64,000 nucleotides of DNA, taken from positions 248,001 to 312,000 of the forward strand of contig JAUICH010000001.1 in assembly GCA_030427505.1 (NCBI GenBank). Reading direction: 5' to 3'. Shown in pieces: positions 1-64,000 of this stretch; the stretch's first letter is position 1; the number at the start of each line of letters is the position of its first letter. The stretch is from Verrucomicrobiia bacterium. GTDB taxonomy: Bacteria > Verrucomicrobiota > Verrucomicrobiia > Verrucomicrobiales > DEV007. The notes beneath the pieces are model-generated. The model was not told the DNA's origin, made no database searches, and was given only the letters and a program-made list of their open reading frames with translations. The translations under genes were made by a program, and so were the position numbers.

Positions 1-2
1 GC

Positions 3-842
3 GTGGAAGTGCGCGTCCCAGCCGGTCAGGAAGCCGCTATTCAATTGAAGCTCGAACCCGACCGGAGCGTGGTCTTTGATCAGCCGTGGAAGAACAGTCT
101 GAGCATGGAGTTCGTGCCGGTATCGAAGGGGCTCATGGCTTCCGCGTTCGAGACCCGGGTCGTGGACTACCAGGCGTTTCTCGACAGCCAGGAAGAGGAC
201 AACGAGCCGACGCCCTCGCCAGGCTTCCGTCAGGACGAAACACACCCCGTGAGTGGCGTCTCCTACCACGACGCGGAAGCCTTCTGCCAATGGCTCACAA
301 AGAAAGAGCGCGCCGAGGGATTGATCGACAGTACTCAGCTCTACCGGCTTCCCACGGATGTGGAATGGAGCCAGATGGCCGGGCTGGTCAACGAAAGCGG
401 AGATTCACCCGAGGCGCGCGACTCCAAGGTCCGGGACCACTACCCCTGGGGCCCGGAGTGGCCGCCGCCGCCAGACAGCGGGAACTTCGCCGATGAAACC
501 GCGGCCGCGACGCAGGGCAGAAGCAAGATCATTTCCGGCTACAATGACGGCTTCGAGAAGACCGCGCCCGTCGGTTCCTTCCGGCCCAATGAATTGGGAA
601 TCTATGACCTGGGAGGCAATGTCTGGGAATGGGTGGCCGACCGGTATCGTGAAGACGCCAATTTTCAAGTGCTGCGCGGGGGCGGCTGGAGCGGGTACCG
701 TAAGGGCCTGCTGAATACTTCCTACCGGAACGCGGTGACGCCGGACTATCGCGGGAACCTTTATGGATTCCGCTGCGTGTTGGTGGATGCGCTGGCGGGG
801 GCGGAGGGCGAAGACCTGACCGCTCGCGGGAATCCCCGGTAA
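3..842 (+). CDS. SUMF1/FGE-sulfatase-domain protein, 5' truncated
   Basis: The frame is open to the left window edge, so the N-terminus is missing. The visible 279 residues carry the C-type-lectin-like SUMF1 (formylglycine-generating-enzyme) fold: a PVSGVSYHDAEAFCQWL stretch, RLPTDVEWSQMA, GGNVWEWVADRY, and the terminal YGFRC. In aerobic FGE the segment after the Gly-Gly of the lectin core carries two catalytic cysteines (CxRxxC-like). Here that segment reads GGGWSGYRKGLLNTSYRN and has neither. The protein is therefore probably a ligand-binding or structural member of the family and not the sulfatase-activating enzyme, although secreted sulfatases are encoded nearby. It is convergent with the next gene. 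Confidence 0.85.
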   Translation: MEVRVPAGQEAAIQLKLEPDRSVVFDQPWKNSLSMEFVPVSKGLMASAFETRVVDYQAFLDSQEEDNEPTPSPGFRQDETHPVSGVSYHDAEAFCQWLTKKERAEGLIDSTQLYRLPTDVEWSQMAGLVNESGDSPEARDSKVRDHYPWGPEWPPPPDSGNFADETAAATQGRSKIISGYNDGFEKTAPVGSFRPNELGIYDLGGNVWEWVADRYREDANFQVLRGGGWSGYRKGLLNTSYRNAVTPDYRGNLYGFRCVLVDALAGAEGEDLTARGNPR

Positions 843-857
843 GCCACCCCTTGCCGC

Positions 858-1751
858 TCAGGGGCTGACCATGATGCCGCTCTGGTAAGTGGCCTCCACG
901 GAGTCCGGGTCTGGCTTGTAGTGAAAGAGCCGTTTGGCGGGTTGGTCTTTGGCCTTGGTGGCGTAGATCGCGATCTCCAGGCGGCGTTCCGTGGCGCCTT
1001 CCGGAAGCGGGAGCCGCGTGGTTTCCACTAAGATGCCGTTTTGGCCGCCCACGAGTCCGCCGTTGATCAGGTCCCGGACGCCCGTGTTGGTGGCCTGAGA
1101 GTGGTGAGTGGTATTCACTTTTACCGTGGTGTCGTAGCCGATGGCATCGATCCAAAGCTCCGCGATGTAAGCTGGCGGGTTCACCAGCGGTGGCAGCGGG
1201 GGAACGATTCCGGTCGGCGCGAACTGCGGGTCCTGAAGGAATTCCCGGTTTCCTTTCATGATCTGGGTCAGGATGGTCGGGTCGGTCCCGATGCGGACCA
1301 GGCGCAAGTTGTCGTATTTCCATTTTCCCGATTCCCGGAGAAAGTTCAGCACCAACAGATTATCCGGGATGGAGCCGGGCTCCGCGATGCCGAAGTCCAC
1401 CTTGCCGAAGTAAATGGCCCGGGCCGTGTCGCCCTTCACCAGGATATCGATCAGCTTCAGTGGGGCGAGATCCGGCGCGTGCAGGGCTTCAGCGAAAAGG
1501 GACTGGGGGAAGGGGTCTTTCTGAGAGACAATGGCATTGCGAATGGCGGCCTGGCGATAGGCGGAAGTGACGAGTTTCCAGCTTTCGTAGTCTCCCTTTG
1601 CCATCGCGCCGCTCCAGGCATTATAAATGCTTTCGAACTCTGAACGGAGGCTGGGGACGCTCTCCTGGCCCGAGGCCAAAACCGGGAAGAGGAGGCAAAT
1701 CAGGGCGGCAAAACCAACGAAGGGGGCTCGTAAATCCATGAAGCGGTGCAT
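858..1751 (-). CDS. exported protein of unknown function
   Basis: The product is 297 residues and has a hydrophobic N-terminal signal sequence ending near LASGQES (about residue 28). The mature part begins with a helical stretch (SEFESIYNAWSGAMAKGDYESW) like that of NTF2-like or calcium/calmodulin-type domains. A mostly beta C-terminal half follows. I do not recognise a family with certainty. It is probably periplasmic or cell-surface. It stands alone, convergent with the SUMF1-like gene and divergent from the hydrolase-like gene. A second ATG lies four codons in. Confidence 0.7.
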   Translation of the reverse strand: MHRFMDLRAPFVGFAALICLLFPVLASGQESVPSLRSEFESIYNAWSGAMAKGDYESWKLVTSAYRQAAIRNAIVSQKDPFPQSLFAEALHAPDLAPLKLIDILVKGDTARAIYFGKVDFGIAEPGSIPDNLLVLNFLRESGKWKYDNLRLVRIGTDPTILTQIMKGNREFLQDPQFAPTGIVPPLPPLVNPPAYIAELWIDAIGYDTTVKVNTTHHSQATNTGVRDLINGGLVGGQNGILVETTRLPLPEGATERRLEIAIYATKAKDQPAKRLFHYKPDPDSVEATYQSGIMVSP

Positions 1752-1904
1752 TTTCTATCGAAGTTATCATTCATCGGGGGTTCCGCGACCCACCATTTTC
1801 TTGAGGAACCTTCACGTTTTTGGAATAGCGCTTGAACTTTAAGGGCTTCTCCGTACGATCTAAGCCTTCCCCGGCAATAGTTCTGCCGCTCCCAATTACC
1901 TCTC

Positions 1905-2783
1905 ATGAAACCGGCTGCGAACTCGGTCGTCCATCGGAACAACGAGTTGCTCGAGAAGGCCCAGACCTACGTTTACAAAGTGATCGAGGGTGGGCCCGAT
2001 CTGCATGCTCATGTGTTCTACCCGGGCGGCCAGGTAAAAGGCGAGGACCGGACGGCCATGCTCTTCTTTTTCAGCTCCGGCTGGGATCAGGGTCAGGTCA
2101 GCCAGTTCGCGCCGCAGTGTCTCTATTTCGCGGGCCGCGGCGCGGTGACGATGGCCATGGAGTACCGGACGAAGTCCACCCACGACACCACGCCGCTTCA
2201 GGCCATGGCGGACGCCCGCACCGCCATCCGCTGGGCCCGCTGGAACAAAGACTACCTGGGCGTGGATGAATTCAAGATCGTGACCGTGGGAGCCGCGGCC
2301 GGCGCGCACATGGCCGCCGCCGCCGCGATGATCGCGGACTTTCCGGATGACGAGAAGGACGTGCAACTGTCTTGCGCGCCAGACGGTCTGGCTCTCTTCA
2401 GCCCCATTCTGGACACTTCCAAGAAAGGTTTTGGAGGTGATCGTTTCCCGGATGAGAAGAGCGCCAAGGAAGCAAACCTGCTCCGCCACATCGGGAAGTC
2501 CCATCCGCCGATGATCCTGCTGCACGGAACGGAAGACCGGTTGATTCCCTTCGAGAGCGTCGAGAAGTTCGCCAAGCTGATGAAGCGTAAGAAGAACCGC
2601 TGCGAACTCATCCCATTCGAGGGCAAGGGGCATGGCTTCTTTAACTTCAATGTGGACGTGGTGAGCTACGAAGCCACGGTGGGCTTGGTGGACCAGTTCC
2701 TGGTCAACCACGGCTTTCTCCTAGCCGATGAGGATGATGACGGATCTTCCCGGCTCATCTCCTGGCGGCAGCAGGAATATTGA
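1905..2783 (+). CDS. alpha/beta-hydrolase-fold protein lacking the nucleophile serine
   Basis: The 292-residue product matches the acetylesterase-like alpha/beta hydrolases often found beside sulfatases. It has an oxyanion-loop region FFFSSGWDQG (residues 54-63), TTPLQAMADARTAIRWAR (95-112), a nucleophile-elbow position at 129-133, the acid in LHGTEDRLIP (D211) and the base in GKGHGFFNF (H243). The elbow reads G-A-A-A-G, so the GxSxG serine is alanine (A131). The oxyanion HGGG is also changed. Either the protein is a non-catalytic homologue or it uses other chemistry. There is no signal peptide, so it is predicted cytoplasmic. No convincing Shine-Dalgarno sequence is seen. Confidence 0.85.
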   Translation: MKPAANSVVHRNNELLEKAQTYVYKVIEGGPDLHAHVFYPGGQVKGEDRTAMLFFFSSGWDQGQVSQFAPQCLYFAGRGAVTMAMEYRTKSTHDTTPLQAMADARTAIRWARWNKDYLGVDEFKIVTVGAAAGAHMAAAAAMIADFPDDEKDVQLSCAPDGLALFSPILDTSKKGFGGDRFPDEKSAKEANLLRHIGKSHPPMILLHGTEDRLIPFESVEKFAKLMKRKKNRCELIPFEGKGHGFFNFNVDVVSYEATVGLVDQFLVNHGFLLADEDDDGSSRLISWRQQEY

Positions 2784-2818
2784 CGCGGGGTTTGACTGTT
2801 TGTTAGGGCGCAGGCGAG

Positions 2819-3304
2819 TCAGGGCAACAACCGAGACATCTCCACCGGCTGATCCGGCATCTGGCAGGAGTTGGGAATGCGTTGGGAAATCCGGTAGCGA
2901 TGGTTGGCGACGTGGCGGTAGAGCCCATCGCGCCAGCGGCGCGGGATCAGGACTTTTGTCACGGCTGCCAGCAGGGACCAGGCGCCGCCCAGATCGCGGA
3001 CCATTTCGAGCACCGCGTCCGATTCCACGAATAGCTCTGAGGCACGCCAGTAAACAATGGTGGTTAGCTCTTCCGCCCGGTATTTCTGGGGGACCAACTG
3101 GAGGGCGGTTTCTCCTCTCAGGGAGGCGAAGCGAAGGTTTCCCTCACGATCCAGCTTCAGCAACCAGCGGACCGCCCGCAGACAGAGCAGGCAGTCGCTG
3201 TCAAAAAAGACGATGGGGCTGTTTGGTGGTTGGGGACCCGTCGTGTCCTGGGGCAAGGCGGTGCGCGGGCTGGCGGCTAATTCTTCTTGCCGCCCACCTG
3301 CCAC
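2819..3304 (-). CDS. DCC-family thiol-disulfide oxidoreductase-like protein (DUF393)
   Basis: The 161-residue product contains the family signature FFDSDCLLC (about residues 33-41), which supplies the two cysteines of the DxxC-xxC-type motif. The typical downstream pattern of a short alpha/beta core with a buried helix ([15 protein letters not shown]) follows. The family is predicted to be redox-active, but substrates are unknown. The start overlaps the 3' end of the upstream sulfatase gene by 28 bp on the same strand, so the two are probably co-transcribed and may be translationally coupled. Start choice is uncertain because the first 28 residues are low-complexity. Confidence 0.85.
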
Positions 3305-4737
3305 TTGGGATCGTCCACGTGGGCGTCCGTCATGTAAGCGATGGCTTTGGCGACCAAGTCAGGGTGGCGATCCGCCACGTTGTGTTCTTCGCCGATGTCT
3401 TCCGCCAGGTTGTAGAGCTGAACCTCGCCCGTGAACATCGGCTCGCGGATGGCTTTCCAGTCGCCAAAGCGCACCGCTTGCGCGCTGCCCCGCTCGTAAA
3501 ATTCCCAGTAGAGGTATTCGTGTTTTTTCTGCTCGTCAGGCTTGCCTAGCAAGGTGGGCAGGAAGCTGATGGATTGGACGTTTTCCGGGGGCTCCACGCC
3601 GGCCAGTTCGCAGGCCGTGGCCATGAAGTCGCCAAAGTAAGCCGGGTGATCCGAGACGCTGCCGGGAGCAATCTTGCCCGGCCACCAGGCGATGGTGGGC
3701 TCGCGGATGCCGCCCTCCGTCAGGTCGCGCTTCATACCGCGCAGCGGTCCGTTGGCATCGAAGAGCTCGGGGTTGTTGTGGCCTTCTTTGTGATGCCCGT
3801 TGTCCGAGGTGAAGATCACCAGCGTGTCTTTGGCGAAGTCCTTCTCTTTGAGAAGCGTGATAATGCGGCCCACGTCCCCGTCCATGCGGGTAATCATGGC
3901 GGCCTGGCCCTTGTCCGGGTCCGGCCAGTCTTTGCCGGCATAGATGCCGTAGTCCGGCACGTCCTGGCCGTTGCCCGTTCCGCGTGAGCCTTCGTTGTTG
4001 GCGTGAGGGATAGTCAGCGCCAGGTAGAGGAAGAACGGTTTCTCAGCGCTTTGTTTGCCGATCCATTCCAGGGCTTCGTTGGCGATGAGGTCGTGAGAGT
4101 AATCGATTCGCTCGATGGCCCAACCGGCGCCATCGTCAGGCTCGTTCTTTTCCTTCTTCTGCGCCAGCCACTCGGGGGCGCTCACGTTCCGCAGCTTCAC
4201 GATTTCCTGATTCCGGATGAGGAATTCCGGGTAGTAGTTGTGCGCGTGACGCTGGTTCAGGTAGCCGTAGAAGTAATCAAACCCCTGTTCGTTGGGATGA
4301 CCGTCCGAGCCGAGTTCCCCCAGCCCCCATTTGCCGGTCAAGGCGGTCGCGTAGCCGGCGGACTTGAGCTTTTCAGCCACCGTGACGTCTTCGGGGCGGA
4401 GGGTTTGTTTTTCCGGATTGTCCCGGCCGGCGTTCCCCCGCACCCAGGTCCGGCCGGTGTGCTGACCCGTCATGAGGACGCTGCGGGAGGGAGCACAGAC
4501 CGTGGCGCCGGCGTAAAAGTCGGTCAGCTTCATGCCGTCTGCCGCCAGTTGGTCCAGGTGAGGCGTCTGGATCTTCTCCTGTCCGAAGCAACCCAGGTCG
4601 CCGTATCCCAGGTCGTCCGCCAGGATGAAAATGACGTTTGGCTTTTCGGCGGCCGCGGCGGAGGGGGCGGGCGCCAGGAAGAGGCCCCAAGTAGCGGCCA
4701 GACAGAGCGACGTAGCGAGAAAGGTTCGGAGGGTCAT
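3277..4737 (-). CDS. secreted S1-family sulfatase (arylsulfatase type)
   Basis: The product is 486 residues. A signal peptide ends in APSAAAAEK (about residue 30), and the metal-binding [15 protein letters not shown] follows. The formylglycine site is C81 in C-A-P-S-R (canonical CxPxR) followed by SVLMTG. The downstream GKWGLG and the second metal site FTSDNGHH are also present, and the length is usual for the family. It is predicted to hydrolyse sulfate esters of algal or host polysaccharides in the periplasm or outside the cell. A separate FGE or anSME enzyme must activate C81. It is followed by the DCC protein gene in an overlapping arrangement. Confidence 0.95.
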
Positions 4738-4803
4738 ACTCCTCGTTTAGCGTCTATCCGTCCGGGGAGCAAGTGCCGCAGTCGCGCCAAGCGGGCGCCG
4801 GGG

Positions 4804-5505
4804 TCACCACTGAATCTCTTTGCGGTCCCGGAAAAACGTACCGGTCAGCGAGGACGGGGCGGAATCCACCAGCCACACAATGGTATCCGCGCCTTCAGCG
4901 ACCTCTCGAGTGGCATTGGGGCCGCCCATGTCCGTGCGTACCCAGCCGGGGCAGACGCAGTTTACGGAGATATTCTTCGGCTTCAGAGAGGCCGCCAACT
5001 GCCGGGTCACGGCGTTGAGGGCGGTTTTGGAAATGCTGTAGGCTGGCGCGTCATCCGCCATGTCGTGTAACTGGCCAAGGCCGCTGGAGACATTGACGAT
5101 GCGGCCGTGAGGGCTTTTCTCCAGCCAGGGCCGGAAAGCCCGCGCCGCCAGGAGAGGGCCCAAGGTGTTGGTTTCCAGGGTTTTGCGGATCAAGTCCGCG
5201 CTGATGGTGAGAATGGAGTTGTCTCCTTCCGGATAGATGCCCGCGTTGTTCACCAGCGCGTCCAGATGCCCGTAGCGCTCTCCAAAAAGGCGGGAGGCTT
5301 CCGCGATGCTCGCGTCGCTGCTCACATCCAGGGGGATGAAGTCCGCCTCGCCAAATTCGGAAAGACCGGTCACGGCCTTCCTTCCGGCGGCTTCATTTCG
5401 CGCCGTAATTACCACGTGCCAACCCTTTGCCGCCAGTTGGCGGGCTGTTTCCTGGCCGATCCCGCGATTCGCCCCTGTGATCAGAACAATTCTTTCCCCA
5501 GCCAT
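4804..5505 (-). CDS. short-chain dehydrogenase/reductase
   Basis: This is a classical SDR of 233 residues. It has the NAD(P)-binding TGANRGIG at residues 10-17, NNAG at 86-89, the catalytic serine in VNVSSGLG (about 140-141), and the YxxxK pair Y156/K160 in YSISK. PGWVRTDMGG follows, as in carbonyl-reductase-like members of the family. The substrate cannot be read from sequence. The gene is divergent from the HD-phosphohydrolase gene, and the roughly 220-bp gap between them should hold both promoters. Confidence 0.92.
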   Translation of the reverse strand: MAGERIVLITGANRGIGQETARQLAAKGWHVVITARNEAAGRKAVTGLSEFGEADFIPLDVSSDASIAEASRLFGERYGHLDALVNNAGIYPEGDNSILTISADLIRKTLETNTLGPLLAARAFRPWLEKSPHGRIVNVSSGLGQLHDMADDAPAYSISKTALNAVTRQLAASLKPKNISVNCVCPGWVRTDMGGPNATREVAEGADTIVWLVDSAPSSLTGTFFRDRKEIQW

Positions 5506-5724
5506 GGTTCCCTTACGAAATGGTAGAGACTATCGGTTGAGCGCGTTCCCCTCAAATACAACCTCACGCGTAATTTATAATAGCGTCCCGAAAGTCGTAA
5601 GAGGGGATCCAGGTTTCACTTGACTTGTCGGGAAGATCACTTCGGGAGGTCCAATTTGATCTCTTTTCTTTGTTCGAGCAATCGCTTATCTTTTCACGAT
5701 CTACGAATCCGTCCAACGAACTCA

Positions 5725-7398
5725 ATGCTGGATTTCTTTTCTCAGCTTCGGCTGAAGCGCAAGGGCTTCTCAAGCGGTAAGAAGCGTCGCAAACAGACCG
5801 ACAACGAACTGTTGTTCGCACTACAGGAAGGGTGGCCCATCCGGGCCTTTCTCTTTTTCCTGTTTGCCGCGGGCATTTCCATTGTCACCGCGCTCGGCGC
5901 GGAAGAGGGTGCCATTTTCGATGGAGAGGCCCTGAAAGCCGTCTTTGTCATCGGCCTGATCTGCCTGACGCTGCTGATCCACTTCTACGTTAACCTTCCC
6001 GAGAGCTTCGCTCGAAACTCACGGGTCCTATTGCTCCTGGCCGTTATCGCCACCCAGTTGGGCTTTTTGAAGCTGACGGCTTTCCTGATGGGCGCCTTCG
6101 GGTTGGGGGACAACTACCAGTTCCTGGCCTTCCCGTATGCGCTGGCCCCCATGATCATGTCCGTGCTGTTGGGGCGGAACCACGGAACCTTCGTGGCCAT
6201 TTACGCCAGTCTGTTCGGCGGCTTGCTGGTGTCGGCGGAAGAAGCCTTTCCGTTCATTGTCTTCAGCTTGATCTGCGGATTCATCGCGGTGTACCTGACT
6301 CACCAGGTCCGGCGCCGGGGCCGCTTGATCCGGGCGGGGGTCTATGTCGGGCTGGCCTGTATCGTGATTGGTTTCGCCTTGGGAACCATTCAGCTTCCTT
6401 TCGGCAATACGTCCGAAGAGTGGGAACTACTGGGATTGCAGTGTTTCGCGGCGCTGCTGACGAGCTTCCTTTCCGCCATGGTGGTCAGTGGCACGCTGCC
6501 GATTTTTGAGGGGCTCTTTTTCATTACCACGGACATTTCGTGGATCGAGAAAGCGGATCTGAACCATCCGCTGCTGAAGCGGATGACTCTGGAAGCCCCG
6601 GGCACCTATCACCACAGCTTGGTGGTGGCGAACCTTTCCGAAGCCGCCGCTGAGTCCATCGGCGCGAACGCCACCATGTGCCGCGTGTGTTCTTACTTCC
6701 ACGACATCGGGAAGCTGAACAAACCCGAGTATTACATCGAGAACATCGCCGAAGGGGAAAACCCGCACGACGAACTGACCCCCACCATGAGCGCGTTGAT
6801 CGTGATCGCGCACGTGAAAGACGGGGTCGACATCGCGCTGAAGAACAACCTGAACCGGGAGATCATCAACGTCATTCGCGAGCACCACGGCACCACGCTC
6901 ATCTACTACTTCTACCACCGGGCTCTGAAACTCAGGGAAGAGGTGGAAGAGCAGGTGGCCGCCGGGAACGAACGCGAAGAAGACATTCCCGACGTGAAGG
7001 AAGAGGGCTTCCGCTATCCGGGACCGAAACCGCAGACCCGGGAAAGCGCCATCATCAGCCTGGCCGATGCCGTGGAAAGTGCCTCGCGCAGCTTGGTCAA
7101 ACCTACGCCGCAGAAGATCGAGCAACTGATCGACGAGATCGTCCGCAACCGGCTGCACGACGGTCAACTGGACGAATGCGCGTTGACCCTGAGCGACTTG
7201 GCGAAGGTAAAGCGCAGCTTTTCCGTGACCCTGCGCAGCATGATGCACAACCGCATCTCCTATCCGAAGGAAGACAAAGAGGACCGGACCAAGGGCGGAA
7301 GAGACGCGAGCCTCAAGGAGAAGAGCGAAGCGAAGGCGAATCCCAAGACCAGTCGCGGAGAGAAGAAAGAGCCGGCCAAAACTCCCGCGCAGGTCTGA
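5725..7398 (+). CDS. pgpH: membrane HD-domain phosphohydrolase, PgpH-like (putative c-di-AMP phosphodiesterase)
   Basis: I start at the ATG at 5725 because upstream in-frame codons encode an atypical polar leader. The 557-residue product has a short basic N-terminus, about seven membrane segments (residues ~35-255) and a cytoplasmic HD domain. The metal residues are in HHS (296-298) and HDIGK (326-330). The tail is Lys/Glu-rich and disordered. PgpH-type enzymes (7TMR-HDED plus HD) cleave cyclic di-AMP. The large extracellular HDED domain that usually lies between TM1 and TM2 is absent here; only a short loop remains. ybeY follows about 50 bp downstream, the same neighbourhood as yqfF-yqfG in Bacillus, and this supports the family call. 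Confidence 0.85.
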   Translation: MLDFFSQLRLKRKGFSSGKKRRKQTDNELLFALQEGWPIRAFLFFLFAAGISIVTALGAEEGAIFDGEALKAVFVIGLICLTLLIHFYVNLPESFARNSRVLLLLAVIATQLGFLKLTAFLMGAFGLGDNYQFLAFPYALAPMIMSVLLGRNHGTFVAIYASLFGGLLVSAEEAFPFIVFSLICGFIAVYLTHQVRRRGRLIRAGVYVGLACIVIGFALGTIQLPFGNTSEEWELLGLQCFAALLTSFLSAMVVSGTLPIFEGLFFITTDISWIEKADLNHPLLKRMTLEAPGTYHHSLVVANLSEAAAESIGANATMCRVCSYFHDIGKLNKPEYYIENIAEGENPHDELTPTMSALIVIAHVKDGVDIALKNNLNREIINVIREHHGTTLIYYFYHRALKLREEVEEQVAAGNEREEDIPDVKEEGFRYPGPKPQTRESAIISLADAVESASRSLVKPTPQKIEQLIDEIVRNRLHDGQLDECALTLSDLAKVKRSFSVTLRSMMHNRISYPKEDKEDRTKGGRDASLKEKSEAKANPKTSRGEKKEPAKTPAQV

Positions 7399-7448
7399 GC
7401 CCGGTTGGGATCGTCTAGCTCTTTTTTCGAACTTTCCCCCAGTCACTG

Positions 7449-7919
7449 ATGGTTCCAGGCGCGCCCCATCCGGCACTTTCCGTTTACGAACATTGTGCGG
7501 TGGATGGCATTTCTCCTGACCGGCTGGAAGAGCTGGGGAGAACGGCGTTGCCCGCCTGCTTGCGGTCTCCTGGCGCTGGTGACGCGGTGTTGGCGGAGCT
7601 GGAGGAGGTCGAAATCAGCCTTATCTCCGATGCCTCCATCGCCGCCGTGCATGGTGAGTTCTTCGAGGACCCCACGCCCACGGACGTCATTACCTTTCCC
7701 CACGGAGAAATCCTGATCGGAGTGGAGACAGCGGCGCGGGAAGCCCCGCGGTTCGGGCACGAGGTGGAACGGGAGTCGCTACTCTACCTGATCCATGGCC
7801 TGCTTCATCTGAACGGCCACGACGACCGCGAACCTGAGGAGCGCGAGACCATGCATCGCCTGCAGGAAAGCATTTTGAATGACGTTTGGCCGTTGCCCAA
7901 CGGCGCGAATGGTGAATAA
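7449..7919 (+). CDS. ybeY: endoribonuclease YbeY (16S rRNA maturation)
   Basis: The 156-residue product has the UPF0054 pattern TDVITFPHGEILIG followed by the zinc motif HGLLHLNGHDD. In E. coli the three ligands are His at +0, +4 and +10. Here +0 and +4 are His, but +10 is Asp and a His sits at +8, so the third ligand is either Asp or shifted. YbeY is a single-strand endoribonuclease in 16S 3'-end processing and ribosome quality control. It lies directly downstream of the pgpH-like gene, probably in one operon with the two genes that follow. Confidence 0.9.
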   Translation: MVPGAPHPALSVYEHCAVDGISPDRLEELGRTALPACLRSPGAGDAVLAELEEVEISLISDASIAAVHGEFFEDPTPTDVITFPHGEILIGVETAAREAPRFGHEVERESLLYLIHGLLHLNGHDDREPEERETMHRLQESILNDVWPLPNGANGE

Positions 7920-7930
7920 TAACCGCGAAT

Positions 7931-8584
7931 ATGAACGGCCAGCTATTCCAGAATCAGTTTGGCGAATCCCCGCGTCTCTATGTGGCGGACGCGGACGGAA
8001 TGGAAGAGACCTGCCGTGTCATGGAGATCGCCGTCATGGGGGTGGACTGGGCCGAACCGGCTTTGTTTCTGCCGGAGAATTCAGATCCCGCCCCGCGCCG
8101 GAAAGAATGGCAGCAATGGCTGGAAGACCGCTTCAGTCTTCTGTTGGCGAGACATTTTTCCGATGTGTACGCCGCGTCCATGGAAATGCGGATCCGGCGG
8201 CTGACGGAGTTGGACAATGCTCTGGACGGCCACCTGACGGCGTTCGAAAGTCAGCGCAGCCAGCGTGCCGCGCGGGCCTTTCTGGAAGGGGAAAGCGAGG
8301 CGCGCTACCTCACACAGAAGCGGAAGTTTGCTCTGCGGATTGACGGTGGCGAATGTCCTGGCCATGTGACCACGGTATTTGCCCTTCAGGCGGCACTCTA
8401 TCATTTGCCCCTGGTATCCGCGCTTCTTTCGTACTGTTATTATGAATGGCGTTGTGGCCATGCCGGATTTGGATTGCCGGAAGAAGAGTTGTCTCCTTTG
8501 AAATTTCAGAAAGTCAGCCCGGAAGGAGTTGGAGCGGTGCGCGCCTTTTTCGCGATGGAGAAAACGCGCCTGCGAACCCTGTAG
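7931..8584 (+). CDS. conserved-looking protein of unknown function between ybeY and clpS
   Basis: The 217-residue soluble protein starts 11 bp after ybeY and is likely co-transcribed with it. Secondary structure looks mainly helical from about residue 55 on (WQQWLEDRFSLLLARHFSDVY and MRIRRLTELDNALDGHL). A hydrophobic helix LPLVSALLSYCYYEW lies near residues 157-171. There is no signal peptide and no motif I can assign. A faint resemblance to the helical core of UreF was considered but not accepted, because there are no urease genes here. Context suggests a housekeeping role near RNA or protein quality control. Confidence 0.6.
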   Translation: MNGQLFQNQFGESPRLYVADADGMEETCRVMEIAVMGVDWAEPALFLPENSDPAPRRKEWQQWLEDRFSLLLARHFSDVYAASMEMRIRRLTELDNALDGHLTAFESQRSQRAARAFLEGESEARYLTQKRKFALRIDGGECPGHVTTVFALQAALYHLPLVSALLSYCYYEWRCGHAGFGLPEEELSPLKFQKVSPEGVGAVRAFFAMEKTRLRTL

Positions 8585-8634
8585 GGAGTATTCGGGGCCG
8601 GTGGGTCGCCGGGAGACTGCAATCGCGGCTGATT

Positions 8635-8922
8635 ATGGGCGTTAAGACGGAAGAGATCGGAGATGTCCAGACGAAAACCAGGGACGAAAAGGCGCCCCCT
8701 TGGAACGTGGTGGTCTTTGACGATCCGGTGAATCTGATGAGCTTCGTTACGCTGGTGTTCCGGCGGGTCTTTGGTTACTCCGAAGAGAAAGCCACCACGT
8801 TGATGCTGGAAGTACACCATCAGGGGGAATCCGTGGTATGGTCTGGTGAGAAGGAAAAGGCGGAGTTTTACGTGCAGCAGCTTCAGAGCTTTCAGCTGCT
8901 GGCCGCCATGAAAAAAGCCTGA
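8635..8922 (+). CDS. clpS: ATP-dependent Clp protease adaptor ClpS
   Basis: The 95-residue product is typical in length. After a disordered N-terminal extension, the core NVVVFDDPVNLMSFVTLVF and the VHHQGESVVWSG segment supply the ClpS fold and the acidic (DD) and His residues that bind N-end-rule substrates. The pattern DDPVNLMSFV...VFRRVFGYSEEKAT is closer to the actinobacterial ClpS type than to the E. coli type. The ATG at 8635 is chosen because residues before it are not ClpS-like. ClpS delivers N-degron substrates to ClpAP or ClpCP. The following gene is DUF2017-like, matching the actinobacterial clpS-DUF2017 pairing. Confidence 0.92.
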   Translation: MGVKTEEIGDVQTKTRDEKAPPWNVVVFDDPVNLMSFVTLVFRRVFGYSEEKATTLMLEVHHQGESVVWSGEKEKAEFYVQQLQSFQLLAAMKKA

Positions 8923-8979
8923 TCCGGCCTCATTGTTTGCACTGAGTGGGTCTGGCGCGATGTTCCCCCCTGACGGTTT

Positions 8980-9519
8980 ATGAAGCTACTGGTGCAAGAT
9001 GATGGATTGATCTTTGAAGATCTCAGTGCCTTGCAGTGGCTTTTTCTCCAGCGTTTGCCGGAGGTGGCTGCCGGTATTGGCATGGGCCATCTCTCCAAGC
9101 GGCGTCTTCTGCCCGATCCCCTGGATGTCTCCGCCGCGGAAAGGGCCCGCCAGGAGGGATTCCTGAAGGATTGGAGAGAGTATGTGCACCCAGATTTGAA
9201 CGAGCATTTCGCGGAAGCGAGAAAAATGGTGGGTTTGGACTTGGCGAAAGTCGCGACCTCTGATTCCGAGGCTGACTTCAATTCGGAGTCGGGAAAGCTG
9301 CATACCCTGTCCGTGCCTGCCAGCCATGTTGAACAATGGTTTTCCTGTCTCAATCAGGCCCGGCTTCTTATGAATGAAGAGCACCGCCTGGCGGACGCGG
9401 AGCGGGAGTTCTTCATGGCGCCGCCAGATGAGATGAACGAGCGGTGGCTCCTTCTGGCCCAGTACACCTTCTACGGCTGGATCCAGAGTTTCCTGGTGGA
9501 GTACTTCATGCAGCCGTAG
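8980..9519 (+). CDS. DUF2017-like protein downstream of clpS
   Basis: The 179-residue product starts 57 bp after clpS. It shows the DUF2017 layout: an N-terminal FEDLSALQWLFLQRLPEV helix region, a DPLD motif (about residues 46-49), a central DWREYVHPDLNEHF, then LSVPASHVEQWFSCLNQARL (the W..xLNxxRL hallmark) and a C-terminal YTFYGWIQSFLVEY. DUF2017 proteins are best known from Actinobacteria, where they follow clpS. Their function is unknown, but the conserved pairing suggests a role with the Clp system. The assignment rests on pattern recognition and neighbourhood. Confidence 0.65.
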   Translation: MKLLVQDDGLIFEDLSALQWLFLQRLPEVAAGIGMGHLSKRRLLPDPLDVSAAERARQEGFLKDWREYVHPDLNEHFAEARKMVGLDLAKVATSDSEADFNSESGKLHTLSVPASHVEQWFSCLNQARLLMNEEHRLADAEREFFMAPPDEMNERWLLLAQYTFYGWIQSFLVEYFMQP

Positions 9520-9553
9520 CTGAGGAAGAGCGGGTTCGGGGATTGTCTCTTTC

Positions 9554-10414
9554 CTAACCGAATACCACGGTGCGGTTCTGATGCACCAGGACGCGCCTCT
9601 GGGTATGGCGCCACACGGCGCGGGCCAGTACCACTTTCTCCAGGTCCTTGCCCTTGCGAATGAAGTCGTGAACGGAGTCCCGGTGCGTCACGTGCACCAC
9701 GTCCTGTTCGATGATGGGCCCCTCGTCCAGATCTTCCGTCACGTAGTGGCTGGTGGCCCCAATAATCTTCACGCCGCGCCGGTGGGCGGAATGATAGGGC
9801 CGCGCGCCCGGAAAGGCGGGCAGGAACGAATGGTGGATGTTGATGACCTGGCGGGGAAACGCCTCCACGAAATCCGCGCTCAGGATCTGCATGTAGCGGG
9901 CCAGGATCACGGTATCCACCCGTTCCCGGCGCAGGAGGGCGATCTCCTGCGCTTCCACTTCAGGTTTGGTGGCTTCCGAGATGGGGAAATGGTGGAACGG
10001 CACGCCGAACCGTTCCGCGGCCGGTTCCAGGTCCTCGCGATTGCTGATGATGAGCGGAATGTCGATCTTTAGTTCGCCGCTCTCGTGGCGGGAGAGCAGG
10101 TCGTAGAGGCAGTGCTTTTCCTTGGTGACGAAAATGGCGGCGCGCGGCTTCACGTCGCTGAAGTGAAGAGACCACGCCATGGAAAAGCGTTCGAACAGCG
10201 GCAGCAGGCTTTCCTGGATGGCTTCGCGGGAAAGGCTGAAACCCTCCAGTTCCCACTCCATGCGCATGAAGAAGGCATTGATCTCCTGGTCCACGTGTTG
10301 GTCCAGGTGGACGACATTTCCTTGATGCTCAGCCACGTACCCGGACAGGGCGGCTACGATGCCGGGCCGGTCAGGACAGGAAAGCAAAAGGGTGGCGGTG
10401 GGGGACCGTTCCAT
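9554..10414 (-). CDS. purU: formyltetrahydrofolate deformylase PurU
   Basis: The start is placed at MERSPTATLLLSC because the open frame upstream runs into the tRNA-Leu gene. The 286-residue protein has an N-terminal ACT domain (CPDRPGIVAALSGYVAEHQG) and a C-terminal formyl-transferase/hydrolase domain. The catalytic Asn-His-Asp set is visible in INIHHSFLPAFPGARPY and in ATSHYVTEDLDEGPII. PurU hydrolyses 10-formyl-THF to formate and THF and so balances one-carbon pools. The length is normal. It is downstream of, and on the same strand as, tRNA-Leu. Confidence 0.95.
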   Translation of the reverse strand: MERSPTATLLLSCPDRPGIVAALSGYVAEHQGNVVHLDQHVDQEINAFFMRMEWELEGFSLSREAIQESLLPLFERFSMAWSLHFSDVKPRAAIFVTKEKHCLYDLLSRHESGELKIDIPLIISNREDLEPAAERFGVPFHHFPISEATKPEVEAQEIALLRRERVDTVILARYMQILSADFVEAFPRQVINIHHSFLPAFPGARPYHSAHRRGVKIIGATSHYVTEDLDEGPIIEQDVVHVTHRDSVHDFIRKGKDLEKVVLARAVWRHTQRRVLVHQNRTVVFG

Positions 10415-10483
10415 TTCAAAATGCCAAAAGGCCTCTGTTACTTCCTTCGAATCCCGCCGGGAAAGTCCGGCTGGGAAAGAAAG

Positions 10484-10565
<82 letters not shown>

Positions 10566-10663
10566 GAAAGGCCAAGCGAAAAGGGGAACATCTGTAGAGT
10601 TGAAAGATGAGATTCGCAAGTTTTCTTTTGCTTCCAGCCTGGAGTGTACTCGCGCCCTGCTGG

Positions 10664-11014
10664 TCACGGCTTTTTCTCCGCCAGGGGAACCGGGATGGCT
10701 TCGCAGAACTCCCGCCAGCCGGGAAAGTTCCACTTGTTGGGAAAGTCGCGGCATTGGCCGGGTTTGACCGGCTGGATGGTGCACTCGATGCCTTCGAGAA
10801 AAATGCATTCGTGGTTTGGCTTTTCGATCAGGCTCAGGCCCCGGCGGTCGGACCTCAGACGGGTGAACTGCTGAACGAACTCCGTTTCGTCCATCGCCAG
10901 GAAGCGTGCGATCTCCGAAATTTCCTTTTTTGTGACCCTGACATCCCCCGGCCAGCGGCAGCAGTTCCCGCAGCGCTGGCACTGGTAGTACACCTCTGGA
11001 TTTTCTTCGGGCAT
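10664..11014 (-). CDS. CxxCxxCC-type (YkgJ-like) metal-binding protein
   Basis: The 116-residue product carries the UPF0153/YkgJ cysteine signature [16 protein letters not shown] near the N-terminus (about residues 12-27), plus later cysteines in [26 protein letters not shown]. These probably coordinate a zinc or iron ion or a cluster. The cellular role of the family is not established. The fold after the first motif ([18 protein letters not shown]) is typical. It stands alone, divergent from mreB, with about 330 bp between them. Confidence 0.88.
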
Positions 11015-11341
11015 GCGGCAGGTCCTTAAAAAAGTGAGAAAATTCGCGTTTCCTTACAGCAAGTGTAAGACCATCAACAACAAACCACGGCTTGATCACT
11101 AAAAATCAAGGATTTGCGCATCAGATTAATTCAAGATCGTGGATAGGGTTTGTCTTGACTTAGCGTAGATGTGACTAGCTTTATGATGCGTCAACGGATC
11201 GAGCTTTCGCCCCGTCGGACGAATTTCATTTGGGAGTGAGGAACTGATCTGGATTTTGTCGGTGCCGGAGACTGCTCGGCGGCCCCATTTGGTTCTCACT
11301 TAGTATCATGACAATTTTGAATTTTGGCACTCTTTCAATTA
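11015..11341. other. intergenic region with divergent promoters upstream of mreB
   Basis: There is no gene in these 327 bp. The left half is AT-rich. A TTGACT box near 11155 is followed about 20 bp later by TATGAT near 11183, so a sigma-70-like promoter for mreB is possible. The spacing to TTGACT is too long, and an overlapping TTAGCG box gives a better spacer, so the exact -35 is uncertain. No riboswitch or other structured leader was recognised. Confidence 0.4.
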
Positions 11342-12370
11342 ATGTTCGCACGACTCTTTGGAGCGTTCTCCAGTGATATTGGGATTGACCTAGGGACGGC
11401 AAATACGCTGGTCAACGTAAAAGACCACGGCATTGTTCTGCGCGAGCCGTCCGTCGTCGCGGTTAAGTCGGGAACCAACCAGGTGCTGGCTGTCGGAGAC
11501 GACGCCAAGCGCATGCTCGGCCGGACTCCGGGAAACATCGTGGCCATCCGCCCCCTGAAAGACGGGGTGATCGCCGACTTCGAAGTGACGGAAGCCATGC
11601 TGCGTCACTTCATCCGCAAAGTTCACAACAGCCGCCGCCTGGCGCACCCCCGGGTGGTCATCGCGGTGCCCTCTGGCATCACGGAAGTGGAAAAGCGCGC
11701 GGTGAAGGAGTCTGCCCAGCATGCCGGAGCGCGGGAAGTTTACCTGATCGAAGAACCCATGGCCGCCGCCATCGGGGTGGGGCTGCCGGTCCAGGAAGCC
11801 GCCGCCAACATGATTGTGGATATCGGCGGGGGCACCACGGAGGTGGCCATCATTTCCCTGTCTGGGATCGTTTACAGCCGCAGCGTCCGGGTGGCCGGCG
11901 ACGAGCTGGATGAAGCCGTCGTCCAGTACATGAAACGGGCCTACAACCTCATGATCGGGGAGCGCACGGCGGAAGAAATCAAGATCCGCATGGGCTCCGC
12001 CTATCCGCAGGCCAAGGAAACCTCAGTGGAAGTGAAGGGGCGCGACCTGGTGGCGGGCCTGCCGAAGACCATCACGGTCACTTCGTCGGAGATTCGTGAA
12101 GCCATGCTCGACCCGCTGAACACCATTGTGGACTCCGTCCGGGTCACCCTGGAACGATGTCCGCCCGAACTTTCAGCGGACTTGGTCGATCGCGGGCTGG
12201 TGCTGGCCGGTGGCGGAGCGCTCCTGCGGGGATTGGACAAACTTCTGACCGAAGAAACCGGGCTCCCCGTGCATGTCGCGGAAGACCCCCTCAGCGCCGT
12301 GGCGGAGGGAGCCGGGAAGGTTTTGAACGAACTCTCCTTCCTCAAACGAGTGACCAATACAGATTTGTAA
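11342..12370 (+). CDS. mreB: rod shape-determining actin homologue MreB
   Basis: I start at the ATG at 11342, giving [22 protein letters not shown], because the codons before it begin with a TTG and are not MreB-like. The 342-residue protein has the actin-family phosphate-1 loop ([12 protein letters not shown]), phosphate-2 ([14 protein letters not shown]) and the adenosine motif ([14 protein letters not shown]). It polymerises at the inner membrane and guides lateral cell-wall synthesis. It is the first gene of mreB-mreC-mreD-mrdA-rng, and mreC follows after 57 bp. Confidence 0.97.
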
Positions 12371-12427
12371 GAAAGACCGGGCGCGGCTCGTATGTGATAT
12401 CATGTCTGGGGTAAGCCTGAGGATCGG

Positions 12428-13234
12428 ATGACGCGGAGCAGTCTCATATCCCTGATCGCTTTTGCTGGAATACTTTTCTGGATTTTCTCGTTCAGTCAGG
12501 AACAGATACAGGCCATCCAATCCACCGCGCTGACCGTCATGGCTCCCTTCATGCAAGGGGGGAACCGGGTCCAGTCAGTGGTGGAAGTGACCGGAAAGGG
12601 CCGGTTGAGCTATGAGGACATGCAGTCCGAGTATGAGGCTCTGAAGGAAGAGGTCATGCTCCTGCGGATCAAGTCCCAGCAGGTCGATCAGCTTCAGGAG
12701 GACAACAACAGCCTGCACGACGCGCTGGGCTACGTGCGGAACTCGCCGCTCCGGCTGGTTCCGGCACGGGTGATCAAGCGGAATGCCTCCACATGGTACA
12801 ACACCATGATTATCGACAAGGGCATGGAGGACAACATCCCTCTGGAAAGCCCGGTGGTGACGGATGAGGGCCTGGTGGGGAAGATCGTTCAGATCTCCAA
12901 CGGAGAAAGCACCGTGATCCTGCTGACCGACGAAATGTGCCAAGTGGCGGCGCGGGTCTTGGGGTCCACGGAACAGGGAATTCTGTCCGGCCAAAGGACC
13001 GCCACGAACGTAAAGCCAGATTTAAGATTAAGGTACCTTTCCAAGACGGGGGAAGTGCTGCCCGAAACTCCGGTGGTGACTTCCGGCGCTGGGGGCGTGT
13101 TTCCGCCGAACCTGATGTTGGGTAACGTGAGGGAGTTTCAAAAAGGCCCCATTGCCGGTGAAGCCCTGGTCACTCCAGCGGTCGATTTTGGGGCTTTGAA
13201 AAATGTATTTGTGATTATTGGAGTGAAAAACTGA
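12428..13234 (+). CDS. mreC: rod shape-determining protein MreC
   Basis: The 268-residue product has one N-terminal membrane segment (LISLIAFAGILFWIFSF, residues 6-22). A coiled coil follows (about 60-100, YEALKEEVMLLRIKSQQVDQL), then the periplasmic beta domain with VPARVIKRNASTWYNTMIIDKG and SPVVTDEGLVGKI. Both segments are characteristic of MreC. It links MreB filaments to PBP2 and RodA in the elongasome. It lies between mreB and mreD with no sign of an internal promoter. Confidence 0.95.
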   Translation: MTRSSLISLIAFAGILFWIFSFSQEQIQAIQSTALTVMAPFMQGGNRVQSVVEVTGKGRLSYEDMQSEYEALKEEVMLLRIKSQQVDQLQEDNNSLHDALGYVRNSPLRLVPARVIKRNASTWYNTMIIDKGMEDNIPLESPVVTDEGLVGKIVQISNGESTVILLTDEMCQVAARVLGSTEQGILSGQRTATNVKPDLRLRYLSKTGEVLPETPVVTSGAGGVFPPNLMLGNVREFQKGPIAGEALVTPAVDFGALKNVFVIIGVKN

Positions 13235-13243
13235 GTCTCGCGC

Positions 13244-13807
13244 ATGCTTTACGCAGTCATCATCTTCGCCATCATGGCGGTGTCCTTCATCGTGCAGGAA
13301 TTTATTCCCGTGGTGGAGTGGGCCTACCATGCCCGGCTGTTGCTGGTGCACACCGTGTTTCTCTGTGCCGCCATTACCGTGCCGTATCCGGTCATGCTGG
13401 GGCTGGCCTTGTTCGCCGGCTTTGGGTGGGACGCCATCAATTACGTCCCGACCAGCCAGGGCGGAGAACTGAACTTTGGCTTTACCATCCTGCAGTTCGG
13501 ACTGCTCGGCTCTTTCATTCAGGGCATCCGGCCGCTGTTTCACCGGGGCCGCTGGGAACTTCCGGTCCTGATGGTGGGGCTTTGTATTTTTCTGGGATTA
13601 TTGTTGGAACACTTGATCATCAGCTTCCAGCGGAGCGAACTCGTCTTCGTGGGAGGGATCTGGTTTAAGATATTAGCGAACTCGCTCTTCGCGATGTTGG
13701 TCTCGCCTTTCCTGCTCTGGGTGTTCAGTTGGCTCGCCCAACGCAGTGGCTACCGCATTCGCATGGAGGGCATTACCCGGAGGTTTACCTATGGTAACGA
13801 GATTTAG
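13244..13807 (+). CDS. mreD: rod shape-determining membrane protein MreD
   Basis: The 187-residue hydrophobic protein has about five membrane helices (MLYAVIIFAIMAVSFIVQEF, LVHTVFLCAAITVPYP, and others). Its size and position match MreD in the mreBCD order. Sequence conservation in MreD is low, so the call rests mostly on topology and context. The 3' end overlaps the PBP2 gene by 17 bp, which suggests translational coupling. Confidence 0.88.
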   Translation: MLYAVIIFAIMAVSFIVQEFIPVVEWAYHARLLLVHTVFLCAAITVPYPVMLGLALFAGFGWDAINYVPTSQGGELNFGFTILQFGLLGSFIQGIRPLFHRGRWELPVLMVGLCIFLGLLLEHLIISFQRSELVFVGGIWFKILANSLFAMLVSPFLLWVFSWLAQRSGYRIRMEGITRRFTYGNEI

Positions 13808-15977
13808 AATCCGGCTTTACCTGCTGGCCTGCATGATCCTGGCGGGATTTGGCCTGTTGGTTTCCCGCCTTTACGACATTCAGATCGAGCAACACGACGT
13901 TTACGTTTCCAAGCTCCCCGGCCGGAGCGAACTGACGGTCCGGATTCCCGGCATTCGCGGTGAAATCAAGGACCGCAACGGTATTACCCTGGTCGATAAT
14001 GTTCCGAACTACGAGCTGCGTTTCGACCTGAAGGAAATCGTCGACGACTACAAGAGCCAGCACAAATCCGTTCCCAAGTACTCTTACCGCACCATTGTCA
14101 GCGGTCAGGAGGTAGAACGTGAAGAGATCGACATCGTTCAGATTGTCAAGGAAGCCGTGCTGCCCGGTCTCGCGGACTTGGGCATGGTGGAAAACTTCAA
14201 TTCCCGCCAGCTCCGGGTGCACTACCGCAGCACCCAGGGCGTGGTGCCCTACACCTATCGCCGGAATCTCACCTTTAAAGAGTTCGCCACCTTTGCGGAG
14301 CATAATCTGGATCTCCCCGGTGTGACGGTTACGGCCCGGGGCTCCCGGCACTACGTCTATGACGCGCTGGCCTGCCACATCCTGGGCTACGTAAATCTAC
14401 CTGACATCCAACGCGTGGCGGTCGAAAAGCGGCAGGAGTACGACCACTATGTGGGCGATGACTTCGGCGTGGCCGGTATCGAAAAGACCCTGGACCATCA
14501 CCTTCAGGGGAAACCCGGGAAGCGGGTTCTCGAAAAGGACGAAAAGGGACGGATTGTCGGAGAGTTCTTCGACAAGTACGAAGCGCCGAAACCGGGCGCC
14601 GACGTCTATCTGACTCTGGACGCCCGCATTCAGATGATCGCGGAGGAGTCCCTGCGCAAGATCGGCCGGGGCGCCGCGGTGGTGATCGATCCGCGGACCG
14701 GAGAGATCCTCGCGATGGCTTCGGTGCCGTCTTACAATCCGAACGTGTTCATTCCGTCCGTCTCGGCGGAGGACTACCGGAATCTGACTTCCAATCCCAC
14801 CAGCCCCTTCCTGGACCGGTCCATCAACCCCTATTCACCCGGATCCACCTGCAAGATTCCGGTGGCCCTGGCAGGGTGTCTTTCCGATTCCTATAAGAAG
14901 AATTTCTACTGCTCCGGCGGCGTGCAGTACGGCAGCAAATACATGAAGTGCTGGTGCCTTTCCAAGGGCTACACCCACGGCTCCGTGGATGTGTCCACCG
15001 CCATCAAATATTCCTGCAACGCCTTCTTCTACCAGTATGCCAATGACACCGGCATCGCCAACATCCAGACCATGGCCAGTTTGTTGGGACTGGGCCGCCC
15101 CACCGGCATTCCCATCCCCGGAGAAAGCGGCGGCCTGATTCCGGACCCCACCTGGCTGCGGCTCCAGGGGCTGCAGTGGAGCGATGCCTTCACCGCGCTG
15201 GTTTCCATTGGGCAGGGGGCCACGGAAATTACTCCTCTCCAGATGGCCAGCGTGACCGCCTCGGTTTCCAACGGAGGGAAAGTCTACCGGCCGAAGCTGG
15301 TGAGCAAGGTGGTGGAAAAGGACGGTACCGTGGCGGAACAGACGCCGCCCGAACTGAAGCACGACCTGACGAAAGAAGGACTGACCGCGGAGCAGGTGGA
15401 AATGGTAAAGCACGGTATGTGGCGCGTCGTCAATGAGCCGGGTGGCACCGCGGGGCGCGCCAGTTCGGAGATTACCACCATATCCGGAAAGACCGGCACC
15501 ACCCAGACGGGCAAGCCGGACGAACCCACCAATGCCTGGTTCATTGCCTTCGCGCCCTACGACGAGCCGGAACTGGCCGTGTGCGTCTTTGTTCAGAATG
15601 GCTACTCCGGCGGCGGGGCAGCCTCTCCGATCGCCAAAAACATTATCGAAAGCGCCTTGGCCATGAAGCAGGGAATGGAAATAACCGTGAGCCCGCTGGA
15701 ACCATTCGAGGGCAACTTCGAACGGATCATGGCGGTTTCCTTTACTGGCGAAGGCCTGACCGAATATGCCAGCGACGACGCGGACTCAGCGGTTGACGTG
15801 GCGGACGTCATGCCTTCTCAGTTGAGAAAACGGTCTTCTTCCTCCTCTCAGGCGCCTGTCGCCAAACCGTCCATCACGTCTCAAGCAGACCGCGAAGGTT
15901 CGGTTTCGGATCAAAATAAGAAAGCCAATCAGCGCTGGAAAAATCTTCGGCCGCTGAGGTTCCTTTTCGGAGAGTAG
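13791..15977 (+). CDS. mrdA: penicillin-binding protein 2 (elongasome transpeptidase)
   Basis: The start at 13791 is supported by a CGGAGG Shine-Dalgarno sequence at 13778-13783, seven bases upstream. The 728-residue class B PBP has one N-terminal membrane anchor (about residues 8-25), a dimerisation domain and a transpeptidase domain. The active-site motifs are SxxK (S352-T-C-K), SxN (S-C-N in KYSCNAFF) and KTG (SGKTGTTQTG). It crosslinks lateral-wall peptidoglycan. A Ser-rich, likely disordered C-terminal tail of about 90 residues extends past the catalytic domain. No rodA gene is adjacent; rng follows instead. Confidence 0.96.
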   Translation: MVTRFRIRLYLLACMILAGFGLLVSRLYDIQIEQHDVYVSKLPGRSELTVRIPGIRGEIKDRNGITLVDNVPNYELRFDLKEIVDDYKSQHKSVPKYSYRTIVSGQEVEREEIDIVQIVKEAVLPGLADLGMVENFNSRQLRVHYRSTQGVVPYTYRRNLTFKEFATFAEHNLDLPGVTVTARGSRHYVYDALACHILGYVNLPDIQRVAVEKRQEYDHYVGDDFGVAGIEKTLDHHLQGKPGKRVLEKDEKGRIVGEFFDKYEAPKPGADVYLTLDARIQMIAEESLRKIGRGAAVVIDPRTGEILAMASVPSYNPNVFIPSVSAEDYRNLTSNPTSPFLDRSINPYSPGSTCKIPVALAGCLSDSYKKNFYCSGGVQYGSKYMKCWCLSKGYTHGSVDVSTAIKYSCNAFFYQYANDTGIANIQTMASLLGLGRPTGIPIPGESGGLIPDPTWLRLQGLQWSDAFTALVSIGQGATEITPLQMASVTASVSNGGKVYRPKLVSKVVEKDGTVAEQTPPELKHDLTKEGLTAEQVEMVKHGMWRVVNEPGGTAGRASSEITTISGKTGTTQTGKPDEPTNAWFIAFAPYDEPELAVCVFVQNGYSGGGAASPIAKNIIESALAMKQGMEITVSPLEPFEGNFERIMAVSFTGEGLTEYASDDADSAVDVADVMPSQLRKRSSSSSQAPVAKPSITSQADREGSVSDQNKKANQRWKNLRPLRFLFGE

Positions 15978-16099
15978 GGAGGGTGGAAAGCGTTGCGCCG
16001 GAAGGGGAAACGCCAGGAATGGAACGGTTTTGAAAAATTTTGGGAAAGCAGGTCCGGAAAGAGACCTGGCGCCAAGGAAAGAACAAGGGGTAATTTAAT

Positions 16100-17686
16100 A
16101 TGTTAAGCAAATTGAAAAAAGTTTTCGCGCCGAAGCGCTTGTTGGACGGTCACAAGATCGTCATTAACGTGGAAAAACTCGAAACCCGGGTCGCGCTCCT
16201 GGAAAATGGTTCACTGGAAGAATACTCCGTGGAGCGATCCGATGACGACAACATCGTCGGGTCCATTTTCAAAGGCCGGGTTAAGAATATCGAGCAGGGT
16301 TTGAAAGCGATGTTCGTGGACATCGGTTTCGAAAAGAATGCCTTCCTCCACTTCTGGGATGCCATTCCGGAAGCCTTGGACGCCGGCTTGGAAGAAATCA
16401 AGCGGGGAGACGGCGGTGGTGGCCATCCCAAGAAGAAGAAACGCATTACCGCCAAGGACATTCCCGATCTCTACCCGGTGGGTTCGGAAGTCCTCGTGCA
16501 GGTCACCAAAGGCTCCATTGGCACGAAGGGCCCTCGCATTACCACTAATATTTCCCTGGCGGGCCGTTACATGGTTCTCATGCCGCGCAACGATCAGTTC
16601 GGCATTTCCCGGAAGATCGAAGACCCCGCGGAACGCGCCCGGTTGCGGAAGATCATGGAAAGTCTTCATGTGCCCGAGAACATGGGCATCATCTTGCGGA
16701 CGGTTTCGATGGGTCAACGCCAGCGCTACTTCATTCGGGACCTGAGCATTCTCCTGGATCAATGGAGCGCCATCGAAGAGGCGGCGAAGGCCAACAAGGC
16801 CCCCGTCTGTGTTTTTGAAGAACCGGACCTGGTGGAGCGCACGGTGCGTGACTTCCTCACCGAAGACATCGAGGAAGTGCTCTGCGACGATGAAGAAGCG
16901 GTCAACCGCATGAAAGACTTGGTCGGGATCATCTCCAAGCGTTCCCGGAGCCGCATCTCGCATTTTGCCAGCCCGGAGCCGATCTTCGAGAAACTCAACA
17001 TCCAGAAGCAGATCGACGACGCGTTTTACCGTCAGGTCTGGCTTCGGTGCGGCGGTTACCTCGTCATTGACGAGACCGAAGCCATGATTTCCATCGACGT
17101 CAACACGGGCCGGAACAAGGGCTCCAAGAACGTCGAAAAAATGATCCTGGAGACCAACATCGAAGCCGCGGAAGAAATTGCCCGTCAGCTTCGCCTCCGG
17201 AATATCGGGGGCCTCGTGGTGGTGGACTTTATCGACATGCGAAGCCGGCGCGACCAGCAGGCGGTTTACAAGACCATGCGGGAACGCCTGAAGAACGACA
17301 AGGCGAAGACCCAGGTCCTCCCAATTTCCCAACTCGGTCTCATGGAAATGACCCGCCAGCGCTTGAACGAAAGTCTCAGCGTCACGGTTTCCGAGCCCTG
17401 CCCCTACTGCCAGGGCCGCGGCAAGGTGAAGTCCCCCATCACCATCAGTGCGGAGATTCAGCGGAAAGTCCGCTCCGTGGTCCACAAGTACAAAGGCCGC
17501 GTGTCGGACCTCATCATCGTGGTGCATCCGGAGGTGATGGAACGGCTTCGCAAACGGGACGACAAGCTGCTGGTGGACCTGGAGCGCCGCATGGAAGCTC
17601 GCCTGACTTTCCGTAGCGATCCGACGTTCCACCGCGAACAGGTGGTCATCGCCGACGGCTCCACGGGGCAGGAGATCACCACCTGA
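16100..17686 (+). CDS. rng: ribonuclease G/E family endoribonuclease
   Basis: The 528-residue product has an N-terminal S1-type RNA-binding domain (IVGSIFKGRVKNIEQGLKA, about residues 50-70), then the DNase I-like catalytic domain. Its metal-binding aspartates are in MISIDVNTGR and VVVDFIDMR. The zinc-link C-P-Y-C-Q-G-R-G sits near residues 435-442. It lacks the long RNase E degradosome scaffold, so RNase G is the better name. It cuts single-stranded RNA for rRNA maturation and mRNA turnover. Placement after mreBCD-mrdA matches the classic E. coli mreBCD-rng linkage. A purine-rich AAGGGG lies about 8 bp before the ATG. Confidence 0.95.
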   Translation: MLSKLKKVFAPKRLLDGHKIVINVEKLETRVALLENGSLEEYSVERSDDDNIVGSIFKGRVKNIEQGLKAMFVDIGFEKNAFLHFWDAIPEALDAGLEEIKRGDGGGGHPKKKKRITAKDIPDLYPVGSEVLVQVTKGSIGTKGPRITTNISLAGRYMVLMPRNDQFGISRKIEDPAERARLRKIMESLHVPENMGIILRTVSMGQRQRYFIRDLSILLDQWSAIEEAAKANKAPVCVFEEPDLVERTVRDFLTEDIEEVLCDDEEAVNRMKDLVGIISKRSRSRISHFASPEPIFEKLNIQKQIDDAFYRQVWLRCGGYLVIDETEAMISIDVNTGRNKGSKNVEKMILETNIEAAEEIARQLRLRNIGGLVVVDFIDMRSRRDQQAVYKTMRERLKNDKAKTQVLPISQLGLMEMTRQRLNESLSVTVSEPCPYCQGRGKVKSPITISAEIQRKVRSVVHKYKGRVSDLIIVVHPEVMERLRKRDDKLLVDLERRMEARLTFRSDPTFHREQVVIADGSTGQEITT

Positions 17687-17722
17687 ACAGCACGCGGGCC
17701 GGTTGCGCCAAGCGCCTAAGCG

Positions 17723-18388
17723 CTAGCGGCTGCTGTGCAGTCCATCCGCGCCCTGTACTCCAAGTTCCGACTCCACGGCTACCCACTTCCCGTTTTCCCG
17801 CCGGTATCCCTTGCCGCTGAAGATCCATTTTCCATCGACCCAGCGGTAGGCATTGCCCAAGGCGTGGGAGCGTTCCGGCACGACCTGGTAGGTGGATTTC
17901 ACGTGATCCGGATGCGTGGGTGAGCGCACGTCTTTGTTCGGCTGACCCAGGGAGGCGGTCTCAAACACGGAAGGGGAGGGAGTCCACCGGCGGCGGGAAC
18001 TGGCATTGCGGGCCCGGTCCCGGACGCGCTGGATCTTCAGGTGTTCTTCCGCCCGGAGCGCGATAAACAACGGCCAGGAAGGATTGTCGAAAATCGAAGG
18101 AATCTTCGCCGCGTAGGCATCCCGATAGTCGATAAAGATCCGGTAAAATTCCCAATTTTCCCGGGTAGTAGGGTAGGCGGTTTTGACCAGCTCGACGTAG
18201 TCGAGGTGGGACAACTCATCGCCGGGCTCTTCCTCCTGACTGGTTTCGCTGACGGGATCGTCAAACTTGGGCGCCGGTTCGCCCGCAAACGAGGTGGCGG
18301 TCAAGCTAAGCCACGCAGTGAGGCAACCTGCGGGAAGTGACGCCCGCCACAAAACGATGTTTAGGGATCTTGGCCGGAGGATTCTCAA
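17723..18388 (-). CDS. exported protein of unknown function
   Basis: The 221-residue product has an N-terminal hydrophobic signal (about residues 12-35, ending near SFAGEP). An acidic linker follows (SETSQEEEPGDE), then a helical central region (DYVELVKTAYPTTRENWEFYRIF). The C-terminus has two short repeats in which Trp follows Gly-Lys: RWVDGKWIFSGKGYRRENGKWVAVE. I do not recognise a family. It is convergent with rng, and the transcription unit behind it begins with the phosphohexomutase and lnt genes. Confidence 0.65.
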   Translation of the reverse strand: MRILRPRSLNIVLWRASLPAGCLTAWLSLTATSFAGEPAPKFDDPVSETSQEEEPGDELSHLDYVELVKTAYPTTRENWEFYRIFIDYRDAYAAKIPSIFDNPSWPLFIALRAEEHLKIQRVRDRARNASSRRRWTPSPSVFETASLGQPNKDVRSPTHPDHVKSTYQVVPERSHALGNAYRWVDGKWIFSGKGYRRENGKWVAVESELGVQGADGLHSSR

Positions 18389-18433
18389 GGTTGTCCGATT
18401 GTAGGGAAACCAGGATCAAAGAAAAGCTTTCGC

Positions 18434-20158
18434 TCAATGGCGCTGAGACTTTAAGCGCCGCTGGCGGACGAAGGGGTAGAATACGACCCACCAGAGCAGG
18501 GCGATCCCTCCCATGCCCTGGGAGAAGACATTGCCGTAGCGGGCGAAGAAGGTGTACGGCTGATCGCGGGCAATCTTCAGCGTGGCCGGCAAACAGCCCC
18601 GGGTGAAGACGCTGCCCGTGGTGTCATCTTGGATCTTTCGCTCGAAGGGGCGGCTGGATTCGCGGTCGTACAGGCTGCCGGTCTCGTCGATGAAGCAACT
18701 AACGCCCGTGTTGGCGGCACGGGCCATGGGGCGGCGCAGCTCGATGCAGCGAAACATGGCGTTGGTCATGTGCTGTTCCGCCGTGGCGCTTTCGAAGAAC
18801 CAGCCGTCATTCGTGATGTTGACCAGGAGTTGCGGAGCAGGATCTTCATCCACAAAGCGCCGCGCCAGGTCCCCAATGGTGTCCTCAAAACAGATCAGGG
18901 GGACGATCTCGATCTCCGGTTTTTCCATTTTCAGGGGTTCGTAACTGTCCCCCGGAGTGAAGTCCGCGACCACCATGTCTCCGGCGAACCATTCGAAGGG
19001 AGGGAACTTTCCTCTCAGCGGCAGGTACTCGCCAAAGGGCACCAAGTGGATCTTCCGGTACATCTGGAAGTTCTCAGTCGAGTTCCGCATCAACACCGCG
19101 GAATTGAAAGATTCATCACCCAAGGGCTCGTCCTCTTCCGTGCCGGTCATCAGGTAGAAATCTTCCAGTTCCAGGATGGAATTGAAGAACTCCTGCACCC
19201 AGGGCGTGTAGAAACGGCCGGGGACAGCGGTTTCCGGCCAGATGACCAAGTCGAACTGGCCGCCCATGACATAGCCTTCCGTCAGATTCAGGTAGTCATC
19301 CAGGGTTTCGCGCAGGTTGTGAGGATTCCAGTCCTTGTCGATCGGAATGTTCATCTGCATGAGCAGGCACCGCAGTTCCACGGCATCTTCCTTTTTGGAA
19401 TCTTTGATCCGGTCTAGGCCATAGAAAAACACCCCAATGACGAGGAGGATTCCCACCGCGAAATCCAGGTGCGGACGGAGGCTGCCCTTGCCGATTTCCC
19501 GGGTGAAACGCCAGACCGTGGTCGTGGCGATGACGTTGGAAAACACGACGAGGAAGGATAGGCCGAACACGCCCACCACATCAGCCACCTGTACGAGGAT
19601 GAGATCATTGTGCAGAGCCACGCCCAGCCCGTTCCAGCCAAAGCCGGTGAAGGCCGTGGCTCGCAGCCACTCCAACCCGCACCAGGCCGCCGCGTTGAGA
19701 AAGGCCGCCTGCAGCGCCAGCAGGGAAGGCAGAAGAAGGGGCGACTTGGGCGCTTTCTTAAAGGGGGAAGCCGGCGGCGGTTCTCCGGCTCTGGGGCGCC
19801 ACCGGCCCGCCGTGGCCGCGAAGGCCCCCCACAGGCCGAAGTAGAGCGCGACATAGGCGCTCAGGAGGATCCAGCCGGATAGTCCGACTGTCCAGGATTG
19901 CGCCACCCGGCGCAACTCGATCAACCACTGAAGATTGATGAGAAAGAACGTGATCCCAGCGGTGAAGGCCAGGCGGGCTCCGCGCCACCAGTACCAGCGG
20001 ATCGGCCGCAGAGGCTCAGTCCACAACGCCAGGAGCAGCGGCGCCATCCAGAACCAGGCAACCGCGCCGAAGTTAAACGGGGGATAGCTTAGGCTCAGCA
20101 GCGCTCCGCTGCTTGCGGCCGCGAACCACGGCCAGACACGTGCCCAGGTGCTGGTCAT
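18434..20158 (-). CDS. lnt: apolipoprotein N-acyltransferase
   Basis: The start at 20158 overlaps the upstream phosphohexomutase stop as ATGA. The 574-residue protein has about six N-terminal membrane helices followed by a periplasmic nitrilase-like domain. The catalytic triad is visible as E309 (VIWPETAVPG), K369 (KIHLVPFGEYLP) and C423 (PLICFEDTIG). Lnt adds the third acyl chain to lipoproteins, which is required for sorting to an outer membrane, so it is evidence for a Gram-negative envelope. Confidence 0.95.
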   Translation of the reverse strand: MTSTWARVWPWFAAASSGALLSLSYPPFNFGAVAWFWMAPLLLALWTEPLRPIRWYWWRGARLAFTAGITFFLINLQWLIELRRVAQSWTVGLSGWILLSAYVALYFGLWGAFAATAGRWRPRAGEPPPASPFKKAPKSPLLLPSLLALQAAFLNAAAWCGLEWLRATAFTGFGWNGLGVALHNDLILVQVADVVGVFGLSFLVVFSNVIATTTVWRFTREIGKGSLRPHLDFAVGILLVIGVFFYGLDRIKDSKKEDAVELRCLLMQMNIPIDKDWNPHNLRETLDDYLNLTEGYVMGGQFDLVIWPETAVPGRFYTPWVQEFFNSILELEDFYLMTGTEEDEPLGDESFNSAVLMRNSTENFQMYRKIHLVPFGEYLPLRGKFPPFEWFAGDMVVADFTPGDSYEPLKMEKPEIEIVPLICFEDTIGDLARRFVDEDPAPQLLVNITNDGWFFESATAEQHMTNAMFRCIELRRPMARAANTGVSCFIDETGSLYDRESSRPFERKIQDDTTGSVFTRGCLPATLKIARDQPYTFFARYGNVFSQGMGGIALLWWVVFYPFVRQRRLKSQRH

Positions 20159-22119
20159 CCCGCCAGCCGGGTATCGATGTCCGCCTGTAGCCAAGTCCAG
20201 AGAGATACCAGGCTCTGGGCGGTCTCTTCTTTGATCTGGGGCAGGTCTTCCGCCGAAATGCCTTCCGGTCCCGGCGCGCGTTTGCCAAAAAGGTAGTATT
20301 TGATTTTCGGTTCCGTGCCGGAGGGCCGTACGGCAAAGGCCCGCCCGTCTTCCAGATACACGAACATCATTTTCGACTTCGGAATGGGGTCGCCTTCCGG
20401 ATCCACAATGTCATCTTTCGCGAAGTCCAACACCTCTGTCACGACGGAGCCGTCAACCTGGACCGGAGGCGCTTCGCTGTAGGACTCCGCCAGCTTGCGA
20501 ATCTTGGCGGCGCCTTCCGCTCCTTCCATCTGGACGGAGTGCAGCTTCTCCAGGTAGTAACCGAACTGCTGATAGATGTGATCCATCAGTTCCACCAGGG
20601 TCAGGCCCTGGGACTTGGCGTAAGCCGCCACTTCGGCGAACATGACCACGGCGCCGTTGCCATCCTTGTCCCGGATGAAATCGGAGCCCAAGTAGCCGTA
20701 GCTCTCTTCTCCGCCAAAGACGAAGAAAGAGGAGTGTTCCAGGCGCAGGGCGCGGGTTTCCGCCTCTGACATGGAGCGGTAATTTTCGCGCAGGGCTTCC
20801 GGGATTTGCTTTTCGTACTTGGTCAGCTTTTCGCCGATGTATTTGAAGCCGGTCAGGGTATCGATGACGCGTACTCCGTAGGCTTCGCCAATGGCCGCCT
20901 GGAGGTTCGTGGTGACGAAGGTCTTTACCAGCACGGCGTGATCTTTGTTGGAATCGTTGAGGATCCCCTGGTCGAAGAAGGTCTTGATGCGGTAGTAGCC
21001 CATCAGGGAGCCGATCTGGTTGCCCGTGAGGAGCTTCATTTCTCCGGAGCCGTCGCGGACCACCACGCCCATGCGGTCGCAGTCCGGGTCCGTGCCGATC
21101 ACGATGTCCGCGCCATCCCGCTCCGCCTGGGCGATGCCCATGGCCAGGGCGGGGGCGTTCTCCGGGTTCGGCGAATCCACGGTGGGGAAGCGGCCGTCTT
21201 CCGTGTCTTGCTCCGGCACGGTGTCGCAGTGGAAGCCCAGGCGGCGCAGCATCTGCGGCGCGATCTTTCCGCCGGTGCCGTGCAGGTTCGTAAAGACGAT
21301 CTTCAGGCTACTTTCGCGCTTTACGAGTTCCGGGTCCAGCAGCAGAGACTCCAGGCGGTCCATGTAAGCGTCGTCAATTTCTTCACCCAGGTACTGAATC
21401 TTGCCCTGCTGATCCTCCGGCAGCGGCACGTAGCTTTCGCCCATTATGGCGTTTACCTGCTCGATAATGCCAGAGGCATGGGGTTCCACCACCTGGCCAC
21501 CGTCGTCGCCATAGACCTTGTAGCCATTGTCGTGAGGAGGGTTGTGGCTGGCGGTCAGGACGATGCCGGCGCTGGCATTCAGGTGACGCACCGCAAAGGA
21601 CAGCTCTGGCGTGGAGCGTGGTTCCTTGAAAAGATAGACGTCGCAGCCGTTTTCACTGGCGACCTTGGCGACGCATTCCGCGAACTCCGTCGCAAAGTGC
21701 CGCGTGTCGTGCGCCAGGGCCAGGGAAGGACGGCCGCCGATTCCCCTCCGGGCGCGGTCCGCCTTCAGGTAGCGGATGAGCCCCTGGGTGGCGCGGCTCA
21801 GGTTGTAATAATTCAACGCGTTCGTTCCCACGCAGGGGTGCTCGGGGCGGCCCAGTTCGGTGGGAGTTTCGTTTTCCGCCTCCGTGACGACTTTTCCAAT
21901 GGAGCGGCCCCGCAACCCGCCCGTGCCGAAGGCCAGGGTCTGGAAGAAGCGGTCGTTGAGTTCCGCCCACTCGCCCTTCTCCACCAGTTCGTTGACGGCC
22001 TCGAAGTAGAGGGGTAGCGCGCTGGAATCAATCAGCGTGGTGATGTTCTCGGCGCTTGCGGGCAACAGGTCCCCCCGTTCGACAGCCTCGCTAAGCGTTT
22101 GGGATAGCGTCTCGGTCAT
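20155..22119 (-). CDS. phosphoglucomutase/phosphomannomutase family (alpha-D-phosphohexomutase)
   Basis: The start at 22119 (MTETLSQTLSEAV) is chosen because the longer frame runs into the divergent methyltransferase gene. The 654-residue product has the phosphoserine loop TASHNPPHDNGYK (S191), the metal loop DPDCDR (344-349), the sugar-binding GGEESYGYL and the phosphate-binding RPSGTEPKIKYY near the C-terminus. It interconverts hexose-1- and hexose-6-phosphates. At this length it resembles PgcA/PGM2-like enzymes more than short PMM/PGM forms. lnt is coupled downstream through an ATGA overlap. Confidence 0.93.
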   Translation of the reverse strand: MTETLSQTLSEAVERGDLLPASAENITTLIDSSALPLYFEAVNELVEKGEWAELNDRFFQTLAFGTGGLRGRSIGKVVTEAENETPTELGRPEHPCVGTNALNYYNLSRATQGLIRYLKADRARRGIGGRPSLALAHDTRHFATEFAECVAKVASENGCDVYLFKEPRSTPELSFAVRHLNASAGIVLTASHNPPHDNGYKVYGDDGGQVVEPHASGIIEQVNAIMGESYVPLPEDQQGKIQYLGEEIDDAYMDRLESLLLDPELVKRESSLKIVFTNLHGTGGKIAPQMLRRLGFHCDTVPEQDTEDGRFPTVDSPNPENAPALAMGIAQAERDGADIVIGTDPDCDRMGVVVRDGSGEMKLLTGNQIGSLMGYYRIKTFFDQGILNDSNKDHAVLVKTFVTTNLQAAIGEAYGVRVIDTLTGFKYIGEKLTKYEKQIPEALRENYRSMSEAETRALRLEHSSFFVFGGEESYGYLGSDFIRDKDGNGAVVMFAEVAAYAKSQGLTLVELMDHIYQQFGYYLEKLHSVQMEGAEGAAKIRKLAESYSEAPPVQVDGSVVTEVLDFAKDDIVDPEGDPIPKSKMMFVYLEDGRAFAVRPSGTEPKIKYYLFGKRAPGPEGISAEDLPQIKEETAQSLVSLWTWLQADIDTRLAG

Positions 22120-22165
22120 TTCGTTTGCATTGTAGGAGTGGCCCGTCAGATTGCAAACCACCGCG

Positions 22166-23062
22166 ATGGGCAAATTGTGCCAATTGCTTCAGAGTCCGCC
22201 AGATACAGAAACCGACGCCTACCGCATTCTCAGCAGTGGGAAGCTCGGTATTCAAGGCGTGAATGTGGACGTTTACAATGGTCACGGGCTGGTGCAGTCC
22301 GTGGGAAATGAGTTTCCCGGCAATTTGTTGGAGCTTTTCCCGGGCCAGTTTCGCTCGCTTTGGTGGAAAAATCTCGACAAGGAACTGAAGGAATCCCCGC
22401 GCCTCATGGCGGGTGAGCAGCTTACGGAACCCTTTCTGGCTCAAGAACATGGAGCCAAGTACTGGATCGATTTTCAGGCGGGCTATTCCCAGGGCATCTT
22501 TCTCGATCAGCGTCTGAACCGGCAGGAGGTGCGCAAGCGTTCCGCGCCGGGGCAGCGGGTGCTGAATACTTTTGCCTACACTTGCCCCTTTTCCGTGGTG
22601 GCGGCTCTGGGGGGAGCCACAGCTACGAGCCTGGACCTGTCCCGGCCCTACCTGGAATGGGGAAAACGGAATTTTTCCGCCAATGGCCTCGACCCGGAGG
22701 CCCATCATTTTGTGCGGGGGGACGTCTTTGAATGGCTCCGGCAGTTCGGAAAGAAAGGACGCACCTTTCACGGTGTGGTCCTGGATCCGCCCACCTTTTC
22801 CCGGAATCAGAAGGGGAAAGTCTTTCAGGTTAAACAGGACTATGCCGCGCTGGTGGAGCTGGCTGCCCGTCTCTTGGAACCCGGTGGCTGGCTGCTGTGC
22901 TGCACCAATCACTTCAGCCTGACCCGGAAGCGATTTGGGCTCATGATCGACGAAGGCCTCCGCGCCGCCGGGGTGAAAGCGCAAAAGCGGCGCTTCGCGT
23001 CCATGCCGCCGGAATTCGAGCCGGAGGATTACTTGAAATCCTGCTGGGTTGACGTTGCTTAG
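22166..23062 (+). CDS. class I SAM-dependent methyltransferase (RlmI/RlmK-like, probably 23S rRNA)
   Basis: The 298-residue product is a Rossmann methyltransferase. It has motif I as RVLNTFAYTCPFSVVAALGG (motif residues around 134-153), an acidic SAM-ribose site in SLDLSRPYLEWGKRN, and the catalytic-loop motif VVLDPPTFSRNQKGKVF. These features are typical of the RlmI/RlmK m5C/m7G group of 23S rRNA enzymes. The N-terminal PUA domain of RlmI is not evident. ATG 22166 is preferred over a TTG five codons upstream. It is divergent from the phosphohexomutase gene, and hisD follows after 26 bp. Confidence 0.85.
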   Translation: MGKLCQLLQSPPDTETDAYRILSSGKLGIQGVNVDVYNGHGLVQSVGNEFPGNLLELFPGQFRSLWWKNLDKELKESPRLMAGEQLTEPFLAQEHGAKYWIDFQAGYSQGIFLDQRLNRQEVRKRSAPGQRVLNTFAYTCPFSVVAALGGATATSLDLSRPYLEWGKRNFSANGLDPEAHHFVRGDVFEWLRQFGKKGRTFHGVVLDPPTFSRNQKGKVFQVKQDYAALVELAARLLEPGGWLLCCTNHFSLTRKRFGLMIDEGLRAAGVKAQKRRFASMPPEFEPEDYLKSCWVDVA

Positions 23063-23088
23063 CGCCTTCCCTTTTCCGATCTCGAGCC

Positions 23089-24381
23089 ATGCGTGTCATT
23101 TCCTATCAGCAGAAAAACTTCGCCGCCGCCATCAAGAAGCTCTCGCGGCGCTCGGTGCCTCTGGGGGAGGTCGAAAGAACTGTCGGCGAAGTGATCGCCG
23201 CTGTCCGGGAGAAGGGAGACCAGGCCCTGCTGGATTTCACGGCCCGTTTCGATAAGGCGGAATTTTCCCGCGCGGCGGACCTGCGGGTGAGTGAAGCGGA
23301 GTTGTTGGCCGCGGACGCCGCCGTGGAGCCGGAGGTGAAAAAAGCCATCGCGGCCTCGCGGAAAAACGTGACTGCCTTTGCCAAAAAAGGGCTCCGCAAA
23401 GACTGGCATGGGAAAAATGCCCAAGGCGCGGAAGTCGGAGAAATCTATCAGCCGTTCGAGCGGGTGGGGATCTACGTGCCGGGCGGGTCCGCGCCCCTGG
23501 TTTCTTCCGCCAACATGACGGTGGCCCTGGCTGCCGCCGCCGGGGTGCCGGAAATCGTGGTCTGCACCCCGCCCGGACCGGACGGCACGGTAAACGGCGC
23601 TTTGCTGCACGCCCTGAAAGAAGCGGGCGCCACGGAAATCTACAAACTGGGCGGCGCTCAAGCCGTGGCGGCCCTAGCCTTGGGAACGAAGACCATCGCG
23701 CCCGTCGTGAAAATCTTCGGTCCCGGAAACTCCTACGTGGTGGAAGCCAAGCGCCAGACCTTTGGCCTGGTGGCGATCGATCTTTTGCCCGGACCCTCAG
23801 AGGTGCTGGTGCTGGCGGATCAAACAGGTAACCCCGCCTGGATCGCCTCCGACCTGCTCGCTCAGGCGGAACACGGCGCGGACAGCGTCATGGGAATGAT
23901 CACGAATTCTGAGAAGCTTCTCGAAGCGGTGCAGGCTGAGGTGGAGCGTCAGGTGAAAACCCTGACCCGGCAGTCTCAACTGAAGGGAGTGCTGAAAAAA
24001 GGCTGCTTCTTCGTCCTGGTGGAAAGCCTGGAACAGGGAGCGGACCTGGTGAACGCCTTCGCGCCCGAGCACCTTTCCCTGATTGTGGAAGAGGAGCCGG
24101 CTATTCTGCCGCGGATTCGCACCGCGGGGGCGATCTTCCTGGGGAACTACTCTCCGGTGTCGGTGGGAGATTTCCTGGCGGGTCCGAGTCACGAACTTCC
24201 CACGGGTGGCGCTGGAAAATCGTTTCCGGGTCTCACGGCCGATCAGTTTCAGCGCCGTACCAGCCTGGTGAGGTTGGACGCCGCCTCCATGGCGAAGTCA
24301 GCGCCTATTGTGGATACCTTTGCCCAAGTGGAAGGCCTGGACGCCCACGGACGCAGTGCCGCAATCCGCCTGGAGCCGTAG
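23089..24381 (+). CDS. hisD: histidinol dehydrogenase
   Basis: The 430-residue product has the HisD signatures YVPGGSAPLVSSANM, KIFGPGNSYVVEAKR, DLLPGPSEVLVLAD, the zinc/substrate residues in QAEHGADS, and APEHLSL with GDFLAGPSHELPTGG. It performs the last two oxidation steps of histidine synthesis, L-histidinol to L-histidine, with NAD and Zn. It is not in a his operon here. It lies just behind the methyltransferase gene and may share its promoter. Confidence 0.97.
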   Translation: MRVISYQQKNFAAAIKKLSRRSVPLGEVERTVGEVIAAVREKGDQALLDFTARFDKAEFSRAADLRVSEAELLAADAAVEPEVKKAIAASRKNVTAFAKKGLRKDWHGKNAQGAEVGEIYQPFERVGIYVPGGSAPLVSSANMTVALAAAAGVPEIVVCTPPGPDGTVNGALLHALKEAGATEIYKLGGAQAVAALALGTKTIAPVVKIFGPGNSYVVEAKRQTFGLVAIDLLPGPSEVLVLADQTGNPAWIASDLLAQAEHGADSVMGMITNSEKLLEAVQAEVERQVKTLTRQSQLKGVLKKGCFFVLVESLEQGADLVNAFAPEHLSLIVEEEPAILPRIRTAGAIFLGNYSPVSVGDFLAGPSHELPTGGAGKSFPGLTADQFQRRTSLVRLDAASMAKSAPIVDTFAQVEGLDAHGRSAAIRLEP

Positions 24382-24409
24382 CCCTTGCGGGCAGGGTAGA
24401 TCCCGGAAC

Positions 24410-24598
24410 TCAGACCGCGGCGTCGTGTATTTTCCGGCGCTTGCGCATCAGGATGGCCACACCTCCCGCCAGGGAACACAGCAGCATGGACCCCGGTTCC
24501 GTTACCGGCGTGGAGGTCACCGCGAGGTTACTGATTTCCGCGAACTGCGTGCCAGCGCCGAGCGCGGCGGGATTCAGGTCTCCCGTGGCGGATAGATC
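24410..24598 (-). pseudogene. 3' remnant of a PEP-CTERM protein gene
   Basis: On the reverse strand a 62-codon open stretch ends at 24410. Its C-terminus reads STPVTEPGSMLLCSLAGG followed by VAILMRKRRK. This is a PEP-CTERM sorting signal: the (P/T)EPGS motif, a hydrophobic helix and a basic tail, recognised by exosortase. The frame is closed by an in-frame TGA at 24599-24601, and no start codon or signal peptide precedes the tail. It is a truncated gene end, not an intact gene. It implies that intact PEP-CTERM proteins and an exosortase exist elsewhere in the genome. Upstream sequence for about 700 bp shows no matching N-terminus. Confidence 0.7.
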
Positions 24599-24601
24599 TC
24601 A

Positions 24602-25320
24602 ATAACAGGCTTAGTTAAAGCGGGTAAAAAAGGATGATTAATTATGTAAGCTGCTTAGCATGTATAAGGAAAAAACTTAATTATGCAGCGAAGTGGGGAT
24701 CAAAATAAGTTGTCTAAGATTAAGGCTAGTGAAACTCCTTGTTAGTAGTGTGGCTAACTAACTCGGAAAGACATGGCGCTGGCCGGCGGTTTCTCTGGTA
24801 AAAGCGTTAGCAAAACCAATAAAAGTAAGCTGGGCGGAACTTTCTTGCAAAGCCTAACGAGAAGATGCTGAATTGCGCAGCCAGGGAGGGATTGGGGGCG
24901 GGTTTAAAGGAGAGCCGTTGTGGTTGGCTTGTTAGTCTATTTTTGATGGGTAGGCGTGCGGCGTAAAAATTTACAAACTAAACCGTTTGCCAAGAGTCTG
25001 CTCGTGAATCGCCCGAGCGCAAAATGGCTCGAGGCGAGGCGCTTTGAAGGAGCGGATTGATATCCGTGACCGAAAAGGAATGAAGCCGCGAGGGATTTGG
25101 CGCCGGGTCTCCACACTATCTGAGAGAAGCGAGCTATCTTCCTTCTTTCTCTTTAATTTCGATTTGCGAACAGACTTTTTGCAATCGGTCTAACCCCTCA
25201 AGAAGCCCGCCAGCGTGGAAAGAAGCTTCCTGATATTGAATACTCTTCCTCAGAGGCGCGTCCTACCCCGTGAACTGAATAATAAAGAATAGAGTAACTA
25301 CAATCCATACACCTGAGACC
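24602..25320. other. gene-poor, AT-richer intergenic region
   Basis: About 720 bp carry no credible gene on either strand. Base composition is noticeably less GC-rich than the flanks, and short stop codons occur in all frames. It may be the decayed body of the PEP-CTERM gene whose tail remains at 24410-24598, or an old insertion. The right end (after 25200) should hold the promoter of the small exported protein gene; an AATAATAAAGAATAGAG stretch around 25278-25294 is a plausible -10 area. No RNA gene or clear repeat was recognised. Confidence 0.5.
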
Positions 25321-25668
25321 ATGAAAACACGTTTCACTAAACTCTCTCTGTTGGCGCCCGTGCTTGGACTGGCGGTTTTCGCGGCCCTGCCCGCCACCAG
25401 TCAGGCTGGAGACCGGCACGACCGTGACGATCATCGCACCTATTTCCGGTATGATGACCGCCACGATTCTCACCATCATTCCCAGTATGACTGGCAGAGA
25501 CGGAACTCTCAGTCGCAGTGCGAAACCTCTCGCTTCTCACAGCATCGTGACGTGCATCAACACCGGCATTACGACTCCCATCGGGAATCATCGAACCCCG
25601 TTGCCCGCCACTTGGAACGGCGCGCCGACATCCACCGTTCCTTGCACCGGCTGATCTTTGGCCACTAA
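25321..25668 (+). CDS. small exported histidine-rich protein (tandem paralogue 1)
   Basis: The 115-residue product has a clear signal peptide (LSLLAPVLGLAVFAALPATSQ then AG; cleavage near residue 30). The mature part is hydrophilic and rich in His, Asp, Arg, Tyr and Gln (HDRDDH, DSHHHSQ, HQHRHYDSH). The C-terminal motif RSLHRLIFGH closely matches the end of the next gene's product. The function is unknown, and metal or polyanion binding is possible from composition. A strong terminator follows at 25696-25731, so the gene is a single-cistron unit. Confidence 0.75.
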   Translation: MKTRFTKLSLLAPVLGLAVFAALPATSQAGDRHDRDDHRTYFRYDDRHDSHHHSQYDWQRRNSQSQCETSRFSQHRDVHQHRHYDSHRESSNPVARHLERRADIHRSLHRLIFGH

Positions 25669-25695
25669 GGTCTGCGTTCACCTAATCGACATCAG

Positions 25696-25731
25696 AGAGC
25701 CGCCCGTGGAAAACCGCCACGAGGCGGCTCT
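25696..25731 (+). terminator. strong hairpin after the first small exported protein gene
   Basis: AGAGCCGCC at 25696-25704 pairs with GGCGGCTCT at 25723-25731. The inner arms CGTGG and CCACG extend the stem to about 14 bp around a short A-rich loop. Only a short T-containing tail (TTCACG) follows, so it may act as a terminator or as an mRNA-stabilising hairpin. Confidence 0.7.
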
Positions 25732-25889
25732 TCACGTACCCCCGGCGACGGGACCTCGCCCTGAAGAGCGGTCAGAGCGCTAGAAGCCATCTCAAAAATA
25801 GTCTGAATAATTGGCGGGCAGCTTCCGTCGAATCTGGTGAATCGTAAAAAATTACGGATACAGGAAAATTCGAACCCAACCTTAATAAC

Positions 25890-26237
25890 ATGAAATCACG
25901 TTCCAAGATGCTTCTGGTGTTGGCTCCGCTGTTAGGCTTGGCGGCTTTCTTCGCCCTGCCGGCTGCCAGTCAAGCGGGCGACCGGTATGGCCGCGACTGC
26001 CATCAGAATTATTACCGGCATTATGATTACCAGAATTCCTACGGATACTCTCCGTACGAGTACCAGAGAAGGGACTGCCAGCCCCGGTATCGATCCAATT
26101 ATTGCGAACCTCAGTACGAAGTCCGGGTGTACCGCCAATACGAACCGCGCTGCGAATCGCCTAGCCCGATCGTCCGGCACATCGAGCGTCATGTGGAAGT
26201 GCACCGCGCATTGCACAACCTGATCTTCGGCCACTAA
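25890..26237 (+). CDS. small exported Tyr/Arg/His-rich protein (tandem paralogue 2)
   Basis: At 115 residues it has the same length as its upstream neighbour. It has the same signal peptide plan (LVLAPLLGLAAFFALPAASQ then AGDRYGRD) and the same end (HRALHNLIFGH). The mature middle has diverged. It is rich in Tyr (NYYRHYDYQ, YGYSPYEYQ) and contains four cysteines that the first copy mostly lacks. The two genes are clearly tandem duplicates whose middles evolved quickly while the signal peptide and C-terminal LIFGH stayed fixed. The function is unknown. It has its own terminator. Confidence 0.75.
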   Translation: MKSRSKMLLVLAPLLGLAAFFALPAASQAGDRYGRDCHQNYYRHYDYQNSYGYSPYEYQRRDCQPRYRSNYCEPQYEVRVYRQYEPRCESPSPIVRHIERHVEVHRALHNLIFGH

Positions 26238-26269
26238 GGTCCGGGATTGTTCGCCGAAAGAAATTTAAG

Positions 26270-26302
26270 GAGCCACCCGCGGAAAAGTCCGTGAGGTGGC
26301 TC
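26270..26302 (+). terminator. hairpin after the second small exported protein gene
   Basis: GAGCCACC at 26270-26277 pairs with GGTGGCTC at 26295-26302, followed by TTCTCGTATTAG. Its sequence resembles the hairpin behind the first copy, so the terminator was duplicated along with the gene. Confidence 0.7.
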
Positions 26303-26322
26303 TTCTCGTATTAGATTGAAGT

Positions 26323-27513
26323 ATGATCAGTTTCGAATGCGGCCATTGCGGTCACCGGCTTTACTTTGAGAACACCCATTGTGAGTTTTGCAAGAGCACG
26401 CAAGGCTACCACTGGGAATCTGGCGCCATGATCGCCCTGAAGCCCGGGGAGGGGAGCGGCAATGGAGGAAAACCACCCGTTGAGTGGCGGGATGCGTCTG
26501 GTAAGTCGCCAACCCATTTTCGCCTCTGTGCCAATGCGGCCCATGGAGTCTGCAATTGGCTGCTCAGTGACGGGTCGAACGGGTCGCTCTGCCGTGCCTG
26601 CGAGTTGAATCGCGTGATTCCCGACCTGACCGTCGCCGGCTATCCGGTACAGTGGAAACGGTTGGAGATCGCCAAGCACCGGCTGGTTTACTCCCTGCTG
26701 AAGCTTCAATTGCCGCTGCTCAGCAAACTGGAGGACATGAAAAACGGGCTGTGCTTTGACTTCCTGGCGCCCACCCCCGGTGGACCTCCCGTGAGCACGG
26801 GGCACGAGAATGGGGTCATCACCATCGACATCGCCGAGGCAAACCCTGGCGAACGGGAACTGACCCGGGAAAAGATGGGCGAATCCTACCGCACCCTGCT
26901 GGGGCACATGCGCCACGAGGTGGGGCACTACTACTGGGACCGTCTGGTCCGGGATGGTGGGCAACTAGAAGGGTTTCGGGCCTGTTTTGGAGACGAACGG
27001 GAAGACTACGGCCAGGCGTTGCAGCGCTACTATCAGAAAGGACCGAAGCCTGACTGGAGGCAGAACTACGTGACGGTGTATGCCAGCGCCCACCCCTGGG
27101 AAGACTGGGCCGAATGTTGGGCCCACTACCTGCACATGCTGGACACCCTGGAAACCGCCTTTGCCTATGGCCTGCGGCTGAAACCTCAGAACGCCGGCCG
27201 GGATGCCACGTCCACCGCAGTCGACTTCCCCGCCTACCGGGAGAAAAGCCTCGACCGCCTGATGCGGGCGTGGTTGCCCGTCACCACCGCCGTCAACAGC
27301 CTGAACCGCAGCATGGGGCAACCGGACCTCTATCCTTTCGTGGTTCCCGCTCCGGTTTTGGAGAAGTTTCGCTACATCCACAACCTGGTGCGGGATACCG
27401 CCAAGAAACAGCGCAAGCCGGCGAAGGGAAGTATTTGGAAACGGGCCTTTGGCGGGGTCAATCGTTCCGGCGGTGGTCAGAGTCAGAGCCAGTTTCAGGC
27501 TGCGTCCTCCTGA
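26323..27513 (+). CDS. zinc-ribbon plus putative zinc metallopeptidase (Peptidase_Mx type)
   Basis: The 396-residue product starts with a zinc ribbon (FECGHCGHRLYFENTHCEFC, residues 3-22). A second Cys set follows near 95-105 (CNWLL...CRACE). The C-terminal half has the metallopeptidase motif MRHEVGHYYWDRL (HExxH reads H-E-V-G-H) and a downstream WEDWAECWAHYLHMLDTLE that supplies further ligands. This architecture matches the family annotated as putative zinc-binding metallopeptidase (PF15887 type). There is no signal peptide, so it is predicted cytoplasmic. Substrates are unknown. Confidence 0.88.
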   Translation: MISFECGHCGHRLYFENTHCEFCKSTQGYHWESGAMIALKPGEGSGNGGKPPVEWRDASGKSPTHFRLCANAAHGVCNWLLSDGSNGSLCRACELNRVIPDLTVAGYPVQWKRLEIAKHRLVYSLLKLQLPLLSKLEDMKNGLCFDFLAPTPGGPPVSTGHENGVITIDIAEANPGERELTREKMGESYRTLLGHMRHEVGHYYWDRLVRDGGQLEGFRACFGDEREDYGQALQRYYQKGPKPDWRQNYVTVYASAHPWEDWAECWAHYLHMLDTLETAFAYGLRLKPQNAGRDATSTAVDFPAYREKSLDRLMRAWLPVTTAVNSLNRSMGQPDLYPFVVPAPVLEKFRYIHNLVRDTAKKQRKPAKGSIWKRAFGGVNRSGGGQSQSQFQAASS

Positions 27514-27562
27514 GACAGGGGGGTGCCCCTGGTTGGGGCCTTCCCCGCCCCACTGCCTGGGA

Positions 27563-29179
27563 CTATGGCAGGGCCAGGATGCGCTTGATCTCCGTCACCG
27601 TTTGCTCGTGATCGATGGCGTAGTGGTTATAGGGAACGATCGTCTCGGACTCGGCCCGGCCGATGTGGCTGCTCCAGTAAGGGACCACGCCATCGGAGGA
27701 GGCTTCCAGCGGACCGGCTTTGCCCCGGTTTCCAATGATGCTGAACTCCCGGACCGGCACGGCATTCGGCAGGTTGGCCAGGATCTTAAGGCTGGGCTGA
27801 CGGGGCGACAGGGCGTGCACGCTGTCCAGCTTGCCCCGTCCCAGTTCGGCGTATGCCTCGGTGAAGGCGCCCGGATTTGCCGCGGAGACTCTTTCGTAGA
27901 AAGCGGCAAATTGGTTGGGCGGTTTGATCAGCCAGGTGCCCAACTGGCCGATGGGGTTGTCGGCGAAGTCGCTCCCCAAGTGCGGGACCGTGATGTAGAC
28001 GATGCGCTTCACCCTGGGGTCGGGTTCCCAGAAGAAAGCTTCCCGCAGCGTTTCCCGGTCGTTCTCAGAAAGATTCAGGGATTCAAAGGGGCGGGTAAAG
28101 GCTGCGTCCCAGAACGCGTCTTCGGGACGGGTCACCAAGGAACGGGCCACGATGCCGCCCATGCTGTGCGCCAGCAGCGTGACGGATTGCGTGGCGGGGT
28201 CGTCGCCCTCCGGATCGAGTTCCAGGCATAGCTCGCGTAACTGCGTCCTCAACTGCCGGCCCGAATAGAGCGCGGGCGCGGACGTATTGTAGAGGAAATG
28301 CCACACCTGGTAGCGGGAGCGCACGGCTTCATCCGCCCACAATTCGTTGCTCAGCTTCGCCCAGACCAGTGGCGTATCGAGCAGGCCGTGGATCATGATG
28401 AGCGGCTCCCGGTTCGGATCGTAAGGCTCCATCAAGTACAGTTTGGGGTCCCGCTTTGGCATTGGGCTTAGGACGTCCGCCAGGCGCAATCGGCTCAGTT
28501 CGCGCGTACGGGAGAGCGCCATTGCCCACGGCACGGAATAGTCCGCCGCCAGGGGCCGTCTTTCGCCATGGTAGTCGATCTGTTCGTGGTAGAGCGGGCA
28601 GAGCAGGTCGATGCGCGCCTGGTTGTCGCTTTCCTTGGTAATGAGGGCGGTCAGAGGCCGGGTAATGGCTTCCGGCGGAAAGTGCTCTTCAATAGCTTCC
28701 CGCCCTTTGTTTTCCCGAAGCGCGGCTAGAGGAGCGCCCACGCCGTCTCGCTGAAAGTGCGGCAGCCGCTTGATCTTGTAGTCCACGGCAGGGCTGATCT
28801 CATCGAAATAGGTCAGGGGATAGCAGGGCATGGGGCCACCTGCGAAGCGCACGGTGAACTCCCTGGGAGTCTCGCCCTCCCCGGATGCTGGCAGACTGAC
28901 CTTCCCAGAATCCTGGTCTCCCCTGAGGCGCTGCCATTGTTCCACGAAATGGGCCAGCGCGTGAGCGGACTCATCGGAAGCGGGATCGTCGAGAGATTTC
29001 TGGAGAAGCTCGCCCAAGCCGTGCGCGGCGTAGGAACACCCGCGCAGAGGACGGGGGCCCAAGTCGCTGATCCGGGTCACGGTGGCGGGCGCCACCGCGC
29101 AGCCTGAGCCCGAAACAGCCAGAGTGGCCGAAGCGGCAAGGAGAAGGAACGCGGAGGCGATGTTCGGGTGAAAGAGCAT
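27563..29179 (-). CDS. exported lipase-like alpha/beta hydrolase
   Basis: The 538-residue product has an N-terminal signal (SAFLLLAASATLAVSGSGCAV) with a weak lipobox-like SGSGC, so it may be a lipoprotein. After a poorly conserved N-terminal 250 residues comes a lipase core: LIMIHGLLDTPLVW (oxyanion HG), the elbow LAHSMGGIVAR (GxSxG as HSMGG), VYITVPHLGSDFA, then SSDGVVPYWSS and a late His in YNHYAID. These give a plausible Ser-Asp-His triad. It resembles secreted PGAP1/triacylglycerol-lipase-like enzymes. It is convergent with the metallopeptidase gene. Confidence 0.85.
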   Translation of the reverse strand: MLFHPNIASAFLLLAASATLAVSGSGCAVAPATVTRISDLGPRPLRGCSYAAHGLGELLQKSLDDPASDESAHALAHFVEQWQRLRGDQDSGKVSLPASGEGETPREFTVRFAGGPMPCYPLTYFDEISPAVDYKIKRLPHFQRDGVGAPLAALRENKGREAIEEHFPPEAITRPLTALITKESDNQARIDLLCPLYHEQIDYHGERRPLAADYSVPWAMALSRTRELSRLRLADVLSPMPKRDPKLYLMEPYDPNREPLIMIHGLLDTPLVWAKLSNELWADEAVRSRYQVWHFLYNTSAPALYSGRQLRTQLRELCLELDPEGDDPATQSVTLLAHSMGGIVARSLVTRPEDAFWDAAFTRPFESLNLSENDRETLREAFFWEPDPRVKRIVYITVPHLGSDFADNPIGQLGTWLIKPPNQFAAFYERVSAANPGAFTEAYAELGRGKLDSVHALSPRQPSLKILANLPNAVPVREFSIIGNRGKAGPLEASSDGVVPYWSSHIGRAESETIVPYNHYAIDHEQTVTEIKRILALP

Positions 29180-29420
29180 TTCAGCTGGAGTTGACGCGGG
29201 TCACTCGCCGAGCCTTACCGGGAATCGAGGGGGATGACAATCACCGTTGTAAGAAGGTTTTGTTGCGTGTTCCCAAGTAGCGCTTCTTCAGAGTGAAGCG
29301 GAAAAGTTGCTCTCCGGGTCTGCCGGGCGGCGGGAAGACGCCAAGCGTGTCAGGGCTCTGATGCCGCCAAAGGAATAAAAGCCCAGCCGCTCGCTGTGCC
29401 GGAACCAAAGACCGTGTTGG

Positions 29421-29495
29421 TGGAGCCAGCTGTCGGATTTGAACCGACGACCGGCTGATTACAAATCAGCTGCTCTACCACTGAGCTAAGCTGGC
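29421..29495 (-). tRNA. tRNA-Thr, anticodon TGT
   Basis: The reverse strand folds into a standard cloverleaf. The acceptor stem pairs GCCAGCT with AGCTGGC. The D arm is AGCTCAGTGGTAGAGC. The anticodon stem is GCTGA/TCAGC with loop TTTGTAA, giving anticodon TGT. The T arm is TCGGTTCAAATCCGA. The discriminator is T and CCA is present at 29421-29423. It reads ACA and other ACN threonine codons. Confidence 0.96.
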
Positions 29496-30345
29496 GTCGT
29501 ATTGGCTCTTTTTGAGAAGGTCTGGTTGCTCCTTGTCCCGGGGGAAAGGAACTGGAGACCGGAAAAGGGACAAAAGCTACGCTACCGAAGGCGGATCGCA
29601 AGCAGGGAGTCGTTTTTCGAATTTCTTCAGAAATTTTTTCCGGGACCCTGTCTTGCCGGAATCGCTCGCGCCGGTGCAAGTGGACTTCAGATTAACGCCA
29701 AAATGGCCTGGGGTGGTTGGTTCTGAAATTTGGTTCGTCTCGCTCCTCTTCGGTTCGATGGGGTTCCGGATGAGCAGGGAGACCTTCTCGCTGCCGAAAT
29801 GCAGCCGACTTATCTCAAGGCTTGGATTCAAGGCCCAAAGCCCGGAACGCCAGAGGTCTGACTGGCGGAATTATCGCTTAGCTAATTAGATCGGGGGAAA
29901 GGTTTGGTTTTGAGTCTAGCATGAGTAGTAGGAAACATGGGGTGGCGTGTTCTTGCTGTCTTGGGAAATGAGCAGAAAGGGGGGCTGAGCGGATTACTCT
30001 AAAATTCTGGTTAACGGCCATCCGGTATCTAACGACTCATGCAACCGGGGTATGGGAGACTTCGTAACCCTTCTCAACTTGCTGCTTCTAATCCTTTCAT
30101 TCCGAATACTGATTTGCTGTTTGTGAGTCAATGAATTGATAGCTGTCTCAGCTATGACGTTTTGTGTTCGTTGCGATGAGGAAACTGCGGTTTCCGAGTC
30201 CTAACGATAAAAATAAGCCGTAAATTTGGTGATATGAGATCCTCTTTTCTCTTCAGTCTGACTGCCGCCGTCTTGTTTTTCTTTCTTATTTCTCCCTGAA
30301 ACACACCGCAACCAAACCATTGGAACTCATCATATAAACTGACCT
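29496..30345. other. long intergenic region upstream of the autotransporter gene
   Basis: About 850 bp hold no gene I can support. The first part should contain the tRNA-Thr promoter on the reverse strand. From about 29880 to 30345 the DNA is AT-richer than the genes around it and must contain the autotransporter promoter and leader. A near-palindromic AATTTCTTCAGAAATT occurs around 29620-29635. No known RNA family or coding signature was recognised. Confidence 0.5.
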
Positions 30346-31965
30346 ATGAGTAAAGAAGTACAAACAATCAGCCGGCGCTATGTCGCTGGTCTCTGCGGAG
30401 CCGTCCTGGCCCTCACGTTCAGTCTTCCTGTAGCCAGCAAGGCTGATCCCCTCGTTGACCTGGACGCAGTCGTCAACGCGACTGCCGACACGACTAACGC
30501 CGTGACGAATCTGTCGGATTCGATTTCATCTGGGCTGAACGCTCAGCTGGATCTCGGTGGAAATGTTTCCCTTGGCAATTCCAACGCCGACCTGAGCCTC
30601 GGCACGACGGGCGCTGTCGATAGTGCTACCACGGCTTCCGTGGGAACGCAGGTGTTCGATTCCAACGGAAACATCAATCCTAACGTGACCTTGGGCACCG
30701 CCGGACTGGCCGCGCTGGGAGAGATTCTGGGTGTCGATTTTTGTGTGGAACTGGGACTGCTCACCTTTGCCCCGGAAATCTGTGACCAGGTGTCGCCGCC
30801 TGACGACGATGACCCGGGCGACGGCGGTCCGGGAGGCGGAGGTCCGGACCTGTCGGACGAAGATCTGGAAGACATCGTCTTGCCGAACTTGATGATCTCC
30901 GATGATGTGTTGGGAGTCATTGCCGTTAACGCGCTTCCCGGCGCACTGGTGCAGCGGGAACTGGCGGGGTACGCCATGGCGGTTGGCACGGCAGACCTCA
31001 ATGCGCGGATTCAACGGCTCCGCGGTGGCTTGAAACCGCAGGAGCCCATGGTGGCGGTGCCGCAGACCGTGCCGATCGAAGTCATGAAAGGAGCGAAAAG
31101 CCCGGTCGTCGAACAGGAAGTCTATATGACTCCGGAACCGTATGATTGGGAATTCTTCGTTCAAGGAGAGTTCGGTCACCGGGAACAGGATGACTATGTG
31201 TTGGGAGAGGACTTTGACGCAAATGTCTATTCCGGCATTGTAGGTCTGGAAAGGCGGCTCAACGACAAGATGGCTATCGGCTTGGCGGTTACCGGCCTGG
31301 GACTAGATAGTGAGATCGACGGAGGACTGGGCAGCACGGACATCGAAGGCATACTGGCCTCCGCGTATGTGACCTATAGTAACGGAACCCTCTATTCCGA
31401 TCTTCTCTACAGCTACGGCTGGCTGGAACATGACCTGACCCGGACGACCCTGGCGGGAAGAAACGCACGGTCTGATTTCGACAGTGGCAACCATCTCATC
31501 GAATACAATATCGGACTGACTCTCGAGGTCGGGCCCGCCATCACTGGTCCCTATGCCAGTGTCCGGTACATCAATAGTGACATTGACGGCTACACCGAGA
31601 GAAACGGAGGTCTCCTGAACGCGGTGGTGGATGGTCAAACCGCGGAATCCCTCATCTCCGAGATCGGTTGGCAGATCTCGTTTCCCATCGAAGCTGGGAA
31701 TACCATCTTCGTCCCCCACATCCGTGGCGCCTGGGTGCATGAATATCTGGACGACGACGATCCGGTGGGCGCAAGCCTGAAGGCCTTCCCTTCGAACCGC
31801 TTCAGAGCCACCCCGCCAAACCAGGAAGAAGACTTCGGTCTGGTCGGAGCCGGGATCGCCATGGCGCTCGGAGAACGCACCACGATCTCTCTCGACGCGG
31901 AAGCCACGTTTGCCGACGACTACTTCGGCATCCTGGGAGGCCTGATCCTGTCACACAAATTCTGA
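30346..31965 (+). CDS. autotransporter-domain outer-membrane protein
   Basis: The 539-residue product has a signal peptide (residues ~12-32, ending in ASKADP). A low-complexity passenger of about 230 residues follows, rich in Asn, Asp, Thr and Gly and including an acidic/Gly linker PDDDDPGDGGPGGGGPD. A C-terminal beta-barrel of about 265 residues begins around DWEFFVQGEFGHRE. Alternating amphipathic strands such as GIVGLERRLNDKMAIGLAVTG run to the terminal LSHKF; a final Phe is the usual barrel-assembly signal. The passenger is short, and its function cannot be read from the sequence. Confidence 0.88.
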   Translation: MSKEVQTISRRYVAGLCGAVLALTFSLPVASKADPLVDLDAVVNATADTTNAVTNLSDSISSGLNAQLDLGGNVSLGNSNADLSLGTTGAVDSATTASVGTQVFDSNGNINPNVTLGTAGLAALGEILGVDFCVELGLLTFAPEICDQVSPPDDDDPGDGGPGGGGPDLSDEDLEDIVLPNLMISDDVLGVIAVNALPGALVQRELAGYAMAVGTADLNARIQRLRGGLKPQEPMVAVPQTVPIEVMKGAKSPVVEQEVYMTPEPYDWEFFVQGEFGHREQDDYVLGEDFDANVYSGIVGLERRLNDKMAIGLAVTGLGLDSEIDGGLGSTDIEGILASAYVTYSNGTLYSDLLYSYGWLEHDLTRTTLAGRNARSDFDSGNHLIEYNIGLTLEVGPAITGPYASVRYINSDIDGYTERNGGLLNAVVDGQTAESLISEIGWQISFPIEAGNTIFVPHIRGAWVHEYLDDDDPVGASLKAFPSNRFRATPPNQEEDFGLVGAGIAMALGERTTISLDAEATFADDYFGILGGLILSHKF

Positions 31966-31980
31966 ACCCACCTTCAGTGT

Positions 31981-32038
31981 AAATAGACCCAAAGGCGGCG
32001 GAGGGCAGCCCAAGCCTGCTCTTCGCCGCTGTCTATTT
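31981..32038 (+). terminator. long bipartite hairpin terminator after the autotransporter gene
   Basis: The outer stem pairs AAATAGAC (31981-31988) with GTCTATTT (32031-32038), and a T-rich end follows. Inside, GGCGGCGGAGGGCAG pairs with CTGCTCTTCGCCGC, with two mismatches. The gene converging on it is the M42 peptidase gene at 32070, so the hairpin may serve both strands. Confidence 0.75.
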
Positions 32039-32069
32039 TGGAAGCGCCCTTGTGGGCGCTCTTCGAGTT

Positions 32070-33125
32070 TCATGGCTTGAAAGAGTCTCCCGCTTTCAGG
32101 GACTTCACGAACCCGGTGAGGAGACGGATGGTATTTTTCACATCGTTGAGATCGGCGACTTCCACGGCGGAGTGGGTGTAGCGAATGGGCAAGGCGACGC
32201 GGCAGGTGGCAATGTCTTCGCTCGGACGATGGAGGCTCTTCGCGTCCGTATCAGGAGAACTAGGCTTGGTCTCGTGCTGGATGGAGATGTCCAGGTCTTT
32301 GGCCGCCTGAGTGAGGCGCTCATACAGAGGAGGGTGATGGGCCGCTCCGCGGGTGATCTTGGGTCCGCCGCCCAGGTTGATGGTACCGTGCTTGGCTGTG
32401 TCGATGCCCGGGCTGTCGGTGGCTTGGGTGACCTCCAGCGTGATGATCGCATCTGGTGTGGTGTTAGGGACGCCAGCTTCTTCCTGTGCGGTATTCCGCG
32501 CGACAACACTAGCCTCGGGTTTGGCGCGACTTTCAGAAATCTGGCGGAGAACTTCGGCGACAACGAAACTGCCCAAGCGACGTTCCAGGCCCCGGCCCAT
32601 CAGGCGATTCTTACCGAGTGTCTCCGCCGCGTCCGCGAACACGGCGGGGTGCCCCACGCGAATGCCCCTGTCCGCTACTTCTTGCGCGTTGGAGGCGCCA
32701 ATGTCGACGAAGAGTTCGTGAACGCCGGGGGCCTTTGTGGCGAGGTTGTGTTCGCGAAGGTGGATGGCGAGATTGCCAATGATGCCGGCGACTTCGCCCC
32801 GGTCTCCCAAGATGCGCAAACGCCGCGAACGGGCCGCGGCCACTTTGGCGCCGCCCAGGCACTCCAAGCGCAGGAATCCCTCCGGGGTGATCTGGCTGAC
32901 CAGATAGCCGGATTCATCGGCCCGGGTCAGTAGAAGGAGAGTGGGTGCGGCTGGACCCTGGCTGCCTTCCAACCGGGCCCAGGCGCTATCTGAGGGATCG
33001 CACGCCGCTTCGGGGGCGACCTTCCGGACGTAAGCGGCCCACTTGCGCTGGCCTTCGGCTTCGAAGCCGGAGGGGCTGGGGGTGTTCAGAAGGTCCAGGA
33101 GGAAAGCACGGGCGTCGTCGGTCAT
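32070..33125 (-). CDS. M42-family peptidase homologue with altered metal-ligand positions
   Basis: The start at 33125 (MTDDARAFLLDLLNTPSPSG) is the first plausible Met. The 351-residue protein has the M42 glutamyl-aminopeptidase layout: TPSPSGFE at the N-terminus, the TAQEEAG catalytic Glu pair (E215/E216) and LPIRYTHSAVEV (H318 ligand). Other ligand positions differ from the family. The usual His in the HxDExG motif is R68 (T-R-A-D-E-S-G). The bridging Asp of the LDDR/LDNR motif is E181 (L-E-R-R), and the later Asp is E231 (L-E-V-T). A dinuclear metal centre of the normal kind looks unlikely. It may be a non-catalytic or repurposed homologue. Confidence 0.85.
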   Translation of the reverse strand: MTDDARAFLLDLLNTPSPSGFEAEGQRKWAAYVRKVAPEAACDPSDSAWARLEGSQGPAAPTLLLLTRADESGYLVSQITPEGFLRLECLGGAKVAAARSRRLRILGDRGEVAGIIGNLAIHLREHNLATKAPGVHELFVDIGASNAQEVADRGIRVGHPAVFADAAETLGKNRLMGRGLERRLGSFVVAEVLRQISESRAKPEASVVARNTAQEEAGVPNTTPDAIITLEVTQATDSPGIDTAKHGTINLGGGPKITRGAAHHPPLYERLTQAAKDLDISIQHETKPSSPDTDAKSLHRPSEDIATCRVALPIRYTHSAVEVADLNDVKNTIRLLTGFVKSLKAGDSFKP

Positions 33126-33136
33126 GAAGAGCGTTA

Positions 33137-34756
33137 TCAATACTTCACACCGGTCAGCGCGGCCCAGTCTTCCCACTTCTTACCTAGTTCGGCGACCAGA
33201 TCCGGATGTTCGGCGGCCAAGTTGTTCATTTCCGTGCGGTCGGCGGCCAAGTCGTAGAGTTCCCAGGCTTTGGCGCCTTTGTCCCAGTCCAGCTTCCAGT
33301 TGCCATGGCGGACGCCGCGCGTGCCGGCCCAGTGCCAGAAAATGTCTTCATGGGGCTCGCGCTCCTCGCCCTGGAAGATGGGCAGGAGGCTCTTGCCTTC
33401 CGCGGGGATGATCTGATTCCCATTGTATTCGGTGGGGTACGCCGCGCCGGCGGCGTCCAGGAAGGTGGGCAGAAAATCGATAATGTGGCCCACCTGGTTG
33501 GTGATGTTCTCCGGCTGAATGACGGCGGGCCAGCGGACCACCAGCGGGGTGGAGACACCGCCTTCGTGACAGTAGGACTTGTAGCGGCGGAAAGGCGTGT
33601 TGGAGGCGGAGGCCCAGCCGGGGCCCACATGGCTGTAAAACTCGCGCGGTCCGGGGACCTGGGCCGGATCGTTTCCGCCGGGAGTTTCGGAGCACCCGCC
33701 GTTGTCGGAAAGGAACAGGATCAGGGTGTTTTCCGTCGTGCCGATTTCCTCCAGTGCCGTGAGCAGGCGGCCAATGTTCTGGTCCATCCGGTCGATCATG
33801 GCGGCGTACACTTCCATGCGCAGGTTCTGCCAGTTTTCGTCCAGGGTCTTGGCTTCATCCCAGGGTTCCGCTTTGTCATCCAGGGGATCCATTTTCCAGA
33901 GTGGATCGACCAGGCCGTATTCGATTTGCCGCTGGTGCCGCCGCTGGCGCAGTTTTTCCCAGCCTTCTTTGTAGCGGTCTTTGTATTTTGCGATGTCCTC
34001 CGGCAGAGCGTGCAGGGGGTAGTGCGGCGCGGTGTAGGCCAGGTAGTGGAAGAAGGGCTCTCCCTTGGCGGCCTGGGCCTTGATGGTTTCGATAGCGTGG
34101 TCCGTAAAGGCGTCCGTGGTGTAGTAGTCGTCCGGGAATTCCGTTATCATTTCGTCGTTCCGGCCAAAGGGGCGCACTCTGCCGCCTTTGAACTTTGGGT
34201 CCGGTTGGGTGGGGTAGAAGAAATTGCAGCAGCCGTCCCACAATCCGTAGGACTCATCAAATCCCCGGTCGAAGGGGCGGTGGGGCGCTTTGCTTCCATT
34301 GTGCCACTTACCGCTCATGCCGGTCTGGTAGCCGGCCAGCTTCATGGCTTCGCCCAGGGTCAGCATGTTCGGGTCCAGCAGTTCGCTACCCTTGCCGCCT
34401 TTACGGGGATAGAGGCCCGTCAGCAGACTGGCCCGGGTGGTGGTGCACTTGGCGTTGTTGTAGAACTGGGTGAAGCGCATGCCTTCGGCCGCCAGGCGAT
34501 CGATGTTCGGGGTATCGATCTCGCCCCCGTAGCAACCGATGTCCGACCAGCCCATGTCGTCCGCCATGATGAGGATGATGTTAGGGCGGCTGCCGGAGGC
34601 GCTCCCGGTGGCACTCTGTTGGGCATTGGCAAAGCGGAGCGGGACAATCGCAACCGCCAGAAACACTACCGCACGCAGGCAGGCGAGCAGAGAGACCCTG
34701 GTTCGAAACGAGTAAGGCCGGGAGCCGGTGGGAGAAACTTGTGGTCGGAGATTCAT
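33137..34756 (-). CDS. secreted S1-family sulfatase with a CxTxR formylglycine motif
   Basis: The 539-residue product has an extended basic N-terminus and a signal segment (about residues 22-45, ending in FANAQQ). The metal site is PNIILIMADDMGWSD. The formylglycine site is C104 in C-T-T-T-R followed by ASLLTG, where the usual Pro/Ala is Thr, a variant seen in a sizeable group of marine sulfatases. GKWHNG and FLSDNGGC supply further active-site residues. A start farther downstream is possible, since the first 20 residues are atypical. The M42 gene follows 12 bp downstream. Confidence 0.93.
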   Translation of the reverse strand: MNLRPQVSPTGSRPYSFRTRVSLLACLRAVVFLAVAIVPLRFANAQQSATGSASGSRPNIILIMADDMGWSDIGCYGGEIDTPNIDRLAAEGMRFTQFYNNAKCTTTRASLLTGLYPRKGGKGSELLDPNMLTLGEAMKLAGYQTGMSGKWHNGSKAPHRPFDRGFDESYGLWDGCCNFFYPTQPDPKFKGGRVRPFGRNDEMITEFPDDYYTTDAFTDHAIETIKAQAAKGEPFFHYLAYTAPHYPLHALPEDIAKYKDRYKEGWEKLRQRRHQRQIEYGLVDPLWKMDPLDDKAEPWDEAKTLDENWQNLRMEVYAAMIDRMDQNIGRLLTALEEIGTTENTLILFLSDNGGCSETPGGNDPAQVPGPREFYSHVGPGWASASNTPFRRYKSYCHEGGVSTPLVVRWPAVIQPENITNQVGHIIDFLPTFLDAAGAAYPTEYNGNQIIPAEGKSLLPIFQGEEREPHEDIFWHWAGTRGVRHGNWKLDWDKGAKAWELYDLAADRTEMNNLAAEHPDLVAELGKKWEDWAALTGVKY

Positions 34757-34927
34757 GGTGGAGAAGTTGGGCCGAGCGAATTTCGCGGAAGGCTAAGCTA
34801 GGCATGCGCGCAGGCGCTTCCAATCAAAAAAGCGTCGCCTGCGCGCTGGTGTGTTTCTCTTTCCGTCACTCCGCCAAGGTCAGAGTTGGGGCTTGCTTGC
34901 GGGGACAGGGCTGGTACGTTTCCTGTC

Positions 34928-35863
34928 ATGCAAAACTCCCGTAGTTCACGCTGGGATTTTTCCAGCTTTTCGATCCTTTCCGGCTTGGCGGCCATTGCGT
35001 TAGCGTTTCCGGGGACGAGTCTCCTTTGTTCGGCGGCCCCGGAGTCCGTCGAGTTGGATCGTGACCGGGGCAGCATGAAACTGTCCAGTGAAGAAGGGCA
35101 GTACGAAAAGGGAGACCACTTTTCCACCTGGCGCTGGAGTTTGAAGGCGGACCGCTGGGGCATGTACGCAGTCCGGCTCCACTATTCGTCGGTGAGCCCC
35201 AAGATGGGCATTCAGTTTCGCCTGGGCTACGATTCCATCTTGAAGACTTACGTTCCCCGGACGGGTGAGAATGGCCGGGAGCGAGACTTTTTGCTGGGCA
35301 AAGTCTATGTCCCTGAAAGCGGAGAATACCCCATCACCCTCCTGGCGGGGGGCGACGCGAATGATGCTTCGTTCAATGTGACGGGTATCGAGCTGGTGCC
35401 CGCGCCCGAGGGGGACAAGATCGCGCAGGGAATTGACGGTAATATCGAACTACCCGCTGGTGGCGCCGCCACGTATTCCGAGATGATGCGTTATGAGCCG
35501 CGCGAGGAGAAGAACTGTCTGGGGTTCTGGAAGAACCCGGAGGATTGGGCGGAATGGGAATTCGACGTGGTGCACCCGGGCAAGTACCAGGTGGAAGTGG
35601 TTCAGGGCTGCGGGAAAGACCAGGGAGGCAGCGAAGTAGCCGTGGTGGTGGAAGACGTGAAAGAGCAGGAAATCCTGACGTTTGAGGTGGAGGACACCGG
35701 TGGGTTTCAAAACTGGAAGTCCCGGCAGATCGGCACGGTCTCTTTCAGCCGGGAAGGCCGGCACACTCTTTCCATCAAGCCGCTGAGCAAGGCCGCGAAG
35801 TCGGTGATGGACGTGCACAAGGTGGTGCTCACACCCGTCATGGAAGAGGCCGCCTCCAACTGA
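34928..35863 (+). CDS. exported protein with two carbohydrate-binding-like beta domains
   Basis: The 311-residue product has a signal region (SFSILSGLAAIALAFPGTSLLCSA, about residues 11-35). Two beta-sandwich-like domains follow. The first contains KADRWGMYAVRLHYSS and LLGKVYVPESGEYPITLLAG. The second contains GFWKNPEDWAEWEFDVVHPGKYQVEVVQG, which resembles the CBM6-like/DUF5077 pattern (W.EW.f.v..pG.Y.v). It is probably a periplasmic or surface polysaccharide-binding protein. It is divergent from the sulfatase gene, which suggests a shared regulatory region and a common substrate. Confidence 0.75.
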   Translation: MQNSRSSRWDFSSFSILSGLAAIALAFPGTSLLCSAAPESVELDRDRGSMKLSSEEGQYEKGDHFSTWRWSLKADRWGMYAVRLHYSSVSPKMGIQFRLGYDSILKTYVPRTGENGRERDFLLGKVYVPESGEYPITLLAGGDANDASFNVTGIELVPAPEGDKIAQGIDGNIELPAGGAATYSEMMRYEPREEKNCLGFWKNPEDWAEWEFDVVHPGKYQVEVVQGCGKDQGGSEVAVVVEDVKEQEILTFEVEDTGGFQNWKSRQIGTVSFSREGRHTLSIKPLSKAAKSVMDVHKVVLTPVMEEAASN

Positions 35864-35893
35864 GGCGACAGTTCCCACTCTGGCCCCGCGCAA

Positions 35894-36748
35894 TTACCGG
35901 GGCTTCAGCCCGATGAAATTTCTCACCCGTTTCACGGGGGAGATCAGAAAGTCGTTTCGGCCCGCGCCCCGGTCGAAGTAGAGGCCGGTGGAGGTGCCGC
36001 CGTCCAAGTTCAGGGCGCGCAGCAGGTGGAACTCGGTGACGATGTCCGGGTCCGCGAGGAGTTCTCCCAGTTCCGCCAGGCTGAGCGAAGAGGTGGCTCC
36101 CATGATCCAGTGGTGCCCACCATCCGAAGCCATGAAGGTGCGGCGGCGGGATTGGCCGGTGGAAAGGCTAGACACGGCCTTTCCTTGATCCACAAGGAAG
36201 GGGCCGCTCTGAATGAGGGCGGACACTCCGGGTTGATCGTAGCGGGGAAACTCTGAAGCGCGGAGGAGGCGCATGGTTCCCTGACTGTCCTGGAGCAGCA
36301 CGCCGCTGAGTAGCTTGGCTTTTTGGAAGTGATTAATCCGCTGACCTCTATCCACGATCATTAGACCAGCGGGCGCGAAATCGGGATGGAAGAAGCCGCC
36401 GTTACAGCCCACGACGCAGAAGTTTGCCTGCATGGCCTCGGCAAGGCCCGGATGGGCGGGTTCTTCGCCGTCTCCCTGGTCGATGATCCGGAGGTGCACG
36501 TCCCGGCTGTCGAAATAGACCAGGTAAAGTTCCCGGCTCGCGAAAAAGCTGTAGTCGCCCGTTTTCCGGACAGCTTTCCGGACGTAGCGCATGTGTTCGC
36601 CGATCTCGAACGCATCGCTTTCGCCCGTCATTTCCCAATCCGCGGCGGGAAGCCTGGCGATCGAAAGAATCAGTAATAGGCTAGCCAAGGGGGCCCCGAA
36701 AAACGGGAATCTCCAGAATGTGCGCCGGTGGGTTTTTCGACGGGGCAT
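35894..36748 (-). CDS. phosphodiester glycosidase (NAGPA/DUF2233) family protein
   Basis: The start at 36748 (MPRRKTHRRTF) gives 284 residues with an N-terminal membrane/signal segment (LASLLLILSIARLPAADW). The hallmark motifs of the family are NGGFFHPDFAPAGLM and, near the C-terminus, LNLDGGTSTGLYF. The vertebrate member (uncovering enzyme) removes GlcNAc from phosphodiester-linked mannose, and bacterial members act on polysaccharide or cell-wall phosphodiesters. It is probably periplasmic. It is convergent with the CBM-like gene and downstream of the ArsR-methyltransferase gene on the same strand. Confidence 0.87.
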   Translation of the reverse strand: MPRRKTHRRTFWRFPFFGAPLASLLLILSIARLPAADWEMTGESDAFEIGEHMRYVRKAVRKTGDYSFFASRELYLVYFDSRDVHLRIIDQGDGEEPAHPGLAEAMQANFCVVGCNGGFFHPDFAPAGLMIVDRGQRINHFQKAKLLSGVLLQDSQGTMRLLRASEFPRYDQPGVSALIQSGPFLVDQGKAVSSLSTGQSRRRTFMASDGGHHWIMGATSSLSLAELGELLADPDIVTEFHLLRALNLDGGTSTGLYFDRGAGRNDFLISPVKRVRNFIGLKPR

Positions 36749-36807
36749 GGCCCAAAATGGCACGGATTCCCCAAGTGGGAAGTACCAGCCCGTCACGAGT
36801 TTGCATC

Positions 36808-37746
36808 TTATGCTGCCGGTTTGTCCGCCAGCGCCATCAGGGTTTGGAACCCGGGCGTTTCTTTTTCCCGGTCCACGATGGCGAGGTCGATGTTCTTGAA
36901 ACCCGCCTTTTTGAGGGCTTCGGACAGTTCCAGTTCGGAAAAGCCCAGCCACACGTCCGCGTAGAGTTCGCGGGCGTCTTCGAAGTTGTGCTTCAAGAGG
37001 TCCAGGATGACGACCCGGCCGCCGGGTTTGAGAATGCGGAAGGAGCTTTCCAGGGCCCGGCTGGGTTTTTCGGCGTGGTGCAGCGCCTGGCTGAAGATGG
37101 CCAGATCGACAGAGGCGTCCTTGATCGGCGGGTCTTCGATGTCGCCCAGGCGGTATTCCAGGTTCTTGTAGCCGTTTTCCTTGGCCACCTGGGAGCCGTA
37201 TTCCACCATTTTTTCCGAGTTATCCACGGCGATGACGCGCTTCGCCCGCTGGGCAAGAAGTTGGGAGAGCGTGCCTTCGCCCGCGCCCAGGTCGGCGATG
37301 ACCGTGGGCGGCATGAGCTTCAGGAGCGTTTCCGCCAGGCCCTTCCAGGAGCGGCCGGGGCAGTAGCTGCGGCCAAATTTACCCGCCAATTGGTCGAAGT
37401 ACTGCCGCGCCTTGTCTTTCCGCTTCTGGATGGTCAGCCGCAGGGCGGCGCTGTCACTGGCGGCTTCCGGGATTTCTTTCGCCGCTTCGTCCACGGTTTC
37501 CAGAAGCTGGCTTTCCACCTTGTCCTCCGGGGTCTTGAAGGTGTAGATGATGTTCTTCCCAGAGCGCCGGTCCTCCACCAGCCCGGCCTGTTTGAGCTGG
37601 GCGAGTTGGGAGGAAATGCGGCTCTGCCCCATCGAAAGAATTTCCTGCAGTTCCGCCACGGTCAGGTCCTCCTGGCGTAGCACGGCCAAGATGCGGATGC
37701 GGGTCGGGTCCGCGATGAGACGGAGGGATTTTAAAATTGACGGCAT
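36808..37746 (-). CDS. ArsR-family regulator fused to a SAM-dependent methyltransferase
   Basis: In the 312-residue product, residues 1-80 form an ArsR winged helix (LRLIADPTRIRILAVLRQED...SRISSQLAQLKQAGLV). Residues 130-300 form a class I methyltransferase with motif I VIADLGAGEGTLSQLL, the acidic motif VIAVDNSEKM and the post-I motif ILKPGGRVVILDLL. The gene is divergent from metK-ahcY with only a 64-bp gap. Because the C-terminal domain binds SAM or SAH, a role sensing the methyl cycle is a natural inference, comparable to the ArsR-type SahR regulators of metK/ahcY in Proteobacteria. The methyltransferase may also be an enzyme in its own right. Confidence 0.9.
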   Translation of the reverse strand: MPSILKSLRLIADPTRIRILAVLRQEDLTVAELQEILSMGQSRISSQLAQLKQAGLVEDRRSGKNIIYTFKTPEDKVESQLLETVDEAAKEIPEAASDSAALRLTIQKRKDKARQYFDQLAGKFGRSYCPGRSWKGLAETLLKLMPPTVIADLGAGEGTLSQLLAQRAKRVIAVDNSEKMVEYGSQVAKENGYKNLEYRLGDIEDPPIKDASVDLAIFSQALHHAEKPSRALESSFRILKPGGRVVILDLLKHNFEDARELYADVWLGFSELELSEALKKAGFKNIDLAIVDREKETPGFQTLMALADKPAA

Positions 37747-37782
37747 GCTTTTCGAAAATAGGTTATCAACGCATCACGATTT

Positions 37783-37800
37783 GTAAATATTAGGTAAATA
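37783..37800 (+). promoter_or_regulatory. candidate operator: direct repeat GTAAATA in the ArsR-metK intergenic gap
   Basis: GTAAATA occurs at 37783-37789 and again at 37794-37800, 11 bp apart, so both lie on one DNA face. The second copy sits in GGTAAATACC, a near-palindrome. The site is 10-28 bp upstream of the metK ATG in a 64-bp divergent gap, where an ArsR dimer would block transcription. ArsR-family sites are typically AT-rich and about 12-2-12. This is a prediction from position and sequence only. Confidence 0.4.
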
Positions 37801-37810
37801 CCTCCTGAAT

Positions 37811-38995
37811 ATGCCCACGAGCTACATTTTTTCCTCCGAATCCGTCACCGAAGGTCATCCCGACAAAGTTTGCGATACCATCAGCGACAGCATCGTTGAC
37901 GCCTGTTTCGAGAAGGACCCGAAAAGCCGGGTGGCTTGCGAAACGATGGTAAAGGACAACCTCGTGGTGCTGGGTGGCGAAATCACGACCGCCTCCGAGT
38001 TTGACTACCGCGAAGTCGTTAAGGCGGCCATCACGGAAATCGGTTACACGAACGACGACTGCAAGTTCAATGCCGCGAATTTCTTCTTCCTCAACGGCTT
38101 GGGCCAGCAGTCGCCCGACATTGCCCAGGGGGTGGACGAAGGCGCCGCCGCGGACAAGACCACGGACGAGCAGGGCGCTGGCGACCAGGGCATCATGTTC
38201 GGCTATGCCGTGAACGAAACGGAGGGCCTCATGCCCGCGCCGGTTTATTACTCCCACAAGCTGGGCCGCGCCTTGACGGAACTGCGCAAGAGCGGAAAGC
38301 ACACCTGGCTGCGTCCCGACTCCAAAACCCAGGTTTCCCTGGAGTATGACGCGGATCACAAGCCGAAGCGCATCACCGCCGTGGTGGTTTCCACCCAGCA
38401 CAGCGCGGAAATCACGACTCCGGAGATCCGCGAGATCCTGAAGAAAGACCTCATCCAGGCCGAGCTGCCGGGCGAGCTTCTGACTGAGGAAACCGAATAT
38501 CTCATCAACCCCACTGGCCTGTTCATCATTGGCGGCCCGGAAGGGGACTGCGGCCTGACGGGCCGGAAGATCATTGTCGATACCTACGGCGGCATGGGCC
38601 GTCACGGCGGGGGCGCCTTCTCCGGGAAAGATCCCAGCAAGGTGGACCGCTCAGCGGCTTACATGTGCCGCTATGTGGCCAAGAACATCGTGGCCGCCGG
38701 CCTGGCCCACCGTTGCGAGCTTCAGGTGGCTTACGCCATCGGGCACCCATACCCGGTCAGCGTTCATGTGGATACCTTCGGCACCAACGAAGTGGACGAA
38801 GCGAAGATCGTGGCCGCCGTGAAAGAAGTCTTCTCCTTCAAACCGGCGGAAATCATCAAGCAGCTCAACCTGCTGCGACCCATTTTCAAGCACACCACCA
38901 ACTACGGCCACTTCGGCCGCGAGGACAATACCGACGCCCTGACCTGGGAGAAGAAGGACAAGGTGGAAGCCCTGAAGAGCGCCGCCGGAGCGTAA
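37811..38995 (+). CDS. metK: S-adenosylmethionine synthase
   Basis: The 394-residue product has the N-terminal [20 protein letters not shown], the ATP-binding region around [13 protein letters not shown], the P-loop-like [20 protein letters not shown] and the late [19 protein letters not shown]. All are MetK signatures at normal length. It makes SAM from methionine and ATP. It is the first gene of metK-ahcY, 46 bp before ahcY, and is probably regulated by the divergent ArsR-methyltransferase. Confidence 0.98.
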
Positions 38996-39041
38996 AATTA
39001 ACCGGCCTGGACCATTTAAACAGCACCCTGACATACTTACC

Positions 39042-40475
39042 ATGAGCGCAGCAGCAGACACCACCACCGCCCAGGACTACAAGGTCGCGGACATCAGCCT
39101 GGCCGAATTCGGCCGGAAGGAAATCGAGATTGCCGAACACGAAATGCCCGGCTTGATGGCCGTGCGTGAAAAGTATGCCGCGGAGAAGCCGCTCGACGGC
39201 GTGCGCATCATGGGCTCCCTGCACATGACCATCCAGACGGCGGTGCTGATCGAGACGCTGAAAGCGCTCGGCGCGGACGTCCGCTGGTGCTCCTGCAACA
39301 TCTTCTCCACCCAGGACCACGCCGCCGCGGCCATCGCCGCCAGTGGAACCCCGGTCTTCGCCTGGAAGGGCGAAACGCTGGAGGAGTACTGGGACTGCAC
39401 GCTCTCCGCGCTGACATGGCCCGACGGCTCCGGCCCTCAGCTCATTGTGGACGACGGTGGCGACGCTACCCTCCTGATTCACAAAGGTTACGAGCTGGAA
39501 AACGGCGATGACTCCTGGGTGAACAGCGAAAGCGGCAGCAAGGAAGAGCAGATCATCAAGAACCTGCTCAAGCGCGTCCACGGCGAAGACCCGCTGAAGT
39601 GGAACAACTACGTGAAGGAATGGAAGGGCGTTTCCGAAGAGACCACCACCGGCGTGCATCGTCTCTACCAGATGGCCAAGAAGGGCAAGCTGCTCGTCCC
39701 GGCCATCAACGTGAACGACTCCGTCACCAAGTCCAAGTTCGACAACCTGTATGGCTGCCGCGAGTCCCTCCTGGATGGCATCAAGCGCGCCACCGACGTG
39801 ATGATCTCCGGAAAAGTGGCCGTGGTCTGCGGCTATGGCGACGTGGGTAAAGGCTGTGCCCAAGCCCTCAAAGGCGCTGGCGCACAGGTCGTGGTGACCG
39901 AAATCGATCCCATCTGCGCCCTTCAGGCGGCCATGGAAGGCTACAAGGTCACGACCGTGGAAGCGACGCTCGGCGAAGCCAGCATCTATGTGACCACCAC
40001 CGGCAATAAGGACATCATCAAGGCCGAGCATATGGAGAAGATGAAGGACCAGGCCATTGTTTGTAACATTGGGCACTTCGACAACGAGATCCAGGTGGAC
40101 AAGCTGGAAGCCATCCCGGGCATCAAAAAAGACAACATCAAACCGCAGGTGGATCGCTACACCTTCCCGGCGGGCAACCAGATCTTTATGCTGGCCGAAG
40201 GCCGTCTCGTAAACCTGGGCTGCGCCACCGGTCACCCCAGCTTCGTGATGTCCAACAGCTTCGCCAACCAGACGCTGGCTCAGTTGGACCTTTGGAAGAA
40301 CAAAGACGACTACGCCGTGGGCGTCTACGTCCTGCCGAAGCACCTCGACGAAGAAGTGGCCCGCCTGCACCTCCAGAAAATTGGCGCGAAATTGACTACC
40401 CTCAGCCAGGACCAGGCAGACTACATCGGCGTGCCGGTGGAAGGGCCGTATAAGCCGGATCACTACCGGTATTAG
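39042..40475 (+). CDS. ahcY: adenosylhomocysteinase
   Basis: The 477-residue product has the substrate-binding [31 protein letters not shown], the NAD-binding [18 protein letters not shown] and the C-terminal [10 protein letters not shown]...PYKPDHYRY typical of SAHase. It hydrolyses SAH to adenosine and homocysteine and relieves product inhibition of methyltransferases. The insert near residues 150-190 marks the long bacterial subtype. It is co-transcribed with metK. Confidence 0.98.
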
Positions 40476-40495
40476 GTCGAAGGGTGGGTCACCCT

Positions 40496-40532
40496 CCAGA
40501 CAAGGAGACTGTCAGACAATCAGACAATGAAA
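40496..40532 (+). repeat. left terminal inverted repeat of the S23 element
   Basis: The arm starts CCAGACAAGGAGACTGTCAG and ends CAGACAATGAAA. It is the inverted copy of 41075-41111 with a single G/T difference at its ninth base. A transcript across the element could fold these arms into a 36-37-bp helix, an RNase III-type substrate. Confidence 0.9.
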
Positions 40533-40551
40533 GTCTCCCCTCGAGAACGTT

Positions 40552-40969
40552 TCACTTGAGGGGAGTGAGGGTCCATTTCTCCGGGCGGTTTTGCATGGTC
40601 AAGAGCATGGCGATCAGTTCGTCATACTTCAGAGTAAAGGGAGCGGGTATCCTCGGCGGAGAGGTATTCGCATTCGACCGCGAATTGAAGCCAGGATTGG
40701 GTTTCAGCGGCCTCGCCTTCGCTGTCGTTTAGACGGTTGATGAATGACGCGGGATAGCGCCGTTTGCGCCAGGCTTCGGCGATGTTCGCCGAAACGGCTC
40801 GAGAGGAGCGCCTGATCTGGTCCGTCAGAGAGAATCTTTCGTGGGTGGGGAACGACTTGCTCAGCCTGAAAATCTCCATCGCCGCGGTAAACGCCCGCCG
40901 ATAGATCTCAAGGCCGGTGTGGCGGACGATTCGTTTCTTTTTCCCTTTTTCCGGTTCCGGTGAACTCAC
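40552..40969 (-). pseudogene. four-helix-bundle (S23 / 23S rRNA-IVS) protein gene with a C-terminal frameshift
   Basis: The intact frame 40622-40969 encodes 115 residues. They include the S23 motifs IYRRAFTAAMEIFRLSKSFP, the helix LTDQIRRSSRAVSANIAEAW (S.S...NIAEG in the family) and ETQSWLQFAVECEYLS. It then ends prematurely in SLYSEV. One base further (extra base near 40627) the other frame reads YDELIAMLLTMQNRPEKW then TLTPLK and stops at 40552. That is exactly the family's usual last helix. A single-base insertion has thus cut off the C-terminus, unless the base is a sequencing error or the frame is recoded. Family function is unknown. Confidence 0.8.
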
Positions 40970-41074
40970 TCGGGTATTTTCAGGCTAATTCTAACCAATT
41001 GACAGATAATCTGAAGATCTTTGGAATCAGGCGAGAGACGAACCATTCCGTGTATACGGTCCCCAATTCAAAAT

Positions 41075-41111
41075 TTTCATTGTCTGATTGTCTGACAGTC
41101 TCATTGTCTGG
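41075..41111 (-). repeat. right terminal inverted repeat of the S23 element
   Basis: It reads TTTCATTGTCTGATTGTCTG onward on the plus strand and is the reverse complement of the left arm with one mismatch. The DNA right of it (41112-41242) holds only the fabV upstream region. Confidence 0.9.
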
Positions 41112-41242
41112 GGGAAACCTCCACGACTCGAAATCGATCCCTGAATCCCTTCGAGTCCACCGGAGCGAACCTTCTTCTATTGCCTTAAAGAGCACTTAGC
41201 GTAAGGAATAGCCTCCCGAAGACACCAGATTCCCCAGAGACC

Positions 41243-42427
41243 ATGATCATTCAGCCTAAAGTCCGAGGATTTATTTGCATCACCTCCCATCCCGAAGGGT
41301 GTGCCGCGAACATCCGCGAGCAGATCGAATATGTAAAAAGCCAGCCCAAGGTGGAGGGCGATGGTGCGCCGAAGAACGTGCTCGTGATTGGGGCCTCCAC
41401 GGGTTACGGCCTTTCTTCCCGGATCGTGCCGGCTTTTGCTTCCGGGGCCGCGACTCTGGGCGTGTTCTTCGAAAAGCCTGGTTCCGAGAACAAACCCGGC
41501 AGCGCTGGCTGGTACAACTCCGCAGCTTTCCACGAGGAAGCGAAAAAAGCCGGTCTCTATGCCAAGAGCGTAAATGGGGATGCCTTTTCCGATGAGCTGA
41601 AGGACCAGGTCATCAACATCATCAAGGAAGACCTCGGGAAGATAGATCTCGTCGTTTACAGCCTGGCTTCACCGCGCCGCCAAGACCCGAAGACAGGCGA
41701 GGTTTACAAGTCCTGCCTTAAGCCCATTGGCGAAAGCTATACGTCCAAAAACCTGAACACGGACAAGAAGGAAGTTCACCCCATCACCATCGAGCCTGCC
41801 ACGGAGGAAGACATTGTCGGCACAGTAAAGGTCATGGGGGGAGAAGACTGGGAACTGTGGATGGATGCCTTGGCCGAGGCCGGAGTGCTCGCGGACGGCG
41901 TGAAGACGGTCGCCTATTCCTACATCGGACCCGAGCTGACCTGGCCCATCTATAAGAATGGCACCATTGGCCGGGCCAAGATGCATGTGGAAGAGTCCTG
42001 CGCCCGCCTGAACGAACGCTTCGGGACCGGTTCCGCTTTTGTTTCCGTAAACAAGGCCGTGGTCACGCAGGCCAGTTCCGCCATCCCCGTGGTGCCGCTC
42101 TACATTTCCCTGCTCTTTAAGATCATGAAGGCAATGGGCACTCACGAGGGCTGCACCGAACAAATCTACCGCCTCTTCGCGGATCATCTCTACGGAAAGG
42201 GTGAGCCCACCTTTGACGAAGCGGGCCGCATCCGGATCGATGACCTGGAAATGAAACCCGACGTCCAGAGCGAAACTTTCGCCCTGTGGGACCAAGTCAG
42301 CACGGAGAACCTGGATGAGATTTCCGATTTCGCAGGTTACCAGAGCGAGTTCCTCCGTCTCTTCGGCTTCGGGATCGAAGGCGTGGACTACGAAGCGGAC
42401 GTGAATCCGGAAAAGGATCTCGTTTAA
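41243..42427 (+). CDS. fabV: trans-2-enoyl-CoA/ACP reductase FabV
   Basis: The 394-residue product has the NADH-binding [16 protein letters not shown] (residues ~47-61) and the FabV-specific active site Y237-x8-K246 in [20 protein letters not shown] and the C-terminal FFGFG-like [17 protein letters not shown] are also present. FabV reduces the enoyl double bond in fatty-acid elongation. It is the triclosan-resistant alternative to FabI. The length is typical. It stands alone downstream of the S23 element. Confidence 0.96.
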
Positions 42428-42465
42428 TAGACAAAGTTTTTCCTCTCCTAGAGGCTGCCGGGAAT

Positions 42466-42640
42466 AAGGTGGTCCTCGACCTCCGGGCGAGGAACTCGGG
42501 AACCGAGTCCACGAAAGCCAATCGGTGGGTTCTCTACAGTTACCGCAACGCCTTGTTTTCGAAGACTGGGTTTCCCTATCCTTCTATTTGAGTTGCCTCG
42601 TTGGCCCATCTGAACGCGCCCGGAGATCACGTTCCACCTT
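42466..42640. repeat. inverted-repeat element, copy A (175 bp)
   Basis: It starts AAGGTGGTCCTCGACCTCCG and ends CGGAGATCACGTTCCACCTT. The two ends are imperfect inverted repeats of each other. The same start, and a near-identical 30-nt end (TGAACGCGCyCGGAGATCrC onward), recur at 51077-51273 upstream of rnpB. The middle contains a hairpin ACTCGG-GAA-CCGAGT. Element interiors differ between the copies while the ends are conserved, as in MITE-like or structured-RNA repeats. It contains no gene. Confidence 0.65.
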
Positions 42641-42697
42641 TCTTCAAACTTCGCGCCTGGACGAAACGGAAGCATGCGGGACCTTCGAGTGCCTCAC

Positions 42698-43885
42698 TCA
42701 GGGCAAAGGAATAGGCGGCAGCTTGGCGCCGTAGTACTCCGCCTGGTGCCGGTTGTTATCGAAGGCGAAGTGTAGCCACGCTTTGTCCGGGCTGACAAAG
42801 CCGTCGGGATAGTTCAGCCGTCCTTTTGGTCCGTCCGCGGACTCCGGCACGAGGACACGCTGGTAGGGCCAGGTCTTCATGCCATCATAGCTCACCCAAA
42901 GGGAGAGAGGGCTGCGGTGCTTCGGGTTCGGGTTGTGAAGAATGGCGACCACGTCTCCGCCCAGGCCATACAGGGTGGCCTTGGAGCCGGGGTTCGGGAT
43001 GTCGGTCTTTACGGCGAATTCCGGCCAGGTCTTTCCGCCGTCGGAACTTTCCGCGTACCACAACACGCCGCCCAGCCGGTCGCCTCGGATGATCATGGCG
43101 ATGCGGCCATCGGCCAGTTCCACGATGTTGTTTTCCGCCCAACCGTGGTAGCTGTCGTCTTCCGTCAGGCGAATGTCGCCGTGCTCCGCCCAGGTTCTTC
43201 CACCGTCTTCGCTGATGAGCACGCCGTTCCTGGGGTTCCTGACATTGTAAGCATGCACCCGTTCCTTAGGTTTTTCGGTTCCGGGTTCTGGTCCCAGGTA
43301 GTGCTGGAAGGGAAGCATGAGCCGGCCGTCGTGGGTGGTGATGCAGTTCCTCACAAAAGTCCGGTCGTGGAGCCGTCCGGGGACCGGTTGAGGTTGGCCC
43401 CAAGTCTGGCACTGGTCTTCGCTCGTCACCATCCAGGCTTTCCATCCGCCGAAACTACCGTCGTGAGTGGAGACAAACAGAATGCAGCGGTCTTCCAGCA
43501 CCGTCAGCTCGCTCGGTACCATGGCGATGGTATTTCCCTCGCGCTTGAAGCCGAGATCGATGGGTTCCATTTCCGGCCACGTCTTTCCCTGGTCCTGGCT
43601 GCGGGAAATGAAGACGCCGTTTTCCGGGCGGGGCTCGGCGTCGCCGCCGCCCAGCATGACCATGACCCAGGAGCCGTCCGGCATCTGGCGGAGCGTGGTG
43701 TCACAGGCCAGTTTGTTGGGCGAGACACCGTCAAAGATGAGCGTACGCCGGTCTTTCGCGGCGTCCTGAGCGGCTTGCTGTTCCCAGTCCGCGTCAGCGG
43801 CGAACGCCTGCGAAAAGGTGAGAAAGATGCTAGTCAGGGCCGTCAGGCCGACTGCCATCGTGGAAAGGGGGGATTTGCTTCTCAT
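42698..43885 (-). CDS. secreted sialidase/BNR-repeat family glycosidase
   Basis: The start at 43885 gives 395 residues with a signal peptide ([20 protein letters not shown] then AADADW). Four or more Asp-box repeats are visible: [26 protein letters not shown] and SYDGMKTW. This is the six-bladed propeller pattern of the sialidase superfamily. True sialidase activity needs an Arg triad that I cannot verify by eye, so other exo-glycosidase activity is possible. It fits with the sulfatases as part of glycan degradation. It is divergent from dgkA. Confidence 0.85.
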
Positions 43886-43986
43886 GGGAGGGTTTGCTCC
43901 TGAACTAGACTCATTCAGGTGTAGGGGGAAGACTTTTCGGTAAGGTGCCGCTTGAAGAGAAGACCGCTTCGCGGTCAGATTGCTCA

Positions 43987-44349
43987 ATGATCGCGCGCCT
44001 CTTCCGCTCCTTCCGCTACGCGTTCAGCGGCCTGTTCCTGGTTGTTCGCACCCAGCAAAACATGCGGCTGCACCTGGTGGCCGCCGGGATGGCGGTGATC
44101 CTGGGAGCGCTTTTCAAACTCACGAATGGGGAGTGGGCAGCCGTTCTCCTCGCCATCGGTCTAGTGATGGCGGCGGAGTGTTTCAATACCGCGCTCGAAA
44201 AGCTGGCCGATGCCCTGCACCCGGAGCAGCATCCGCTGGTCGGACAGGCCAAGGACATGGCCGCTGGGGCTGTGCTCTGCGCCGCCTTCGCCGCCGGGGC
44301 GGTGGGACTGGTGGTATTTGGCGGTAGAATTCTGCGTTATTTGGCCTGA
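43987..44349 (+). CDS. dgkA: diacylglycerol/undecaprenol kinase DgkA family
   Basis: The start at 43987 ([15 protein letters not shown]) gives the usual 120 residues. The product has three membrane helices and the DgkA signature [15 protein letters not shown] (residues ~62-76), then [17 protein letters not shown]. The ExxNTAxE and KDxAAxAV motifs bind MgATP. It phosphorylates diacylglycerol or undecaprenol at the inner membrane. The glcD-like gene follows after about 60 bp. Confidence 0.93.
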
Positions 44350-44409
44350 AAGGTAGCCTCGTGAATGAAGTCCTGGCCGGGCATCCGCTCCGGGACCATC
44401 CATGATGCC

Positions 44410-45792
44410 ATGAATCCGGAAACGCTCGAAGCCACGCTGATCGAACTTCTCGGGGGAGACGCCAAGAAAGTCTCCCGCGCCCGGGACGTGATGGAGCAGC
44501 ACAGCATCGATAAGTGGTACGCCCATCACCTGCCGGACATCGTCGTTTTTGCCGAAAGCACCGCTGATGTCCAAGCGGTGATGAAGTTCGCCAACGAGCA
44601 CGAAATCCCCGTCACCACGCGGGGCGGGGGAGTGGGCTATGTGGGCGGCGCCGTGCCGTGGAAAGGCGGCATCGTCCTGTCCGTGCGGCGCATGGACGAG
44701 ATCCTGGAGATCAATCCCACCGACGGCGTGGCCGTTGTTCAGCCCGGCGTGATTTTGGGCGATCTGCAGAAAGCGGTGCGCGACCAGGGCTGGTTCTACC
44801 CGCCGGACCCTTCCAGCCTGAAAGAGTGCACCGTGGGTGGCACTGTGGCAACGAACGCGGGTGGTCCCCGCTGCTTGAAATACGGCGTGACCCGTCACTA
44901 CGTGCTGGGCTTGGAAGTGGTGCTGGCGGATGGGCGCGTGCTGCGCACCGGGGGCCGTTGCCACAAGAACAAGACCGGCTTTGACCTCATCGGAATGTTC
45001 GTCGGCTCCGAAGGGCTGCTCGGCGTGGTCACGGAAATTACCGTCCGCATCATTCCGCATCCTCCGGCGCGGGCCACGTTTTCCGTGGGCTTTCGGGAAT
45101 TTCGCGAAGCCGCCACCGCCGTGCAGCGCATCTTTGCCGAAGGCTACCTGCCGTCCGCCCTGGAAATCGCGGACAAGTTCACCCTGGAAGCGGCCCGGAA
45201 TTATCCCGGCAACGATTTCATCCCGGACGGCGATGCGCACCTACTCGTCGATCTGGACGGGCAGGAATCTTCCGTGAAATCGGAGGTGGAAAGCCTGCGC
45301 GGCCTTCTGGAAAGCCTCCAGCCCTTATCTATCGACGTGGCCTTTGGTCAGGACCAGTGCGAGCAGCTTTGGGAAATCCGCCGCAGTTTTTCCTACAGTC
45401 TGCGGGACACCGGTTTGAAGAAGCTGAACGAAGACATAGTGGTGCCCCGGAGCCGCCTCATGGACCTGGTGCACTTCGGCCAGCAACTCCAGGAAGAAAC
45501 CGGCTATGCCGTCGCGTCCTTCGGCCATGCCGGAGACGGAAACATCCACGTAAACATCATGGTGGAGGAACGCGTCCTGGTGGAAGAGAAGGACAAAGTG
45601 GACGCCGCCCTGGACAGGCTGTTCCACCAAGTGCTGGACTGGAAAGGCGTCATCACCGGCGAACACGGCATCGGCCTGGCGAAGAAGCGCTGGTTCTCCG
45701 CCGCGACCTCAGACGTTTCCCGCGAGGTGCATTCCGGCCTGAAGGCCATGCTGGATCCGAAGGGAATTTTGAATCCCGGGAAGTTTGTTTGA
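44410..45792 (+). CDS. FAD-linked glycolate/lactate-type oxidase (GlcD family)
   Basis: The 460-residue product starts at MNPETLEATLIELLG; an ATG 15 codons upstream is also possible. It has the PCMH-type FAD domain (VTTRGGGVGYVGGAVPWKGG, PPDPSSLKECTVGGTVATNA, GLLGVVTEITVRI). The C-terminal FAD-oxidase domain carries FGHAGDGNIHVNIMV and GEHGIGLAKKRW. It oxidises a 2-hydroxy acid (glycolate, D-lactate or similar). No glcE or glcF gene follows, so the electron acceptor is unclear. Confidence 0.9.
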   Translation: MNPETLEATLIELLGGDAKKVSRARDVMEQHSIDKWYAHHLPDIVVFAESTADVQAVMKFANEHEIPVTTRGGGVGYVGGAVPWKGGIVLSVRRMDEILEINPTDGVAVVQPGVILGDLQKAVRDQGWFYPPDPSSLKECTVGGTVATNAGGPRCLKYGVTRHYVLGLEVVLADGRVLRTGGRCHKNKTGFDLIGMFVGSEGLLGVVTEITVRIIPHPPARATFSVGFREFREAATAVQRIFAEGYLPSALEIADKFTLEAARNYPGNDFIPDGDAHLLVDLDGQESSVKSEVESLRGLLESLQPLSIDVAFGQDQCEQLWEIRRSFSYSLRDTGLKKLNEDIVVPRSRLMDLVHFGQQLQEETGYAVASFGHAGDGNIHVNIMVEERVLVEEKDKVDAALDRLFHQVLDWKGVITGEHGIGLAKKRWFSAATSDVSREVHSGLKAMLDPKGILNPGKFV

Positions 45793-46277
45793 GGCAAGTA
45801 CGTGTCCAGGATTGGAAGCGTGATTCTGCCATCCCTTCCCAAAGTCCCAGCGAATTTGGGTAATGAGCGATTCTAAGGTGGTGCGGGACGCCTAAACCCA
45901 CTTGGGCCAAAGGCCCAACGCATACCAGCCTAGGCCGCAAGGCCTAGGAATAGTATCGGTAAATTTAACGAGGGCTGAAAGCCCGGCGCATCCTCAGGGA
46001 TTGCGTAGTCGCAAAAGATGCGTCGGGCTTTCAGCCCTTGTTCTTTAATCGAATAAGGTTCCTGGGGCTCGCGCCCCAGGCTGGTATGCGGCGAGCCTTC
46101 GGCCCTCCTTGCGAGGAGTGAGTGCCTTTTGTGAGAAGTAAACACCCCTTTGAGTATTGGTATCTAGAGATCGGCTTAGAAAAGAAGTGTCGGGAAGAGC
46201 TGGCGTCATTGCGGCAATTTGCGGGTGGACGCTGGGGGAAAACCTTTCAGAATAGGGTTTCCCCCCCAGAATTGCCT
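45793..46277. other. intergenic region holding a palindromic repeat cluster
   Basis: Of the 485 bp between the oxidase and sulfatase genes, about 190 bp (45902-46090) are a nested set of palindromes described separately. The rest (46091-46277) should contain the sulfatase promoter and leader. No gene is seen. A longer in-frame extension of the sulfatase into this stretch lacks any family similarity and was not used. Confidence 0.6.
45902..46090. repeat. nested palindromic (REP/BIME-like) repeat cluster
   Basis: Several hairpins are arranged symmetrically: TTGGGCC-AAA-GGCCCAA (45902-45918), CCTAGGCC-GCAA-GGCCTAGG (45929-45948) and CTGGGGC-TCGC-GCCCCAG (46062-46079). They sit inside larger inverted repeats. 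CGCATACCAGCCT (45919-45931) matches AGGCTGGTATGCG (46078-46090) exactly. The 22-bp arms 45971-45992 and 46017-46038 (AGGGCTGAAAGCCC plus GGCGCATC) also match, with one mismatch. The whole block can fold into one long stem with side hairpins, as expected of REP doublets mobilised by a REP-type transposase. No transposase is in the window. Confidence 0.8.
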
Positions 46278-47861
46278 ATGAAACACCCGCTTCGTTTTTT
46301 GCTATTGCTGCCCCTGTGCGTCCTGGCTCTGGCCAACCTGCCTGCCCAGGCCGCTGAAACGCCAAACATCATCATCATCCTGGCGGACGACCAGGGCTTT
46401 GGCGATGTGAGCGCGCTGAATCCGGAATCGAAAATTCCCACGCCGCACGTCGACCGCCTGGCGAAGGAAGGGATGGCCTTTACCGATGGGCACACCTCTT
46501 CCTCCGTCTGCACGCCGACGCGTTACAGCCTGCTGACGGGCCGTTACCACTGGCGCAGCCGCCTGCAGAGAGGCGTGCTCGGTGGGTTTTCCCGGCCCCT
46601 CATCACGCCTGACACTTTGACTATTGCCGGGCTCTTGAAGCAGAAGGGCTATCACACTGCCTGCGTGGGCAAGTGGCACCTGGGGATGGACTGGCCGTTG
46701 AAGGGCGGCGGCTACGCGGACGACCAGGGGAACTTTGGTAAGATTGCTGATTTTCCGGACGCCTGGAATGTCGATTATGAAAAACCCATCGCCAATGGAC
46801 CGACCGCCCGGGGGTTCGACTACTACTTCGGCATCAGCGCCTCGCTGGACATGTTTCCTTATGTCTACATTGAGAACGATCACGCCACGCAACCCGCCAC
46901 GGTGGAGAAAGCCTTCCACAGGCCCGGCCCGGCGGCGGAAGACTTCGAAGCCGTGGACGTCCTGCCCCGCCTGACGGACGTGGTGTTGGACTACATTGGC
47001 GAGCGCGCGGCTGACGCGAAAGCTGGGAAGCCCTTCTTTCTCTATTTCCCGCTGAACGCACCCCATACCCCCATCGTGCCGACGGAGGAATGGGTGGGAA
47101 AAAGTGGGATCAACATCTATGCGGATTTCGTGCTGCAGGTGGACGAAACCGTGCGCCAGGTGCTGGAAGCACTGGACAAGAACGAGTTGACCAATGACAC
47201 GCTGATCGTCTTCACCACGGACAATGGCTGCTCCCCGGCGGCGAAAATAAACGAGCTTCAGGCCGCCGGTCACGAGCCTAGCTATATTTACCGCGGACAC
47301 AAGGCGGACATATTTGACGGCGGACACCGCGTGCCTTTCTTGGTGCGCTGGCCGGGTCACGTAGCACCGGGAACCCGCTCGGCACAGCTGGTCAGTCAGG
47401 TGGACCTGATGGCCACGGCGGCGGACATCGTGGGCGTGCCGCTTCCGGAGAACGCCGGGGTGGATAGCGTGTCCATCCTGTCCGCCATGTTGGGAACGGA
47501 TAAGGAACCGATCCGCGAAGCCCTGGTCCACCAATCCATCAATGGCGCCTTTGCCATTCGCCAAGGCGATTGGAAGCTGAACCTTTGCCCCGGCTCCGGC
47601 GGCTGGAGTTCCCCCCGGCCAGGTAGGGAAGATCTCTCCGGCTTGCCGAAGTATCAGCTCTACAATATGGCGGATGATCCGGGCGAGACGAACAATCTCC
47701 AGGCGGAGCATCCTGACATCGTCGCGAATCTGGAAGGCCTGCTGCGCACCTATATCGACCGGGGCCGTTCCACGCCGGGTCCCGATCAGGAAAACGAGGT
47801 GCCGGTCGAAATGGTGAAACCCATTGCCAAGGCACCGGCCAAGAAGCTGAAAGATCCTTGA
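46278..47861 (+). CDS. secreted S1-family sulfatase
   Basis: The start at 46278 (MKHPLRFLLLLPLCVLALA) yields 527 residues beginning with a signal peptide that ends near PAQAAET. The metal site is PNIIIILADDQGFGD. The formylglycine site is C78 in C-T-P-T-R followed by YSLLTGRY. GKWHLG and VFTTDNGCS are the other active-site stretches. The length and motif order match arylsulfatase-A/GalNAc-sulfatase-like enzymes. The tail is Lys/Pro-rich. It stands alone. Confidence 0.94.
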   Translation: MKHPLRFLLLLPLCVLALANLPAQAAETPNIIIILADDQGFGDVSALNPESKIPTPHVDRLAKEGMAFTDGHTSSSVCTPTRYSLLTGRYHWRSRLQRGVLGGFSRPLITPDTLTIAGLLKQKGYHTACVGKWHLGMDWPLKGGGYADDQGNFGKIADFPDAWNVDYEKPIANGPTARGFDYYFGISASLDMFPYVYIENDHATQPATVEKAFHRPGPAAEDFEAVDVLPRLTDVVLDYIGERAADAKAGKPFFLYFPLNAPHTPIVPTEEWVGKSGINIYADFVLQVDETVRQVLEALDKNELTNDTLIVFTTDNGCSPAAKINELQAAGHEPSYIYRGHKADIFDGGHRVPFLVRWPGHVAPGTRSAQLVSQVDLMATAADIVGVPLPENAGVDSVSILSAMLGTDKEPIREALVHQSINGAFAIRQGDWKLNLCPGSGGWSSPRPGREDLSGLPKYQLYNMADDPGETNNLQAEHPDIVANLEGLLRTYIDRGRSTPGPDQENEVPVEMVKPIAKAPAKKLKDP

Positions 47862-48021
47862 GATCTGGAGCCAAGTTCCACTAAACCGGTGTTTTAGCAG
47901 TTGGTTGTTGTAGGATAACTGGCTTGTAACGAGCTGGTTATGGGGGGTGGTCGTTTTTGTGAGGGTTCTGGAGGGGAGCCGTGGTTCGTAACCTGTTTAT
48001 GAACCCCGTCCCCTCATACCC

Positions 48022-48741
48022 ATGAAAACAACCACCCTTATTGCAATTTTCGCTTCAGCCACCATCGGCATTGCCGGCGTGGTTCAAGCGCAGACGACCG
48101 TCACCAAAACCACCACGGTCGAGACCACGACCTACTCCGATGGCACGGTCACGGAGTTTGATCCCGATTCTGCCATCGTCGTGAAGACCAGCGCGGACGT
48201 CAAACCGGTGAGCTATCGGATTCACCAAGAGATCACCTACGTGAACGACCAAGGCGAACCAGTGAAAATGAGTTCCGTGGTGCCTGGCACGGTAGTGAAA
48301 GTCGATTATGTGGAAGAAGATGGCGAGTTGTTCGCCCGCCGCGTCGTCGTTCCCGGCACGCCAGCCGTAGTGGATGCCGATGCCGTGGTGGAAGCAACTC
48401 CCGCGAGAATCACCACCGAAGAGGTTGAAAGCGTGAAGATTCAGAGCACGCCCACCGGCCTGAAAGCCACAAAGGTCGTGACCACGACGACGAAGGATGC
48501 TGTCGTCACCCGGCTGGAACCCGGCAAGGAAATCCTGGTCCATACCGTGGACAGCCCTGACGTCATTACCTATCGCCTGAAAGACGACACCGTCTTTGTG
48601 ACGCCGGATGAGGAAGTGGTCGAAATCCAGACCCTGTCACCCGGCACACCCGTCACGGTTTACTATGACACCACGGACGACGACACGCGGATCGTGAGGA
48701 AAGTCGTCGTGCAGGAACTGATTGCCGGTCCAGGGCGCTAA
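48022..48741 (+). CDS. exported protein with two internal beta repeats, unknown function
   Basis: The 239-residue product has a signal peptide (LIAIFASATIGIAGVVQAQ). The mature protein contains two copies of a ~68-residue unit. The first starts TVTEFDPDSAIVVKT and ends ELFARRVVV. The second starts VVTRLEPGKEILVHT and ends RIVRKVVV. Each has a SYRI/TYRL strand and a PGT(V/P)V(K/T)V(D/Y)Y strand. A Thr/Val-rich linker joins them. The family is not recognised. Small beta-barrel or SH3-like units in the periplasm are likely. A terminator follows at 48781. Confidence 0.75.
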   Translation: MKTTTLIAIFASATIGIAGVVQAQTTVTKTTTVETTTYSDGTVTEFDPDSAIVVKTSADVKPVSYRIHQEITYVNDQGEPVKMSSVVPGTVVKVDYVEEDGELFARRVVVPGTPAVVDADAVVEATPARITTEEVESVKIQSTPTGLKATKVVTTTTKDAVVTRLEPGKEILVHTVDSPDVITYRLKDDTVFVTPDEEVVEIQTLSPGTPVTVYYDTTDDDTRIVRKVVVQELIAGPGR

Positions 48742-48780
48742 GCCTTGGGGCAATCCTTCAATCAATTGATCAACCCTCCT

Positions 48781-48823
48781 AGAAACCCGGTGTGCCCGCG
48801 GCTGAAGCGAGCGCCGGGTTTCT
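48781..48823 (+). terminator. Rho-independent terminator after the repeat-domain protein gene
   Basis: AGAAACCCGG (48781-48790) pairs with CCGGGTTTCT (48814-48823). The T-rich TCTTTTCCC follows. The GC core is in the middle and the T tract directly after the stem, which is a classical arrangement. Confidence 0.8.
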
Positions 48824-48891
48824 TCTTTTCCCTCGGGGCAGAAGAAAGGATCGGGCAGCACAGCAGGGCCGGTCAAGACCGAAAGGCACCG

Positions 48892-49347
48892 CTACGACGA
48901 AGGCTCGCTGTCTAATATGTTGGCCGGTTTCCCAGGGACGTTGGACTCACCCGTTTCGAGGTTCAGTCCACTTTGCTTTCGCCATTGTTGCAACCGTTCT
49001 TGCAACCGTTCCCGTTGCGCTTCGTCCAAGAACTGATTGATGCGCGGGATGTATTCTTCGACAAAGAGGCGGTCGGTTCTCTCCCGGTATTCCTGGCGCA
49101 TCCGCCAACGTTTTTCCAAGCCTTCCGCCACGATGGGTTGCAACTGTTCGCGTTGCTCTTCGGAAAGGTCCAGGAAACCGGACAAGTGATTTGTAATGAA
49201 GCGCTGGGAAGCTTCGGTATGCCAGTTTTCCGCTTTCCGGGCAAAATTGGCGACCATTATCAGGCAAAGGAGGAAGCCGAGCACAAACCCCACGCCCAGC
49301 AGGGCGGACAGGCCGCAGCCGATGGAGAACTTTCGTTTCAGACCCAT
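48892..49347 (-). CDS. membrane-anchored Spy/CpxP-like periplasmic helical protein
   Basis: The 151-residue product has one N-terminal membrane segment (GLSALLGVGFVLGFLLCLIMVA). A long helical periplasmic domain follows, with LDLSEEQREQLQPIV (LTxxQ-like motif) and FLDEAQRERLQERLQQW, the pattern of Spy/CpxP/heavy-metal-sensor proteins that bind unfolded or metal-stressed proteins. It lies 30 bp behind the anti-sigma candidate. It is therefore likely part of the same envelope-stress operon. Confidence 0.7.
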   Translation of the reverse strand: MGLKRKFSIGCGLSALLGVGFVLGFLLCLIMVANFARKAENWHTEASQRFITNHLSGFLDLSEEQREQLQPIVAEGLEKRWRMRQEYRERTDRLFVEEYIPRINQFLDEAQRERLQERLQQWRKQSGLNLETGESNVPGKPANILDSEPSS

Positions 49348-49377
49348 GCGAGTTTCTAAAGGAAGGTTTGGATGATC

Positions 49378-49698
49378 TTAAAACGAACCAATGGAGAAAT
49401 ACTCGGTCAGTTGGCTCACGGCGTCGTAGGAAAACGGACTCAGGGATGTGCCGGAGGAAAACCACAACCAGGCACCGAGAACGATGGCCACGGGCGCGAG
49501 GCTCGCCGCGCCGCCCCAGGCCCAGCGTTGCAGCTCATCCCAGAAGGAGAGGACGTTCTCCCTTCCCGCCGCACTCGTCTCACGCAGGCGGGCCATGAGG
49601 CGGGTTTCGAAACCGAGTTCCGCGCGGGAGGTGTCCGGGGTGTGCTCTGCCGCCAGCCGTACTAGGGACTCAAAGTCAGGTTGGTGAGGTGAGTTCAT
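49378..49698 (-). CDS. putative membrane anti-sigma factor
   Basis: The 106-residue product has a cytoplasmic N-terminus (FESLVRLAAEHTPDTSRAELGFETRLMARLRE) and one membrane segment near residues 64-82 (ASLAPVAIVLGAWLWF). A short outside tail follows. It starts inside the sigma gene's stop as ATGA, the usual coupling of an ECF sigma factor to its anti-sigma. The zinc-binding HxxxCxxC of ZAS anti-sigmas is absent, so the mode of regulation is unclear. Confidence 0.7.
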   Translation of the reverse strand: MNSPHQPDFESLVRLAAEHTPDTSRAELGFETRLMARLRETSAAGRENVLSFWDELQRWAWGGAASLAPVAIVLGAWLWFSSGTSLSPFSYDAVSQLTEYFSIGSF

Positions 49699-50306
49699 GG
49701 TTTGAGTTGGAATCTGGTTTCGTAGATTTGCCGCATCTTTTTGCGCGCCCGGTGGGCCCGCACTTTAACGTTGGATTCGCTGAGACCGGTCAGGCCAGCC
49801 ACTTCTTTCACGCTTTTTTCTTCCAGGTCTAACAAGGTTATCACCAGCCGGTCTTCCGGCTTCAATTGTTCAAGGAGTTGGCGGACGGTGTCCCAAGCGT
49901 CTCTCCGCCTGCGGGTAGCGTCTGTTTTGGGAGGGCTGGCCGCCGTGTGGCCGCCGTCTGGTGGGGTTTCGTCCACCAGCACTTCGTGTTCGCGTCTTTT
50001 TCGGTTTTTGCGGAGAAAATCATAACAAGTGCGCACCGCGATCTTCATGATCCAGTGCTCAATAGGGGCGTCCCCCCGGTAGCCCGCCAGACCTTTCCAC
50101 ACGCGGAGGAAAATGTCCTGCGCCAGGTCATCCAACTCGTGCCGGTCCCGGGCAAAGCGCGCCGCCGTGGCAAAAGCCCGCGTACGGTAGCGCCCCACGA
50201 GCAGGCTGTAGGCCGCCTCGCTTCCCGCCAGAGTCTGTCTGACCAGTTCTTCATCCGGGTCATCCGTCACGGAAATGGTGTAGCTGATTTCCGTTCTTCC
50301 CTTCAA
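49695..50306 (-). CDS. ECF-type sigma-70 factor (RpoE-like)
   Basis: The 203-residue product has region 2 as ELDDLAQDIFLRVWKGLAGYRG and IEHWIMKIAVRTCYDFLRKNR. Region 4 is DRLVITLLDLEEKSVKEVAGL followed by SNVKVRAHRARKKMR. These are typical of RpoE/SigW-like ECF factors at standard length. It starts a three-gene unit with the anti-sigma and the Spy-like protein, which suggests an envelope-stress response. Start choice is uncertain by about 12 codons. Confidence 0.93.
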   Translation of the reverse strand: MKGRTEISYTISVTDDPDEELVRQTLAGSEAAYSLLVGRYRTRAFATAARFARDRHELDDLAQDIFLRVWKGLAGYRGDAPIEHWIMKIAVRTCYDFLRKNRKRREHEVLVDETPPDGGHTAASPPKTDATRRRRDAWDTVRQLLEQLKPEDRLVITLLDLEEKSVKEVAGLTGLSESNVKVRAHRARKKMRQIYETRFQLKP

Positions 50307-50553
50307 GCCAGGGACGCGAACGGGTTCCGTCTTTCATCTTCAATTCGTCACTTCAACGGGAGAAGACGCGCGGGTAAAAGGGATGGTTACAAAATGAAGC
50401 GACCCGTGACCCGGGGCGTGGCCGTTGTCTTCTTGGTTGCGGCGTCAGGGGCTTTCGCGGGCGCCCCAGGAAACGCTTCTCCTCAAAACGGCTACCGGGG
50501 ACCGCCAGAATTTCCAGCGGTCCCCGGCCATTTCCTCCGTGTTTGGGAAAATT

Positions 50554-50995
50554 GCGAAACGAATCTCGTAAGCCGAATTTTGTTCCACCGGCCCGGAGGC
50601 TAGCGGGACGATCATTTATCTAGCCCCCGCCGAAGCGGGAACTCCCCACCTAACGGCGGGGTGCGACTATTACCCGGGCTTATCCCGCCGGAGCGGGGCC
50701 GGGCAGGCGGCCCGTTTGCCCTGTTCTGTCTTGCACCGCACGGGGTTTTTCCTGCCTCCTTGGTTGCCCTTGGAGCGGTGAGCTCTTACCTCGCCATTTC
50801 ACCCTTACCGTTCCCCGGGCCGAAGCCTGGAGAGGGCGGTTTATTTTCTGCGACACTGTCCGTCCACGGGCGTTTTCACGGCCCGCGTCCCCCGTTTTCA
50901 CAGGGCATGCTGCCTTATGGTGTCCGGACTTTCCTCTAGCCCCGCTCCTCCCCGAAGGAAGGAGGCGACCAGCGATCGTCTCCGACTCATTTCGC
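50554..50995 (-). ncRNA. rnpB: RNase P RNA (M1 RNA)
   Basis: On the reverse strand the 5' end GCGAAATGAGTC pairs over 12 bp with the 3' end to form P1. The universally conserved blocks appear in order: GAGGAAAGTCCGGACACC (CR-I), GGCAGCATGCC, GCAGAAAATAAACCGCC, AGGTAAGAGCTCACCG (CR-II/III area), GTGCAAGACAGAACAG, TAGATAAATGATCGTCC (CR-V) and ACAAAATTCGGCTTACGAG. The length of about 442 nt fits a type A RNA. It processes tRNA 5' ends with RnpA. Confidence 0.96.
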
Positions 50996-51325
50996 GAAGA
51001 GGACTATACGGTTCCGAGCGGTCCGTTGCAACTGGCCTTACCGATTGTCCGCTTGGCGCTCGTACTCCTGAGGGCCAAGGTGGTCCTCGACCTCCGGGGT
51101 CCGAGCCGGACTGGCAGGAAACTCGCGGACCGGGATAACCCTCAAGGACGGAGGAAGCGCTGTTATAAAGAGAGAGGAATACTGAGAGTGCAGGAGGCGG
51201 CGTTGAACTATCGCTCTGGTTGAGTGGCCGTTGGGGCGCTTCGTGAACGCGCTCGGAGATCGCGTCCCACCTTCAGCCGCGAACCTTGATTGGCGATTCG
51301 AGACCTTTCGAGACCTTGTTCGCTC
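50996..51325. other. intergenic region upstream of rnpB containing repeat copy B
   Basis: This 330-bp gap between the FtsK/EssC-like gene end and rnpB should hold the rnpB promoter close to 51000-51076. The repeat element at 51077-51273 fills most of the rest. No gene is seen on either strand. Confidence 0.6.
51077..51273. repeat. inverted-repeat element, copy B (197 bp)
   Basis: It starts AAGGTGGTCCTCGACCTCCG, identical to copy A at 42466, and ends CGGAGATCGCGTCCCACCTT, with three differences from copy A. The two ends of B are themselves imperfect inverted repeats (16 of 20 positions). The interior differs from copy A in length and sequence. It contains no gene. Confidence 0.65.
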
Positions 51326-54300
51326 CTACGTCGCCACAGGCGCTTCCGTCCCGTGCAATTCCGTCAGGCTTTGCCCGGCTTCCTCCAGCCAGTCGTGACC
51401 CGGCAGGGCATAGGGCCGGAAGGTTTCCAGGTAGCCTTCCTGCTCGTTGTAGAACAGGGCGCGGTTTAGGCCGAGGTCGCTGGCCTTGGGGCTGTCGATG
51501 AGGCTGGCGGAATCGTTGGCGCTCATCTGGAAAAGCACCCGCATTTCGAACTCGGACAGGGCTTTCCGGCTGAGGAAACGGTTCAGGTTGTTGTAGGTGT
51601 CCAGCGCCAGCACCAGGTGATAGCCGTGGGAGGGGCCCTCGGTGATCAAGTCGTTGAGCGCCGCGCCGGGGTCGGCGGAAGATTCGGTGTCGTCCATGGA
51701 AAAGCCGAAGTCTTCTTCGAACTTCAGTTTCTTGAAACGCTGTAGGCCAAAGACAAACAGGAACCGGGCAGGGACTTGGCTGGAAGCACCCGAGTCGTCG
51801 CCAGCGCGTTGCTTCATTTCAGCGGCGAGTTCCACGATGGCGTCCGCCGCATTGTTGCCCCGGTAGAGTTCGATGGTCTGGGGAACGGCCGCGATGGCGC
51901 GGTCCAGGAAATCGCGATAGGGAGAGTCCGGCGCGTTGCCGTCCAGGACCATGAACTTCACGCCGTCTCGCGGGTACTGCGCGGAGAGTCCCACCAGTCC
52001 GGCGGCGAAGATGGCCAGCGCGGCTTCCTCGCGCTGGCCCACGATGAGCAGGTTGTTCCCGCTCTGGCGGTGGAACACGGCTTCCGTCGGGCCCTTGATG
52101 GAGTTGGGCGCGCCCAGCCAGAGGTGCGCCGCGCCCGGCATTTCCGCGGGCCTGGCCGTCAGGGCCTGGCGCATGACGTGGTTTTCGCGGATCTCCGCCG
52201 GCGCATTGCCTTCGAAGACGATGGGGCCGGGATAGTTCCGGCCCGTGGCGTCCGCCAGGCTGCGAGCTTTGGTCAGGTATTCGTCGCGTTCGTCATCTCC
52301 CAGCCACACGACCTGGAAGGGACTGTTTCCTTCCAGCGCCCCGGCGGCATCGTTATAGATGCCCTCGCCCGGACGGGTCAGTAGGCGCGGGGCGGGGTTG
52401 TTGTCGTCCATGATGAGATAGGCGTCCGCTTCGTTGCATTGAAGGGCGATGCGGATGACCATCTGGCCGAAAGTGGTCCGGGCTAGCGTATAGGCTCCGC
52501 CTAAAGTCTGGGAACCCAGCAGGACGTGGATGCCAAAGGCGCGGCCCTGGCGCACGATGCGGTCCAGCAGCACGGCGGCGTTTTGGGAAATGCGGTCGTC
52601 TTCCACGAAGTATTCCTGGAACTCGTCAATCATTAGGAGCGAGCGGGGCATGGGCTCCGTGCCGCCGGCTTTCTTGTAGCCCGCGATGTCCTGAACCCCG
52701 AGTTTCCGGAAGATGTCTCCACGGCGTTTCAGTTCCTCATCCACGCGCTGGAGGACGGACAGGGCGAATTCGCGGTCCGACTCGATGGCCACCACCTTCG
52801 CGTGGGGTAGGTGGTGCGTGGCATAACACTTGAACTCGACCCCTTTCTTGAAGTCGATGAGGTAGAAATCCACCTGATCCGGGCTGCACCAGAGGGCCAG
52901 ATTCGTGATGATGACGTGAAAGAGCGTGGACTTACCGGAACCGGTTTTCCCCGCGATCAACGCGTGCTGGCAGGTGCCCTTGCCGATGGACAGGTACTGT
53001 AGCTTGGTGGCGCCGGTGCGGCCGATGGGAACGTTGAGTTCCTTCGTCGTGTCCTCGGTCCAGTAGGCTTCGTTTTGGGGGATGACGTGGGAGAAGGGCA
53101 CCTCCACCCGGCTGGAATCGATGCTGGCCTTGCCGATCTTCTGTATCAGCTCGGTGCTCAGGGCCGGGTCCGGCGGAGCGTCCAAGGTGATCTTGGCGCC
53201 TTGGCGTGGCTCGCCCGCGAGCAGGGCGCTTTCCTGCCCGGCTTTCATCCAGACGCTGTTGGCCTTCAGTTCGTTGCCAACATTGTCGTAGGGCGATTTC
53301 TGCCGCCGGTCCCAGTGCAGCAGGGTATAGACCCCGCAGCGGGCGCCGCTGGTGGCGATGCTGAGAAGGTGTTTCGCGGCGACTTCGCTGAAGCTGTTTG
53401 GAAAGTCCGCGACGACGAGGAACTGGTACTTCTCGGCGATAGTCCCAGCTTTCTCGTTGTACTCCGCGATGGTGGCGTACTCATTGCGGAGGTACATCTG
53501 GATGACCTTTTCCATGTGCTCGTTCAGCTCGCCCAGGCGCTGTTCCATTTGACCGGTCTGGGTCCAGATGCGGCTGTGGATCAGCGATTCCTCGAAGTCC
53601 GCCAGGTGCATGACCCCGGCGAAGTTCTCGCCCAGGCCCACGGGATCGAGAATGGTGAAGCTGACCCGTCCGGGAGGCGCCAGGCTCAGGATGCGGAGAA
53701 TGACGTTGTTCAGCGTGCTCACGGCATCCGCCCGGCCCTTTTCACCCGTCTCCAGCAGCAGCGAACCTTGTTTGGGCAGAGTGAGGGACAGGGGCAACTC
53801 TAGGTCCGCCGGTCCGGGCAAGGCCAGGCGCTCGTCTTTCGGACAACCGTTCGCCAGCTCCGGCACGCTGATGTGAAAGGTAGCAAACCGCGCCGCCGCG
53901 GCGAAGTCCCGGGGCGGACTCCAGTCTTTCCAGTTTTCCGGAATCCAGGCGGGGCAGCAGGCAGCGGCCTGTTCGTTGGCTTCGGCCACGGCTGTGTAGA
54001 GAGGAGTGATCTCCTGGCGCCAGTCCTCTTCCAGCTTAGCCCAGTTCGTTTCGTAGTCGGAAGTCAGCTGAGCCACCTTTTCGTCGCGCGCCGCTTGGGC
54101 CTGGTTCAGTTGGTCTTCTCCCTGGGCTTTCAATTCCGCCAGGCTGGAGGACTTCTCCGGATCGATTTTCGCGGCGGCTTCGTGGTGCTGCCGTTCGTTG
54201 GTGGCCAGGGCGCGTTGCAGGCGGCCGTCGATCTCCTTGGGGCTGGATTCCCGCAGCTTGGCGACTTCGCTGGCGGATTGTTTCCATTCTTTGTCCAGCT

Positions 54301-55267
54301 GGCTGACGTAGCTTTCGTGGCCGCTTACGAGGGCTTCGGAACGTTGCTGGTAGCGGGTTTCGAACTCCGTGGCGCAGGCATCGTGCAGGCGCCGGGCCGT
54401 GGCCACCAGCCGGGCCAGGGACGTGGCGGGTGCGTTGCTCCGGGCCCGGCCGGTCAGGTAGATCAGGAACAACGCCGCGACACTGGCGCCCAGCGAAATG
54501 CCGAGCGTGGTGTAGGAAGGCGCGGGAAAGTCAAAGTTCGCCGCCAGTGGAATCACCGCGCCGTGGCCCAACACCAGGAGGATGAACAGCAGAGAAAAGG
54601 GCAGGAACTTGAAGAAAGACGGAAGAAAGCGTTGCCGGAAAAAGGACAGCTCGTGCTGGGCCTGAGCGATCAGACTTTCCAGTTGCTTCACCAGTTCCGG
54701 TTCGCTGGCGGTAAGGTCAGGTTCCAGGGCGGGATCCTTCCGCGCCTGCGCCATTTTCCGGCGATAAACGGGGTAGCCGCCGAAGGCACGGCGCGTGTGG
54801 GTTTCCAGCGCGCGGAGGGTCTTCGCGTGACCGGCCAGGGCGGCCCGGTGAGTCTGGAGGGCCTCGGTCAAGGCCGCCAACTCCGCTTCCTGCTGACGGC
54901 TGGACGTGATGACTTCTTTTTGCAGGTGGTACTTCCGTCCTCCTTCCTGTTTCCGGATTTCGGTCAGGAGAAACTGCTTCGCGGCTTTGTGCGCCCGGTT
55001 GATCCGCCTGGCGCGGTTCTGGTATTTGGCTTCGGTCTGTTCCCGCCGGGATTCGTAGAGCGCTTCGGTCTCGGACAAGGTGGAAGCGCGTTGTTCTTCG
55101 AGTTCCCGCAGCGTCTCCTCGTGCTCTTCCTTGGTGGTGGAAAGGCTGAGCCGGTAGGCGCGGGTCAACTGCTCTTCGCGGGCGGAAAACTTCCGCACCG
55201 TCTCCCCGAGGCGGCCGATCAGGTCCAGCGTTTCGTCCACGGCGGGGGGGTTAGTGTTCTTCTTCAC
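51326..55267 (-). CDS. membrane-anchored FtsK/SpoIIIE-EssC-like ATPase of a type VII-like system
   Basis: The 1313-residue product has an N-terminal coiled coil (about residues 25-165), two membrane segments (about 221-241 and 253-272) and a second coiled coil (about 290-430). The FtsK/SpoIIIE ATPase follows. Walker A is G773-KTGSG-K779-S780, and Walker B is LLMIDEFQ near 874. GSQTLGGAYTLARTTFGQMV and a DDNNPAPRLLTRPGEG loop come next. A further P-loop-like domain near 1075 reads IVGQREEAAL and has lost GK(S/T), as in the degenerate terminal domains of EssC/EccC. There are no FHA domains. The gene overlaps the 73-residue WXG-like gene by 17 bp. Confidence 0.88.
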   Translation of the reverse strand: MKKNTNPPAVDETLDLIGRLGETVRKFSAREEQLTRAYRLSLSTTKEEHEETLRELEEQRASTLSETEALYESRREQTEAKYQNRARRINRAHKAAKQFLLTEIRKQEGGRKYHLQKEVITSSRQQEAELAALTEALQTHRAALAGHAKTLRALETHTRRAFGGYPVYRRKMAQARKDPALEPDLTASEPELVKQLESLIAQAQHELSFFRQRFLPSFFKFLPFSLLFILLVLGHGAVIPLAANFDFPAPSYTTLGISLGASVAALFLIYLTGRARSNAPATSLARLVATARRLHDACATEFETRYQQRSEALVSGHESYVSQLDKEWKQSASEVAKLRESSPKEIDGRLQRALATNERQHHEAAAKIDPEKSSSLAELKAQGEDQLNQAQAARDEKVAQLTSDYETNWAKLEEDWRQEITPLYTAVAEANEQAAACCPAWIPENWKDWSPPRDFAAAARFATFHISVPELANGCPKDERLALPGPADLELPLSLTLPKQGSLLLETGEKGRADAVSTLNNVILRILSLAPPGRVSFTILDPVGLGENFAGVMHLADFEESLIHSRIWTQTGQMEQRLGELNEHMEKVIQMYLRNEYATIAEYNEKAGTIAEKYQFLVVADFPNSFSEVAAKHLLSIATSGARCGVYTLLHWDRRQKSPYDNVGNELKANSVWMKAGQESALLAGEPRQGAKITLDAPPDPALSTELIQKIGKASIDSSRVEVPFSHVIPQNEAYWTEDTTKELNVPIGRTGATKLQYLSIGKGTCQHALIAGKTGSGKSTLFHVIITNLALWCSPDQVDFYLIDFKKGVEFKCYATHHLPHAKVVAIESDREFALSVLQRVDEELKRRGDIFRKLGVQDIAGYKKAGGTEPMPRSLLMIDEFQEYFVEDDRISQNAAVLLDRIVRQGRAFGIHVLLGSQTLGGAYTLARTTFGQMVIRIALQCNEADAYLIMDDNNPAPRLLTRPGEGIYNDAAGALEGNSPFQVVWLGDDERDEYLTKARSLADATGRNYPGPIVFEGNAPAEIRENHVMRQALTARPAEMPGAAHLWLGAPNSIKGPTEAVFHRQSGNNLLIVGQREEAALAIFAAGLVGLSAQYPRDGVKFMVLDGNAPDSPYRDFLDRAIAAVPQTIELYRGNNAADAIVELAAEMKQRAGDDSGASSQVPARFLFVFGLQRFKKLKFEEDFGFSMDDTESSADPGAALNDLITEGPSHGYHLVLALDTYNNLNRFLSRKALSEFEMRVLFQMSANDSASLIDSPKASDLGLNRALFYNEQEGYLETFRPYALPGHDWLEEAGQSLTELHGTEAPVAT

Positions 55268-55472
55268 AGTCTTTGATGATCTTTGTCAGCACGCGGTCGA
55301 GTTCCTCCATGACGGTCAGGGCCGATTCCACCCCACCCATCAAGGGCGTTATGTAATGGGCTTCGAACTCCCGGCGCTTGGCGTCGCGCCAGCCGCCGGC
55401 GGTCTCGTGCCACTGATTGTTCAGCTCTTTGGTGAGCGCCGCGAGCCGGGCTTTTTGTGTGTTCAGTCTCAT
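55251..55472 (-). CDS. small helical protein, probable second WXG100-like partner
   Basis: The 73-residue product is two helices around a turn, with W28-R29-D30 followed eight residues after the Trp by F36 (WRDAKRREF). The WXG100 protein at 56102 has the same spacing in WQDQEHDKF. The start overlaps the upstream stop as ATGA, and the 3' end overlaps the ATPase gene by 17 bp. It is therefore tightly embedded in the operon. At 73 residues it is shorter than typical WXG100 proteins, and the assignment is inference. Confidence 0.6.
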   Translation of the reverse strand: MRLNTQKARLAALTKELNNQWHETAGGWRDAKRREFEAHYITPLMGGVESALTVMEELDRVLTKIIKDCEEEH

Positions 55473-56050
55473 GGCGCGCCGCCGGTGTCTTCGTTAGGAT
55501 TGTTCTCGCCGGAAGCCTCTTCCGCCTCCCACGCGTCGCCATCCCGGGTCTGAGGCACGGACTCCTCAGAAACGGAAGCCTTCGACCCGGCGTAGGCGTG
55601 CAGGGCCTTCGCCGCCTGGGCCAGAAAGGCGATGCCTTTGGGTACGTCGGTGGCCAGCAGGTAGTTCACCCCCTCCAGTTTCTTGGCCAGGGGTTCCACC
55701 CGGCTGTCAAAGTTCCGGCTCCACTGTTTTACCACACGCAGTTTGTCTTCCGCTTCGCGGAGCTTTCGCCGCAGCTTCTGCACCTGCATTTGCTCGTGCG
55801 CGCTGGGTTCGCGAGAGGCGGACAGCCGGGAACTGAACAGCGCGGCCTCGGCCTCTTCGAGCTGCTTCTCGATCCGCCGGATCTGGCCTTTCCAGAAAGC
55901 CGGTTGATCGTGCTGAAGCCAGAGGCGAACCCGTTTGATGGTGTCCGACACCTCATCCATCGTGATCGTCGCCTTGTCCTGATAGACGATCATCCGGGAC
56001 CGGAACCTGTCCAGGACCTCCACGGAAGTGACATTGGCGCTTTCGGCCAT
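55469..56050 (-). CDS. coiled-coil protein of the type VII-like operon, unknown function
   Basis: The 193-residue, mostly helical protein begins VTSVEVLDRFRSRMIVYQDK, somewhat like the N-terminal helices of LXG/EsxA-related substrates. A long charged coiled coil follows (IRRIEKQLEEAEAALFSSR, LRRKLREAEDKLRVVKQW), then an acidic disordered C-terminus. It could be a substrate, chaperone or scaffold. It has no signal peptide. It lies between the WXG100 gene and the 73-residue gene. Confidence 0.65.
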   Translation of the reverse strand: MAESANVTSVEVLDRFRSRMIVYQDKATITMDEVSDTIKRVRLWLQHDQPAFWKGQIRRIEKQLEEAEAALFSSRLSASREPSAHEQMQVQKLRRKLREAEDKLRVVKQWSRNFDSRVEPLAKKLEGVNYLLATDVPKGIAFLAQAAKALHAYAGSKASVSEESVPQTRDGDAWEAEEASGENNPNEDTGGAP

Positions 56051-56101
56051 GGTGGGGGTATTGCGGGTTTGGGAAAGGTGGTTTTGTCAGGGGTGACCCA
56101 G

Positions 56102-56374
56102 TTAGCGTTGCTGGAGATACTCTTCGATCTTCTGCGCCTTGCGCATCAGGAATGGCGCGTAGCGGTTGGACGATTCCAGAAACTTGCTCAGGGCCTTTAC
56201 GGTCTGCTTGAACTCGTCCTCAAACTTGTCGTGTTCCTGGTCCTGCCAGGTGTCACCCAGCGCGCCGAAGCGTGCCTGGAGGGAAGTCATCCGGTTCTGG
56301 AGATCGCTGTTGAAACGCTTCAGTTCCTCGGCAAAACGCCGCAGTTCTTCGGGGTCGATGATTGCCTGTGCCAT
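56102..56374 (-). CDS. WXG100-family protein (EsxA-like)
   Basis: The 90-residue product is a helical hairpin typical of ESAT-6/EsxA proteins. Helix 1 spans residues ~7-40, the turn has W43-Q44-D45 (WxG variant WxD), and helix 2 carries FEDEFKQTVKALSKFLESS. The length is right for the family. Such proteins are secreted as dimers by EccC/EssC-type ATPases. It is the first gene of the operon that ends with the FtsK/EssC-like ATPase, which supports the assignment. Confidence 0.85.
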   Translation of the reverse strand: MAQAIIDPEELRRFAEELKRFNSDLQNRMTSLQARFGALGDTWQDQEHDKFEDEFKQTVKALSKFLESSNRYAPFLMRKAQKIEEYLQQR

Positions 56375-56568
56375 AGCGGGAAAGCGAGTCTTTGGGGTTC
56401 GGGGGAAAGCTCTTTCTTATCGATTCGGGGGAAAAGAGGCAATCATAGGATACCACAGGGCCGAGGTTTTCGTTACCCTTTGGCAGGGACCAAGGGAGTG
56501 ACAAGAGTCCCACGCCAGGGTGGTGTTCATCCTGGTTCGTCTCAGGTTTTGTGTTTTTCCTGAGAACT

Positions 56569-58464
56569 TCACTCCGGAATCATCCGGTAGATCACACAAT
56601 CCCGGTGCGCGTATTCCAGACCGTAGAGGTGTTTCACTATCTCAAACTCGTTTGGATCGGTGAAAAGCCGGAACAGGTCGGGTTTGGCTGACTGAATGAG
56701 GGAGAGATAGTTATACGCCAGAAGCAGTTCCTTGTTGTTCTGCCTGGCGGAAGTCATGAGAGCTTCGAGTTCTTCTCTCGAAGTGACGACGGATAAGTCT
56801 TTGTTGTAGTAGGGAAGGTTGGCGTGGGAGGAGGACAGGATGGTCTCTTCGGGAGACTGCGCGGCGAGTTGATCCATCAGCGCCACCGTTTCTTTGACGG
56901 GTTCTTTGGAGTGGGTCTTGACGATCGTTCTCTGCTGGTGAGTGAAGACCAAGAAAAGAAGCGTATAAGCGCCAAGCATGGCGAACCCGAGTTGTTGCAG
57001 TCGCTTAGCGCGGGCACTGGTTAAAAATTGCAGTCCGAGAGCGAGGCAAATCAGCAAGGCGGGGAGGGAGTAGATGACATACCAGATAAACAGATAGGCA
57101 TCGGTGGCGGAAGCATAGATCACGGAAATGACCGCGGCGGCGATGAAGGAAATCAGCGCGGCGGCGAGGAAACGCGACTTCCGGAAAGCGTAAACCAGAC
57201 CCGCGGCGGAAAGGAGCGCGGTAGCGGAGACGAACAAGGTGGTCAGGACGGGGTGTTCCGAAAAGTGGTCGGTGAAAGACTGGCAGACCGGGCTCGTAGC
57301 GTCCCAGTCGAACCAGGTTTCGCCGGAAAGGAAATAGCCGGAACAGTTAAGAATCCATTCCTGGTCCGGACCGCCTTTTGGAGCGAAGTGTTCCAGGTAG
57401 ATTTTCAATTGCGGGAGGCAGGGCAGCATGAGCGGGATGATGGCGGCGGACATGCAGAGATTGACCGCGAAGAACCGGGCCACCTGGTCTTTGGCGGGCC
57501 CGTCGCTTTTCCCGCGTACGATCATGATGAGTATGAACAGGGACAAAGGCGCCAGGATGTAGAGGGCGGCGGGATAGGTGAAGAGCAGGGCAAACTCCGC
57601 GGCGGCGAAAGAGATCCACCAGCGCCAACGGCCGGTCTGGATGGCTCGAAAGGCGGTCAGGCAGACAAGAGCGGAAAAGAGAAAGATGAACGCATAGCCC
57701 CGGACTTCGACACTGTAGGTAATGTGCCAGGGATGAAAGGTGAGCAGCAGCCCGGCCAAAACGGCGGCCACGCGCAGCCCCAAGAGCCACAGCCCGGTGA
57801 AGATGACCAGAATGGACAGGATGCTGGTAATCAGGGAAGGGAGCCGGAGGAGAGTGACATTGTAGGACTCAGGGGACTCGCCCAGAAGTGATTTTCCGGC
57901 TTCGTGAACCAGACGGGAAACGACACTGAAAAAGGTGTGATTGTTAGGGCGCCGGTAGCCCCAGACGGTGTCCGTCCATTTCACGGGACGAAACTTGAGA
58001 ACGCCTTCTTTGTCGGGCCGGTATTCGCCGTGAATGAAGTGACTCGTGGAGTAAATCTCATCGCCATAGAGGCTCAGATCGAGCCTGGGAACGCGTTGGA
58101 ACAAGGACAGGGCCGTGATCACAACCAGAACGCCCCAGTAGACCGGTCCAAGTGAAGGGCGGGTAACGGGTCTCTCCGAGTGCGATCGTTTCAGCCAGAC
58201 TGGAACGGTGCCGAATAGCAGCGACAAAATTCCGAAACTGGCGATCAAGCCATACCAGGTATAGACCGTGGCGAATTGTTCTGGTTTGGGAGACTTCTTG
58301 CTTTGCGCGATGACTTCCCGCGTTTCCTGAAAAGCGCCGAAGGAGGCAATCAGATGAACGAGAATCCACAACAGAAGAACGCCCAGAACCAGCCGTGTAA
58401 TGAGAGCAGGCGACAGCTGGCGCGCCTTCGAGATGAGATCCCGGAGGGATTTGTGGATTTCCAT
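56569..58464 (-). CDS. polytopic membrane glycosyltransferase (GT39/ArnT-like)
   Basis: The start at ATG 58464 is preferred over a GTG 24 codons upstream. The 631-residue protein has about 11 membrane helices. An early periplasmic loop carries an acidic pair in LSLYGDEIYSTSHF, the catalytic Asp-Glu position of GT-C enzymes. A YRRPNNHTFFSVVSRLVHEAG loop and a FHPWHITYSVEVRGYAF stretch (PxxxxYS.e.RgY) are common to PMT/ArnT-type transferases. It probably moves a sugar from polyprenyl phosphate onto a lipid or protein. It is not obviously linked to the operon upstream. Confidence 0.82.
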   Translation of the reverse strand: MEIHKSLRDLISKARQLSPALITRLVLGVLLLWILVHLIASFGAFQETREVIAQSKKSPKPEQFATVYTWYGLIASFGILSLLFGTVPVWLKRSHSERPVTRPSLGPVYWGVLVVITALSLFQRVPRLDLSLYGDEIYSTSHFIHGEYRPDKEGVLKFRPVKWTDTVWGYRRPNNHTFFSVVSRLVHEAGKSLLGESPESYNVTLLRLPSLITSILSILVIFTGLWLLGLRVAAVLAGLLLTFHPWHITYSVEVRGYAFIFLFSALVCLTAFRAIQTGRWRWWISFAAAEFALLFTYPAALYILAPLSLFILIMIVRGKSDGPAKDQVARFFAVNLCMSAAIIPLMLPCLPQLKIYLEHFAPKGGPDQEWILNCSGYFLSGETWFDWDATSPVCQSFTDHFSEHPVLTTLFVSATALLSAAGLVYAFRKSRFLAAALISFIAAAVISVIYASATDAYLFIWYVIYSLPALLICLALGLQFLTSARAKRLQQLGFAMLGAYTLLFLVFTHQQRTIVKTHSKEPVKETVALMDQLAAQSPEETILSSSHANLPYYNKDLSVVTSREELEALMTSARQNNKELLLAYNYLSLIQSAKPDLFRLFTDPNEFEIVKHLYGLEYAHRDCVIYRMIPE

Positions 58465-58609
58465 TTCGCTGAGGTCTGCCGTTTCGGTAGCGGATTGTTG
58501 GTTTGAAGATGCCCGGACGGTTCGGAAACCTGACACGGTCCATGGCTCCGCCGGGGGCCGCTATCGACCCCTAAAAACTCTTCCGGCACAAGTGTAAACG
58601 GCGCCAGTT

Positions 58610-60535
58610 TCAAGGAACCTTGTTATCTGTTCCTTCCAGATCGTTCACCGCGCGGTTGGCGACCCGAATGATGTACTTGTTAGGCTGATCTTTCAGAGCG
58701 GCTTTCAGTTCCGGCAGAGCGGGGCGGGCGGTTTCGTCCAGATAATCCAAAGCGATGGCGGCCTGAAGGCGGGCCCACTGGTGCTCTCCGCTGAGTTCCT
58801 GCCGGAGGACCGGGAGACCTGCCGCGACTTCCGCTTCGGTACCCATGCGGCACAAAGCGCGGGCGGCGGCGATACGGACGGCGGGGGAGTCGTCTTGCAG
58901 GGCGGCTTTCAGCGCTCCGGTAGCCTCTTCGCCTGAGGCCGCTGAGGCTTCGGCAAAGTTCCCCAACCCGGTCGCTCCCCAGTAGCGGACCGCGGCGTCT
59001 GGATAGCTTTTCAGAGCCTCGGTGAGAGTGGGGATGGCCTCGGGCCCTTCAGAAGCTTTGCTGGAGACGTCGATCAGCTTGGCGATGAGGGCGGTGCTTT
59101 CTTCTCCTTTGCCGTGGAGGATTCCGTAGGTGGAACCAGCCTGGGGTTCGCGGACTTCGATCTCCGACTCCGGCAGAAGTCCCAGGTCGCGCACCTCGAA
59201 CTGCCAGTCGCGGCAGACCTGGCGCATGGCCTTGAGCCGCTCCTGGTGGGCGGGATCGGAGGCGAGGTTATGGATCTCGTGAGGGTCGTTTTCCAGATCG
59301 TAGAGTTCTTCCACCGGTTTGTGGTCCGCGGAAAAGAGGGCCATGGCTTCGCTCAAATTTCCGGCGGCTTCAGCCTTTCGGATTTCGCCCATGGTGGCGC
59401 CTTTTTCCGGGGTGTTCATGTACTGGTAGTAGGGCTTCAGCGGCTCGTAGTTGCGGATGTAGCGATAGCGGGGACCACGTACGGCGCGGATGATGTCGTA
59501 GCGTTCGTCCATGCGGTCGCGGGCGCCGAAGATGTAGTCGTGCGGCGGGGCGGCATTTTCACCCAGGAAAGGTTGGCCCTGCATGTAGCCCGGCACGGGC
59601 ACGCCGGCGAGATTCAGCACGGTGGGCCCGAAGTCCACGGAACAGATCAGGCGGTCTTCCACCGAATGGGGCGTCCCTTGGTCCGCGGCCCGGTAGGGTG
59701 CCGGAATGCGGACGATGAAGGGAATACGGGTGCCGGAATCGTAGAGCCAGCGTTTGGCGCGGGGCAGGCCCACGCCGTGGTCCGACCAGAAAAAGATAAT
59801 GGTGTTCTCATAGAGCCCCGCGTCCTTGATCTCCTGGATGAGATTCCCGGCCCAGGCATCCATGGCGGTAATGAGTTCGTAGTTCCGTTTCCAGTCTTCG
59901 CGGACCACGGGCGTGTCCGGATAATAGGGCGGCAGGGTGGTGAGTTTGTCAGGGTCCTGACGCTGTTCCGGGGTGAGATTCTTGGTTACCGATTCGTATT
60001 TGGATTCACTGGCGATGCCGCTCTCGTGACAGCCGGTGAAGTTGAACACGGCAAAGAAGGGTTTTCCCTCCGGCCGGTTTTTCCAGTGAGCGGAGCCGGA
60101 GCACTGGTCCCAGATTTCGTTCTTTCCGGGCTCGGAAAACTGGTAGTCGGTTTTGCTGGCGTTCGTGCAATAGTAGCCCGCGTCGCGGAGGAACTGGGGA
60201 AAGGGCCGGATGAAGTCCGGCAGTTTCGCGTTGCAGCGCATGTGATGGGTGCCGATGGAGTTTTGATACATCCCGGTAATGATGGTGGACCGGCAGGGGG
60301 CACAGACACCGGCGGCGGTGAAGGCGTGGCTATAGCGGACTCCCTCGACCGCCAACTGGTCCAGATTCGGCGTGATCGCATGAGGATCTCCGTAGCAGCC
60401 GAGGTGGGGGCTGATGTCTTCGCAGGAGATCCAGAGGATGTTGGGGCGGTCTTCGGCTGCCCGGGCAGACAAGCCGAACAACACCAAGACCGCGGCAAGA
60501 ACCGGAAACGTCAGGGGGTGGGTGAAACGAAACAT
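58610..60535 (-). CDS. secreted heparan-N-sulfatase-like sulfatase with C-terminal HEAT-like repeats
   Basis: The start at 60535 (MFRFTHPLTFPVLAAVLVL) gives 641 residues with a signal peptide ending near SARAAED. The metal site is PNILWISCEDISPH. The formylglycine site is C78 in C-A-P-C-R followed by STIITG, and the FFWSDHGVGLPR site follows. Motifs such as THHMRC resemble N-sulfoglucosamine sulfohydrolases. After the sulfatase domain (to about residue 490) comes a HEAT/PBS-like helical repeat tail (IPTLTEALKSYPDAAVRYWG, AAARALCRMG, AAIALDYLDE). The tail is unusual for the family and may bind partners. Confidence 0.92.
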   Translation of the reverse strand: MFRFTHPLTFPVLAAVLVLFGLSARAAEDRPNILWISCEDISPHLGCYGDPHAITPNLDQLAVEGVRYSHAFTAAGVCAPCRSTIITGMYQNSIGTHHMRCNAKLPDFIRPFPQFLRDAGYYCTNASKTDYQFSEPGKNEIWDQCSGSAHWKNRPEGKPFFAVFNFTGCHESGIASESKYESVTKNLTPEQRQDPDKLTTLPPYYPDTPVVREDWKRNYELITAMDAWAGNLIQEIKDAGLYENTIIFFWSDHGVGLPRAKRWLYDSGTRIPFIVRIPAPYRAADQGTPHSVEDRLICSVDFGPTVLNLAGVPVPGYMQGQPFLGENAAPPHDYIFGARDRMDERYDIIRAVRGPRYRYIRNYEPLKPYYQYMNTPEKGATMGEIRKAEAAGNLSEAMALFSADHKPVEELYDLENDPHEIHNLASDPAHQERLKAMRQVCRDWQFEVRDLGLLPESEIEVREPQAGSTYGILHGKGEESTALIAKLIDVSSKASEGPEAIPTLTEALKSYPDAAVRYWGATGLGNFAEASAASGEEATGALKAALQDDSPAVRIAAARALCRMGTEAEVAAGLPVLRQELSGEHQWARLQAAIALDYLDETARPALPELKAALKDQPNKYIIRVANRAVNDLEGTDNKVP

Positions 60536-60649
60536 GCCTTCTTTGTGACATGCCGGACGGGTTTCTGCAATCCCCGCTCCCTGGCGCAATTCGGCACCCG
60601 CGTGCAATTTTCGGCCACCTGAAGACCTGGCTGGTGCGTAACGGAGAGT

Positions 60650-60805
60650 ATGAGAAAAGTGTTCTTACTCTTCCTGGCCGGCATCGGCCTTTTCGCTTCG
60701 CTCGCCCTCAGTTCCTGCAATACCACCCGGGGTTTCGGGCAGGACTTGCAGAAGCTGGGTTCAGAAATCGAGCAAGGCTCAAATGAAGTGTATCGCGGCT
60801 ATTGA
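60650..60805 (+). CDS. entericidin-like small lipoprotein
   Basis: The 51-residue product has a lipoprotein signal peptide ending in the lipobox LALSSC (C23). The entericidin-type core NTTRGFGQDLQKLGSEIEQG follows, with the NT.rG.G.D....G..i pattern. A GGAG Shine-Dalgarno sequence lies just before the ATG. Entericidins are small outer-membrane-associated lipoproteins linked to stress and cell lysis. It is divergent from the sulfatase gene. The frame is short but strongly typical. Confidence 0.8.
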   Translation: MRKVFLLFLAGIGLFASLALSSCNTTRGFGQDLQKLGSEIEQGSNEVYRGY

Positions 60806-60919
60806 AGCGCTGGCCATTCGCGCTTCCGCTTAGCTGAGTCATTCGGCACGTTTCCGGTTATCCGCCGTGAAACCTGGCCGCCCGGAACTTTTCCCCAACC
60901 TACAACCCAATCCCTCAAT

Positions 60920-61078
60920 ATGTTACCTTATCTCGCTGATTTTACTGTGCAATTCAACACCGGCGCCGTAGTCGCGCTCGTGGCCGGCATTTCGATCCTT
61001 GTCGTGCCGAAGCTGCTTAACTACATTATTGCCGCCTACCTGATTGTGGTGGGTATCCTTGGGCTGTTCCCTGGATGA
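60920..61078 (+). CDS. DUF3096-like small membrane protein
   Basis: The 52-residue product has two hydrophobic helices (AVVALVAGISILVVP and NYIIAAYLIVVGILGLF) around P-K-L-L-N-Y. This is the layout of DUF3096 proteins, in which a pattern like (I/V)P.LLNYIVA.YLI..G is conserved. The function is unknown. It is convergent with the GNAT gene, with only a few bases between the stops. Confidence 0.8.
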   Translation: MLPYLADFTVQFNTGAVVALVAGISILVVPKLLNYIIAAYLIVVGILGLFPG

Positions 61079-61084
61079 TCTTGC

Positions 61085-61666
61085 TCAATCCGCGGCGGCG
61101 GCGAGTTCCTCCGAGGCTTTCAGCCGCATGCCCAGCAACACGTAGTCGTGATACAGGGCGTTCATGTCCTGTACGTAGCCGGGCAGGCGCATTAGTTCGT
61201 CGAAGCCCGCTTTCTGGAAAGCGAGGATACCGACATCGCGTTCGCCGTTGAACTCTGCCTCCAGCCGCATCAGGCCGGCTTGGCGCGAGATTTCGACGAG
61301 TTCGTTGATCAGCAGATCGACGATGCCGCGTCCCCGGTAGTCCGGGTGGGTGACTACGCTGACCAGTCCGATGTGGCGTTTCCAGCCTCCCGCGCGCTGG
61401 TGCAGGCTGGCATCCGCCACGATCTTGCCGTCAGCAAATGCCAGAAGAGGCAGGTGACGGAAAAAGTCGATCTTCTCGGGCCAGACGTGGAACACCGCGG
61501 TGTCCAGGAAACGGTGCTCCACAAAGAGCCGTTCTTCGTCCGGCATGAGACGGAGAAAGGTTTCGTAGGCGTGTCGATCACCCGCTTGAAGGGGACGAAT
61601 GAAACACTGCAAACCGTCCGGCGTCGTGAGGTAGCAAGGGTACTTTTCGAGGGCTAATTCCAGCAC
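61085..61666 (-). CDS. GNAT-family N-acetyltransferase
   Basis: The C-terminal ~190 residues match the GNAT fold: CFIRPLQAGDRHAYETFLRLM at the N-terminus, the acetyl-CoA loop THPDYRGRGIVDLLINEL (R-G-R-G) and ILAFQKAGFDELMRLP at the end. The open frame extends upstream to 61876, but that part crosses the terminator hairpin at 61757-61790. I therefore place the start at a GTG near 61666; other GTGs at 61684 and 61696 are possible. The substrate is unknown. Confidence 0.78.
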   Translation of the reverse strand: MLELALEKYPCYLTTPDGLQCFIRPLQAGDRHAYETFLRLMPDEERLFVEHRFLDTAVFHVWPEKIDFFRHLPLLAFADGKIVADASLHQRAGGWKRHIGLVSVVTHPDYRGRGIVDLLINELVEISRQAGLMRLEAEFNGERDVGILAFQKAGFDELMRLPGYVQDMNALYHDYVLLGMRLKASEELAAAAD

Positions 61667-61756
61667 GAAGAAAGGAAAGAGCACGCTTCGTGCCACGGCC
61701 CAAAATGAAGGCGCCTGGCGGCGGGGCGGGAAACGGAGATAGCCTGAAAAAGGATT

Positions 61757-61790
61757 GTCCCGCGGCGGTCGAGAGAAACCGCCGCGGGAC
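61757..61790 (-). terminator. strong terminator after the EF-hand gene
   Basis: GTCCCGCGGCGGT (61757-61769) and ACCGCCGCGGGAC (61778-61790) form a perfect 13-bp stem. On the reverse strand it is followed by AATCCTTTTTC. It terminates transcription from the EF-hand gene before the GNAT gene and argues for a separate GNAT start. Confidence 0.85.
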
Positions 61791-61930
61791 TCACCCCTGG
61801 CAGGATGCACGGGCCCGCCAGCGCTTCCGGTAAGAAGAGGATGTTGGGGGCCGGCCCGGACACCGGCCCTCCTCAAACAACGACAACAACCAACGCTAGA
61901 GAAAATTTGTCCGCTGCCATGCTGTGTCTC

Positions 61931-62341
61931 TTACCGGGGAGGGAAGCCTCTCTGGTCCGGGCGGCGATGGCGATTGTCCCGGCGGCTGTCTTCGCCTTCG
62001 TCATCGGACTCCTCTTCGGAAGAGGCCGGTTGAATCTCTTCAAGAGTAAGTTCTCCATCGCCGTTGGTATCGAAGGTCAACAGTGCGTCTGAAGCGCGGC
62101 GCAGCTCCCGTTTCGAGATCACGCCGTCATGGTCGGTATCCAGAACGGCCAGGAAGGCCGGCGGTCTCTGGGGTTGGGCGCCGCCGTCTTCGTTTTCCGT
62201 ACTGGAAGAAGGTGAGGAGGAGGAAGCTCCTCCATTGTCTTGGGCCGGCAGCCACTGGCTGCTGACGGCCATCAGGCTGTTCAGAATCACTAGCGTTTTC
62301 ATCCAGCGTTTCAGAGCCGTGGTGTTCATTTTACTATTCAT
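61931..62341 (-). CDS. exported EF-hand protein
   Basis: The start at 62341 (MNSKMNTTALKRW) gives 136 residues with a short N-terminal hydrophobic segment (LVILNSLMAVSSQW), possibly a signal peptide. After a Ser/Asn-rich low-complexity stretch come two EF-hand loops, DTDHDGVISKRE and DTNGDGELTLEE, each with D-x-D-x-D-G. The tail is Arg/Asp-rich. It probably binds Ca2+ in the periplasm or outside the cell. The peroxidase gene, on the same strand, ends about 110 bp upstream of this start. Confidence 0.8.
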   Translation of the reverse strand: MNSKMNTTALKRWMKTLVILNSLMAVSSQWLPAQDNGGASSSSPSSSTENEDGGAQPQRPPAFLAVLDTDHDGVISKRELRRASDALLTFDTNGDGELTLEEIQPASSEEESDDEGEDSRRDNRHRRPDQRGFPPR

Positions 62342-62453
62342 GTCGGGTCGGGTCGGGTGCGGGGTGACGGTTTGGGTGAAAGCCCGTTCGCGGATCTTGG
62401 TTTGGGTTGGCACGGATTCACGAACGAAGCGAAATGGGTTGGAGAGGCGAAGC

Positions 62454-64000
62454 TTACCGTCTGCGGTCTTCCGGTTTGGGGCGGGGTGGGCGCGGGCCTT
62501 CCACGGAGGTCAGCATGCGCGTCCGGCGTTCCACTTCCGGAGGCACGATGAAGACGTTCTGTTGCAGTTCTCCGCCGATGTCCGTGTTGCGCCGGATGAT
62601 GGTGGCCAGGGTCTGGCGCTCCAACAGATCCGCGAGTGACGGCGGGAGGTAGTTGCGGTAGAAAAAGCGGTCGCCGTCCCGCAGGCGGCGGAACTGATCG
62701 CTGAGGATGCGATGGAAGGTTTCTCCCACCTGAGCGCGGGGCAGGTGATCTTCCGCCAGGCCGCCGACCCAGAGATCTATCTGGTCGACCGATTCGTAAA
62801 CGGAGGCCAACGCTCCGGAAATGCTGGAGTCCGAGGAGATTTCGCTGAAGTCCGTGACGGGTTCCAAGCCCATCGCGACGCGCACCGTGTTGTAGTCCGG
62901 CAGGCCGTGGTCCCGGCCGCGCTGAATGTTCAGTGCCGCGAGGTCGAAGCCGCCGGCGCCGGGAGGGCCGAAGAGAAAGTTCCGCACGTCATCCACGAGA
63001 AAGGGATCGATTTCCTGGCAGACTTGAGCCGCGAGGCCGCGCAAGACCGGGGCGATGCCGTTGTCCTCGACTTCCGAAGGCTGGAAGAAAGCTTCGGCAA
63101 GCGACAGATTGCCGGCGGCAATCGTATTACCGGAAGCGTCCAGCCGTAGCAGTTCCGTGGAAAGCATGCTGTGCCCCAACCGGTAAGAGGCCGTGGCGAA
63201 TTCATTGGAAATGCCAGGGTTCACCCCTTTCCGGTAGCCTTCATAGGGAGGCAGGGATTTGGGACCCAGGAGCAGCGGCAGAAACTCGTGGTAGGTGACG
63301 ATCTGCAACTCCGCCGCCACGATGGCCCGCGCCATTTCGTAGATCTCGTCCCCGCTCAGGCCAGGATTGGCTTCGCCCAGAATGCGAGCCATGAAGTTGT
63401 GCTCCCGCACGAACAGGGTGTGCATGCAGGTGAGGCCGACCTGCTCGTTCGCCCGGACATCTCCAGCCAGGAACCAGGTGTCGCTGCTGTCCGGCACGTT
63501 ATCGACACCCTCTTCGTTGTAGGGAAGCAGGCCACCCTCGCTGGTCTTCAGGCGGCCCGTTCCGTCCAGGGTGCGGAGGGCGTCGGCGCGTTCTTCATCG
63601 GACCCATATACATTTGAAGCATCGATGAACGCGGTGATGAGATTGAGCTGTTCCCGGACGCCGGTCTCCAAGGAGTAGAGCGAGCGGTTGAGCGGGATGA
63701 CTTCCTCCCCCGTACCGGTGGGGTCGAAGTAGGGGTCGCCCGCCGGGACTTCGATGTCGAAAGGCTCTTCCGGGCTGGCGACGGGCGTTTCAGTCAGATC
63801 GTGATCCAGGAACTGGCCCCATTGCCAGAGATAGTCCGAGGCCTTGTGAGAATTCGGAATGGAACCTTCCTGCGCCATGACCGCGTTGCTGATCTCGCGG
63901 GCATTGGGCCGGTCCAGGCCGGAGGGGAGTTCCACTCCGTCCGCGTAGGCCGCTGGCAGCAGGCGGAGAAAGGCGGTTTCGGCCGCGCCCCATTCGATGT
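62454..64000 (-). CDS. animal-type haem peroxidase family protein, 5' truncated
   Basis: The frame is open past the right edge (reads IEWGAAETAFLRLLPAAYAD before the first listed GTG), so the N-terminus is missing. It has the peroxidase-cyclooxygenase superfamily motifs: RPNAREISNAV, the distal site WGQFLDHDLTETP, LTCMHTLFVREHNFMA, the proximal region ATASYRLGHSMLST and the late FDLAALNIQRGRDHGLPDYN. It probably uses H2O2 or organic peroxides and may be secreted. The C-terminal tail is Pro/Arg-rich. Confidence 0.93.
   Translation of the reverse strand, partial: IEWGAAETAFLRLLPAAYADGVELPSGLDRPNAREISNAVMAQEGSIPNSHKASDYLWQWGQFLDHDLTETPVASPEEPFDIEVPAGDPYFDPTGTGEEVIPLNRSLYSLETGVREQLNLITAFIDASNVYGSDEERADALRTLDGTGRLKTSEGGLLPYNEEGVDNVPDSSDTWFLAGDVRANEQVGLTCMHTLFVREHNFMARILGEANPGLSGDEIYEMARAIVAAELQIVTYHEFLPLLLGPKSLPPYEGYRKGVNPGISNEFATASYRLGHSMLSTELLRLDASGNTIAAGNLSLAEAFFQPSEVEDNGIAPVLRGLAAQVCQEIDPFLVDDVRNFLFGPPGAGGFDLAALNIQRGRDHGLPDYNTVRVAMGLEPVTDFSEISSDSSISGALASVYESVDQIDLWVGGLAEDHLPRAQVGETFHRILSDQFRRLRDGDRFFYRNYLPPSLADLLERQTLATIIRRNTDIGGELQQNVFIVPPEVERRTRMLTSVEGPRPPRPKPEDRRR

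What the first reader, a model, noticed from the sequence alone, without database searches (positions are those of the whole stretch)
51326..56374. Compact type VII-secretion-like operon in a Gram-negative genome
Four overlapping or tightly spaced reverse-strand genes encode a WXG100 protein, a coiled-coil protein, a 73-residue WXG-like protein and a 1313-residue FtsK/EssC-type ATPase with two membrane anchors. Known ESX and T7SSb systems are mainly actinobacterial or Firmicutes and need extra membrane parts (EccB/D/E, MycP, or EsaA/EssA/EssB). None of those is here, and there is no LXG or PE/PPE effector. The locus is either a minimal secretion device adapted to two membranes or a system with another purpose, such as envelope or DNA work.
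Basis: partly seen in the sequence, partly recalled or inferred. Interest (0 to 1): 0.75.

Follow-up and report, generated by a model that had tools for sequence, protein, structure and literature searches.

The report
Membrane-anchored WXG100–FtsK four-gene operon
A set of four neighbouring genes, kept in the same order in dozens of two-membraned Verrucomicrobia and Lentisphaerae, encodes a membrane motor resembling the engine of type VII secretion plus three small helical partners, but lacks the other known secretion parts and the export signal, so it is either a stripped-down secretion machine or a related machine with another job.

Summary
Four minus-strand genes encode a WXG100 protein, a coiled-coil protein (CC), a 73-residue WXG-like protein (S73) and a two-TM FtsK/EccC-like ATPase. 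Of 71 relative loci with room upstream, 68 carry all four in that order. In the sampled phylum the WXG and the full-length ATPase occur in the same 19 genomes. No fifth gene is conserved. The ATPase model resembles EccC more than FtsK but has three NTPase-like domains, not four. EssB, YukD and LXG are absent from 18 of 18 carrier genomes. No YxxxD/E export signal occurs in 72 WXG proteins, all of which have W-x-D instead of W-x-G. Every carrier has a separate canonical FtsK. The closest sampled relatives outside the phylum are not T7SS but WXG–coil–FtsK cassettes on Helicobacter, Caballeronia, Deinococcus and Rhodococcus plasmids. Their ATPases lack strong membrane segments and sit with toxin–immunity, VWA–CARF–PP2C–kinase or TerD genes. 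So this is the membrane-anchored branch of a WXG–FtsK family already noted in H. pylori. Translocation of its own helical partner complex is my leading guess (0.45); a non-secretory stress or defence complex is close behind.

The parts
56102..56374 (-). WXG100 protein (90 aa), W43-x-D45-x5-F51, no YxxxD/E, no tail; slowest-evolving member
   Evidence: PF06013 38.9 bits; alignment A7 of 72 sequences, 77% mean column identity; motif counts; mean p-distance 0.32 against 0.50 for the ATPase
55469..56050 (-). CC protein (193 aa), two-helix hairpin H6-76/H84-160 with a low-confidence tail
   Evidence: AlphaFold2 pLDDT 87.5 on 80 sequences; single copy in 18/18 genomes
55251..55472 (-). S73, short WXG-like protein (73 aa), W28-x-D30-x5-F36 invariant, C69 nearly invariant
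   Evidence: alignment A6 of 77 sequences; reciprocal WXG/S73 profile hits
51326..55267 (-). EccC-like FtsK/SpoIIIE ATPase (1313 aa): N-terminal coil 1-212, two TM about 217-240 and 252-274, coiled-coil stalk to about 440, D0 about 454-684, D1 about 744-1004 (Walker A 773-780, DE 881-882), D2 about 1044-1287 (degenerate)
   Evidence: PF01580 5e-34; A1/A8 conservation; model pLDDT 86.6; Foldseek 4nh0 EccC 1.2e-32
56375..56568 (-). intergenic stretch upstream of the operon, presumed promoter region (no sigma-70 consensus match)

Best explanation
The operon encodes an inner-membrane, probably hexameric, EccC-like ATPase and three helical-hairpin partners that act as one unit. The WXG100, S73 and CC proteins form a helical-bundle complex on the cytoplasmic side of the ATPase. 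Hydrolysis at the single intact motor domain (D1) drives movement of that complex, or of something it carries, at or through the inner membrane, as in type VII secretion. It is the membrane-anchored branch of a wider WXG-coil-FtsK family. In one relative (Helicobacter plasmid) the coil gene's slot holds a helical leader fused to a nuclease toxin with an immunity gene beside it; the verrucomicrobial CC protein would then be the toxin-less form of that leader. Shown: gene content, order, co-occurrence, membrane segments, fold, lack of several other T7SS parts. Inferred: hexamer, complex formation, translocation, cargo.
For: All four genes in the same order in 68 of 71 loci, with overlapping reading frames (CC-S73 in 50/72, S73-ATPase in 69/74). 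WXG and full-length ATPase in the same 19 genomes of 388. The three loci lacking WXG nearby have it elsewhere in the genome. Correlated divergence of all four proteins, Mantel r 0.65-0.82, 0 of 999 permutations (includes shared species history). The ATPase model's best match is T. curvata EccC 4nh0 (E 1.2e-32, 964 columns), above EssC and FtsK; its stalk end and first domain also match the ESX-5 pore EccC5 7b9f_C (Z 15.3, rmsd 5.6, 259 aligned). Two hydrophobic segments in 61 of 67 ATPases. WXG is nearest among solved structures to H. pylori HP0062 (3.8e-12), then to Gram-positive EsxB (8.7e-9). Helicobacter plasmid relative: WXG, helical leader with WHH nuclease, SUKH immunity, small protein, FtsK.
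Against: YxxxD/E in 0 of 72 WXG proteins. No EssB, YukD or LXG in 18/18 carriers with a working control. No orphan CC-like carriers, and no second WXG100 over cut-off in 17 of 18 carriers. No conserved neighbour that looks like cargo. Closest relatives outside the phylum, the toxin-bearing one included, have ATPases without comparable TM segments, so the family does not need a membrane. No secretion data.
Confidence: 0.45

Rival explanations
1. Non-secretory membrane-anchored stress or defence complex: WXG, S73 and CC are permanent cytoplasmic adaptors or regulators of the ATPase, which remodels or loads a cytosolic or membrane-associated partner; nothing is exported.
For: Nearest relatives outside the phylum are WXG cassettes with ATPases lacking strong TM segments, beside VWA-CARF-PP2C-kinase genes (L046, L181) or TerD genes (L183); another FtsK relative (L188, WXG not tested) sits with Hsp70 and GrpE. 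D1-profile scores: Rhodococcus 265, Caballeronia 243, Helicobacter 177 bits, against EccC 80 and FtsK 47. No export signal. WXG is the slowest-evolving member. PMC4978471 reports WxG/FtsK in an H. pylori TerY-P island; in G086 a Ser/Thr kinase with a C-terminal TM follows WXG-CC-S73 (by motif).
Against: The window clade has membrane anchors and an EccC-like stalk. No VWA, PP2C or kinase is conserved next to the operon.
Confidence: 0.35
2. Membrane-bound DNA translocase (FtsK-like) with WXG accessory proteins, for chromosome or foreign DNA handling.
For: The motor part superposes well on FtsK (6t8b Z 30.8, rmsd 2.5, 277 aligned); FtsK and conjugation coupling proteins share the fold.
Against: Tandem D0-D1-D2 layout matches EccC, not FtsK, over full length; no FtsK gamma domain among Pfam matches; canonical gamma-bearing FtsK present separately in 18/18 carriers; the WXG partner is constant.
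Confidence: 0.12
3. True T7SS subtype adapted to two membranes, whose outer-membrane and envelope parts are encoded elsewhere and unrecognised.
For: T7SSc to T7SSj show that partner parts differ widely between subtypes (PMC11217815).
Against: T7SSc-j ATPases have four predicted NTPase domains (PMC11217815), this one three; no conserved neighbour; D1 outside the T7SS group.
Confidence: 0.08

Closest known systems
H. pylori HP0062/HP0066 WXG-FtsK pair (HP0062 structures 3FX7, 2GTS)
   Same: WXG protein nearest of all solved structures (3.8e-12), same W-x-D variant (WRD); FtsK/SpoIIIE gene in the cluster (PMC3397514); WxG plus FtsK called a minimal T7SS set (PMC4978471)
   Different: HP0066 was not available here; the Helicobacter plasmid relative has an 823 aa ATPase with no strong TM segment, whereas the window's has 1313 aa with two TM, a long stalk, and CC and S73 genes
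T7SSa/T7SSb (EccC/EssC with Esx proteins) and T7SSc-j
   Same: WXG100 plus two-TM tandem FtsK-like ATPase with EccC-like fold
   Different: three NTPase-like domains instead of four, coiled-coil N-terminus, no EssB/YukD/LXG, no YxxxD/E; D1 falls outside the T7SS group
Caballeronia-type VWA-WXG-coil-FtsK-CARF-VWA-PP2C-kinase cassette (L181; L046)
   Same: WXG (1.3e-32) and ATPase (1.3e-128) profile hits, WXG-coil-small-ATPase order
   Different: ATPase without strong TM segments, extra signalling and CARF genes, an extra 113 aa gene, coil protein with an added C-terminal part of unknown type
Helicobacter sp. NHP19-012 plasmid WXG-WHH toxin-SUKH-FtsK cassette (L180)
   Same: WXG (7.9e-20) and ATPase (1.9e-72) hits; helical protein between WXG and a small protein
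   Different: helical protein carries a WHH nuclease domain with a SUKH immunity gene; no strong TM segment in the ATPase

Membership tests
Type VII secretion system (T7SSa-j) | WXG100-family protein encoded beside the ATPase | tested here: met
   PF06013 38.9 bits over cut-off 27.3; 18/18 carrier genomes
Type VII secretion system (T7SSa-j) | EccC/EssC-type membrane ATPase by fold, with two TM helices | tested here: met
   Foldseek top hits EccC and EssC; two hydrophobic segments in 61/67
Type VII secretion system (T7SSa-j) | four C-terminal NTPase domains (PMC11217815) | tested here: not met
   model and alignment show three, and the chain ends after the third
Type VII secretion system (T7SSa-j) | curated EccC/EssC equivalog score | tested here: not met
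   TIGR03924 117 of 509 bits; TIGR03928 111 of 778
Type VII secretion system (T7SSa-j) | C-terminal YxxxD/E export signal on the WXG protein | tested here: not met
   0 of 72; signal as described in PMC3935865
T7SSb | EssB/YukC and EsaB/YukD partners | tested here: not met
   0/18 genomes, control B. subtilis rings
T7SSa | EccB partner | tested here: inconclusive
   0/18, but no control genome rang; EccD, EccE and MycP not tested
T7SSb | LXG effectors | tested here: not met
   0/18, control rings
Type VII secretion system (T7SSa-j) | demonstrated secretion of the WXG protein | not testable with these tools
   needs cell fractionation
FtsK chromosome translocase | gamma domain (PF09397) on the ATPase | tested here: not met
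   not among Pfam matches of the protein; the genome's gamma domain lies on another contig, C4:83158
H. pylori-type WXG-FtsK module | W-x-D WXG protein clustered with an FtsK/SpoIIIE ATPase | tested here: met
   feature as described in PMC3397514 and PMC4978471
TerY-P / CARF-associated WXG-FtsK module | VWA, PP2C and Ser/Thr kinase genes in the cluster | tested here: not met
   tested neighbours in the window and clustering of 80 relatives show no conserved such genes; present in L046 and L181

The most novel reading that the evidence does not exclude
A self-contained, four-protein membrane machine of diderm bacteria, descended from the same stock as type VII secretion and as soluble WXG-FtsK toxin/defence cassettes, that moves its own helical complex at the inner membrane with no other dedicated part: a link between intracellular WXG-FtsK modules and true type VII secretion.
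Probability: 0.2. Interest if true: 0.85.

Novelty: new variant of a known kind. Interest (0 to 1): 0.6.

Why it matters
WXG100 plus FtsK genes in Gram-negative bacteria have been noted but not confirmed to secrete (PMC10765036). This operon is a conserved, single-copy, easily recognised form of them with a defined part list and named isolates, so the question whether WXG–FtsK pairs outside Gram-positives are secretion systems becomes directly testable. The contrast between a membrane-anchored branch and relatives without membrane anchors in toxin and defence contexts suggests that the WXG–motor pairing may be older or broader than secretion.

Tried and rejected
Pfam, NCBIfam and PADLOC gave no named family for CC or S73. 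Fold search with the CC model returned only unrelated long coiled coils, so nothing is claimed from it. Neighbour clustering of 80 loci gave only generic groups (PAS histidine kinases, PSCyt/PSD1 proteins) and no fifth component. The D1 tree does not place canonical FtsK reliably: long branch, midpoint root. A HigBA-like pair between CC and S73 in L065 was taken as a passing insertion, read from sequence only. A Pfam scan of the extra C-terminal parts in L181, L183 and L046 gave nothing usable. LXG-like homology of CC was considered, but no LXG match exists, so only the position in the operon is compared.

Full report
What is there. Four genes on the minus strand, in transcription order: WXG100 (90 aa, 56102-56374), a coiled-coil protein CC (193 aa, 55469-56050), a short WXG-like protein S73 (73 aa, 55251-55472) and a 1313 aa FtsK/SpoIIIE ATPase (51326-55267). 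WXG to CC is a 51 bp gap; the other two junctions overlap. Pfam confirms WXG100 (38.9 bits, cut-off 27.3) and FtsK_SpoIIIE (5e-34); CC and S73 match no family above cut-off. The window genome (6.4 Mb, 96.5% complete) has one WXG100 gene.

Conservation. A scan of 388 genomes of the phylum found the ATPase in 23 at E<=1e-20, 19 of them strong matches of the window's type. The WXG profile found a match in the same 19, plus one carrier of a distant ATPase (G196) and one weak hit. A scan of GTDB contigs found at least 458 relatives; the best 80 are nearly all Verrucomicrobia or Lentisphaerae records. Of 71 loci with more than 1.7 kb upstream of the ATPase, 68 have all four genes in the same order and strand. 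In the three others WXG lies elsewhere in the genome, with CC beside it in two of them; in G086 WXG–CC–S73 and the ATPase are also apart. No fifth gene recurs. The four proteins diverge in step, Mantel r 0.65-0.82, though shared species history contributes.

Which part is constrained. WXG is the slowest-evolving (mean p-distance 0.32), then the ATPase fragment (0.50), S73 (0.61) and CC (0.63). Within the ATPase D1 is most conserved (98 invariant positions), with intact Walker A and B; D0 and D2 are less conserved, and the N-terminal coil, TM region and stalk have no invariant position. S73 keeps W-x-D-x5-F with the spacing of WXG, and their profiles hit each other.

Structure. CC is a confident two-helix hairpin of 71 and 77 residues per helix. 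The ATPase model (residues 205-1313, pLDDT 86.6) shows two membrane segments, a long helical stalk with a weakly predicted tip and three tandem NTPase-like domains. Foldseek ranks T. curvata EccC first (1.2e-32 over 964 columns), then EccC and EssC fragments, then FtsK. The stalk end plus first domain also align with the ESX-5 pore EccC5 (Z 15.3, rmsd 5.6, 259 aligned). The motor part alone superposes as well on FtsK (Z 30.8), so the tandem layout, not D1, is the argument for EccC-likeness.

Is it type VII secretion? By fold and by WXG100 it resembles it. By membership it fails several tests: three NTPase-like domains where T7SS ATPases are described with four (PMC11217815), about a quarter or less of the curated EccC/EssC cut-offs, no EssB, YukD or LXG in 18 carriers with a working control, EccB inconclusive, and no YxxxD/E in any of 72 WXG proteins, all of which have W-x-D in place of W-x-G (signal from PMC3935865). 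In 17 of the 18 carriers there is only one WXG100 over cut-off, and CC is single-copy in all 18, so no satellite effectors were found.

Relatives change the picture. Searching plasmids with the ATPase and independently with WXG leads to the same records: Caballeronia, Helicobacter and Deinococcus; Rhodococcus was found with the ATPase, and its neighbour then matched the WXG profile. In Helicobacter sp. NHP19-012 the order is WXG, a 340 aa protein with a helical first part (read from sequence) and a C-terminal WHH nuclease (PF14414, 1.1e-11), a SUKH immunity protein, a 77 aa protein, FtsK. In Caballeronia it is VWA, WXG, 436 aa coil protein, 113 aa, 76 aa, FtsK, CARF, VWA, PP2C, kinase, and the same set recurs in L046 of this phylum, where the CARF protein matches a PADLOC CARF–PDDEXK model at 860 bits. 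The ATPases of these relatives have no strong hydrophobic segment, whereas 61 of 67 in the window's clade have two. Profile scores put the Rhodococcus, Caballeronia and Helicobacter cassettes (177-265 bits) closer than EccC (80) or canonical FtsK (47). In the D1 tree the T7SS first motor domains form a weakly supported group (93/66) apart from the WXG–FtsK family (96/93); FtsK sits inside the latter on a long branch and is not placed reliably.

Not the chromosomal FtsK. Every carrier tested has a separate gamma-domain FtsK (18/18), and the operon's ATPase has no gamma match.

Mechanism. Shown: membrane segments, EccC-like tandem motor with one intact site, constant helical partners. Inferred: hexamer, partner complex, direction of movement. 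The Helicobacter cassette, with a helical-leader toxin in the slot of CC, argues that the module handles helical-leader proteins; the absence of an export signal, of envelope parts and of cargo, and the apparently soluble state of the relatives, argue that export is not the family's general role. I put translocation of the module's own complex or its cargo at 0.45, a non-secretory membrane complex at 0.35, DNA translocation at 0.12 and an unrecognised full T7SS at 0.08.

Prior knowledge. HP0062 of H. pylori is an ESAT-6-like dimer with WRD, clustered with an FtsK/SpoIIIE gene (PMC3397514). WxG and FtsK are described as a minimal T7SS set in an H. pylori TerY-P island, with HP0062 and HP0066 as paralogues (PMC4978471). 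A 2023 review notes WXG100 with FtsK in certain Gram-negatives, unconfirmed as secretion (PMC10765036, citing Sutcliffe 2011 and Unnikrishnan 2017, not read here). What I did not find described in the papers searched is this four-gene, membrane-anchored branch and its link to the toxin and CARF cassettes; the search covered open-access papers only.

Noticed in passing
window 50553-50992 (-): Class A RNase P RNA gene just downstream of the ATPase gene (Rfam RF00010, 176.5 bits).
   Followed up: no
window 46061-46106 (+): Acido-Lenti-1 small RNA (RF01687, 40.6 bits) upstream of a sulfatase gene.
   Followed up: no
window 62454-63935 (-): Animal-type haem peroxidase (PF03098, 491 bits) in a bacterial genome.
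   Followed up: no
window 46122-47861 (+) and 58610-60607 (-): Two sulfatases, the second fused to HEAT repeats.
   Followed up: no
L180:6758-11160: Helicobacter plasmid cassette: WXG, helical leader with WHH nuclease, SUKH immunity, small protein, FtsK without strong TM segment; Hsp70-like gene upstream (read from sequence).
   Followed up: partly
L046:5666-16345 and L181:5555-15538: VWA-WXG-coil-small-FtsK-CARF(PDDEXK)-VWA-PP2C-kinase cassettes in a genome of the window's phylum and on a Caballeronia plasmid.
   Followed up: partly
L151:697-2798: In G086, WXG-CC-S73 is followed by a Ser/Thr kinase (by motif) with a C-terminal membrane helix, and the ATPase lies on another contig.
   Followed up: partly
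   Followed up: partly
L065:3063-3966: HigB/HigA-like toxin-antitoxin pair (by sequence) inserted between CC and S73.
   Followed up: no
window 55254-55472 (-), residue C69: Nearly invariant cysteine near the end of S73 across 77 sequences; no role known.
   Followed up: no
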